Positions 1 to 34,748 of a stretch of DNA of 34,748 nt are shown here, one piece after another. The notes under the pieces were generated by a model. The model was not told the origin of the DNA. It worked only from the letters and a program-made list of their open reading frames with translations, and did no database searches. Source of the stretch: a virus; IMG/VR virus record IMGVR_UViG_3300032333_000151, positions 1-34,748 of that record, one strand, 5' to 3'. Within the stretch, counting starts at the first letter, position 1. Each line of letters opens with the position of its first letter. The position numbers and the translations under genes were made by a program.

Positions 1-123
1 CCGTCGAATGCGATGAACGCCCCGACCTTGAGTTTGTCCACAAGCGCGTGGTCCTCCTGGGCGAATGATCGGAACTGCACCCGCTGGGCGTAGAGCGCAC
101 CCTTGGCCAGCGTCCGTGTCTCG
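1..123. repeat. Direct terminal repeat, left copy (circular join)
   Basis: Identical to 34626-34748, base for base by eye. The repeat is simply where a circular or terminally redundant molecule was cut. A minus-strand reading frame runs unbroken through the join, which supports a closed 34,625 bp unit. A 123-base overlap looks like an assembler word length rather than a biological terminal repeat, but the sequence alone cannot exclude a short physical redundancy. Confidence 0.97.
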
Positions 124-224
124 AACTCGACCGTTAAGAGCATCACCGGGTTGCCGGAGTCGGCAGTGTGAATCTCTGCGGCGTGTAGTATTTTGGCGAA
201 CCCGCCACCTCTGAGGCTTCTCAT
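1..224 (-). CDS. SSB-like OB-fold protein, 5' part (continues at 34511-34748)
   Basis: Joining the ends across the repeat gives a 112-residue protein that starts at ATG 224-222, runs to base 1 and continues from 34625 down to a TGA at 34511-34513. The start overlaps the stop of the upstream MazG-type gene as ATGA. The N-terminal part contains a strand-rich HTADSGNPVMLLTVEFETR segment. The C-terminal half has the SSB-like pattern of a strand, then LVDKLKVGAFIAFDGDCD, then a last strand VTGRILSVID. This resembles a single-stranded-DNA-binding OB fold, although no acidic SSB tail is present. The location next to nucleases and RusA fits a recombination role. The fold is inferred from pattern only. 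Confidence 0.75.
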   Translation of the reverse strand, partial: MRSLRGGGFAKILHAAEIHTADSGNPVMLLTVEFETRTLAKGALYAQRVQFRSFAQEDHALVDKLKVGAFIAFD

Positions 225-673
225 TCGATGATGGGTTGGAGGTTGGCCGGACTGTAAGTCGGGCTCTTGATGATCTTTCCGTCGTTGCGTCGGACGATGT
301 AGCGCCCGTCCCCGACGTGGCTGGCTCGGCAGTCTGCCGGGATGCTGTCAATTTCGTCGGCGCTCCAGAGTTTCGACATATTGCTTCTGTGGATCTCGTA
401 GACCGCGGCCTCGATTTGGTGAGCGGTAAATCCCGCGGCGATGGCGGCCCCGTAGACCACATAAAGGAGGTCCCCGACGGCGTCGAGGTACTCAATCAAG
501 TTGGTCGCGTCCCGCAGTTCTTGGGCCTCCTCGTCGATGAGCCGATAGCGCAAGTTCTGCGTCACCGGATGCGGGAGGCCGAGCGTGGCCGGCGTCAGTT
601 GCCCGAACTGGCGCATGAACTCCCGGACGAACTCCATTGGGTGGGCGTCCTCCGGTTCCATGATTGGGTTCAC
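221..673 (-). CDS. MazG/PRA-PH-type nucleotide pyrophosphohydrolase
   Basis: A 150-residue all-alpha NTP pyrophosphohydrolase. Enzymes of this superfamily split nucleoside triphosphates or phosphoribosyl-ATP to the monophosphate and pyrophosphate, using Mg2+ held by acidic residues. The metal-binding pattern is visible as EEAQE (48-52), E61 and DAVGD (64-68), followed by LLYVVYGAAIAAGF. The C-terminal SNMSKLW (97-103) and later KIIKSPTYSPANL segments are typical of phage members. The start is GTG at 673, overlapping the upstream nuclease stop as GTGA; Met5 and Met13 are alternatives. It sits between a nuclease and an OB-fold protein. Its likely role is nucleotide-pool adjustment during infection, and the substrate cannot be told from sequence. 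Confidence 0.85.
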   Translation of the reverse strand: MNPIMEPEDAHPMEFVREFMRQFGQLTPATLGLPHPVTQNLRYRLIDEEAQELRDATNLIEYLDAVGDLLYVVYGAAIAAGFTAHQIEAAVYEIHRSNMSKLWSADEIDSIPADCRASHVGDGRYIVRRNDGKIIKSPTYSPANLQPIIE

Positions 674-1764
674 TTTGTTACCTCCTTGTCCTGGACAAGC
701 GACGGGGCGGTGGCCTTGGCCTCGGTGCAGCCGTCGAGCATGATTTCAACGAACCCGTCGAGGTCTCGGCCTTTCTTGCCGGTGGCCGCCTTGACCGCGT
801 CCTTGAACTTTGTCTTGGCTACGGTGATAGCCTGGACGAACTGGGCTTGAGTCCCACCCGCGTCCATGAACCGGGCGAAGGCGAGTTCCGGGTTGGTGAT
901 GCTTTCGCGGATTGCTCCGGGCTTGAGCTTCCACCCCGGGATTTCCTGCCCGGCGTCGATCATTCGGCGGGCTTTACCCCGGACTGATTCGATGACTGCC
1001 TCGGCCAGCGGAGCAACCGCGAGGAACTCGGCGATCTGCTCGGGAGTCATGACGATCTCAAGCCCGTCCCGCGGAACGAGCGCGGGCAGTTTCTGAACCA
1101 CCCCGCGGGCCTCCGGGCAGACCTCCTTGGCCTTGCAGTATTTGCAAGCCTCGGTCGATGGGGAGCGCGGTTGGTCAGGCTTGCGGATGTCGTCCATCAG
1201 CGTCGTTATCTCCGACGATGCGCGGACCAAGTCCTCGGCCCCGTAGGTGCAGGTCGTGGGCTCACCGGCAAGCGGTTGGATGATGGCGACCATGATCTCG
1301 GAGAACGGTCCCCGGGAGACTTGGACCAGCACTGCGAGGGCTCGAAGCTGGACGTTGCCGGTTGCGTGTTGGACCTCCCCGCGGCCGGTTTTGTAGTCGA
1401 TGACCAAGGCCCGGCTTGCGTCGTGGTAGACCACGTCTGGCTTGCCGGACCACGATTTAGAAAAGTCCGCGTCGTAGTCCCAGAGCCGCTTTTCCCGCAT
1501 GATCTGAAGTCGGTCTTGGAATGGAAAGACGGCCTTGACGAGTTCGATCTCCTGAAGCCGGGAGTCGGTTGCAATTTTAATTTCCTCCTCGTTAAGGGCG
1601 ATACCCTCCCCGGCAAGGTATCCGTGGATGCGGTTTCCGATTTGGGCGTCGGCCCCGGAGACCTCTGGTTGCTGGATTGACTGCTCCAAAAGGAACGAGC
1701 CTGGGCAAAGCGCGTAGCGGTGCGCGGATGATGCGGATGGCAGTCCGTGGCGTTCGTCACTCAT
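670..1764 (-). CDS. DUF2800-type PD-(D/E)XK nuclease, Cas4/RecB-like
   Basis: A 364-residue protein with a Cas4/RecB-like nuclease core. It opens with the SASSAHRYALCPGS motif (10-23). GKPD (107-110) and VIDYKTG (121-127) supply the catalytic D, D and K, and QLRALA (139-144) is the following helix. C20 with C207, C210 and C216 (CKYC then C) could bind a 4Fe-4S cluster, as in Cas4 and AddB. Phage relatives are annotated DUF2800 and usually sit beside annealing proteins. Here a RecT-like candidate lies three genes upstream, which suggests a 5'-3' exonuclease plus annealing pair. The ATG at 1764 overlaps the preceding gene by 8 bases. Confidence 0.88.
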   Translation of the reverse strand: MSDERHGLPSASSAHRYALCPGSFLLEQSIQQPEVSGADAQIGNRIHGYLAGEGIALNEEEIKIATDSRLQEIELVKAVFPFQDRLQIMREKRLWDYDADFSKSWSGKPDVVYHDASRALVIDYKTGRGEVQHATGNVQLRALAVLVQVSRGPFSEIMVAIIQPLAGEPTTCTYGAEDLVRASSEITTLMDDIRKPDQPRSPSTEACKYCKAKEVCPEARGVVQKLPALVPRDGLEIVMTPEQIAEFLAVAPLAEAVIESVRGKARRMIDAGQEIPGWKLKPGAIRESITNPELAFARFMDAGGTQAQFVQAITVAKTKFKDAVKAATGKKGRDLDGFVEIMLDGCTEAKATAPSLVQDKEVTK

Positions 1765-2185
1765 TAGTGCCTCCCATTGTGAGGTTGACGTTTTCGTGGA
1801 TGGTCAAACCCTGAGCCTTGAGTCGCGCAACCATGGTTTGCACGGCCTTACCCATTTTGGGTGGGACCGGATCTCCGTCTTCATCTTCATCCGCAACGAT
1901 AAACGGCAGGTCCTCCTGATTGTGATCCGGTAGATTAACAGTCCGGGTGAACTTCCGCTTTACGGTCACGGGCATGGAGACCTCGACGGTGTTGGTGTCG
2001 AGGTTCCACGTTGCGGTGATCGCGAGCCGAAGCTTGGCCGGTGCGTCGGATTCGGCCTCCTGGGCTTCCTCCAGCGCCACGTTGATTGACTCGTTGATTG
2101 CGTCGGTAGCCTCCCCGATGAGGCGCGGAACCTCGGCTTGGATGAGCGTGGCCAGTTCTTCCAGCCGGTTCACTTCTTCGCTCAC
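1757..2185 (-). CDS. Conserved phage protein of recombination module, unknown function
   Basis: A 142-residue acidic protein starting at GTG 2185, which overlaps the previous stop as GTGA. The N-terminal 50 residues form a charged helix (EEVNRLEELATLIQAEVPRL). A beta-rich domain follows, with AITATWNLDTNTVEVSMPV and KRKFTRTVNL. A DEDEDGDP loop comes next, and a short helix near the end carries the KAVQTMVARLKAQG segment. I do not recognise a named family with certainty. The position, directly before the DUF2800 nuclease and after coiled-coil proteins, suggests an accessory recombination or DNA-end factor, by context only. Confidence 0.72.
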   Translation of the reverse strand: MSEEVNRLEELATLIQAEVPRLIGEATDAINESINVALEEAQEAESDAPAKLRLAITATWNLDTNTVEVSMPVTVKRKFTRTVNLPDHNQEDLPFIVADEDEDGDPVPPKMGKAVQTMVARLKAQGLTIHENVNLTMGGTNE

Positions 2186-2499
2186 TTGTCGCCTCCTTCC
2201 TTTGGCGCGGGACCGATGATCAAAGCGGCTGGTTCAATGATCTCTAGGAGACCGGCCACGGCGAGGAGGTTCCTCTTAGCTGTTTCCAGTTTCTCGGTAG
2301 CCTGTTCTTGCTGTCGGAGTCGGTTGTAGATTTCCGAAACCTTGTATTCGGTCCCGACCTCAAGACCGTCCAGGCGCGGACCATAGTTTCGTGGCGGTTC
2401 CAGCTGTTGTTCGTGATTTTTCCCTACGATGTTTGCGAGTTCACGGTCTGTCATTTGGACAAGAACGTTCGACCCGCTGATTTTGGCGATGATCTTCAC
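2182..2499 (-). CDS. Small coiled-coil phage protein, unknown function
   Basis: 105 residues, starting at GTG 2499 with GTGA coupling to the previous gene. The longer frame upstream only reads through that gene. The N-terminus KIIAKISGSNVLVQMTDREL looks like a short beta unit followed by a helix. Residues near VSEIYNRLRQQEQATEKLETAKRNL form a predicted coiled coil, and the C-terminus is hydrophobic (AALIIGPAP). No motif gives a function. It is one of five consecutive stop-start-coupled genes in the recombination block and is probably made with them. Confidence 0.7.
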   Translation of the reverse strand: MKIIAKISGSNVLVQMTDRELANIVGKNHEQQLEPPRNYGPRLDGLEVGTEYKVSEIYNRLRQQEQATEKLETAKRNLLAVAGLLEIIEPAALIIGPAPKEGGDK

Positions 2500-3263
2500 A
2501 GGCGCACCCCCACTTTCGTCTCGGTGTAGATGCGAGCGTGGGCCAACTGCCGGCACCCTCCGCGGATGACCTTCAACACGTCGGCGCGTCGGACCGTGAT
2601 CTCGACAAGGTCCGGGTGGGCCTGGGCAAACGCCTTGAGGTCAAGGACCTCGAAGTTCCATTCCTCGCGGACGACGGTCCCGGCGACCTTCGGCGGTTCG
2701 ACGACTGCCGGAAGGTTGGCTTGTCTCTCTGCCGCGGCGGCTCGTTCGATTGCTGCGGCCTGTTCGGCTGCGATGCGTCGGGCCTCGGCGGCCGCCCGTT
2801 CGCGTTCGGTATTTGCCAAAAGCTCAGCCCTTGCTGCGGCTTGCTGCTGTCGCGTGATCTCAGCCATCCGGGCAGCCTCCTCGGCTTGCCGGCGGCGTTC
2901 TTCCTCCTGGCGCTGGCGTTCTGCCTCGGCGGCGATCCGGCGTTGCTCCACCTCGTAGGATGTCAGCAGCGCGGTCAGTCGGAGGATTTCGGTGTCCACC
3001 TCGGCAAGGAAGTCCTTGGCGGCTCCGTCGATCCGTTTTCCAAGCTCCAGCACCGGAGCCTTGGCGGCCGTGCGGGACATTTCGACCGCCTTCGAGACGA
3101 TCTTGAGTCCCTTGAGCGCATCAGCCCCTGCGGCAAACTGGCCTTGGTTGCGGACGTTGATAATAAGGCCCGCGGTGCTGATGGCTTCGTCCCGGGTCTC
3201 GATTGCGCCCGGGTTGATTGCGATTTCGACGGAGCCGACATTGCGGAGTGCAAGAGCGTTCAC
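2496..3263 (-). CDS. Coiled-coil protein of phage recombination module (DUF1351-like layout)
   Basis: 255 residues from GTG 3263, coupled by GTGA to the upstream annealing-type gene. The much longer frame upstream is read-through and should be ignored. After an N-terminal domain with SVEIAINPGAIETRDEAI comes a highly charged helix of about 90 residues, rich in E, R, A and Q (DNA about 2725-2960). A C-terminal domain follows, EEWNFEVLDLKAFAQAHPD...TETKVGVRL. This layout of a helical centre and a small C-terminal domain containing W-x-F-E-V is common in phage proteins encoded beside RecT-like annealing proteins. A structural or bridging role is likely, with no catalytic motif seen. Confidence 0.75.
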   Translation of the reverse strand: MNALALRNVGSVEIAINPGAIETRDEAISTAGLIINVRNQGQFAAGADALKGLKIVSKAVEMSRTAAKAPVLELGKRIDGAAKDFLAEVDTEILRLTALLTSYEVEQRRIAAEAERQRQEEERRRQAEEAARMAEITRQQQAAARAELLANTERERAAAEARRIAAEQAAAIERAAAAERQANLPAVVEPPKVAGTVVREEWNFEVLDLKAFAQAHPDLVEITVRRADVLKVIRGGCRQLAHARIYTETKVGVRL

Positions 3264-4318
3264 TTGGCCACCCCCTTTAGTTGGGTGATGAGTCCGCGAG
3301 TACCTTTCAGGCACCGGGTGGCAAACTGCTCGGGCACGTCGGCCCATGTCGCGGCCTCCTGCGGAATAAAGTCGGGCACGGCCCAACGGTTGAACTCGGC
3401 GAGTGTGTGTCCGGCTTGGGCCAGCATTGCGCCTAGGCGGTCCTGCGGGGTTCCTGCTGGCTCTGTGGTGGTGTTTGTAGGCTCCGGCGTGGCGGGCGCG
3501 GCGGCGGGCTGTTCTACCGCGGCGGGTGCGGGCTTCGGTTCGTCCTTGAAGATCGGCTTGCCGTCTTCCTTCGGGGCGGCCCCAGGGAAGGCGGTTTCGA
3601 GCGTGATCTCCCCGTCCTTGATTGCTGTCCCGAGGCCGATCAACACCTCCAACCGGGCGAGGTCGATGTCCTCGATCTTGTCGGCTCCAACGGCCGCGAG
3701 GATAGCGGCGTCTTTGGCTCCCATCTGTTTGAGCCGGGCGATGATTTGCGCCCGCTTCGATGTCAGTGATTTGACGTCCCCAACTGCCACCCGCTTGGCG
3801 GCCTCGTAGACCGGGGTGATGAGGGCCCGAGGAACCACGCGGAAGACCGCATTGCGGAGCGCGATGGAGCAAGCCGCATTGCCGGTGACTGCGATCATGT
3901 CGTCGGAATACCGAGCCCCGGACTTCGAGGTGACCCGGCGGCGGACCTCAATGGAGACCGCCACGTTGTTTTCGAGGTCATGCACCACGGCCTGAGCGGT
4001 CAAGAACTTGCCGTCGTCGGCGATGATTCGAGATCCGGCTTTGACGTGTTGGTAGGATGCCAGCGCGATCTCGGCCATGCGGACGCTTGGTCCTTGAATT
4101 GGCTTGTCGTCCCCACCCCGGCGAGCCGGGAGGGTGTAGAAACAGGATGATGCGGTTTCCTCGTCGAGCGTGGCAAACGAGAGCATCCGCTCCTTCACCT
4201 TGGACAATGTGCGCGGATACTTCCGAGCGGTTGAGATTTGAACGTCCACCTGGGCGCGTTCGATTGAAGCGAGAGCGTCGTTTTGGACGATCTCCACGGG
4301 CATTGTTTCGTCAGTCAT
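3260..4318 (-). CDS. Candidate ssDNA-annealing (RecT/ERF-like) phage protein
   Basis: 352 residues from ATG 4318, overlapping the preceding 47-residue gene as ATGA. The core contains TARKYPRTLSKVKERML, LDEETASSCFYTLPARR, GPSVRMAEIALASY and DMIAVTGNAACSIALRNAVF. I recall this pattern from a widespread conserved phage family encoded beside exonucleases. Residues about 270-305 are a proline-alanine-threonine linker, followed by a small helical C-terminal domain. Family membership is from memory of the pattern. The single-strand-annealing role is inferred from the adjacent Cas4-like nuclease, the SSB-like protein and RusA. No catalytic residues are expected for such proteins. Confidence 0.7.
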   Translation of the reverse strand: MTDETMPVEIVQNDALASIERAQVDVQISTARKYPRTLSKVKERMLSFATLDEETASSCFYTLPARRGGDDKPIQGPSVRMAEIALASYQHVKAGSRIIADDGKFLTAQAVVHDLENNVAVSIEVRRRVTSKSGARYSDDMIAVTGNAACSIALRNAVFRVVPRALITPVYEAAKRVAVGDVKSLTSKRAQIIARLKQMGAKDAAILAAVGADKIEDIDLARLEVLIGLGTAIKDGEITLETAFPGAAPKEDGKPIFKDEPKPAPAAVEQPAAAPATPEPTNTTTEPAGTPQDRLGAMLAQAGHTLAEFNRWAVPDFIPQEAATWADVPEQFATRCLKGTRGLITQLKGVAK

Positions 4319-4458
4319 TGTTTCTTCCTCGGCCGTCCACCTTTCTTGCCATTGCGGCGAGCGGCGGCGGCCTTTGATTTCGACGTGCTGCGCCCCATCT
4401 CCCCCGCGAGTTCGCGGAGGCTTGCAGCAAAGATCGAATTGCAGACGGGGCACTTCAT
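4315..4458 (-). CDS. Small basic protein with one CxxC pair
   Basis: 47 residues from ATG 4458. It opens with MKCPVCNSIF (a single CxxC) and ends in a basic tail with AAARRNGKKGGRPRKKQ, a Lys/Arg-Gly tail seen in many small phage and bacterial proteins. The stop overlaps the next start as ATGA. No in-frame start lies between 4458 and the end of gene J; the frame upstream is overlap with J. Half a zinc ribbon suggests metal binding by dimerisation, or simple DNA or RNA binding. It links the late tail genes to the recombination block. Confidence 0.65.
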   Translation of the reverse strand: MKCPVCNSIFAASLRELAGEMGRSTSKSKAAAARRNGKKGGRPRKKQ

Positions 4459-4507
4459 CGTCGGGGTGAGGAATAACCCAACGATAGGTTTCTGTCCATC
4501 CTTTTTT

Positions 4508-7432
4508 TTACGGCATCGAGCCCCGTGGCGGGTAGTACTCGTCAACCTCGACGTAGTATTCGTGGTAAATCAGGATCGACTCGTTTGACCCACCGACGTC
4601 GGCTTTGGCGTAAAGGCGCTTGTTTCGGCCCACAGCGACGGTCGTGGTGGTTGCGGCGACATTGGTGAACGCCCCAACGGGTTGCCCGAGGTCAACGATG
4701 GAATACTTGATTTGCGCCCCTGCGGTCGTCGTCGTGAGCGTGACGGAAATAGGGAACTGCCCCGCCCGGAAACCGATGCCTGGAGGGCTGAAGGATGGCG
4801 CGGAGGTCTCGGTGTTGTTCTGCTTGATGTTGAGGGTCACCGCGGTCATGCCTCCCCCTGCGGTGAGTTGTTTGATGCGGATCCGTCCAGACCTGTCGAG
4901 TCCCGCCATGAAGACCAGCCAAGCGCCCTTTGTCGGGAGCGTGAACTCACAAGTCACTTTTTGGATGCTCGAGTCGTTGTAATTAGCCGACCACAAGGTC
5001 AGCTCTGATGATCCGTTTTTGGCGTACAACCGAGCCCCGGTAAGGTCAGCGGACAAGTCGCTGATGGTGGCGTCAACGCGGAAGCGGTCGGTCACCTCAA
5101 AGTGGCCGGTGAAGTCCGTGATTTCGGTCCAAGTGTTTGCGGTGACGCTGGTCAGTTTCTGGACCGAGCTGAAGATCGTCGTCGGCGCGTAGGGATCGGC
5201 GAACGTGTAGGAAATGTTTGGGCAAAGCGTCGTGTTCGACAGGTCAGCCACCGACTCGGCGTTGGCTGATTGGAGTCGAAAAGTTGCGGTCGAAAGCGCC
5301 TCCAGATAACCGACGAATGATTCGTGGGTCATGGATGCGAGGTCCGAACGGTAGCCGATCCAAACCTTGTCACCGACGTCGGCCGTCCTTGTCGCGGTGC
5401 CATACCGAGCCCGGCGGACCTTCAAACGATAGAACGAATCTCCCGAGATGATCCGCATGGCCCGGAGGGTTGAAACCTCGAACACCTTCCGGTCGCTGGC
5501 TTTGAAGATGACGACGTAGACCGCATTGTCGTTGATCGCGTCCTCGGTCTGGGTGTCCAGCATTTTGGACAGGTCCGCGGACACGGTGCCGGCGTCCAGA
5601 GTGACCCGCAGGTTCTCGGTGTTGTCCTCGTTGCCCGTGGTCACGGTGCCACCCGTGTCGGTCGTCGTCGAAACGAAAGACCCCGTGTTCGGGTAGGTGA
5701 AGGTCGTGGAGTTGACCACGGTGATGGTCACGGTGCCGTCGAAAGTGGCGTCGGCGAACCCGTAGATAGTGACCACGTCCCCGGTGGTGAGGTTGTGAGC
5801 GGTCGAGGTGACCACGGTGGCCACGTTGGTGGATCGGCTCCGGGTTGACGTCGCCCGGCTGTAATACGACCAAGAGGCCTGAACGGTGCCGTGGATTGCA
5901 AACTGGTCGATGGACCCAAGGTTGTAGAACCCGGAGGCGTCTTCCTTCCGTAGATGAATGTTGGCCCCAATCGAGACCGGTGACGTCCGGGCGATCAACG
6001 GCACCACGGCCGCGTCGGTGTCCGAATCAAACATTGCGGGCGGCGGCTGGAAGAACTGCTGAAGCGACAGCGTTTCGTTGTCCGGGTAAGCGCTGCCCTC
6101 GTCCGCGGCTCCCGTCGGGGCGAACGGCACCGGGGCGGATGCGCGGTCAGACTCGAAGCGGAGGCTTGCGCGGCCGGCGGGCGGTTGGGCGATGTCTTTT
6201 CCAATGCACCGGCAGACGATGGAGATCGAAAGCGCGTCGTGAGTCAGAAGGAACAAGTCACCGGGGCGAATGCTCGCGGCCTTCTCGGCGCGGACGACCA
6301 ACGACCCGGTAAGCTTGGGCTCCCCGACGATCTTCTGGTGTTCGGCCGCGTGTTCGGATGCCTGGGTCCGGCGGGTGATCCACGGGCGGTCAATCTTTGC
6401 GGTGCGCGGTTCCCCGGTCACGGCGAGGTTGTAGCCCGAGACCACGGCGACCGACCCGTCCCGGTAAGAACGCTCCCGGTCAGCGAACTTTACTTGGGTC
6501 TGGTTGTAGGTTGTTGCCCACCCGTCGGCCGTGTAGCTCACCTCGTCGATGAGGTCGTTGTAGTCGATGGTGGTGTCCGCGGTGAATGCGGGCGGAGCTG
6601 AATTGTGTGGGAACCGCCCGGCCTCGATCTCACCGGCCGCGGAGAACCGGACCCACCCGTCGCAGTAGGCGAGGATGTCGGCGGTGATCTGTCGAAGGCT
6701 CTTTGCTTGAGTGAGAACGGGCGAGATGCCGGTTTCGTCGATGCTGTTTTGGATCGCGTTGGCGGCGGACTGCCACGTCGTGGTGTCCGGGCCTCCCGGT
6801 GTATCGGGCGTCAATGCGGCCCCGAACACCGGGTCGGTGTAAAGGTCAGCCATGGCGGCCACCGGGTTGGCTTGTCCGTCGATCAATGCGGCCGGATCCC
6901 CGGTCAGCATCGTTTGGTTCGGCTTCCTGCGGACGACGACCTCGACGTTGGGCGCGGAAGTGCGCTCCCGGCCGAAAAGGAAGTCCTTGAGAACGAGAAC
7001 AGCTTGCCGGCGGTAAGGCGGGTGCCCGTTGGCTGCGAGCCGGGCCTCACCAACGGTGTCCAAAACTTGATCGTCGGTGCCCCAATAGAAATAAGCGGCC
7101 CCGTAGCCGGTCACGGTCAGCGGGTAGGGGTTTGTGGCGCTCGGACCGACGGTGCGGACCAACGAATAGCGGACCCAATGGGTTGATGCCGGCGGCTTGT
7201 TGGCGTTGCTCGTTGTGTGCGCCTGGGCGGCCTTCCACACAACTCCCAGATATTGCCGGAGGTCATTTACGGCGACGGTCTGCCCGGCGTTCCAGAACGT
7301 TGCGGTGGGCCAGACGATCCGGCCGTCCACCAAGATGGCGACAAGTTCGTCCACCGGACCCGCGCAGACGATGCCGGCGAGGGTTCCGTAGTAGTCGTAA
7401 AGTTTGCTTCCTGCTCCTCCACCTTTTCCCAT
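4508..7432 (-). CDS. Tail tip / host-specificity protein (J-like, GTA gp15-like)
   Basis: 974 residues. The N-terminus (LAGIVCAGPVDELVAILVDG, about 17-37) is typical of central tail-tip proteins in lambda-like and gene-transfer-agent-like tails. The middle contains the hub-type region with LRQITADILAYCDGW. A beta domain at about 534-597 (STAHNLTTGDVVTIYGF) looks like an inserted module. The last 90 residues (about 881-967) resemble the chitobiase C-terminal-like fold, with PISVTLTTTTAGAQIKYSIVD, and may bind surface glycan. The gene follows the NlpC peptidase and a 65-residue protein in the usual tip order. It most likely forms the tip and recognises the host. An 8-A run directly follows the stop. 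Confidence 0.9.
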   Translation of the reverse strand: MGKGGGAGSKLYDYYGTLAGIVCAGPVDELVAILVDGRIVWPTATFWNAGQTVAVNDLRQYLGVVWKAAQAHTTSNANKPPASTHWVRYSLVRTVGPSATNPYPLTVTGYGAAYFYWGTDDQVLDTVGEARLAANGHPPYRRQAVLVLKDFLFGRERTSAPNVEVVVRRKPNQTMLTGDPAALIDGQANPVAAMADLYTDPVFGAALTPDTPGGPDTTTWQSAANAIQNSIDETGISPVLTQAKSLRQITADILAYCDGWVRFSAAGEIEAGRFPHNSAPPAFTADTTIDYNDLIDEVSYTADGWATTYNQTQVKFADRERSYRDGSVAVVSGYNLAVTGEPRTAKIDRPWITRRTQASEHAAEHQKIVGEPKLTGSLVVRAEKAASIRPGDLFLLTHDALSISIVCRCIGKDIAQPPAGRASLRFESDRASAPVPFAPTGAADEGSAYPDNETLSLQQFFQPPPAMFDSDTDAAVVPLIARTSPVSIGANIHLRKEDASGFYNLGSIDQFAIHGTVQASWSYYSRATSTRSRSTNVATVVTSTAHNLTTGDVVTIYGFADATFDGTVTITVVNSTTFTYPNTGSFVSTTTDTGGTVTTGNEDNTENLRVTLDAGTVSADLSKMLDTQTEDAINDNAVYVVIFKASDRKVFEVSTLRAMRIISGDSFYRLKVRRARYGTATRTADVGDKVWIGYRSDLASMTHESFVGYLEALSTATFRLQSANAESVADLSNTTLCPNISYTFADPYAPTTIFSSVQKLTSVTANTWTEITDFTGHFEVTDRFRVDATISDLSADLTGARLYAKNGSSELTLWSANYNDSSIQKVTCEFTLPTKGAWLVFMAGLDRSGRIRIKQLTAGGGMTAVTLNIKQNNTETSAPSFSPPGIGFRAGQFPISVTLTTTTAGAQIKYSIVDLGQPVGAFTNVAATTTTVAVGRNKRLYAKADVGGSNESILIYHEYYVEVDEYYPPRGSMP

Positions 7433-7441
7433 GGTCGTGTC

Positions 7442-7639
7442 CTATTTCTTGCCGGGTCGCTCCTGGGGAGCTTCCTTGGTGAACTGGTTGTAAATCGGTG
7501 AGATCCAACGGAGGGCGAGTTTGCGCTCCCCGCAGAACCACGGGATCGAAGCGGCCTCTTGGTTGGTCGAGAAGTCCTCGGGCTCGGTGTTGCCGTCGTT
7601 GATCTCGGGGTCGGGCTGGTTGCGGGTTTCGCCTTTCAC
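7442..7639 (-). CDS. Small tail-tip-associated protein
   Basis: 65 residues from GTG 7639, overlapping the NlpC/P60 stop as GTGA. The acidic N-terminal half is probably disordered. The C-terminal half, PWFCGERKLALRWISPIYNQ, ends in a basic ERPGKK tail. Small proteins with the ALRW-x-SP pattern occur between the peptidase and the tip protein in related tails, where I would expect it to help tip assembly. This role is inferred from order alone, as no enzymatic motif is present. Confidence 0.68.
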   Translation of the reverse strand: MKGETRNQPDPEINDGNTEPEDFSTNQEAASIPWFCGERKLALRWISPIYNQFTKEAPQERPGKK

Positions 7640-8088
7640 GGGTTGGGCCTCCAGATGGTCGTCAGTCTGGACCGATAGGTTGCGTCCTCGATGGTGGACA
7701 CAGTCGTGCCGATGCCGTCGAGCGCGTGGATGAACCGGCCGTTGCGAAGCGCCGTCCCGAGATGGTGGACGATGCGCCCGATGCGGAACCCGAGAACGTC
7801 CCCGGGCAGCACTTCCGAGTCATGCGGAAGTTGGGTGAACCGCTCGGCCATGGCCTCAAAGAACGGGTTCGCGAGGGAGTCCTCCCCGAACCGCCCGTGG
7901 GAGATTGGGACTTCCGGGATGGCAATGTCGCCCCACCCGACGGCCGCGTAGAGGGCGCCCGCGAGGGTATGGCAGGAAACGCCCAACCCTTTGGCGGATG
8001 AATTGGCCGCAAACGGCGTCCCGATCCAAGTGGCGGCTTCGGCTTCGAGCGCGTCGATGCGCTCCTCGGTGAACCATGTAGGCGTCAT
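7636..8088 (-). CDS. NlpC/P60-type tail peptidase (lambda K / GTA gp14-like)
   Basis: 150 residues. Papain-like NlpC/P60 peptidases cleave peptidoglycan stem peptides, and in tails they act at the tip during entry. The catalytic Cys lies in GVSCHTLAGALY (about residue 39), followed by the helix typical of the fold. The His is in IVHHLGTAL (about 107-115), with a second in RFIHAL. LPGDVLGFRIG supplies the strand before the His. The ATG at 8088 follows a GGAGGGGG stretch encoded by the C-terminus of the upstream gene, which can act as a ribosome binding site. The gene sits between the hub protein and the tip as in GTA-like tails. Confidence 0.88.
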   Translation of the reverse strand: MTPTWFTEERIDALEAEAATWIGTPFAANSSAKGLGVSCHTLAGALYAAVGWGDIAIPEVPISHGRFGEDSLANPFFEAMAERFTQLPHDSEVLPGDVLGFRIGRIVHHLGTALRNGRFIHALDGIGTTVSTIEDATYRSRLTTIWRPNP

Positions 8089-10109
8089 TTCTTACCCCCT
8101 CCGACGTTTTGCGAGACTTTGATCAGCGACGGGTTGGTCGCGGGCGTGAACGGATGCCCACCAAAGTTGAGGTAGTTGGCGAACTTGTCCACGCACGTCG
8201 TCCGTGCCCCGTCGCATCCCGGGAAAAGCTTCACGGCTGAAAACGGCGGTGGGAACGGGTTTGGATCCCGGGCCAGTGTGATCGTCAAGGCACCGGAAAC
8301 CGCGGCGGTGTTGTCGATGATGGCCCGGCGACTCAGTAAAGAACCCGATTGGAACTCTGCCCACCCTCCAGCAAACCAGCCCGCGGTGATCGTCGGAACG
8401 GTGCCAATGGTCCGGGCGAGCCCGGTCAGGTCAAACGTGAACGGGTAGCCAACCATGCCCGGATTGCTGAGGGTTGCGGTGAACTGCCACGCGGCGCTGG
8501 CTAGGCCGCACCCGGGCGAAAACAGCGCGTGGTTGCAGCCGACCTGCATCCGAAACCTCGGATAGATCCGGTCAAACACCGTCCCCGCGGACACGGCTTT
8601 TGCGGTCAGCCGGGATCCACGGACCGCCAGCCCGATGATGTCCCCAGTGAAAAGTACGGTGTCGTTGGATCCGGTCGCCCCGGATACGTCCACGGATTTG
8701 ATCGTGAGTCGGACAGGGGCCTCGGCTTGGACGGTAGCGAGTTTGACCAGCGGATCCCCGGCGATGACTTCGGACCGGATCTCGATTTCGTCCCGGTCGA
8801 GGAAAAGCGACTGCTTCACCGTCCCGTGATCCATCTTTCGGGCGGTGTATGTGTTCGCCCCGACCGTCAAGTTGGCCTCGTAGCTGGTTAGTCGGGTGGT
8901 TGTCGTCGTGACTCCGATGGTCTGGGTAAGCTCGTAAATGTAGCCCCGGGTGGTCAGGAGCCCGATAGTTGTGCCGAGGGTTTCGTCAGCGGCCGGCGAG
9001 TATTCCGGCGGAAGCTCAACGACGGAAACGGCTCCCTGGGCAACGCTGCCCATGATGAACTCGAGACCGAGACGCGGCTTGTCGAACCGGGCAAGGACCA
9101 ACGTGGCCACCACGGTGTCGGCCGCGGTGAATGCACCCGGGGCGCTGTTCAGGTTGACCGTGGTCCCGACGATGGTCGATGTCCGGGAGGTTGCTTGGAT
9201 CCCGGTCCCCTGGATGAACGCGAGGTAGTCCCCGGGCAAGATTCCCACGGCGGACTGCACCGACAGCGCAGACGACCCCGCGGTGAGGTCGGCAGCCATC
9301 ACGGCGGACGAATGCCACGTCGGGGTCCAGAATGCCTTGCCGGCTCCGTGGTCACTGAAGAATCGAAGCAACTTCCAGCACTCGGCGGACGACTGGGTGA
9401 TCGTGCGAAACTGGGCTTCGCGGACGTTGGTCTGCGGATAGATCGTCTCAAACGGTGCCCGGCCAAAGCCCAGTTGCTCCCGGATGATGCGGACGGAAAA
9501 CGACTCGGGCACGTCCCGCCAATCCAACGCTGTCGGCCACAAGCGCGGGTTGGTTGCGTAGCCGGCGAGGTTGGGACCGCCTTGGAACGTCTGGCTCCCC
9601 GGGATTAGCGCGTAAGTGGTCGGCCCGGTCTCAGTGAACTCCACGTCGAACTGGGCGACCGTGGCATTGAGCCAAAGCATCTCCCGGTCTTCGAGGCGAC
9701 CCCAGAAGGCAGGGGCGACCATATCGTCGGCCAGCACCCAGCCGGGTTCCACCGTCGTGTAAAGTTCCCAGGTAGACCAGTCTGCCTTGTAGGCCACCCG
9801 GAGCCCGGTCGCTGCGATGTTCGCCCGGTTTGCCCATGTTTCGGCCAGCGGCCAGAACGGAACGATGACGGGCTGCGCTTGGTAGCCCCGTAGTGCGTTC
9901 TTGAGCGTGAAGGCGTCTGTCCCTTGGATCGTCAGCCGGAACCGCACCTTGGCCCGCAGCGTTGCAGCGTGTGGCCTCCGGGCTTCGCGACCTGTCAGAC
10001 CTTCCTCGAACTGGCTCACCAAGTCGAAGGTCACCCCGACCGGCGATCCCCAATCCGGGGCGTCGTTGAGCAAGAGAACCGACTGACCGGAAAACGTGGT
10101 CGAGATCAT
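8085..10109 (-). CDS. Fused distal-tail and hub protein (DUF2460/DUF2163-like)
   Basis: 674 residues, apparently combining what gene-transfer-agent and lambda-like phages make as separate proteins. The first 170 residues look like a distal-tail domain. The region around WPTALDWRDVPESFSVR to FWTPTW resembles the DUF2460 type. The last 330 residues resemble DUF2163/BR0599 hub proteins. Four cysteines near the end, C-x8-C in CNHALFSPGC (about 524-533) and C-x6-C in CDGARTTC (about 629-636), match the place where hub proteins hold a 4Fe-4S cluster. It starts at ATG 10109, overlapping the tape-measure stop as ATGA. Confidence 0.82.
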   Translation of the reverse strand: MISTTFSGQSVLLLNDAPDWGSPVGVTFDLVSQFEEGLTGREARRPHAATLRAKVRFRLTIQGTDAFTLKNALRGYQAQPVIVPFWPLAETWANRANIAATGLRVAYKADWSTWELYTTVEPGWVLADDMVAPAFWGRLEDREMLWLNATVAQFDVEFTETGPTTYALIPGSQTFQGGPNLAGYATNPRLWPTALDWRDVPESFSVRIIREQLGFGRAPFETIYPQTNVREAQFRTITQSSAECWKLLRFFSDHGAGKAFWTPTWHSSAVMAADLTAGSSALSVQSAVGILPGDYLAFIQGTGIQATSRTSTIVGTTVNLNSAPGAFTAADTVVATLVLARFDKPRLGLEFIMGSVAQGAVSVVELPPEYSPAADETLGTTIGLLTTRGYIYELTQTIGVTTTTTRLTSYEANLTVGANTYTARKMDHGTVKQSLFLDRDEIEIRSEVIAGDPLVKLATVQAEAPVRLTIKSVDVSGATGSNDTVLFTGDIIGLAVRGSRLTAKAVSAGTVFDRIYPRFRMQVGCNHALFSPGCGLASAAWQFTATLSNPGMVGYPFTFDLTGLARTIGTVPTITAGWFAGGWAEFQSGSLLSRRAIIDNTAAVSGALTITLARDPNPFPPPFSAVKLFPGCDGARTTCVDKFANYLNFGGHPFTPATNPSLIKVSQNVGGGKK

Positions 10110-12607
10110 GAGCGGGTAAACTCGTGGGCGTGTTGGCGCATGATGTCCACCAAGACCGTCCGGCCTTCGTTGGACTTCGCCCAGTCGGCCAATCGTCCCG
10201 GGTTGTCGAAGACCCCCATGTTGAGGGTGATCGGCCCCGGGGCGGCCGGCGACGTGAAGGCACCGGGATCCGATGCGCCCGCGGCGGTCATGGACTGGAG
10301 TGTGGACAACCCGATCCGGTCCACTACGTCAGCCGGGACCACGAACTCGCCCCGGTGAACGATGCCGGCCACGTCGTTGGGGTTGCCGTCGCCCGTGTAG
10401 CCGCCCGTCTTGAATGCGGCCAGCGACTGAGCCAAGACAAGCCCTTGGGCTCCGGCGATCATTCCCGGGGCAGCCGCGGCAGCCGTGCCATAGGACGCAA
10501 TAGTGGACAAGGTTGCGGGCGTTGCCCAGACAGCCGCTTGGGCGGCAGCCATTGGGACCGTCGCGGCAACCGATGCGGCGGCGAGTGCTTTTCCGACCGT
10601 CGCCATCAAGATCTGAGTCGCCACCCACCGGACGCCCATCTGGACAATGGACTGGATGATCGTGGTCAGAATCGTGTTTCCAATGGCGGCGAGGGCTTGG
10701 CCCCAAGTCATCGTTCCCATGATCAAGCCCGTAATCCCGTTCGAGATGGACGAGATCGCGGTGTTGAACACGTTGGAGAACGTCGCGGCCGTCTGTTGCG
10801 CCCAGCTTCCCCATTGATTCTGCAAGTCAACCAGCGTGGATTGGAACTGTTGCCGGAATGATTCGGGATCCGGCCCCATTCCAGTCATCTGGTTTTGAAC
10901 ACCGCCAGCGGTGCCCTGGAGACCGACGATGCGCTGCTCAATCTGCATCCGCTCGGCCTCGCTTGCGGTGGTCTTGAGCTTTTCGAGTTCGGTGATCTGC
11001 TTGGCGATTAGGTCAAGCTCTCCCTGCAACAGGCGTTTCTTCTCTTGGTACTTCTCCAAGTTGGTCATCAGCCAACTTGATTCAACCGCCCCGCGGGCTT
11101 GGTTGATTTGCTGCAACTGCCGGTTGTAGGAAAGTTCCAGCTTTTGAAGCTCCAACTTTACGTTGAGCAGTCGGATTTCCTCCTCCGGCGTTTTTTCACC
11201 CGCACCAGCCCCAGCACTCTTTGCGGCCTTTGATGCCGCAATCGTCTGGGCGATGAGTTTGGTGAGAGAATCGAGTGCGCTGGTTCCAATTGAAAGCCCG
11301 GCACCGACGCCCATCAGTTCCCGACCCGCGGCCGTGGATTCGTCGAAGAACTTGGTCAGTCCTTCCTTGAGGATTTGGCCGCCTTCCTGGTTCTCCCCGA
11401 ACGACCGCATGAAGTCCGGAGCGGCGAAGACACGTTCGCTCCGTAGCGATACCGTTCCGAGTTGCTTTCCAATCAGGCTTCCGAGCATTTCAGACGCCCC
11501 ATTGATGACGTCCTCAAGCAGCCCGGCGAAGAAATTGACGGCCCCCTCAAAAGCATAGGAAAAAGCGCTGCCAATGTAGGAAGCGATTGACCCCAACGGA
11601 ACCAACAAAAAGTCAACCATACCGGCCCCGGCCAGCTTCATGGCTTCGTTGATTGCGGTCAGCAGTCCGTTTCCGATGACCCGCCACATTTCGGGAGAAC
11701 CGAGCCAATCAAAAAGCTTTTCCATCACCTTCACGGCGGCACCGACTCCAATCTCGAACCCGGCTTCGATGTTGAGTCCGATGAACTCGGAAAGGCGGCC
11801 GTCGCGGAACGACTGGATGGCAATCGAGACCCACGCGGAGATTTTCTCCCCGAGGCCTTCGACGACCGGGATGAGTTCGGAGATCCCCTGTTTCAACCCG
11901 TCGAACAACGGCTTGCCGATGTCGGCCAGCGCCATGTTGAACGTGTCTTGCAGCGTGGAAAGAAGACCGTTGAAGGTCTGAGACTGGTCAGCCATTGCCC
12001 CACCGAGGCGGCCGAACGTGTCCCGGAGAACGGTCATGGCTTGACCGGCCCCTTGGCCTGACTCGGCGAGTTCGTTGAGCTTCCGGGCTGTCGTCCCAGA
12101 GATGAGGCCCATCTCAAGCAATCGGACAGTGGCCTCGCCCACGGGCGTCCCCGACTGGAGACCGGCGTACAATCGACCCACCCACATTGCCACCTCTTCG
12201 AGCGGTCGCCCCGTGGCAGCGGCGGCGTCACCGACGAGGCGGAGCCCTTCACCGGAGGCCAGTGCCCCGTTGGTCAGGCTCTGAAGAACCTTGGACGCCT
12301 GGACGATCTCGGGAAGCTCGAACGGTGTTTGAGCGGCGAACTTGGCGAGTTCCTGCATCCGTCGGCTTGCAGCCTCGGCGTTGCCCAGCAAGGTCTTGAA
12401 TGCGACTCCCTGTTGCTCCAACTGGGCGTTGAACCGGACGGACTGCTGGATCGCGGCCCCGAGGCTTACGAGGCCACCGATGGACGCGGCGATGCCGGCC
12501 AAGGCACCCTTGAGATTCGACGCGGCGGCCCCGATGGCCCGGAGGCCCGCGTTGACGTCCGCGGACCCCTGCATCCCGATTTTAATCCGTAGATTCGTGT
12601 CTGCCAT
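10106..12607 (-). CDS. Tape measure protein
   Basis: 833 residues. It is the second longest gene and lies between the tail chaperones and the distal-tail protein, which is the fixed place of the tape measure gene. The N-terminus has the usual GMQGSADVNAGLRAIGAAAS and the helix EQQGVAFKTLLGNAEAASRR. The PFELPEIVQASKVLQS segment is a common conserved block. A coiled coil lies around DNA 10950-11160, and hydrophobic stretches (about residues 650-710) can insert in the membrane on DNA entry. Its length should scale with tail length, roughly 125 nm at 1.5 angstrom per residue, as expected for a siphovirus. Confidence 0.93.
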   Translation of the reverse strand: MADTNLRIKIGMQGSADVNAGLRAIGAAASNLKGALAGIAASIGGLVSLGAAIQQSVRFNAQLEQQGVAFKTLLGNAEAASRRMQELAKFAAQTPFELPEIVQASKVLQSLTNGALASGEGLRLVGDAAAATGRPLEEVAMWVGRLYAGLQSGTPVGEATVRLLEMGLISGTTARKLNELAESGQGAGQAMTVLRDTFGRLGGAMADQSQTFNGLLSTLQDTFNMALADIGKPLFDGLKQGISELIPVVEGLGEKISAWVSIAIQSFRDGRLSEFIGLNIEAGFEIGVGAAVKVMEKLFDWLGSPEMWRVIGNGLLTAINEAMKLAGAGMVDFLLVPLGSIASYIGSAFSYAFEGAVNFFAGLLEDVINGASEMLGSLIGKQLGTVSLRSERVFAAPDFMRSFGENQEGGQILKEGLTKFFDESTAAGRELMGVGAGLSIGTSALDSLTKLIAQTIAASKAAKSAGAGAGEKTPEEEIRLLNVKLELQKLELSYNRQLQQINQARGAVESSWLMTNLEKYQEKKRLLQGELDLIAKQITELEKLKTTASEAERMQIEQRIVGLQGTAGGVQNQMTGMGPDPESFRQQFQSTLVDLQNQWGSWAQQTAATFSNVFNTAISSISNGITGLIMGTMTWGQALAAIGNTILTTIIQSIVQMGVRWVATQILMATVGKALAAASVAATVPMAAAQAAVWATPATLSTIASYGTAAAAAPGMIAGAQGLVLAQSLAAFKTGGYTGDGNPNDVAGIVHRGEFVVPADVVDRIGLSTLQSMTAAGASDPGAFTSPAAPGPITLNMGVFDNPGRLADWAKSNEGRTVLVDIMRQHAHEFTRS

Positions 12608-12608
12608 G

Positions 12609-12938
12609 TCAGCCGCCTTTCGCTTGTTTCGTCAGTTGCTTCTGAAGGCGTTCCAACACGGTCCGCCCTTCCTTTGCAACCGTCGCAGCCGTTGCCGCGT
12701 AAGTTGTGTGCAGATTGAGCAGCCCCGCCCCCGCGTCAATGCGCGAGGCCGCAGCCGCCAAAAGCCGCAACTGGCCCGGACTGTGTTCGACGGCCTGGGC
12801 GAGCGTCAGACCACAGCGCACCGCGCACTCTGCGACCCAGTCGGCGAGGCTGACAGCAACTGCTTGCCCAGCTCTCCGCTTGATCCCGGAACCAGTTGCT
12901 CCTGTCGCTGCACTCTGCGACGGAGCCACGCGGAAAAA
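12609..12938 (-). CDS. Tail assembly chaperone T part, reached by -1 frameshift
   Basis: This frame is in the -1 register relative to the chaperone G frame and overlaps its 3' half. A shift at the T-TTT-TCC run (12932-12938) would fuse 84 residues of G to 108 residues of this frame, giving a 192-residue GT protein. The segment contains SLADWVAECAVRCGLTLAQ and a helical alanine-rich C-terminus ending 2 bases before the tape-measure ATG. The lambda G/GT pair has the same order and register. Independent initiation at a GTG near 12815 is possible. Confidence 0.68.
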   Translation of the reverse strand, partial: FFRVAPSQSAATGATGSGIKRRAGQAVAVSLADWVAECAVRCGLTLAQAVEHSPGQLRLLAAAASRIDAGAGLLNLHTTYAATAATVAKEGRTVLERLQKQLTKQAKGG

Positions 12939-13186
12939 GAATCGGAGTTGAGGCCCTCCCCGGCCTCCAGAAGCTCGACGTGCGAGTCGGGCTTGATCTT
13001 GTCCGCCCACCCCGCGGGCTTGTCGGCCAGCAGTTCCAGTCGGGCGGCCTCGTCGTCGATGGTGGCGAGGTATTGCGGCAGGGCTCGAACGGGCAGTTGC
13101 CGCAGGGTCACGATCTCCTGGGTTCCGTCGAGGTGGTAGGCGACAATCTGTTTGCCGCCCATCAGTGTGGCCATGCTGTCAGTCAT
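12806..13186 (-). CDS. Tail assembly chaperone G
   Basis: 126 residues directly before the tape measure, the position of lambda G. It begins MTDSMATLMGGKQIVAYHLDG and contains TLRQLPVRALPQYL and a leucine- and alanine-rich centre. The tail of the protein after residue 84 is poorly patterned (SSGELGKQLL then a short end), as expected for the non-shifted product. Chaperones of this type coat the tape measure and recruit tail tube subunits. The leader CTAAAGAAAAACCCATG has no clear Shine-Dalgarno and fits the A/C-rich leader seen elsewhere in this genome. Confidence 0.78.
   Translation of the reverse strand: MTDSMATLMGGKQIVAYHLDGTQEIVTLRQLPVRALPQYLATIDDEAARLELLADKPAGWADKIKPDSHVELLEAGEGLNSDSFSAWLRRRVQRQEQLVPGSSGELGKQLLSASPTGSQSARCAVV
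12932..12938 (-). other. Candidate -1 ribosomal frameshift site
   Basis: In the chaperone G frame the codons are TCT TTT TCC. The heptamer T-TTT-TCC allows the Phe tRNA to re-pair with TTT after a -1 slip, and the next codon then reads TTC in the T frame. The A-site match is imperfect, so this is weaker than the lambda G-GGA-AAG site. It is the only homopolymeric run I see in the overlap of the two frames. Confidence 0.45.
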
Positions 13187-13196
13187 GGGTTTTTCT

Positions 13197-13427
13197 TTAG
13201 GGTTTGGTTTCTTGTTGAGGCCCGGGACCGGCGAACCAGCCTTCGGGCAGAGTCACTTTCCGGGTCAGCGTCCATCGGCCGTCCACGAAGACGTAGACCG
13301 GCCCGCGCACTCCCGGCCCAAGGCGGACCACGTCAGCCCTGGGGTCGATCATCACCGCCCTTGTTCCGCAACCTGCCACGAATCCAAGCATCCCAACCGC
13401 GGCGAACCTCTGGAGGTGTTTCAGCAT
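13197..13427 (-). CDS. Small lipoprotein, candidate outer-membrane spanin
   Basis: 76 residues with an N-terminal signal and lipobox. A positive start (KHLQR) is followed by AAVGMLGFVAGC, with C20 as the lipidation site. The mature part is short and beta-like (GPVYVFVDGRWTLTRKV) and ends PEGWFAGPGPQQETKP. It overlaps a 57-residue ORF by 95 bases in another frame, just downstream of holin-like genes, which is the arrangement seen for Rz/Rz1 pairs. The lipoprotein reading is strong. The spanin role is inferred from the layout, since spanins vary in sequence. Confidence 0.72.
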   Translation of the reverse strand: MLKHLQRFAAVGMLGFVAGCGTRAVMIDPRADVVRLGPGVRGPVYVFVDGRWTLTRKVTLPEGWFAGPGPQQETKP

Positions 13428-13506
13428 TTCGGGCGGTCGGGTTTTCCTTGGTCAGGCCGTAGAGGAACTTCACCAAAGCGGTGACGATCTGTTCGACCCA
13501 ATTCAC
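13333..13506 (-). CDS. Small overlapping ORF, possible inner spanin partner
   Basis: 57 residues from GTG 13506, overlapping the holin-like stop as GTGA and ending inside the lipoprotein gene. The N-terminus NWVEQIVTALVKFLYGL is amphipathic to hydrophobic and could lie in or on the membrane. The rest is charged, with the segment PPEVRRGWDAWIRGRLRNK. It is shorter than a usual inner spanin and lacks a long periplasmic coiled coil, so a different membrane-linked role is possible. It fills what would otherwise be a gap between two genes, and the overlap coupling argues that it is translated. Confidence 0.62.
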   Translation of the reverse strand: MNWVEQIVTALVKFLYGLTKENPTARNAETPPEVRRGWDAWIRGRLRNKGGDDRPQG

Positions 13507-13712
13507 GCCTTGGGCTCGGTGGGCTCGGGCGCTTTGGGCTCCGTCGGCTTGGCGTCCTTGGCGGCGATGAGGCCCACGCCAGCGGTCACCGCGGCAATAG
13601 TCGCGCCAATGTCCACGTTGGTGGTCGGGTCACCGTCGAAGATCGCCTTCAGGGCGAACCCGACGGCGGCTAGAATGGAGCCGATGCCGGCCAGGGTAGT
13701 TTTTGCGTTCAT
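13503..13712 (-). CDS. Holin-like membrane protein, two TM segments
   Basis: 69 residues with two hydrophobic segments, about 5-24 (LAGIGSILAAVGFALKAIF) and 34-52 (DIGATIAAVTAGVGLIAA). A short polar loop DGDPTTN separates them, and the tail is repetitive and Pro/Glu/Lys-rich (PTEPKAPEPTEPKA). Size and topology fit a class II holin. The leader is GACTGACCAAACC before ATG 13712. It lies between another membrane protein and the lipoprotein pair, so lysis is the probable role. A structural membrane role cannot be excluded. Confidence 0.68.
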   Translation of the reverse strand: MNAKTTLAGIGSILAAVGFALKAIFDGDPTTNVDIGATIAAVTAGVGLIAAKDAKPTEPKAPEPTEPKA

Positions 13713-13719
13713 GGTTTGG

Positions 13720-13896
13720 TCAGTCTTTCTTTCGCAGGAGTCGGTAGAGCATCACGCAAGCGATGATGCACCCGACGATGGAACCGATGGACGACGCCAC
13801 CTCACCGAGAGGTTTCAAGATGCCCATGATCGCGGAGGTGAGTCCGGATCCGATGCCGATTGAACCGTCGCGGATTTCGTTGTGGTTGGTCGTCAT
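13720..13896 (-). CDS. Small membrane protein, one TM segment (holin/antiholin candidate)
   Basis: 58 residues, too short for many gene callers, read from ATG 13896 to TGA 13720. The N-terminal half is polar to weakly hydrophobic (NHNEIRDGSIGIGSGLTS). One membrane segment covers about residues 36-54 (SSIGSIVGCIIACVMLYRL), and the end is basic (RKKD). The leader AACCGGAGCAA contains GGAG close to the ATG. Together with the two-TM protein just downstream it could form a holin/antiholin pair. The assignment rests on topology and position only. Confidence 0.65.
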   Translation of the reverse strand: MTTNHNEIRDGSIGIGSGLTSAIMGILKPLGEVASSIGSIVGCIIACVMLYRLLRKKD

Positions 13897-13905
13897 TTGC
13901 TCCGG

Positions 13906-14157
13906 TTAATTCTTGGCGGGCTCTTCGGTCTTCGCGGCGGCGGCAGCCTTGGCGGCCTCTTCGGCTTCCTTGGCTTTGACCGCGGCTTGCATGAACTTGT
14001 CAGCCAACGGGACGACCTCTTTGGCAATCGGGAGGCCACCGTTGCGGACGGTCCACTCGAAGATGTCGAGAGCCTTCTGGGCCTCGGCTTCGGTGAACTT
14101 GATGACGAAGACCTTGATCGTTGCGGGCTTCGGGGTGAGTGCAGGGGCGTTTTCCAT
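13906..14157 (-). CDS. Hypothetical helical protein
   Basis: 83 residues from ATG 14157. The frame extends far upstream, but the start directly after the previous stop (TGACATG) is the natural one. It has a short N-terminal strand (TIKVFVIKF), a helix-rich core with AEAQKALDIFEWTVRNGGLP, and an Ala/Glu/Lys C-terminal helix with VKAKEAEEAAKAAAAAK. I recognise no family. It lies between two paralogous small proteins and the holin-like genes, so it may be a virion accessory or lysis-associated protein. Confidence 0.65.
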   Translation of the reverse strand: MENAPALTPKPATIKVFVIKFTEAEAQKALDIFEWTVRNGGLPIAKEVVPLADKFMQAAVKAKEAEEAAKAAAAAKTEEPAKN

Positions 14158-14158
14158 G

Positions 14159-14500
14159 TCAGTTTTCGGAGGAAGTCTCCGTGACGATTTCAACCTCCGA
14201 GGTTGACTCTGTCGAGACCGAAGCATCGACGACAGGCTCCTCGACGACGATGACCTCGGGCTCCGGGATCGGATGCGCCGCGGCGTAGGCTGCAATGACC
14301 TCGGGCGTCCACAGCGCGGTGGCGATGCGGACGGCCTCGGCCGGCTTGCCGTCGAGCGAATCGCCCGGGGCGAGGTCGTAGGTGCCCACCGGCTCCACGG
14401 AGACCTGCACGCCGTCCTTGATGTAAGCGATAGTCTCCTGAACCAGGAGGCTGCAATCGGGCCGCACGGTGACGGCGCAGAGGGTCTTGGTTTCGATCAT
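14159..14500 (-). CDS. Tail-region protein, paralogue of the adjacent 84-residue protein
   Basis: 113 residues. The first 80 align with the neighbour at 14504-14758. Both share an early strand pair, a DG turn (IKDGVQV / ILDGETV), an APG-D-L-x-G-x-P block (LAPGDSLDGKP / LAPGSDLTGQP), and WTPEV-I/V-AAY. This copy adds a Glu/Val/Ser/Thr-rich acidic tail from about residue 80 (PEPEVIVVEEPVVDASVS). The two probably arose by tandem duplication. I do not know the function. The place after the fibre genes suggests a virion or fibre accessory protein. Confidence 0.7.
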   Translation of the reverse strand: MIETKTLCAVTVRPDCSLLVQETIAYIKDGVQVSVEPVGTYDLAPGDSLDGKPAEAVRIATALWTPEVIAAYAAAHPIPEPEVIVVEEPVVDASVSTESTSEVEIVTETSSEN

Positions 14501-14503
14501 GGG

Positions 14504-14758
14504 TCAGGCTCCGATGGGGTTTTGGTTGGCAATCTGGGCCTCGTAGGCGGCGACCACCTCAGGCGTCCAGACGACGTTGGCAATGTTAACCACCTGGTCC
14601 GGTTGACCCGTCAGGTCTGAACCAGGGGCAAGGCAGTAGCGGTTGAAAGTCTCCGCCTTGACCGTCTCGCCGTCCAGAATCTGGTTGGCAAGGCGGACCT
14701 GGACAGTGCCGTTTGGCGTGACCTCGACAAGTGAAACAACAGTGCGTTCAGTGAGCAT
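14504..14758 (-). CDS. Tail-region protein, paralogue of the adjacent 113-residue protein
   Basis: 84 residues from ATG 14758 with leader CCGTTTAATCCC and no Shine-Dalgarno. It is beta-rich at the start (TVVSLVEVTPNGTVQVRLAN), then ILDGETVKAETFNRYCLAPG, and ends with VVWTPEVVAAYEAQ. It shares its whole length with the next gene but lacks the acidic tail. Short proteins with this WTPEV-x-AAY ending are common near tail fibres in phages I have seen, without a known function. Confidence 0.7.
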   Translation of the reverse strand: MLTERTVVSLVEVTPNGTVQVRLANQILDGETVKAETFNRYCLAPGSDLTGQPDQVVNIANVVWTPEVVAAYEAQIANQNPIGA

Positions 14759-14762
14759 GGGA

Positions 14763-15740
14763 TTAAACGGTGTAAGTCATTGTGATTTGGAGGTTTTTTG
14801 CAACACCTGCTTTATGCGTTGCCAAAGTCGCATAACTTGCAGATATTTGACTTACAAGATAAATTGTTACCCCCCCTGCGTTAACGGCTGAAGTGAGAGT
14901 TCCTGTGTAATTAAGAATATCTCCCATTCCAGCACTTGCAGTTACAGGTTGTCCTTGAACCGTAAACGGCAATCCATCAACGGAAATGTCTCCGCTTGCT
15001 CCAGTTGTATTAACGCTAACAAACGAAATTTGAACATTAACAACGCGACCAATCTTTGTGTAACGTCCAGTCGCGGTGACTGGAGTAGTGGGGTCTGAAA
15101 CGCTTCCTTTGATGGTTCCCGTCCAAGTCCCCTCCTCGTAATCGTCGAGCGTGTTGGCGTCGGTGGAAGCCGACTGGGCGGCCGGGAACGCGATGCCAAC
15201 GCCGTTGTTTGTGGTGTTTCCACCAGCGAGAACGAAAGCGCCAAGAGTGGTCAACCTCGCTTTTTCAGCGCTGTTGAACCTGAATACCAACGGATTGACG
15301 TAGGTGGCGGAGTGCAGCGCAGAAACGTCCCAAGTGCCACCGTATGCTGCCAATGAAACTCCCGCACCTCCCGCAGCGTTGTTTTGCTGGTTTTCGATTC
15401 CAACAAATGTCGTCGCTGACTGATTCTTGAAAAGATACAACGGATGAGCTGGTGAAGCACCCAATCCAAAACCATTGGAGGTGAGGTAGGCCGCCGTTGA
15501 TGCTCCGATTCCAAACTCAAGCGCTCCTCCGTTGGCGTAAATGTATTCCGAGTTTGATGTGTCAGCAGCGTTTGAAAATCCGATGAACGCACCACGACGA
15601 AGCTGAATGTCTCCGCCGGCAATAACAGCGGTATTAATGCGGAACTTGTTGGTCGTTCCAGTGCCTCCAACAGTCACGTTTCCCATGACCGTCAGCGGGC
15701 CGTTGATGTAGTCCCCTGGTTTTTGAATGTTCCAACTCAT
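14763..15740 (-). CDS. Tail fibre-like protein, AT-richer than its neighbours
   Basis: 325 residues. The N-terminus (MSWNIQKPGDYINGPLTV) probably attaches to the virion. The centre is Gly/Asn/Ala/Ser-rich, typical of fibres. The segment ANTLDDYEEGTWTGTIKG followed by GRYTKIGRVVNVQISF and GLPFTVQ is a module common to many aquatic phage fibres. The DNA is clearly richer in A and T than flanking genes, which suggests recent module exchange. It has one of the few strong ribosome binding sites (AGGAGG, 8 bases before ATG), supplied by the last codons of the upstream gene. Host binding is the likely role. Confidence 0.75.
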   Translation of the reverse strand: MSWNIQKPGDYINGPLTVMGNVTVGGTGTTNKFRINTAVIAGGDIQLRRGAFIGFSNAADTSNSEYIYANGGALEFGIGASTAAYLTSNGFGLGASPAHPLYLFKNQSATTFVGIENQQNNAAGGAGVSLAAYGGTWDVSALHSATYVNPLVFRFNSAEKARLTTLGAFVLAGGNTTNNGVGIAFPAAQSASTDANTLDDYEEGTWTGTIKGSVSDPTTPVTATGRYTKIGRVVNVQISFVSVNTTGASGDISVDGLPFTVQGQPVTASAGMGDILNYTGTLTSAVNAGGVTIYLVSQISASYATLATHKAGVAKNLQITMTYTV

Positions 15741-15743
15741 GTT

Positions 15744-16028
15744 TTAGGCCTCCTGAATTACAAGGTTTTTGGTGCCGGTCCCGCCGTGGATGGCGTAGAT
15801 CGGGAAGTTGTTGCCGGAGAATCGGCCGGCGATATCCGTTGACATGATCGTGTCCCACGGAGCAAGGCGGATGCCCGGGCTGGCTCCGGCATCGGTGGTC
15901 ACCGCGGCGGTGCCATCGAACGAGAGGAAGATCGGGGTGTCCGACTGGTTTTGAATCATCAGCCACTGCCTTTCGGTGGCTGCATCGACGAGGGTGGCGG
16001 TCGTCGCCACGGCAATTTTGGTGATCAT
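15744..16028 (-). CDS. Small beta-rich virion protein
   Basis: 94 residues. It begins with a strand pair TKIAVATTATLVDAATERQW. A central MIQNQSDTPIFLSFDGTAAV follows, and it closes NNFPIYAIHGGTGTKNLVI. This is the pattern of small jelly-roll-like proteins found next to fibres and head decorations in phages. It lies between two fibre-like genes, and its last codons provide the AGGAGG for the next start. Its own leader is CCTTTGATCCC. Role inferred: fibre attachment or decoration. Confidence 0.68.
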   Translation of the reverse strand: MITKIAVATTATLVDAATERQWLMIQNQSDTPIFLSFDGTAAVTTDAGASPGIRLAPWDTIMSTDIAGRFSGNNFPIYAIHGGTGTKNLVIQEA

Positions 16029-16032
16029 GGGA

Positions 16033-17202
16033 TCAAAGGATTTTCCACTTGGTTCCGGTGTAACTCAGCACAAGGACCGCGTCGTTGCGGTTGATGATGT
16101 AAGACGTTTGACCTGCCGTCTCGATGTCTTTTGTTCCGGCGTTGACCGTGACCGCGTAGGTCGCAGCTTGGCCGGTGATGTCCGCGATTTCGATTCGTTG
16201 GGCAAGGCTGCCGGGGTCGGGCAAGGTGACGGTGACCGGGGCGAGGCGGGCACCCACTTGGACGAGGTAGTTGGTCCCAGCCACCAGCGTGGCAGTGTGA
16301 TCCACGGCCGTCGGGCTGGCGGGCGTGGTGATGCCGGCGACCGGCGAGGTTTCGCCCTGGAGGACCAGCGCGGTGGCCGGCGTGTTGTCGAACGCGGCCG
16401 CGGTGCCCGGGGTCTTGCCGTCGGGAGTGACCGGAGTGAACGGCTGTGACAAGTTTGGCATCACCGGGGTCGTGTTAGTGTTGTCGAATGCCGCGGCGTT
16501 GTTGGGCGTGGCGGCTCCCGGCGGGGTGTTGTCGAAGACATTGTCCTCGGTTCCGATGTCGAGGATTCCCACGGTGATCTGGGTAAAAGTGACGGGCGAC
16601 GATCCTACCGTGGTCACGGTCGAGGTGAGTTGCCACCAAGTGTTTGCTGAAGTGCCCCCAGTGACGTTGACGACAAGCTCCACTGGGAACTCATTCGGCG
16701 CGTCAAACAAGTTCAACCGGGCCAGCATGGCCTCGTTGAGTTGGTCGCTTTGCGCGGTCGATGCCGGCCCTTGGAAAGTCAACGTGCCGGACGGAGACGC
16801 GGAAATGTAACCACTGACAGTCAGCGTCTCGGTTCCGTTGCTGACGTTGTAGCCGTTGGCCTGTGACCAGTAATAAAGGCGGCCGGCGGTCAACAGTGTG
16901 ACCACCTTAGTACCCCCACCAAACGAGTCGGTGATGTTCACCGAGGTGGCTCCGGAGGCGGTGACGTAGATGCCGTTTTGCGCGGGCGTTGACTGAGCGG
17001 TGACCAACACGGCCCGGCTTGCAACCGTGGCCGCGGTGCCCTGCAAGCTGACCCCGTCCAGCGTACCGGACAGGGCAGCCGCCAAGGTTAGATTGCTCTG
17101 CGCTCTGACGACTGCGGTGAACCTTGACGGAACACCGTAGATCGTCGGCGTTGAATTGCTCCATGCCGCGGCCAAGCCGGGCGTGATTGGATCGGCTGGC
17201 AT
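16033..17202 (-). CDS. Fibre- or appendage-like virion protein
   Basis: 389 residues. The N-terminal part holds a known structural pattern, LDGVSLQGTAATVASRAVLV followed by QNGIYVTASGA. A middle stretch (about 215-280) has three FDNT-centred repeats (VFDNTPPG, AAFDNTNT, AAFDNTPA). The C-terminal domain VTLPDPGSLAQRIEIADITG to LVLSYTGTKWKIL is typical of trimeric phage appendages. It directly follows the tail tube gene, so it could decorate the tube or neck or serve as a fibre. The leader CACAACCACCGCAATG lacks a Shine-Dalgarno. Confidence 0.72.
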   Translation of the reverse strand: MPADPITPGLAAAWSNSTPTIYGVPSRFTAVVRAQSNLTLAAALSGTLDGVSLQGTAATVASRAVLVTAQSTPAQNGIYVTASGATSVNITDSFGGGTKVVTLLTAGRLYYWSQANGYNVSNGTETLTVSGYISASPSGTLTFQGPASTAQSDQLNEAMLARLNLFDAPNEFPVELVVNVTGGTSANTWWQLTSTVTTVGSSPVTFTQITVGILDIGTEDNVFDNTPPGAATPNNAAAFDNTNTTPVMPNLSQPFTPVTPDGKTPGTAAAFDNTPATALVLQGETSPVAGITTPASPTAVDHTATLVAGTNYLVQVGARLAPVTVTLPDPGSLAQRIEIADITGQAATYAVTVNAGTKDIETAGQTSYIINRNDAVLVLSYTGTKWKIL

Positions 17203-17215
17203 TGCGGTGGTTGTG

Positions 17216-17749
17216 TTAGGCCAAGGTGCCGGTGTTCAGCGTCGAGTGGAGAACGCGGGCCTCGAACTGAGCGGTCACCACGTTGTCCCCGAAAGTGATC
17301 TCACCCGAGACCTTGATCTGCACATAGACGTCCACCGTGTTAACGATGGCGTCGGTCTGGTTGTATTGCTGCATCTTGAGCCAGCCCTTTTTGGTCGCGC
17401 CTTCGAGCGGGTTGTACTGGGTCGAGGCGCTGGTCAAGGCAAGGGTGCCGAAGATCAACTCGAACGCCAGCGGGCTGAGTTCCTGCGCGGTCAGGTTGAT
17501 GGACAGTTGGCGCTTGGTCTCGATGACGTCGTACAAGCGCATCACGCCCGGGGTCGGGGCGAAGATGTCGCGCTCTTCGCGTTCGTGCTGGATCGTGGCC
17601 TCGGACAAGATGCCGAGGTCGATCCATCCGGTGTCAGCGGCTCCGGGCTTGGCAGTCCGGCTCGCGGTGCCGGCGGACGGGACGGTGAAGCTCGCGCCAT
17701 CACGGAAGAAAAAGCCGTGGTTGCCGAGAATGACTGAGGCGGTGTTCAT
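17216..17749 (-). CDS. Major tail tube protein (lambda V-like)
   Basis: 177 residues in the expected place after the tail terminator. The beta-rich pattern includes ILSEATIQHEREERDIFAP, TKRQLSINLTAQELSPLAF and GEITFGDNVVTAQFEARVL, as in tube subunits of siphophages. It should polymerise around the tape measure. The ATG at 17749 has the clearest A/C-rich leader of the genome, CCCCAACCAACCC, with no purine-rich ribosome binding site, although this must be among the most highly expressed genes. Confidence 0.83.
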   Translation of the reverse strand: MNTASVILGNHGFFFRDGASFTVPSAGTASRTAKPGAADTGWIDLGILSEATIQHEREERDIFAPTPGVMRLYDVIETKRQLSINLTAQELSPLAFELIFGTLALTSASTQYNPLEGATKKGWLKMQQYNQTDAIVNTVDVYVQIKVSGEITFGDNVVTAQFEARVLHSTLNTGTLA

Positions 17750-17762
17750 GGGTTGGTTGGGG

Positions 17763-18215
17763 TCAGTTCAGGGTTGAGAGTTTGGTGAAAAGGAGATGGT
17801 AGCCGAGGAGGCCGGTGTCATTGACCGCAATCTGGATGAAGTCCTCGGAAGTCTCGAAACGGCGGTCCCCTGCGGTTGCGGGCACCCACGACAAGACGGC
17901 CTGGGTTGCGGCGGCCACGGCGGAATAGACGTTGCGGTTGGCCCCTCCGACCGATGCGTTGACGTGCGGGTTGACCAACACCCGGACCACGATCTCGGCG
18001 TCCAGAAGCAATTTCCCGGCACCGAGGTCCCGACGCATGGCCCGGAGGATCGGAGGCACCACGACCACGCACCCGACCGACCGAAGCTGGGTTTCGATGG
18101 CTGAGTCCTGAAGACCGTCGTCAGCAATGCAGGATACGGCCGGGCTCGCCGAGAAAAAGGCGTTGGCAGTGATTGCCGCGGCCACCGTCGATTGCATGGA
18201 AGCGAGGGAAAGCAT
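17763..18215 (-). CDS. Tail terminator protein (lambda U-like)
   Basis: 150 residues. The N-terminal helix with QSTVAAAITANAFFSA is followed by the strand LRSVGCVVVVPPILRAM and then LLLDAEIVVRVLVNPHVNA. Mixed alpha-beta proteins of this size before the tube gene cap the growing tail and join it to the head. The leader is GGCGATCTGACCC before ATG 18215. Sequence match to U is weak, so the call rests on fold pattern, size and order. Confidence 0.7.
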   Translation of the reverse strand: MLSLASMQSTVAAAITANAFFSASPAVSCIADDGLQDSAIETQLRSVGCVVVVPPILRAMRRDLGAGKLLLDAEIVVRVLVNPHVNASVGGANRNVYSAVAAATQAVLSWVPATAGDRRFETSEDFIQIAVNDTGLLGYHLLFTKLSTLN

Positions 18216-18218
18216 GGG

Positions 18219-18926
18219 TCAGATCGCCATCGTCCGGGCGGCTTGGGTCTGTTTGCGGATGATGTAGTCCATCATGTCGGCGCGGGCTTCGTCGAGTGCG
18301 TCGGCGATAGCGGCCTGTTGGCGCGGCTTCTGAAGTGCCACAGCCATCTTGCCGGATGACTCGTTGCCGCCCCATCGGAACGTCAGGTTGGAGGAATTAC
18401 GGTCCCGCTTAAAACCGACCTCGGACAGGAACCGGCTGTAGCGGTCGATGATCTTCCGGCGCTGCTCACCGAAACGATCAGCGGCCAGTTGCTGGGAAAG
18501 GGACTTGTACCGGGCAGAAAACGCGGAGAACCCACGACCGCTTTCACGGGCGTTGAGTTCGGCGCGGACGAGGAGCGCTTGCAGATTCAGGCGCTTTCCA
18601 CCGACGAGCTTGGATGCTGAAAGCTTTTTGCCGCCCATGCGGAGCTTGCGACCGGCGACGGTCTGGGAGACTCCTAGCTTGGCGTAGACCCGCTGGCGGA
18701 TCTTGTCGCGGATCTTGAGGCCTCCACCTGAAGCCAACGCGGCTAGGCGGTTCTCGCGGACGGACCCTTTGTCCGGTGCGAGGGTCAGCAGTTTGCGGGA
18801 AAGGCGGAACCCGAAGTCGGCTCCTTTTTTGGCGACAGCCTCGGCCGCCCCTTTGCTCGACAGCGCGGCGTAGCGGGTCAGGGCGCTGTTGAACTCGTCT
18901 AGGTTGGTCTGGAAGGTCAGAGTCAC
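18219..18926 (-). CDS. Head-tail/tail completion protein (lambda Z or HK97 gp10-like)
   Basis: 235 residues from GTG 18926, which overlaps the previous stop as GTGA. The earlier start inside the upstream gene is less likely. The N-terminus LTFQTNLDEFNSALTRYAAL is the helix pattern of HK97 gp10-type proteins. A very basic middle follows (LRMGGKKLSASKLVGGKRL), and then a helical C-terminus rich in Arg, Gln and Ala. It is longer than typical gp10 (about 120-150), closer to minor tail protein Z. Location between connector and tail terminator supports the role. Confidence 0.68.
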   Translation of the reverse strand: MTLTFQTNLDEFNSALTRYAALSSKGAAEAVAKKGADFGFRLSRKLLTLAPDKGSVRENRLAALASGGGLKIRDKIRQRVYAKLGVSQTVAGRKLRMGGKKLSASKLVGGKRLNLQALLVRAELNARESGRGFSAFSARYKSLSQQLAADRFGEQRRKIIDRYSRFLSEVGFKRDRNSSNLTFRWGGNESSGKMAVALQKPRQQAAIADALDEARADMMDYIIRKQTQAARTMAI

Positions 18927-19231
18927 GTCGTCACCTCGCAGTCCATGAGCCACGCCAATCCGTTGAACCGGACCGACTGGATGCGGTGGTATTTGGTGCC
19001 TTGGGTGATGATCTCCCCGACTCGGGGCGATGGACTCACGGCACCGTCCACGAACTCAACCCGGGAGGTGGCCTCGCGGTCAAAGTCCGGGCTGTCAGGG
19101 AACGGCTTTTCGTCGAACGGCACCCAGTTGACCACGGCCGACACGGAAGCACCCCGGAAAGTCACCGTGTCCCCTGCCGTTGCCAGCAAGGTGGTGAATC
19201 CGGTCGCAAGTGCCGTGTCGGCCGCGTTCAT
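18923..19231 (-). CDS. Head-tail connector protein (lambda FII-like)
   Basis: 102 residues. It has a helical start (AADTALATGFTTLLATAG), a strand pair with TVTFRGASVSAVVNW, and a final ITQGTKYHRIQSVRFNGLAW, the layout of FII-type joining proteins. The leader GAGCCCAAACC before ATG 19231 is A/C-rich. It lies between the small protein following the capsid gene and the Z-like protein, matching lambda order. The assignment is by pattern and position. Confidence 0.7.
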   Translation of the reverse strand: MNAADTALATGFTTLLATAGDTVTFRGASVSAVVNWVPFDEKPFPDSPDFDREATSRVEFVDGAVSPSPRVGEIITQGTKYHRIQSVRFNGLAWLMDCEVTT

Positions 19232-19246
19232 GGTTTGGGCTCGGTG

Positions 19247-19468
19247 TTACTTCTTCCGCGGCTTGTCAGCCACAGGCGTGGAGACCAACGCGGCCCCCTG
19301 GGTGAACTTGTGGCGCTTCTCGCGGCCTCGGTCCTCGGACCAAAGCTCGATGACGCTCGCACCGTTTGCGCCCGACTGCACGGCCGCCTTGAACTCAGCT
19401 TCGACCTTTGAGGCCGGAGCGGGTCCAAGGACAACCTTGCCGTCAGCGATGAGAATGCCGAGTCGCAT
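19247..19468 (-). CDS. Small head-region protein
   Basis: 73 residues from ATG 19468, 5 bases after the capsid stop; a longer upstream frame only overlaps the capsid gene. It contains RLGILIADGKVVLGPAPASK and a basic DRGREKRHKF segment, and ends in PVADKPRKK. Its place directly after the capsid gene is where many phages carry a head completion or decoration protein. At 73 residues with a lysine-rich end, decoration (lambda D-like) is possible but not shown. Confidence 0.65.
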   Translation of the reverse strand: MRLGILIADGKVVLGPAPASKVEAEFKAAVQSGANGASVIELWSEDRGREKRHKFTQGAALVSTPVADKPRKK

Positions 19469-19473
19469 GGCGA

Positions 19474-20364
19474 TTAGGCCGAGACGATGCGCTTGAGGGC
19501 AGAGGCCTCGCCGAGGGCGTAGCCGTAGAAGCACTCCAGCACGGCGACCACTTCGCCCTTGTCGTTGTCGTAGAACTCGCGGTATCCGAGAGTGATGCCG
19601 GTGTTCTCGTCGGCCACCGGGCGGTAGACGCCGTCCTGGCTCCGGCCGGAGGGCTGGAGGTAGCGCATGGCGGTGACCAGCGCGGACGGGTAGGCGGCGA
19701 AGCCGACGAGGTTCTGGGCGTTGGCCGGAACCAAGCTCGAACGGTAGGTCATGAACCCGCTGAGGTTCGGGAGGCTGCCGGTCTGGTTGGCAGTCGCACC
19801 GAGGGCGCCCGCGTCCTTGATGACGGAGTCCTTCAGGAGGGCGTTGTAATAGCTCGAACCGAGAACCAACGAACGGGGCATCTCAGGCATTTCGGCGGTG
19901 TCGCACGCGTCCTTGATGTCCACGATGTCGGCATAGTCGAAGTTGGCAGCGAGGCCGGTATGGGCGGCGGCTCCGTAGTTGGCGAGGGTGACCGCGGACA
20001 GAACGTCCTGGAAGACGGCCTTGGCCAACTGGTAGCCCTTCTGCATTCCGAAGCGCTCAAGGGTGACGGCCGGCGACTTGGCGATGGCCACGTCGGACAG
20101 ATACCAAGACACAAACTTGTGCTTGTTCAGCGTGATCGTGCGCTTGTTCAGCGTGGAGTCCTGGCGGGTGTAGGTGCCGGAGAAGTCCGCGGCGGCGGAG
20201 GCGGCCGGAACGTAGGGCACCTGGATGGTGTCGGACTTCGAGGCGGGAGCCGGGTCGAAGTCGGTGGTGAAGGCCGACATGGGAGCGAAGGCTCCGACGA
20301 AGGCATCGAGGCCCGCTTGGGAGATGAGCGTCCCATTCAGGCCGGAGTCGAGGGTATTGGGCAT
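19474..20364 (-). CDS. Major capsid protein
   Basis: 296 residues, directly after the protease/scaffold gene. It contains SDTIQVPYVPAASAAADFSG, NKHKFVSWYLSDVAIAKSP and RYLQPSGRSQDGVYRPVADE, and ends with a beta-rich tail GEVVAVLECFYGYALGE. This fits HK97-fold coat proteins of the P22/lambda-E-like size class. No long N-terminal delta region is obvious, which agrees with a separate scaffold. The leader CAACCAACCCAAACACACC before ATG 20364 has no Shine-Dalgarno. Confidence 0.87.
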   Translation of the reverse strand: MPNTLDSGLNGTLISQAGLDAFVGAFAPMSAFTTDFDPAPASKSDTIQVPYVPAASAAADFSGTYTRQDSTLNKRTITLNKHKFVSWYLSDVAIAKSPAVTLERFGMQKGYQLAKAVFQDVLSAVTLANYGAAAHTGLAANFDYADIVDIKDACDTAEMPEMPRSLVLGSSYYNALLKDSVIKDAGALGATANQTGSLPNLSGFMTYRSSLVPANAQNLVGFAAYPSALVTAMRYLQPSGRSQDGVYRPVADENTGITLGYREFYDNDKGEVVAVLECFYGYALGEASALKRIVSA

Positions 20365-20388
20365 GGTGTGTTTGGGTTGGTTGTGAGG

Positions 20389-20820
20389 TTACCGTTTCAG
20401 CAACTGGGCCTTGTTCGCGGACCAGAAAGCCGTGCGCTGTTTCGGATCGGTGATCCGATCAAACTCAGCGCGGAGTTCGTCGGAAGCTTTGCCACCCGCA
20501 CCGGCCGGTGCCCCAACGGGGTCGGCTCCGGGCTTCGGGGTCTGGATCGCGGCCAGCAACTCGGCGGCCTTGGCGTCGGCTTGGATCTGAGCGACCCATG
20601 CGTCCTTGACGTTGGCAGCGATGCGGCCGTCGGCGATGGCGGCCTCGACGGTCGAGATGACCTTGGCGTTGGCGATCTGGTCGAGCGCGGCTTGGGCGTC
20701 GTCCTTGGCCTTTTTGAAGGCGGCGAAGAAATGTTCGAACTCGGTGACGGCGGTGTCCTCGGCAACGTCAGCGGAGGAGATGAGCCCGGCGGCGGCGAGG
20801 CTCTGGAGTAGTTTGGTCAT
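20389..20820 (-). CDS. Predicted free scaffold protein from internal start (Nu3-like)
   Basis: In frame with the protease gene, ATG 20820-20818 is preceded by AAACCCAACCCCAACCC, the same A/C-rich leader found before the tail tube and other genes. Translation from here gives 143 residues, MTKLLQSLAAAGLISS onward, a helical acidic scaffold. Lambda Nu3 is made the same way from inside gene C. The leader match is direct; that the start is used is inference. Confidence 0.55.
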   Translation of the reverse strand: MTKLLQSLAAAGLISSADVAEDTAVTEFEHFFAAFKKAKDDAQAALDQIANAKVISTVEAAIADGRIAANVKDAWVAQIQADAKAAELLAAIQTPKPGADPVGAPAGAGGKASDELRAEFDRITDPKQRTAFWSANKAQLLKR

Positions 20821-21741
20821 GGGTTGGGGTTGGGTTTCGGAATTGTCCGGGGTCTCGGGCGAGTCGTTGTCCTCGTCCAGTTGGGCGTACAAGGCGCGGA
20901 ACCAGTCACGGCCCGCGGCCCCTCCCCACAGATTGGCAGCCACGTCGGCCGGGCTGTCGGCCTCGGCTTCGAGGAACCGCTCGTTGCGAGCCCACCAACG
21001 GTAAGCTTTGCGGACCTTCGCCTCGGTCGGAGTCTCACCGGCCTTGAGGCTTCGAGCTTCCTTGACGGTGGCGGGTTCGAGTCCGTCGCCCCCCTTGCCG
21101 TCCTCGACCTGCTGGACCCCTTTGTCAAATGCGCGGCGGGCAGCCTGGGGCGCGGTCTTGGAAACGGCCTTGAGGGCGTCGGGAGCGTTGCGGAACGACC
21201 GGGTCGAAGCGGCGAAGGCGATTTCGTCGGTCACTTCGTCCACGAAACCGGCTTCCTTGGCCTCGGCTCCGGTGAACCAAGTTTCAGCGTCCATCCATTT
21301 CTTGATGGTGTCGTAGTCCTTGCCGGTCTTGGCGGCGTAGGTGCCCACGAGGCTGTCCCGGATCTTGTCGAGCAAGTCGGCCGTCTGGCGCATTTCGTCG
21401 GCCTCACCGATGGCCCCGCCCCACGGGTTGTGGATCATGAAGAACCCGTTGCCGGCGATGCGGACCGTCTTGCCGGCCAAGGCGATGATCGAGGAGATCG
21501 ACGCGGCGAGTCCGTCAATCTGGACGGTGACGTCCTGGCCGCGGAGGAAATTGTAGATGGCAATGCCGTCGAACACCGACCCGCCGGGCGAGTTGATGCG
21601 GAGGTTGATTCGCTTGGCCCCGGTCGCCTTAACGGCGTCGATGAACGATTTCGCGTTCACGCCGAAACCACCGATCTCGTCGTAGAGATAAATCTCGGCC
21701 TCGTCGTTGGCCTTCGCTTGGATGTCGAACCAGGTGTTCAC
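20389..21741 (-). CDS. ClpP-type prohead protease fused to scaffold (lambda C/Nu3-like)
   Basis: 450 residues. Residues about 1-190 are an S14 ClpP-like serine protease: INSPGGSVFDGIAIYNFL (50-67), the nucleophile S81 in GLAASIS, and H104 in MIHNPWG. It should cleave scaffold during head maturation. A second part (about 215-295) carries a charged linker. From M308 an alpha-helical, Ala/Lys/Asp-rich scaffold follows, ending in QRTAFWSANKAQLLKR. The start is GTG 21741, overlapping the portal stop as GTGA. An internal ATG at 20820 has the genome's leader motif and may give free scaffold. Confidence 0.9.
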   Translation of the reverse strand: MNTWFDIQAKANDEAEIYLYDEIGGFGVNAKSFIDAVKATGAKRINLRINSPGGSVFDGIAIYNFLRGQDVTVQIDGLAASISSIIALAGKTVRIAGNGFFMIHNPWGGAIGEADEMRQTADLLDKIRDSLVGTYAAKTGKDYDTIKKWMDAETWFTGAEAKEAGFVDEVTDEIAFAASTRSFRNAPDALKAVSKTAPQAARRAFDKGVQQVEDGKGGDGLEPATVKEARSLKAGETPTEAKVRKAYRWWARNERFLEAEADSPADVAANLWGGAAGRDWFRALYAQLDEDNDSPETPDNSETQPQPMTKLLQSLAAAGLISSADVAEDTAVTEFEHFFAAFKKAKDDAQAALDQIANAKVISTVEAAIADGRIAANVKDAWVAQIQADAKAAELLAAIQTPKPGADPVGAPAGAGGKASDELRAEFDRITDPKQRTAFWSANKAQLLKR

Positions 21742-23174
21742 GGGTTGGCGGCTGCGGCGTTGTTGCTCGAAAGCTCGTTGGGGTCGAGAGTCATGATCTC
21801 GGCCCGGTCCACGTTGAACTCTTGGGCAAGCTCTTGGGCATAGGCAATCTCTGCCGCCTTTTGCCGTAGCTGCTCGCGCCAGTCTTCCCCGGTCTCGGCG
21901 TAGATACTCTGGAGGGTTCGCATCCCCGTCTTGAACTCAGCGACCGCGGCGGCGGAATTGCGTCCCACGTCCACGTTGATGGATCGCGGAGCCCGGAAGG
22001 TGGACCGATACCAGTCAGCCGGCGGAATGCGGAGTGCGGGGTCGGTGCGGATGCCGGTCTCGATGACGTACTCGTAGACCCGGCGGAGGTGGTCAGCGAT
22101 GACGGCAGACCTAGATCGGAAAAAGGCGTTGGCGATGTCCAACACCGACCGCATCGAGGTTCCCTGCATCGAGGTGGGCAGGACGATTTCCTTGGGCACC
22201 CCGATCCCGGCGCAGACCTTGGCGGTCAGGTAATCCCAATAGCCCGACGTGGCCGCAGACGGGCGCTCAACTTGAAACTGGTTGAACTCGTCCCCGTGTT
22301 TGAGAACGGCGATCTCTCCACCAAAGACGTCCTTGTAGTAATCAGCCCGCTCTGTCCCGTCGGATCCGGTGACGGTTCCGCGGATGATGTCGTCGTCGGT
22401 GACCTCGCCTTCCTTGGTCTTGATGACGTTCTGAACCTTCGAGGCAGCCTTGGCGGCTTGCATTTCGAAGATCTGGAGATCGTCCAAATCGTGGAGGTCG
22501 TTCATCACCGGGTAAAGCGCCGGGAGGCCCCGATACTGTCCAGGGCGGCCGGGCTCGAAGACGTGGACGACGAACTGGGCTTCGACCCGTTGGAAGCTCT
22601 CTTTTCGCTTCGCGTCCTCGTTTGTGATCCAGTACGCGGTCGGGCGGCCTCGGTCGTCCACCTCGATGCCGTCGATGATCGTCCGGCCGTCCTGGGTGGG
22701 TGGGTTCTTCACTCGGTGGGATTCCACCAACTGGATCCGAGGGTTGCCGGACTCGCCTCGGGTGAGGATGACAAAGATCTCGCCATCGACGAAAAGCGCC
22801 CGGGCGATGATGCCTTGGAGGGATCCAAACGACAGCCGGGACGATAGGTCGGCGAACCGTTGCCAGTCACGCCAGTAATTGAGAGCGGCCTCGTTCCACG
22901 TTGGGCTGGACGATGACGGGAAGAACGCGAGCCCCTGCCCGACGGTGTACTGCTCGAAAAGGTCAGCAATCCGGTTCACGAACGCATTGTTGCGCTCGAA
23001 GTACCGGGACCGACGCACCAACTCGTAGCGGCTGTATGGGTCGATGTCGTAGGCGGCCGACTGGACCGAACCGTGGAGCGTTGAACGCTGGGTCGAATGC
23101 CGAGCCCCCTCATACCGTGCCTTGGGAGCAACGACGAACCGGGTAGCTGCCTGAAGGCGTCGGAGGAGGTTCAT
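21738..23174 (-). CDS. Portal protein (lambda B family)
   Basis: 478 residues, starting at ATG 23174 with ATGA coupling. Family blocks seen: YDIDPYSRYELVRRSRYFER with FVNRIADLFEQYTVGQGL (about 45-85), LFVDGEIFVILTRGE and VESHRVKNPP, then HVFEPGRPGQYRGLPALYPVM. The central DDLQIFEMQAAKAASKVQNV is the crown/stem helix region. The protein forms the dodecameric ring for packaging and tail attachment. The order terminase, small protein, portal, protease matches lambda A-W-B-C. Confidence 0.93.
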   Translation of the reverse strand: MNLLRRLQAATRFVVAPKARYEGARHSTQRSTLHGSVQSAAYDIDPYSRYELVRRSRYFERNNAFVNRIADLFEQYTVGQGLAFFPSSSSPTWNEAALNYWRDWQRFADLSSRLSFGSLQGIIARALFVDGEIFVILTRGESGNPRIQLVESHRVKNPPTQDGRTIIDGIEVDDRGRPTAYWITNEDAKRKESFQRVEAQFVVHVFEPGRPGQYRGLPALYPVMNDLHDLDDLQIFEMQAAKAASKVQNVIKTKEGEVTDDDIIRGTVTGSDGTERADYYKDVFGGEIAVLKHGDEFNQFQVERPSAATSGYWDYLTAKVCAGIGVPKEIVLPTSMQGTSMRSVLDIANAFFRSRSAVIADHLRRVYEYVIETGIRTDPALRIPPADWYRSTFRAPRSINVDVGRNSAAAVAEFKTGMRTLQSIYAETGEDWREQLRQKAAEIAYAQELAQEFNVDRAEIMTLDPNELSSNNAAAANP

Positions 23175-23530
23175 CGGATTAGGTTCGAGAAATCGTTTCG
23201 GAAGGACCGGATCGGCTTCAACCGGGCCATCATGTAGGCGTAGCGGGTGGCATCGGTCACGTTCCCCGCGGCAACGGCATCGTCATACAGGTCCAAGAGC
23301 CGGCTGTAAATCTCCGACATTTCGGTAGGGGTCACGCCCTCGCTTGCGTTGACCTGAAACGTCACCGACCGACCGTTGCCGGTGGTCTGCTGGAGAACCT
23401 TTCCCGACTCAAGCGCGTGGACCGCCTCGTTGTTGAGGCTGTTGAGCTTGTCCAGCAACGTGGCCCCATGGGTCACCGTCGAGTAGACGTGACGCAAGAG
23501 GCCGCGGGCGAATGCTGAGGAAACTGCCAC
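23171..23530 (-). CDS. Small head protein in the gpW position
   Basis: 119 residues from GTG 23530, ending in ATGA overlap with the portal start. It is helical throughout, with TLLDKLNSLNNEAVHALESG, then GRSVTFQVNASEGVTPTEMS, then IYSRLLDLYDDAVAAGNV and a basic end. It occupies the place of lambda W, a head-completion protein, between large terminase and portal. It is longer than W (about 68) and I see no clear match, so it is named by position. Confidence 0.68.
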   Translation of the reverse strand: MAVSSAFARGLLRHVYSTVTHGATLLDKLNSLNNEAVHALESGKVLQQTTGNGRSVTFQVNASEGVTPTEMSEIYSRLLDLYDDAVAAGNVTDATRYAYMMARLKPIRSFRNDFSNLIR

Positions 23531-23592
23531 GATTTAAGGTCCGCACGATCCGGGACCGGACGCCACCGGGGCGTTGGCCCGTCCTTGCTCAT
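23473..23592 (-). CDS. Possible 39-residue ORF, ATGA-coupled
   Basis: Read from ATG 23592, which overlaps the stop of the HTH gene as ATGA, to TGA 23473. It begins MSKDGPTPRWRPVPDRADLK and then overlaps the gpW-position gene in another frame. The region 23531-23588 would otherwise be the only gap in this stretch. The coupling is suggestive in a genome where it marks real genes. Its composition after residue 24 looks like a shadow of the next gene, so it may be chance. Confidence 0.3.
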   Translation of the reverse strand: MSKDGPTPRWRPVPDRADLKSWQFPQHSPAASCVTSTRR

Positions 23593-23774
23593 TTGCGCCC
23601 GTGCCGGCGTTCTGCCCTTGGTTGCGGGTGCCGGGTGAGCCACGCCAGAGCCTCGGTGAGTCGCGCCCGGCCCCCTGGCATTGGGAACCCTCGGGCCTTC
23701 ATGGCGTAGACGTAGGACGGAGCCCGCTTGAGCATGGAGGCCAGTTCCTTGGTGGTCAGGAGGTCAGTTTGCAT
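23589..23774 (-). CDS. Small HTH DNA-binding protein (AlpA/excisionase-like)
   Basis: 61 residues. LLTTKELASMLKRAPSYVYAM (5-25) is a MerR/AlpA-type helix-turn-helix, followed by the wing-like GFPMPGGRARLTEALAWLTRHP. Such proteins act as excisionases or small regulators. No integrase was found, so a regulator of late genes or a packaging-linked DNA binder is as likely. It overlaps the large terminase end by 11 bases and lies inside the head operon, an odd place for an excisionase. Confidence 0.72.
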   Translation of the reverse strand: MQTDLLTTKELASMLKRAPSYVYAMKARGFPMPGGRARLTEALAWLTRHPQPRAERRHGRK

Positions 23775-25584
23775 CGTTCGATGAGGCGGCGGTCATGCGG
23801 AGCCGGTTGAAGAAAACCGCTGCGGCCACCTGCATGACTTCGCAGTCGGCGAGGTGATTCGGCCATTTTGAAGATCTCGGAAGCCACGTCCACGTCGTTC
23901 GGCCGGTGGCGCTCGACAGTCGGGCGACCTTTTGCTCGCAGTCGAGGTGCCTCCAATAGTCTGGGGTGGCGACCTTTTCGGCGATCTCCCACCGGGTGCT
24001 GACCTTGCCTTTGCGTAGGCGTTCGAGGATGTCCTTGGTCACGTCGGTGCCGAACTCCAAAAGCTTGAGTTCGAGACGGCCTTGGTTGCCGGCGTTGTCG
24101 CCAACCCGCGGGTCAATTCCTCGGAGGAAAAATGGCTCGTCCACTCCGGTCTTTGGGTTGCGCCATCCCTTCCGGGGCATTCCCTTTGATGGCATCCACC
24201 CGACCCAAAGCGGCACCCGCCCGGTGCGAGCCACGAACCGCCCCCACCGGAGGCATTCGGCGTAAACCGTTGGGGCATCATAGCCCGAGTCAATGACGAC
24301 GTGGACGTCCCCGACCCCGTGTTCCCGTTGTTTCTCGCGCACATCGTGCCAAGTGTCGAGGGGTCCGGCGTCAACCGCCCGGGAGGATCCGTCTTCGTTC
24401 CATGCTCGAACCACAAACCAGAAGTGAGGGCTGGAGGCTTGGCAATCAACGGTCAAGAACTTCACGCACTTGTCCGTCAGTCCCTCGGTGCCCGACACGA
24501 TGAGTTCGTCCCGTTGCCGGGGCGCGGCTTGGTTCTCCCACGGTTCGGCTAAGTTACCGTTCACGAACGACTGGAGGCCCAACAGCGATTCCTTGGCTTC
24601 GAGGAACTGCACGGCGAGGTGTCCCCAGGTGCATTTTCGATCCGGGCTGTAGAGGCTCGAAAGATGGTAGGAACGCACCCCGGGTAGCGCTCCCTTGTTC
24701 TCCGGGATCCATTGCCCATGGCGAAGTCCGGCGACCTTCTGGGCGTCGGTCATGTTGCCCTTGCAAAGTTGGCATTCGTACCGGGCGGAGGCGCGGACCC
24801 GGCCGAAGTCCCACTTTCCGTCTTCGAGCTTTGCCGTTTCGTCCCACTTGACTTGCCTCCACTCCAACCGGATCGGCTGTTTGCAATGCGGGCACGGGAT
24901 GTAGAACCGGCGTTGGTCCCCGCGGAGGAACCGTTGCCAGATGCGCCCGTCGGTGGTGGTCGGTGTCGATGTCAGGAACAGTTTGGACGAACTGAAGGCC
25001 TTAAGTCTCTGCTCGGCCAAGTCGAGGGCGTCGGCCTCCCGCTCGGTGGCCTGGGCGAACTTGTCCACCTCGTCGGCGACCAACACCCGGACGGGACGAG
25101 AAGCGAGGTTTGCCGGGCTGTTGGATCCCACGAACGTTAGCGTGGAACGGTCAAAGTGCTGTTCGAGGTTTGTGAGTTTGTCCCGATCCTGCGGAAAGTG
25201 CGCCACGATTGCCGGGCAATCCTCCAGCATTGGAAGCCACCGGGATTTCGAGAACGACCGGGCGAGGTTTTCGGTGGGCATCAGCCACAAGGCGGGCGAC
25301 GGTTCATTGTCGATGAGCCACGCAAGGCCAGCCATCAGGGTGGTCGTTTTGCTGGTCTGGGACCCCCAACACAAAGTCATCTCGACGACCCCGGAGTCCT
25401 TCCAACACTCCAATGGCTCCCTTGTGTAGGGGCGAACGCTGGTCGAGAACGGCCCCGGGTTTTCGGTCTGCCGGGCGGTCAGTTTGAGGTTGGCCTCGGT
25501 CCACTCGACAACCGTTTGCCGCGGGGTTGGCCGGTACAGGCCGCGGCGGAACTCGAGCAAGTCACGTTGTAAGTCGGTGAGCAT
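23764..25584 (-). CDS. terL: Terminase large subunit, GpA family
   Basis: 606 residues from ATG 25584, which shares one base with the glycosyltransferase stop (TGATG). The GpA signature is clear: RPTPRQTVVEWTEANLKL at the start, Walker A GSQTSKTT (74-81), Walker B VLVADE (167-172), and the motif III-like LFLTSTP (202-208). CPHC (231-234) and CQLC (271-274) form a zinc site. The nuclease half has FLTVD (376-380), VIDSGYD (430-436) and a late Asp in HLADCEVMQ. This family cuts at cos sites with a Nu1-like small subunit. Confidence 0.95.
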   Translation of the reverse strand: MLTDLQRDLLEFRRGLYRPTPRQTVVEWTEANLKLTARQTENPGPFSTSVRPYTREPLECWKDSGVVEMTLCWGSQTSKTTTLMAGLAWLIDNEPSPALWLMPTENLARSFSKSRWLPMLEDCPAIVAHFPQDRDKLTNLEQHFDRSTLTFVGSNSPANLASRPVRVLVADEVDKFAQATEREADALDLAEQRLKAFSSSKLFLTSTPTTTDGRIWQRFLRGDQRRFYIPCPHCKQPIRLEWRQVKWDETAKLEDGKWDFGRVRASARYECQLCKGNMTDAQKVAGLRHGQWIPENKGALPGVRSYHLSSLYSPDRKCTWGHLAVQFLEAKESLLGLQSFVNGNLAEPWENQAAPRQRDELIVSGTEGLTDKCVKFLTVDCQASSPHFWFVVRAWNEDGSSRAVDAGPLDTWHDVREKQREHGVGDVHVVIDSGYDAPTVYAECLRWGRFVARTGRVPLWVGWMPSKGMPRKGWRNPKTGVDEPFFLRGIDPRVGDNAGNQGRLELKLLEFGTDVTKDILERLRKGKVSTRWEIAEKVATPDYWRHLDCEQKVARLSSATGRTTWTWLPRSSKWPNHLADCEVMQVAAAVFFNRLRMTAASSNDAN

Positions 25585-26369
25585 CAGACGTTCCCAATCG
25601 GGACGGCGACTCGGGCGTTCAACAAGTCGGCCATTCGTTTTGGTTGCAGTGAGTATTGGATGACGTGCCGCCCCCACTTCCTTTCAATGGCCCGGCAGAA
25701 TTTGGTTTCGGACTCAATTGTTCGGCTCGACACGATCCCGCCCGCATTGTCCCCGTGTTCGCAGACGTAGGCGTACTTATTGAGGCGGAGAATCTTCCGC
25801 TCTTTGTTCAACACCTGGAGCGCGAAGTCATAGTCGTCCTTCGATCCCATCCTTTCGTCGTTGAGGTATCGGTGCGCCAAGTGTCCGGTGAACGGCCCCA
25901 ATACCGGAGCGGACAGCGAGAACGGCTTGAACTGTTTGTAGATGCGCCCGTCCTCGTTGAGGTTGAGACCCCACAAAACGCACCCGAACTGATGGGCGAG
26001 ATTGAACCCGCGGAGAATGAGGTCGTCGGCTTCCTCCGGTGTCAGCATGATCTTTTGGTCGCTCTTGCCCGTCCACCGGCCGCGCTTGTAGACGCCTTCG
26101 GTATGGCAAAGCCCGCTGACGTCGTCGTCGATCATGAGCAACGGCCGCGGGATGTTTCGAAGGATCCAGTTCCGTTTTCGAGCGATGTTACCGTCGGCTG
26201 AGTCCGGGATCGCCAACACCCGGGACGCCCCGACCACGTTGACGTAGTCCGCGGCCTGGGATTCCGGGACGCAGTATCGGGCGGACTTGAAATAATCTCG
26301 GCCGGGCAGTCGGTCTGGATGCGCTCGACGAAACGACGGGATGATGACGGAGACGGTAGGGTCTTTCAT
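25584..26369 (-). CDS. GT-A glycosyltransferase, TET-associated type
   Basis: 261 residues from ATG 26369, ATGA-coupled to the ParB-domain gene. VSVIIPSFRR (6-15), RYCVPESQAADYV (31-43) and NIARKRNWILRNI (61-73) lead to the metal-binding DDD in LLMIDDDVSG (77-86). A second acidic block is GSKDDYDFALQVLN (175-188), followed by YAYVCEHG with H205. I recognise this pattern as the TET/JBP-associated glycosyltransferase group, predicted to add sugars to oxidised methylcytosine in phage DNA. No TET oxygenase or DNA methylase is present here, so the acceptor is unknown. A protein or other substrate is possible. Confidence 0.78.
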   Translation of the reverse strand: MKDPTVSVIIPSFRRAHPDRLPGRDYFKSARYCVPESQAADYVNVVGASRVLAIPDSADGNIARKRNWILRNIPRPLLMIDDDVSGLCHTEGVYKRGRWTGKSDQKIMLTPEEADDLILRGFNLAHQFGCVLWGLNLNEDGRIYKQFKPFSLSAPVLGPFTGHLAHRYLNDERMGSKDDYDFALQVLNKERKILRLNKYAYVCEHGDNAGGIVSSRTIESETKFCRAIERKWGRHVIQYSLQPKRMADLLNARVAVPIGNV

Positions 26370-27004
26370 GCGATGCGGTTGAGCCATTCTGAACCGCGGA
26401 TGACCCGGCCGATTCCGGTGGGTTGTCCCTTTCTTGGGATGAGGTCTTTGACCTCCTTGAGCCCGAACTTCTCCTGGGCGACTTGCCAGTCTAATGGGTT
26501 GTCGAAGTACAAAACAACGTAGTTGTGAGCGTGGAGCAACTCCTCGGAGAACTCGACTTCCGGGGCGGGCTCCTCCGGGTCGGTGTCTTCGACGGTGTCC
26601 CCCATGATTTCGGCGAGTTCCTCCGGGCTGAACCCGGTCAGGCTCATGTCGAACCCGACCGCCTCAAGGCCTTTCAATTCCGCGGCGAGGGTGTCCATGT
26701 TCCACCCCGCATTGAGCGCCAACTTGTTGTCGGCCAGACAATAGGCCCGGACTTGGTCCTCGGTGAGGTGTTCAAGCCGGATGCAAGGCACCTCCTCCAA
26801 TCCAAGCGACCGGGCAGCCTCCACTCGACCGTGTCCGGCCACGATGGTCCCCCGCTTGTCGATCAACACCGGGTTGGTAAAACCGAACTCGACCATTGAG
26901 GCGGCGATCTGGGCGACCTGTTCCGGCGAATGGGTCCGGGCGTTGCTGTCGTAGGCTTTCAGCTTCCCGATTGGTACGTTTTCGATGGTTGGCTTGGTCT
27001 TCAT
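26366..27004 (-). CDS. ParB-N domain protein with a distinct C-terminal domain
   Basis: 212 residues from ATG 27004, ATGA-coupled to the small terminase; a TTG two codons upstream is less likely. ENVPIGKLKAYDSNARTHSP (8-27), then FGFTNPVLID (40-49) and VAGHGRVEAARSLG (55-68), are the ParB/Srx N-terminal box. CLADNKLALNAGW (89-101) follows. Unlike many phage relatives it carries no methyltransferase domain. Instead it ends with NYVVLYFDNPLDWQVAQEKF and GIGRVIRGSEWLNRI. Phage ParB-domain proteins are often linked to DNA modification genes. Here it is paired with a glycosyltransferase, so it may direct or license that modification. Confidence 0.83.
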   Translation of the reverse strand: MKTKPTIENVPIGKLKAYDSNARTHSPEQVAQIAASMVEFGFTNPVLIDKRGTIVAGHGRVEAARSLGLEEVPCIRLEHLTEDQVRAYCLADNKLALNAGWNMDTLAAELKGLEAVGFDMSLTGFSPEELAEIMGDTVEDTDPEEPAPEVEFSEELLHAHNYVVLYFDNPLDWQVAQEKFGLKEVKDLIPRKGQPTGIGRVIRGSEWLNRIA

Positions 27005-27645
27005 TTCCAAGGATCGGTTTGTTGGAGAGTGGCAAGGGCTACTTCCTGAACCCAGCGGTCCAGTTCTTTTTCTGCGTGTTCGGGGTCGTGAGGGGCGATG
27101 CGCCCGGCAAGTTGCTTGGGCATTGCTCGGAGCAACGTGGCGACCGCTCCGTCGTGTTCGGTCATGGCCTTTCGGACCCAGTCACCTGAAACAAGATGGC
27201 GCTCCCGTTCGGCCAGCGCGAGAACTTCCTCCCGGGCTGCGGTAAGGTTCCGGGCGGCGAGGTTGTGGATCTGAACAAGGCGGCCGGCGTCGGGTTGTCC
27301 CGCCTTAAGCGCCCGGACGGACAGCGCGTAAGCGGCTTTCTCGATGCCCTTTTGCCGTTCGTAGGATCCCGCCGGTGTGTCGGCCGAGATCAACGCGGGG
27401 TCGGTGGGTGCCTGGGCCTCGGGCGGGCGATACGGTCCCGGCTCCCCGGATGATCCCGAAGCGGCTTTCGGGATGATCGGCGCGGCCGGCTTGCCTTTGG
27501 CCCCCGCGGTTGGGCGGGCGCGGGTACTCATGCCCCGCCACTTGTCGGCAGCCTCCCGGGATGCCAGTGGCATTCCTGCTTTGACCAACTGGGAGACCCG
27601 ACCCTTGGTCAGTCCGGTGGCCCTTGCGTAGTCGGCTTGAGTCAT
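27001..27645 (-). CDS. terS: Terminase small subunit, Nu1-like
   Basis: 214 residues, ATGA-coupled to the previous gene. The N-terminal winged-helix motif QADYARATGLTKGRVSQLVK is that of Nu1-type DNA recognition subunits. A Pro/Ala/Gly-rich linker (about 40-95) is followed by a helical oligomerisation region from SYERQKGIEKAAYALSV to the end. With the GpA-type large subunit two genes downstream it should bind cos and start packaging. The ParB and glycosyltransferase genes lie between the two terminase genes. Confidence 0.85.
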   Translation of the reverse strand: MTQADYARATGLTKGRVSQLVKAGMPLASREAADKWRGMSTRARPTAGAKGKPAAPIIPKAASGSSGEPGPYRPPEAQAPTDPALISADTPAGSYERQKGIEKAAYALSVRALKAGQPDAGRLVQIHNLAARNLTAAREEVLALAERERHLVSGDWVRKAMTEHDGAVATLLRAMPKQLAGRIAPHDPEHAEKELDRWVQEVALATLQQTDPWK

Positions 27646-27866
27646 CGAAGGCTTTCGGGAAGGTTCTCGGGCTTTTCGCCCATGATCTCCCGGAGGCCCC
27701 GGGCGATGGTGGCCCGCTTCGGATCCCGCGGGTGGGCGTCAGCAGTTTGACTCTCGGCGAACTGTTCCGGGGTCATGCTCCCGGCCCGGATCCGGCCAAT
27801 GGCCCATTTAATGAGATGATGGCCGTAATTGAGGGAGACGTAATAGGCGGCGGTGGTGAGGGGCAT
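27642..27866 (-). CDS. Hypothetical small protein before the terminase
   Basis: 74 residues from ATG 27866. The leader TAATAAACCCCACCC is A/C-rich without a Shine-Dalgarno. It has an aromatic start (TAAYYVSLNYGHHLIKWAIG) and the helix MTPEQFAESQTADAH, and ends GLREIMGEKPENLPESLR. The stop overlaps the small terminase start as ATGA. I do not recognise the family. The tight coupling hints at a packaging or replication-switch role. Confidence 0.65.
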   Translation of the reverse strand: MPLTTAAYYVSLNYGHHLIKWAIGRIRAGSMTPEQFAESQTADAHPRDPKRATIARGLREIMGEKPENLPESLR

Positions 27867-27894
27867 GGGTGGGGTTTATTAAACGGTCAAAAGT

Positions 27895-28422
27895 TTACGC
27901 TCGCGGGCTCCTCGGTCTGCTTTGGCCCCTGCGTGACAGTTTTTCGGCCGGAGGGTTCCCACCCGGGGGGAGGTGGCTTGCCTCGGATGCCCCGCCCTGC
28001 GCGTTCCCTGCCCCGCTGGCGCGTTTTGATTCCGGGATGGTCTCTTGACCGTCCTTGGCTATCTCGACGGCTTGGCGGCGGTAGATCTCGCGTCCATGGG
28101 CGATGATCGCGCCAATCTTCGCGGTTGATGCAGTGATGGCCTTGGCCACCTCGATGTGAGTGGACCCGGCGTCGTGCATCAGGTAGGCCCGGAGGCATTG
28201 GTAAGCCTCGATGGGCTTGGCTTGGGCGCTGGGCACCGTGATCTTCGGGATGACCCGGCCTTCCTTGTCGAACTGGGTGTTGGGTGGGTAGGCCATCAGC
28301 CCGCGGCGGATGCCGTAGGCGACAATGTCCTCGGCCTGAGCCATCATGCGGATTGTGTCCGCAGTCATGGGCTTGATCTCGCCCGGCTGGACCTTTTTGC
28401 AGAGGTAATGGGGTCTGCTCAT
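27895..28422 (-). CDS. Hypothetical protein with a possible HTH
   Basis: 175 residues from ATG 28422. Conserved-looking blocks are KPMTADTIRMMAQAEDIVAY and IEAYQCLRAYLMHDAGSTH. The segment IEVAKAITASTAKIGAIIAH (about 88-107) could form a helix-turn-helix. The last 45 residues are low-complexity Gly/Ser/Pro/Arg and probably disordered. It sits between the replication genes and the packaging genes, so a DNA-binding regulator of the early-late switch is a reasonable guess, no more. Confidence 0.62.
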   Translation of the reverse strand: MSRPHYLCKKVQPGEIKPMTADTIRMMAQAEDIVAYGIRRGLMAYPPNTQFDKEGRVIPKITVPSAQAKPIEAYQCLRAYLMHDAGSTHIEVAKAITASTAKIGAIIAHGREIYRRQAVEIAKDGQETIPESKRASGAGNAQGGASEASHLPPGGNPPAEKLSRRGQSRPRSPRA

Positions 28423-28424
28423 GG

Positions 28425-28718
28425 TCAGAACGGCAGCGAGTCGTCGTCTTCTGGCTCCGGCTTGGCTTGGGCTTGGACCCTTTGAGGCGCGGCCGTGTCG
28501 CCCCCTCGGTTGATTTTCTTGTAGTTGCCCACGATGGCCCCCTTGGTGCCCTTCTCCCGGGCTTCCTTGGAAACGCCCTGGGAGACGAACCCGTCGTTGC
28601 CGTACTGGTCCACCCCGTCCTTGTTTGGGATCAGGACGAGGTCGGCGTAGATGCCCTTTTGCCCCTTGAAAAAGTGGCCCTTGTCCAACTTGGTGACGTC
28701 TATCTTTGCAATGATCAT
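28425..28718 (-). CDS. Small ssDNA-metabolism protein with SSB-like acidic tail
   Basis: 97 residues, ATGA-coupled to the helicase loader. The core is MIIAKIDVTKLDKGHFFKGQ, then GIYADLVLIPNKDGVDQYGN and a KGAIVGNYKKINR segment. A Pro/Ala/Gln linker leads to the C-terminal EPEDDDSLPF, which closely matches the acidic DDDIPF-type tip by which SSB recruits repair and replication proteins. The family is common in phages beside replication genes. It may mimic the SSB tail to recruit host proteins to the phage fork; ssDNA binding is not shown by the sequence. Confidence 0.75.
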   Translation of the reverse strand: MIIAKIDVTKLDKGHFFKGQKGIYADLVLIPNKDGVDQYGNDGFVSQGVSKEAREKGTKGAIVGNYKKINRGGDTAAPQRVQAQAKPEPEDDDSLPF

Positions 28719-29467
28719 GGTGTTTTGACTACGATTTGGCGGGTTGTTTCTCTCATTCTGCGGAGCATTGGCTCCCCGATGTCGGGTCCGATGCGGAGTT
28801 GTTTGACGAGGGCGGCCCCGTCGAGGTTGGTTGTGACTACAATGGGGCGGCCGTGCCGGTAGCGTCCATCCAGAACGTCGAACCAGATGCCCACGGTGGC
28901 CGGCGTCCAGGGCGCTTTGCCTAGGTCGTCGAGGAAAAGCACGTCGGCCTCGATGAGCCGGTCCACGAACTCGGTGAGCGTGAACTTGCCACCCGCGTCT
29001 CGGGCTTGTCGGTCGAACTCACCGGATGCCATGGCCCGGATCCGTTTGCCGTCCACGAATGACCGGCGAAGAAGTCGCCACACTGCCCGGGTCTTACCGT
29101 GCCCGGACTTGCCCCGGACGATCAGCCCTTGGCTTGGCAGGTCGTGCTGGATGACCTGTTGGAGGATCGGAAACTCGCCTAGGAGCCTCCCAACGTCGGT
29201 TCGGCCCCCTTCCTCGGTTGTGCGGAACTCCATTGGGCAAAGGGCCTCCCAGGCTTCACGGCGAGCCCTTTGGCGTTCGGATTGGTTTTGCTCCCACGCC
29301 TTTTCACGCTCGATGGCTTGGCGGTTGATGATGCACGGGTCGCAGTACCGGGCTTGGAACAGCACCTTGCCCGGGTTGAATGGTGACCGCATCACGGCGG
29401 CCCCGAAGTCCTTGAGGCAGTTCTGGCAGGTCGAAGGCACCCGCTCGATGTCGTCGGTGGTTTCCAT
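28715..29467 (-). CDS. DnaC/IstB-type helicase-loader ATPase
   Basis: 250 residues from ATG 29467. Residues 14-45 carry two CxxC pairs (CQNC and CDPC), a zinc ribbon seen in phage loaders. The AAA+ core has Walker A GKSGHGKT (119-126), Walker B DVLFLDD (175-181), sensor VTTN (211-214) and arginine candidates in MLRRMRE (234-240). It should load the host replicative helicase at an origin melted by the initiator encoded just upstream, as lambda P or DnaC do. No helicase or polymerase gene was found, so the host replisome is needed. Confidence 0.9.
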   Translation of the reverse strand: METTDDIERVPSTCQNCLKDFGAAVMRSPFNPGKVLFQARYCDPCIINRQAIEREKAWEQNQSERQRARREAWEALCPMEFRTTEEGGRTDVGRLLGEFPILQQVIQHDLPSQGLIVRGKSGHGKTRAVWRLLRRSFVDGKRIRAMASGEFDRQARDAGGKFTLTEFVDRLIEADVLFLDDLGKAPWTPATVGIWFDVLDGRYRHGRPIVVTTNLDGAALVKQLRIGPDIGEPMLRRMRETTRQIVVKTP

Positions 29468-29469
29468 GG

Positions 29470-30159
29470 TCAGAATGCGGCGTCGTCTGCGGTTGCGGTT
29501 TGGTAGCGGTTGTCTCCGAGGCTGAGGCTTTGGGATCGTTCCTTCCAACGAGTGGCCCACCCAGCCAATGCATGAGGCCATGACTTCATTGGCACCTTAC
29601 CGACCCGCCATCCGTTCGAGGCGTAATAGGCCACGAACTTGTCCACCTCGATGGATGGAAGCCCGAGCTTCTCAGCTTCAAGGTTCAACTGCTCGCGGGT
29701 TGGAGGAACAAAGCGAATGCTTGTAGCATTGCCCAAGCATTGCTTGAGCGATGCTTGCTTACTTTCCTTTTCCTTTTCCTTGTCCTTATCTCTGTCTTTC
29801 TCTTCAGAGAGCTTTTCGGTTCGCTTTGCCCATCGGGCTTCCGCTGCCTTTTTGGCGCGGTCGTGGTTGGTAACGTGAAACGAGTTTCGCTCGGCCCAAT
29901 TCCTGATGATGCCGTTTTCGAGGAATCCGGCGTCGTTTAATGCTTGGAGCATCTCTTGAGCATTGCCCGAGTATTGCACAAGCATTGCTAGGTCCTCTGC
30001 TTGGTAGTTGCTCAGGTCTCCGTCGGGTGCGTTCTCAGCCGCGAATGACCAAAGGCGTGGCGGGATCCAGAACGCTGCATCTCCAAGCTTTCGCCTGAGT
30101 TGCAACGTCTTGCGGTGCGTCCAGAACGACGAATGAAGTCGGACGTAAAGGTTGCTCAT
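29470..30159 (-). CDS. Replication initiator / replisome organiser (lambda O or DnaD-like)
   Basis: 229 residues from ATG 30159, ATGA-coupled to a 40-residue ORF. The N-terminal 100 residues are a winged-helix DNA-binding domain (YVRLHSSFWTHRKTLQLRRK, LGDAAFWIPPRLW). A charged Lys/Asp/Glu linker (EEKDRDKDKEKEKESK, about 118-133) is followed by a C-terminal DnaD-type domain (EVDKFVAYYASNGWRVGKV, SWPHALAGWATRWKER). The gene itself contains two clusters of 11-bp-phased repeats and a polypurine tract, which suggests that the origin lies inside it as in lambda O. It is followed directly by the helicase loader. Confidence 0.8.
   Translation of the reverse strand: MSNLYVRLHSSFWTHRKTLQLRRKLGDAAFWIPPRLWSFAAENAPDGDLSNYQAEDLAMLVQYSGNAQEMLQALNDAGFLENGIIRNWAERNSFHVTNHDRAKKAAEARWAKRTEKLSEEKDRDKDKEKEKESKQASLKQCLGNATSIRFVPPTREQLNLEAEKLGLPSIEVDKFVAYYASNGWRVGKVPMKSWPHALAGWATRWKERSQSLSLGDNRYQTATADDAAF
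29716..29754. repeat. Iteron cluster A inside initiator gene
   Basis: On the plus strand AGCATTGC occurs at 29725-29732 and 29736-29743, with AGCGATGC at 29747-29754, all 11 bp apart. An inverted AATGCTTG sits at 29716-29723. CAAGCATTGCTTG (29734-29746) is a perfect palindrome around one base. The 11-bp period is not a multiple of three, so the repeats do not come from a repeated peptide. Confidence 0.65.
29757..29830. other. Polypyrimidine/polypurine tract, candidate unwinding element
   Basis: The plus strand is mostly T and C (for example ACTTTCCTTTTCCTTTTCC), so the minus strand is purine-rich and A-rich. It encodes the Lys/Glu/Asp linker of the initiator. It lies right beside iteron cluster A. 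Lambda has an asymmetric A+T-rich tract next to its O-gene iterons that melts first. Linker coding could alone explain the bias. Confidence 0.45.
29939..29988. repeat. Iteron cluster B inside initiator gene
   Basis: Plus-strand units AGCATCTC (29948), AGCATTGC (29959), AGTATTGC (29970) and AGCATTGC (29981) are each exactly 11 bp apart. They are preceded by inverted AATGCTTG at 29939-29946, the same arrangement and spacing as at the start of cluster A. The minus-strand consensus is GCAATGCT. Such helically phased repeats are typical initiator binding sites. Confidence 0.7.
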
Positions 30160-30278
30160 GGGGTTAATGAATCCCCAATCCAACCAACACCGGGTAGCAG
30201 TGGGTGCAGCCCTGAACGTTGCGTTTCAGGGAAACCCGCCGGCATTGGCTGGATTGGAGGTTCTGGGGAGTTGTTCAT
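30156..30278 (-). CDS. Possible 40-residue ORF coupled to the initiator
   Basis: Read from ATG 30278 to TGA 30156, whose bases overlap the initiator ATG (ATGA). The peptide MNNSPEPPIQPMPAGFPE and onward is Pro/Gly-rich with no recognisable domain. No good ribosome binding site precedes it. An alternative ATG at about 30297 with GAGGTG upstream opens a 25-residue frame. The coupling suggests a leader peptide that sets initiator expression. It contains the inverted repeat at 30210-30231. Confidence 0.42.
   Translation of the reverse strand: MNNSPEPPIQPMPAGFPETQRSGLHPLLPGVGWIGDSLTP
30210..30231. other. Inverted repeat upstream of initiator gene
   Basis: CCCTGAA (30210-30216) and TTCAGGG (30225-30231) form a perfect 7-bp inverted repeat with an 8-base spacer. 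It has no T-run in either direction, so a terminator is unlikely. It may be an operator, or an RNA hairpin about 50 bases before the initiator start. Confidence 0.4.
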
Positions 30279-30330
30279 CTCTGCTTTGGGCTGCTACACC
30301 CATTTGCCACCTCGCGGTGACTGCTGACAG

Positions 30331-30513
30331 TTACTTCGGCTCGGCCGAAACTACCAGCGAAAACTTGTCGAGAAACTCGGCCTTGGGGCGAACGTAGTTA
30401 CGCCCGTTGCGGGTGTAGACCACGGCCTGACGGCGGGTCTCACCGATTCGGAGTTCGGCCTCGGCGATGACTTCAACGATGACGTTGGGGTTGTGGCGGC
30501 TTTGGTATTTCAT
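30331..30513 (-). CDS. Small beta-rich phage protein
   Basis: 60 residues, ATGA-coupled to the previous gene. MKYQSRHNPNVIVEVIAEAE, then a TRRQAVVYTRNGRNYVRPKA segment, then EFLDKFSLV, is the pattern of small SH3-like phage proteins that end with a -x-F-x-D-x-F motif. Function is unknown. It precedes the initiator region and stops at TAA 30331, after which 52 bases remain before the next ORF. Confidence 0.7.
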   Translation of the reverse strand: MKYQSRHNPNVIVEVIAEAELRIGETRRQAVVYTRNGRNYVRPKAEFLDKFSLVVSAEPK

Positions 30514-30755
30514 GGGGTCGTTTTGCGGCGGTAATGGGGCACCGGGTAGGAACCTCGGATCGGGCAGGGGATGCGGAAGGTCTTGGCCTCCATGATCCCA
30601 AGCTCGACGCCCTGGGCGAGAACGCGGTTGGTCTGGGACTGCTTGAGGTCGAACTCAGCCATCCATTCCTTTGAGGTCTTCCACTCGCTTGTCGGGAACT
30701 CGATCTTGCGTTGGATCTCGTCGCGGATCCGTCTCAGAAGTTCGGCAGATTCCAT
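30510..30755 (-). CDS. Small winged-helix-like DNA-binding protein
   Basis: 81 residues from ATG 30755; the longer frame is overlap with the phosphoesterase. GGGAG lies 8 bases before the start, one of the few good ribosome binding sites. The helix ESAELLRRIRDEIQRKIEF is followed by TSKEWMAEFDLKQSQTNRVL, which reads as a helix-turn-helix, and by a basic wing IPCPIRGSYPVPHYRRK. It may regulate the replication genes just downstream. The DNA-binding assignment is by pattern. Confidence 0.65.
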   Translation of the reverse strand: MESAELLRRIRDEIQRKIEFPTSEWKTSKEWMAEFDLKQSQTNRVLAQGVELGIMEAKTFRIPCPIRGSYPVPHYRRKTTP

Positions 30756-31483
30756 TGGGTCTCTCCCTGCGGCCATTGGTGGAGGTAAAGTTGGGCGGTC
30801 GTGTCGGTGTACTCTCCGAATACTATCCCGTGGGACCACGCAAGCGTCCCCCGGCGGCGGAGGGCGTAATCCATGGCGGCAGCGTCGGCCAGCGTCCCCG
30901 GCGAAAGGCAAGTCGGGTTGCCATCCCGTCGGCCAGTGGCGACCCCGGCGCGGTGGGCGTGGGCCACGACGGTGTTGCCCCAGCACTCGGCCGTGTCCCG
31001 GAGGAAGTTCTCACCGAACAGCAACCCGTGGCCCCATTTGTACCCGCCGAGGTTGTACCAAGAGCGCGGAAGGACGTCGTGGTGTTTGATGAACACCCGG
31101 GCGTGGCGTTCGATGGGTTCGACCATTTTTTCCCAGATGGCCTGAGCGAAACCGCGGACCACGGTGTTGTGGTGGTTGGTGTACCGCAAAGCCCGGAGGT
31201 CGTGGTTTCCCACGATGAACACCGTAGGCCTGAGCGCTTCGAGGAAAGCCCGGCCCTTGTCGATATCGTCGAGGTAGTCATCAGCGTGGTCGGAGTCGTC
31301 AGGATTGGCCAAAGAACCGGCCCGGAGGCTTGCAAGGTCGTAGGCGTCCCCGAGGTGGATGACCTCGTCGGGGCGGAACTGATCCCGGAACAAAAGCGCA
31401 GCGGCCAGCGCGTTGGGGTTGGCTCGGTTGCCGTGGCTGCACCCGACGGCCATGACCCGGCGGCGGGCGGTGATGACGTTCAC
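30734..31483 (-). CDS. Calcineurin-like metallophosphoesterase with altered first motif
   Basis: 249 residues from GTG 31483, GTGA-coupled to a 22-residue ORF; ATG at residue 11 is an alternative. Metallophosphoesterase motifs appear in order: VIHLGDAYD (GD), IVGNHDLRAL (GNHD), a His in the middle (KHHDVLP) and VVAHAHRAG. The first motif, normally D-x-H, is GCSHG here, so Cys replaces the Asp that would bind the first metal. Related phage proteins I recall also have GCSHG. The substrate could be a nucleotide, nucleic-acid end or protein phosphate. Neighbours give no clue. Confidence 0.83.
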   Translation of the reverse strand: MNVITARRRVMAVGCSHGNRANPNALAAALLFRDQFRPDEVIHLGDAYDLASLRAGSLANPDDSDHADDYLDDIDKGRAFLEALRPTVFIVGNHDLRALRYTNHHNTVVRGFAQAIWEKMVEPIERHARVFIKHHDVLPRSWYNLGGYKWGHGLLFGENFLRDTAECWGNTVVAHAHRAGVATGRRDGNPTCLSPGTLADAAAMDYALRRRGTLAWSHGIVFGEYTDTTAQLYLHQWPQGETQWNLPNF

Positions 31484-31548
31484 GATGCGCCCCCGTGGAC
31501 CAGAAACCGCGCTCCGGTACAAGCCCGCGGTGACCAGCGGTCAAGCAT
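31480..31548 (-). CDS. Possible 22-residue minigene
   Basis: Starts at ATG 31548, 4 bases after the previous stop, and ends in GTGA overlap with the phosphoesterase start. The peptide is MLDRWSPRACTGARFLVHGG plus AS. It fills exactly the space between two genes, as coupled genes do here, but it is short and has no ribosome binding site at a good distance. It may serve only to pass ribosomes to the next start. Confidence 0.33.
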   Translation of the reverse strand: MLDRWSPRACTGARFLVHGGAS

Positions 31549-31552
31549 GGGC

Positions 31553-31801
31553 TCACAGGACGTCCCTCCGGCGCTGGCCCGATCCGATGAGCGAGACCGC
31601 GGCCTTGGTGATGTTGTGGTCCCCGGCGATGATCTTGAGGCGCTCCCCGGCAGTCCAACGGCGGCGGATGTCACGGACCGCGTCGTCGGGCAGTGGTGGG
31701 TTGAGCAAGACCCCGTGGGTGAGTTTTTTAGTCGGCTTGTCCTGGGTGGGTTGCGTCCCGAGAAGTCGGGTGACCTGTTCTGCGGTCAGTGGTGCTTTCA
31801 C
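31553..31801 (-). CDS. Small helix-turn-helix protein
   Basis: 82 residues from GTG 31801, GTGA-coupled. LTAEQVTRLLGTQPTQDKPT is followed by LPDDAVRDIRRRWTAGERLK and IIAGDHNITKAAVSLIGSGQ, a resolvase-type HTH ending in RRRD. The motif resembles the DNA-binding element often attached to HNH endonucleases, but no nuclease is fused here. Likely a DNA-binding regulator. Confidence 0.65.
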   Translation of the reverse strand: MKAPLTAEQVTRLLGTQPTQDKPTKKLTHGVLLNPPLPDDAVRDIRRRWTAGERLKIIAGDHNITKAAVSLIGSGQRRRDVL

Positions 31802-31956
31802 TTGGCCCCCTTTCGTTTTCGTCGGGAGAATGCGGTTGGCCCGTCGTTGACTCGGATCTTCTGGGCCTGTTTGACCATTTCCACGATGGCCCCCTTCGGG
31901 AGTTTTGGGGCGTCGATACCGTCGGCCATGATGCGGCGAACTCGGGAACTGCTCAC
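31798..31956 (-). CDS. Small basic hypothetical protein
   Basis: 52 residues, starting at GTG 31956 and ending at 31798, coupled at both ends by GTGA overlaps. MSSSRVRRIMADGIDAPKLP is followed by KGAIVEMVKQAQKIRVNDGP and a basic tail FSRRKRKGAK. Coupling on both sides makes it a convincing gene despite its size. No function can be assigned. Confidence 0.68.
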   Translation of the reverse strand: MSSSRVRRIMADGIDAPKLPKGAIVEMVKQAQKIRVNDGPTAFSRRKRKGAK

Positions 31957-32192
31957 GGTTTTTCCTGTTTGGTTTTGAGCTTTTTCAAACGCGCTTTTCG
32001 TGCGTTTTCAGCGCATTCGGATGGGGTCATAACTGGTGCATCTAGCGGAATGCCTTTGAGTGTTCTGTATTTGTTTCGATGGTAATCGTTTGATTGTTTC
32101 TTTCTGTATTCTTTTTTAGCCGCACCAACCTTAAACAAGTTTGAAAGAACCTGTCTTGCCCGCTCTTTTGCTAAGATTTGTTTCTCGGTCAT
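31953..32192 (-). CDS. Lysine-rich small protein in AT-rich island
   Basis: 79 residues from ATG 32192, ATGA-coupled. The helical start TEKQILAKERARQVLSNLFK is followed by VGAAKKEYRKKQSNDYHRNK and a segment with MTPSECAENARKARLKKLK. It is strongly basic, so nucleic-acid binding is likely. The DNA is much richer in A and T than its surroundings and uses AAA and TTT-type codons unlike the rest of the genome, which suggests a recent import. Confidence 0.65.
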   Translation of the reverse strand: MTEKQILAKERARQVLSNLFKVGAAKKEYRKKQSNDYHRNKYRTLKGIPLDAPVMTPSECAENARKARLKKLKTKQEKP

Positions 32193-32404
32193 AGCTTTAC
32201 CTTTCGTATTTTCTTCCATTTCACGGTGCTACCAAAACCTGTTGTTGTATCTAATCCACGAAACAAAAGCGCTGCTTTCAACAGCCGTTTGTCTTCTTCA
32301 AGATTATCCCCGACTTGAATCAGTTTTTTTATGTGCTGCTTGAGGGCATCGTTTTCTTGCTCAAGTTTTGACAAATGCGCTTCAAGATCCTGTTTTGCAC
32401 TCAC
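32189..32404 (-). CDS. Small coiled-coil protein in AT-rich island
   Basis: 71 residues from GTG 32404, coupled to the gene before and after. A leucine-heptad helix covers about residues 8-48 (LEAHLSKLEQENDALKQHIK), and the end is basic (VKWKKIRKVKL). Like its neighbour it is AT-rich. The pair may act together. No known family recognised. Confidence 0.65.
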   Translation of the reverse strand: MSAKQDLEAHLSKLEQENDALKQHIKKLIQVGDNLEEDKRLLKAALLFRGLDTTTGFGSTVKWKKIRKVKL

Positions 32405-32748
32405 AGCTTGTCCTCCTTGGCTTTGCGCCATGCTGCAAGGTGCTTGTCCTTAGTGAAACCATATCCGATCCATCCTTCGTACAGCGCATCCCCCGCCTCC
32501 TCCAGCCGCTTAATCCGGGCGCGGAGGTTCTGAATCTTTGCCGTGGCCTCGACCATCGTCTCGGAAGCGACAGCCATCTGCTCGACGTCGTCTTTGGTCT
32601 CCTGGACGTGCCGGGCGACTAGGTTAGCCATCAGCGTCAGGCGGTCAGCGGCCTCGGCCACGACGGCGTTGGCGACCCCATCCTCGGAGTGCATCTCGAC
32701 GGACAGCACTCGGAGCGCCGAAACAAGTTGCTCAGTGGTGGCTTTCAC
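32401..32748 (-). CDS. Helical hypothetical protein
   Basis: 115 residues from GTG 32748, GTGA-coupled. It is an almost all-helix protein: TTEQLVSALRVLSVEMHSED, then a long coiled coil through MVEATAKIQNLRARIKRLEE, ending ALYEGWIGYGFTKDKHLAAW. GC content is back to the phage norm. The function is unknown. The coiled coil suggests a dimer or a small scaffold. Confidence 0.68.
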   Translation of the reverse strand: MKATTEQLVSALRVLSVEMHSEDGVANAVVAEAADRLTLMANLVARHVQETKDDVEQMAVASETMVEATAKIQNLRARIKRLEEAGDALYEGWIGYGFTKDKHLAAWRKAKEDKL

Positions 32749-32942
32749 TCGGGCACCTCCACGATGAAGTCGAAGTTGGTCCGCCATGTTTCACCCAATC
32801 GGTTGTAGGTCTCGCGGCCGATCTTCCACGTCGCTGGCTTGGCCTTGTAGGTCGTTTTCCGGCAGTGGATGCGGAGCCCCTCGATGGACTGGATCGCTAT
32901 GTTTCGGAGCCGGTGATCCGGTGGGAGTTCGTGGAGTTTCAC
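32745..32942 (-). CDS. Small hypothetical protein
   Basis: 65 residues from GTG 32942, overlapping the endolysin stop as GTGA; the longer frame is overlap with the endolysin. KLHELPPDHRLRNIAIQSIE is followed by GLRIHCRKTTYKAKPATWKI and a final ETWRTNFDFIVEVPE. It is beta-rich and basic. No family recognised. It is co-translated with the lysis enzyme but shows no membrane segment. Confidence 0.63.
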   Translation of the reverse strand: MKLHELPPDHRLRNIAIQSIEGLRIHCRKTTYKAKPATWKIGRETYNRLGETWRTNFDFIVEVPE

Positions 32943-33286
32943 TGCTTGGTTCCTTTCTTGAGTTGAGCCTCGACTTTGCGCCAGTAGCCCAGTGTTGCGG
33001 TTTTGCGGTCCCCGGCCGGACCTCCACCGTTCCATTTCCGGGCAAGTTGCTCGGTCGTGCAGCCTTTGCCGTAGTGTTCAAGGTAAGCCTGGCAGACCTT
33101 CCGGGCGATGGCTCGGTTGGTCATGTCTTGGTGGCGGTAGTTCGCCCCGGTGAATCGGTTCACGTCGAGCACCACGGCCCGGTGAATCTGGAGCGGCCCG
33201 ATGGCCCGGCCTTGGTCACCGATGGCTAGATCGTTGCCGCTGCTTTCCACGGCGATGAGGGCTGAGATCAAGTTGGTGAGGTTCAT
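32939..33286 (-). CDS. Endolysin, SLT/lysozyme-like
   Basis: 115 residues from ATG 33286, 4 bases after the previous stop. NLISALIAVESSGNDLAIGD carries the catalytic Glu (E14 in VES). GRAIGPLQIHRAVVLDVNR is the conserved GxLQ-type block, and RKWNGGGPAGDR with YWRKVEAQL closes the fold. It should cut the glycan backbone of peptidoglycan. It has no signal peptide, so it depends on a holin. The holin-like genes lie 20 kb away near 13.5-13.9 kb, in the tail-fibre region. Confidence 0.85.
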   Translation of the reverse strand: MNLTNLISALIAVESSGNDLAIGDQGRAIGPLQIHRAVVLDVNRFTGANYRHQDMTNRAIARKVCQAYLEHYGKGCTTEQLARKWNGGGPAGDRKTATLGYWRKVEAQLKKGTKQ

Positions 33287-33290
33287 GGGA

Positions 33291-33551
33291 TCAAAGGGCG
33301 TTGGTCCAGTTGGTGGCAATGAACTCGAAGACGGCTTCCACGGCTTCCTCGTCATGTCCTAGGACCCCGCGGGGTGCTGGGGTGGCGGTGCGCTCGAAAC
33401 GAATCTCAAACGGCGCGTCGGCAAACTCGTTGCGGATCATGGCCTCAAGGTTGTCGTTGGCTCGGGCGACCCCTTCCTCGTAGTCGCTGCCCCAAAAGCA
33501 ACTCCAGTAGGCGGGATCGGTTGGAAGTTGGACGGTAATCATAGGAATCAT
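33291..33551 (-). CDS. Hypothetical acidic protein
   Basis: 86 residues from ATG 33551, or 83 from the ATG three codons later. The middle DYEEGVARANDNLEAMIRNE and the end EEAVEAVFEFIATNWTNAL are helical. A short strand-like FEIRFERTATPAPRGVLG separates them. No motif recognised. It lies between a conserved 102-residue protein and the endolysin. Confidence 0.62.
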   Translation of the reverse strand: MIPMITVQLPTDPAYWSCFWGSDYEEGVARANDNLEAMIRNEFADAPFEIRFERTATPAPRGVLGHDEEAVEAVFEFIATNWTNAL

Positions 33552-33605
33552 TCGGTCGGTGTTGAAGTGGTGCGCGTTGGCCAGTCGCGCCCCTGGTTGT
33601 TTGCT
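33552..33605. other. Short intergenic region with hairpin
   Basis: GCGCG (about 33570-33574) and CGCGC flank TTGGCCAGT, giving a GC-rich stem-loop in the gap before the 86-residue gene. No T-run follows on the minus strand, so it is a weak terminator candidate at best. Confidence 0.3.
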
Positions 33606-33914
33606 TCAAGCGGCGACAGGAACCGCCAGAATGAACTCTCCGCAGCAGTTGGAAACCTTGAAGCCCTGGAACTTGCCGTCGTTGTAAGGCTGGAAGTAAT
33701 CCCGGCTCGATCCGACGAACCACGCCCCGGTCACTCCGTGGTTGTGGCTTTTCTCTTCGCAGCGGATCGCCTTCACCAACTCTTTGTTGCCGGTGGCGCA
33801 GACCATGTCCTGCATCCCGTCAAACGCAGTCCGCTTGACGAAGTGCAGTTGCTCACCGGACTTGCGGATGAAGGACTTGATCGTGGTGAGTGTGATTTTC
33901 TTGGCGTTGTTCAT
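33606..33914 (-). CDS. Conserved phage hypothetical protein
   Basis: 102 residues, first gene after the largest intergenic gap on this side. KKITLTTIKSFIRKSGEQLH, RTAFDGMQDMVCATGNKELV and GAWFVGSSRDYFQPYNDGKF lead to KVSNCCGEFILAVPVAA. The blocks AFDGM and GAWFVGSSRDYF are ones I have seen in small phage proteins of unknown function. Three cysteines lie in the conserved part (one in MVCATG, two in NCCGE). The position right after a possible promoter suggests early expression. Confidence 0.7.
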   Translation of the reverse strand: MNNAKKITLTTIKSFIRKSGEQLHFVKRTAFDGMQDMVCATGNKELVKAIRCEEKSHNHGVTGAWFVGSSRDYFQPYNDGKFQGFKVSNCCGEFILAVPVAA

Positions 33915-33963
33915 GATTCGATTCGTTCTGTTTTTCTCAGGCGTGCTTGCCTTCGATGCCCCT

Positions 33964-33991
33964 AATTTAACGAGGAAAACGTGGTTGGAAA
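33964..33991 (-). promoter_or_regulatory. Possible promoter
   Basis: On the minus strand TTTCCA (33991-33986), a 16-base spacer and TAAATT (33969-33964) resemble a weak sigma-70-type promoter in the AT-rich part of the largest gap (33915-34047), reading into the 102-residue gene. It is a single match with poor -35, so low confidence. Confidence 0.33.
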
Positions 33992-33994
33992 GAA

Positions 33995-34007
33995 CTTTTT
34001 GAAAAAG
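33995..34007. promoter_or_regulatory. Perfect palindrome, possible operator
   Basis: CTTTTTGAAAAAG is a perfect inverted repeat around one base, just upstream of the possible promoter and 40 bases downstream of the rusA stop. It could bind a regulator. A terminator is less likely because the arms are A/T only. Confidence 0.35.
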
Positions 34008-34047
34008 ATTTTGTTCGCGTGTTTCGGATGCGCGGCCCCCGTGTTGG

Positions 34048-34518
34048 TCAGTCGATGAAGCGCCCCATTTCGAAGCGCAAGAGTGGGTCCGTTGATGATG
34101 CCGGCCCGAGGATGACGATGCAGCCCGCTCGGGCTCCGTAGGCTTTTGAGACCTCCAGTTGGACGACCTGCGAATCGTCGCGCCAGACCTGAAGTTGGGT
34201 CAGCGCGTCCATGACGGCTTTGGCAAGGTTGTCAGCGTCAGGCTTGGATTGGTGCCAGACTGAGACTCCAGGTTTGACGTCCCCGTGGCGGTTGAAGTGC
34301 GCCTTGGGCCTCGGCATGAAAAACCCGAGGACAAGGCGTAGCGGCCCGAGGAATTGTGCCCGGTTCCAATGGATGCGGGCGGTGGCCCCAACAGCGAGCT
34401 TCCACGCGTCTGCCGTGCCTGGATCGTAGACGCCCGCGTGGTTGCCCCTTTTGAAGGCCTTGACTCGCGGTTGGGCCTTGGGATGGCCCACGACAAGAAA
34501 CTGGAGAATGTCACTCAC
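34048..34518 (-). CDS. rusA: RusA-type Holliday junction resolvase
   Basis: 156 residues from GTG 34518, which has GGGAGA upstream and overlaps the OB-fold gene stop by 8 bases; a TTG 8 codons earlier has no ribosome binding site. RusA features: LVVGHPKAQPRVKAF at the start, then the catalytic pair D94 and D96 in KPDADNLAKAVMDAL, and D114/D115 in VWRDDSQV. The enzyme cuts four-way junctions made during recombination or replication. It follows the annealing protein, nuclease and OB-fold genes, completing a recombination module. It is the last gene before the largest gap. Confidence 0.92.
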   Translation of the reverse strand: MSDILQFLVVGHPKAQPRVKAFKRGNHAGVYDPGTADAWKLAVGATARIHWNRAQFLGPLRLVLGFFMPRPKAHFNRHGDVKPGVSVWHQSKPDADNLAKAVMDALTQLQVWRDDSQVVQLEVSKAYGARAGCIVILGPASSTDPLLRFEMGRFID

Positions 34519-34748
34519 CGTGTCTCCCGGGTTCGGTGTCAATGACGCTGAGGATGCGGCCGGTCACCCGAGGGTTGGCGTACCACCAGCCCGTCTGGGA
34601 CTTTTCGCTGACCGCGTCACAGTCCCCGTCGAATGCGATGAACGCCCCGACCTTGAGTTTGTCCACAAGCGCGTGGTCCTCCTGGGCGAATGATCGGAAC
34701 TGCACCCGCTGGGCGTAGAGCGCACCCTTGGCCAGCGTCCGTGTCTCG
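34511..34748 (-). CDS. SSB-like OB-fold protein, 3' part (start is at 224 across the join)
   Basis: This piece is the C-terminal part of the protein that begins at ATG 224 on the other side of the circle. An in-frame GTG at 34705 would give a false 64-residue gene if the window were treated as linear. It holds the strand-loop-strand LVDKLKVGAFIAFDGDCD and the last strand VTGRILSVID, and ends inside the rusA start region. Bases 34626-34748 repeat 1-123. Confidence 0.75.
   Translation of the reverse strand, partial: ETRTLAKGALYAQRVQFRSFAQEDHALVDKLKVGAFIAFDGDCDAVSEKSQTGWWYANPRVTGRILSVIDTEPGRHGE
34626..34748. repeat. Direct terminal repeat, right copy (circular join)
   Basis: Exact copy of 1-123. 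Removing either copy gives the 34,625 bp circle in which the OB-fold gene is intact. Confidence 0.97.

Follow-up and report, generated by a model that had tools for sequence, protein, structure and literature searches.

A candidate replication origin with iterons spaced at 11 bp inside a phage initiator gene

Intragenic origins described to date and their likeness to the locus

Several replication initiators carry their origins within their own genes. In phage lambda, iterons lie inside initiator gene O, and an adjacent strand-asymmetric purine tract is the melting region (PMC5043065). TP901-1 ORF13 and Tuc2009 Rep were reported to bind direct-repeat regions that function as origins and lie within the respective genes (PMC8965321), and the annotation of the Tuc2009 record agrees with an intragenic origin bound by its own Rep. 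In plasmid pSK41, which encodes a RepA_N initiator, the Rep boxes lie in the middle of rep and encode a dispensable linker joining the DNA-binding NTD to the host-specific CTD (PMC5703833). SPP1 gene 38/oriL combines origin repeats within the initiator gene with loader-dependent helicase delivery (PMC6316719). The intragenic-origin principle is thus already known from lambda O, lactococcal Rep, and RepA_N. The locus described here adds an 11-bp spacing rule, the breadth of that rule, a precise cassette, and a two-cluster layout. The 11-bp rule in a family, the exchange of a bounded cassette of domain and sites, and arrays that bracket a tract are not stated in the open-access literature searched.

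The locus lies in IMG/VR record IMGVR_UViG_3300032333_000151, the whole 34,748 bp of which was analysed and is referred to as the window. Since an exact 123-bp direct repeat is found at both ends of the record (1-123 and 34626-34748), the genome in this record is complete, 34,625 bp long, and circular (or circularly permuted). The phage collections searched contained nothing closely related to the region.

As in lambda, the window iterons are inside the initiator gene, with a strand-asymmetric purine tract beside them, and the comparison with lambda O made in a preliminary description of this DNA is apt as an analogy. It does not extend to the protein, which has no Pfam match at E<=0.1 (Phage_rep_O (PF04492), RepA_N (PF06970), and Rep_3 are all absent), whereas lambda O itself matches PF04492 at 5.7e-36; assignment to the lambda O family was rejected. 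The layout also departs from that of lambda, as had been pointed out: the window has 8-bp units at 11 bp, while lambda has a single array of 18-bp inverted-repeat iterons in steps of 20-24 bp, next to an A+T-rich tract, and relies on loader P rather than on a DnaC-like AAA+ protein. The pSK41 replicon resembles the window in having origin repeats within the initiator gene, between domains, and differs in its RepA_N domain, plasmid lifestyle, and repeat layout; the window linker may be dispensable for protein function, as its variability suggests. SPP1 likewise has origin repeats within the initiator gene, with helicase delivery by a loader; it differs from the window in its A+T-rich unwinding element and in having a second oriR at a distance. 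A Rep_3 iteron plasmid was considered and rejected, as there is no Rep_3 match and the phased iterons are inside the gene instead of at a separate origin.

Judged by sequence comparison, the closest precedents are the replisome organisers of the lactococcal P335 phages r1t and Tuc2009. The Tuc2009 rep gene contains four copies of CAACCA at 11 bp followed by AGGATAGGATAGG (AGGATAGGATAGGAGAGGTTAGG), and in r1t ORF11, four copies of GGAACC at 11 bp precede a GATAAGAATA tract that lacks C. Both thus share with the window repeats inside the initiator gene, 11-bp spacing, and a skewed tract, which in these two phages is C-poor, of a 5-bp type, and placed after the four short direct repeats; r1t also has a DnaC-like loader next to its initiator. 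Unlike the window, both phages have one cluster with the tract 3' of it, and their N- and C-domains are different (Tuc2009 Rep has Rep_Org_C, PF06926, which the window protein lacks). Because the Tuc2009 and r1t genes follow the same 11-bp grammar, the window origin would be of a known kind, and because these two phages and the family homologues described below show 11-bp spacing, the period is not specific to the window phage. Nor is this grammar universal, since a scan of TP901-1 rep, a reported intragenic origin, did not find an 11-bp phase.

The initiator gene, its iterons, and the tract

The features of the region are collected in Table 1.

Table 1. Features of the initiator region, in window coordinates
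Feature	Coordinates	Strand	Basis or content
Initiator gene	29470..30159	-	ATG 30159, TGA stop at 29470; 229 aa; N-domain, linker, C-domain
Iteron cluster B	29939..29989	-	GCAATGCT-type sites 29981, 29970, 29959, 29948 and inverted AAGCATT
Strand-asymmetric tract, between clusters	about 29757..29804	-	coding-strand purines, GGAAAA repeats
Iteron cluster A	29716..29757	-	sites 29747/48, 29736, 29725 and inverted AAGCATT; linker/C-module junction
Initiator C-module including tail GDNRYQTATADDAAF	29470..29715	-	tail accompanies this ATPase type
DnaC/IstB-like AAA+ ATPase	28715..29467	-	phrog_50 (E 1.9e-21), PF01695; 250 aa from ATG
Exchangeable origin cassette: N-domain, both clusters, and tract	29717..30154	-	homology blocks
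Leader with candidate pseudoknot	30173..30301	-	directly before initiator start codon; outside origin claim
Leader elements	S1 hairpin loop 30288-30301; S2 30245-30259; S1' 30194-30200; S2' 30173-30187	-	

The initiator ORF (29470-30183) opens at a TTG at 30183, the ATG listed in Table 1 being the likeliest start. The protein matches two phage families named "replication initiation protein", phrog_9474 (7.4e-12) and phrog_3926 (2.3e-6). The N-domain, modelled with AlphaFold2 from a 26-sequence alignment (mean pLDDT 81.4), consists mostly of helices and has a wing of two strands. Predicted phage proteins named replisome organiser matched the model best (BFVD "Replisome organizer", E 1.1e-5), followed more weakly by the DUF1376 and Lin1244/Lin1753 N-terminal domains; a Foldseek search of the model against PDB returned nothing significant. 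The initiator is a replisome-organiser-type phage N-domain joined to a separately swappable C-domain, which contains SNGWRVGKVPMKSW. The adjacent DnaC-like ATPase noted earlier was confirmed by the phrog_50 match; its ATG almost abuts the initiator stop codon, and it is presumed to be a helicase loader.

Both iteron clusters were found where they had been described. Exact copies of AGCATTGC are located at 29725, 29736, 29959, and 29981, a copy with one mismatch at 29970, and copies with two mismatches at 29747 (AGCGATGC) and 29948 (AGCATCTC); read on the other strand, at 29748, the 29747 site has a single mismatch to AGCATTGC. Every step within a cluster is 11 bp. Each cluster is preceded by an exact inverted AATGCTTG (29716-29723 and 29939-29946), 9 bp from the first copy. 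On the coding strand, cluster B reads GCAATGCTTGT GCAATACTCGG GCAATGCTCAA GAGATGCTCCA AGCATT and overlies codons of the predicted recognition helix, and cluster A, 0.2 kb away, reads GCAAGCATCGCTCAAGCAATGCTTGGGCAATGCTACAAGCATT. The one-sided pyrimidine tract was originally placed at 29757-29830. Positions 29760-29804 are indeed pyrimidine on the plus strand at 41 of 45 sites (91%), but 29805-29830 is mixed, so the tract is shorter than claimed. It lies 22 bp before cluster A and 153 bp past cluster B, and is a candidate melting or helicase-loading tract. Its local G+C is 0.43 in a genome of 61% G+C, and it is not the G+C minimum of the genome, the lowest-G+C 60-mers being at about 32059.

To evaluate chance, codons were swapped among synonymous positions within the gene, a shuffle that preserves the protein and its codon usage. 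The initiator gene contains 10 pairs of 8-mers at 11 bp, compared to 1.5 expected, and only 10 of 2000 shuffles scored as high. A simpler motif count on this gene alone was weaker (69 of 2000 shuffles as high); this first statistic was marginal because the low-complexity tract adds noise, and the tract was masked afterwards. The best phased chain in the gene exceeded all 40 of 40 synonymous shuffles. It was also the top-scoring chain with a 10-12-bp phase among 136 scanning windows that tile the circular 34.6-kb genome; no second phased array was found in these, all phased copies being inside the initiator gene. Because a period of 11 is not divisible by 3, consecutive copies fall into three reading frames and encode different residues, which rules out protein repetition, and a protein-repeat origin of the iterons was rejected. 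Judged on the window gene alone, the evidence against a chance origin of the repeats is moderate to good; comparison with relatives settles that they are real. Cumulative GC skew, which had been put forward as a further check, has no turning point or other origin signal at the site.

Conservation, exchange, and spacing among relatives

Seven IMG/VR contigs (L002-L008) have the N-domain in common with the window and were treated as close relatives; where compared, the first 120 residues are 92-98% identical. All seven retain both clusters. Synonymous polymorphism affects 2 of 16 codons in cluster B and 46 of 100 elsewhere (Fisher p 0.013). A scan of synonymous variation in these relatives reaches its lowest value at cluster B. 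In cluster A, residues QCL change to HCL, with the palindrome CCAAGC(A/T)(A/T)GCTTGG being retained. The proposed check, whether the repeats persist at third codon positions, thus had a positive outcome in close relatives, with the synonymous sites beneath them constrained. Six initiator families, each with a different iteron, all showed suppressed synonymous variation beneath the iterons, significantly so in five (odds ratios 0-0.46; one-sided p 0.003, 0.007, 0.017, 0.089, 0.002, and 0.0007). Patterns of substitution thus identify the iterons as DNA-level signals, maintained by selection on DNA and not on protein. Homologues without the repeats had been named as the finding that would count against such a role: distant relatives do lack the window repeats, yet they carry others at the same spacing.

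The relatives also delimit a unit of exchange. In L009, L030, and L011, homology to the window covers 31980 to 30155 (84-86%), is then interrupted, and resumes from 29723/29716 downward (85-94%), and L002, L003, and L008 match from 31977 to 29717 and then diverge. By these homology blocks, the exchanged piece begins at the start codon (ATG 30159) and ends with the final base of the final iteron; it was replaced as a block in the first three relatives and retained in the other three. L009, L030, L010, and L011 have the C-domain and the ATPase in common with the window, while their N-terminal halves are unrelated and their repeats are different: CACGCGT (11 bp, two clusters), CTCGCGA (10 bp, two clusters), and an AAACCG type. 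The ATPase of L009 is identical to that of the window at 250 of 250 residues, and across the swap, sequences upstream, in the ATPase, and further downstream remain homologous. On this comparative evidence, the N-domain, both clusters, and the tract move as one cassette with defined boundaries.

The C-terminal tail follows a different partner. The motif GDNRYxTATAxxAxF (window 29473-29517) is also present in L002, L009, L010, L011, L030, and L044, and accompanies one type of DnaC-like ATPase, including in L002, where the middle domain is unrelated; L003, L008, L031, and L012 have other tails with another ATPase type. From this joint inheritance with the ATPase type, we infer that the tail is a candidate loader-docking peptide.

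A profile search with the C-domain matched 454 viral stretches, of which 80 were kept, and 43 bacterial genome loci; removal of near-duplicates left 89 initiator genes with a common C-domain. Pairs of 8-mers were counted at each spacing and compared with 200 synonymous shuffles, low-complexity tracts being masked. The dominant spacing was 11 bp (123 pairs compared to 34.3+-5.9 expected, z 14.9), followed by 22 bp (z 7.4) and 34 bp (z 5.7), with the rest between about -1 and 5, and a set of 19 genes selected by N-domain homology gave z 7.1 at 11 bp. Because some of the families have a common ancestry, these z values are inflated and overstate the number of independent cases. The control set of 85 neighbouring genes was flat, with 25 pairs at 11 bp and 25.1 expected (z 0). 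Taken singly, 29 of the 89 genes scored above every one of their 40 shuffles and between them used at least a dozen motifs, and about two thirds had no individually significant phased chain. The motif varies with the N-domain (CACGCGT, CTCGCGA, GCGGTTG, ATGGCCA, GCAATGCT, and others). Of the 29 genes with clear arrays, 11 repeat the motif in a second array at a distance of more than 80 bp (17 pairs, 2.0+-1.5 expected). These counts argue that the 11-bp period is a rule of a large family and not a peculiarity of the window phage. At a verrucomicrobial locus (L115), nucleotides 543-643 of the initiator ORF hold ten copies of GTAACGC at alternating 10 and 11 bp, followed by a purine tract; the average spacing of 10.5 bp is the helical repeat of B-DNA.

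Strong tracts, mostly of 5-7-bp units and with a mean |GC skew| of 0.85, were found in 29 of the 89 initiator genes and in 1 of the 85 controls. They are G-rich or C-rich on the coding strand and encode unrelated peptides (KEKEK, GREGKG, NPTQPNPTQ, SPSPSP, NGNGNG). Of 25 genes with both features, 19 have an iteron followed on its 3' side, within 30 bp, by the start of the tract (1.1 expected). Most relatives thus place the tract 3' of the last iteron; the window is an exception, its tract being 5' of cluster A, between the clusters. Linker peptides such as NPTQPNPT, SPSPSP, KEKEKE, and GREGKG are widespread among phage initiators and coincide with GC-skewed tracts of 5-7-bp units beside iterons; they may reflect a feature of the DNA rather than of the protein.

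The origin reading, its alternatives, and the leader

We consider it very probable that the region is the replication origin of the phage, located inside its own initiator gene, with iterons bound by the N-domain and helicase loading at the tract. The intragenic origin suggested in the preliminary description remains the best-supported reading, on the basis of the repeats, their phase, the constraint on them, the spacing in relatives, and the cassette. In the window phage, initiation would be expected to proceed as follows. The N-terminal winged-helix domain would bind GCAATGCT-type iterons, and since these recur once per helical turn, bound protomers would all be on one face of the DNA. The two arrays would bracket the purine tract, and the assembled nucleoprotein would bend or wrap the DNA and expose a single strand at the tract; opening of the tract by the arrays is proposed by analogy with lambda O complexes, which open an adjacent asymmetric tract. 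The host replicative helicase would then be recruited via the C-terminal part or tail of the initiator together with the adjacent DnaC-like ATPase. Since the recognition domain and its sites lie together on the DNA, one recombination event suffices to exchange both, as has happened repeatedly among relatives.

A broader generalization seems reasonably likely, namely that a very large class of phage initiators, of wide taxonomic range, follows one grammar, in which helical-turn iterons and then a GC-skewed tract of 5-7-bp units sit between the DNA-binding domain and the loader-binding C-domain. Recognition domain and sites would be swapped jointly as a 0.4-kb cassette, which would change origin specificity, and the two window arrays would form one looped loading platform around the tract. 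Origins are unmapped in nearly all uncultivated phages, and a spacing rule applied blindly would allow prediction across many of them. The dozens of natural protein/site pairs would be suited to studying how winged-helix initiators change specificity, and cassette exchange would explain how the match between initiator and origin is kept through recombination. A tract that is skewed and not especially A+T-rich raises the question of which sequence property helicase loading needs.

Not every part of the region need serve the same function. In a sub-variant compatible with the origin reading, cluster A and the tract are the working origin, and cluster B acts separately in autoregulation, looping (handcuffing), or fork arrest, a role of the kind proposed for the second G38P site of SPP1. 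We regard this division as possible, though the less probable arrangement. The 0.2-kb separation of the clusters, the occurrence of a second cluster in only 11 of the 29 genes with clear arrays, and the strong constraint on cluster B over recognition-helix codons speak for it, and fork arrest by G38P at the distant oriR of SPP1 has been suggested (PMC3485210). However, both clusters travel in one cassette and are conserved in all close relatives.

Many initiators also autoregulate, and two arrays inside a transcribed gene could form a roadblock. The iterons might therefore be an operator, bound by the initiator chiefly to hold down transcription of its gene, with replication starting elsewhere. 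We consider this unlikely, because the position is not promoter-proximal, a skewed tract directly follows the iterons in 19 of the 25 relatives, the genome has no other phased array to serve as an origin, and the intragenic repeat regions of Tuc2009 and TP901-1 are reported origins (PMC8965321). The operator and origin roles are not mutually exclusive.

It is very unlikely that the iterons serve another DNA transaction, such as a packaging site, partition centromere, or recombination hotspot, through a different phage protein: phased repeats also occur in centromeres and the cassette edges are recombination points, but the repeat sequence changes with the N-domain of the initiator itself and not with other genes. 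An explanation of the repeats as a side effect of constraint on protein or codons, or of replication slippage at a low-complexity linker, can practically be dismissed, since, despite the resemblance of the tract to a slipped microsatellite, the 11-bp period is out of frame, synonymous shuffles with the tract masked fail to reproduce the spacing, neighbouring genes are flat, synonymous sites are constrained, and close relatives change Q to H yet keep the palindrome.

Apart from the candidate origin, the leader upstream of the initiator folds better than shuffled sequences (z -4.2). It contains interleaved helices, in which hairpin loop S1 pairs with S1' and S2 with S2'. S2' ends about 9-19 nt before the initiator ATG and extends over the region where ribosome binding is expected. 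Across nine distinct leaders from phages of several N-domain classes, 21 of 21 pairs were kept, and in 11 of these both sides had changed; the complete pairing is partly by construction, because the segments were picked for complementarity, which does not apply to the compensatory changes. S1 takes the form of seven different helices among the leaders, all of them paired. A search against Rfam gave no match at the gathering threshold. The leader resembles an RNA switch or pseudoknot, with possible control of the synthesis or translation of the initiator. The leader also occurs upstream of the initiator in other contigs (L002-L012, L014, L031, L048, L051, L186, L189, L192, L195, and L197). In L185 and L186, it precedes a 70-aa ORF that takes the place of the initiator gene.
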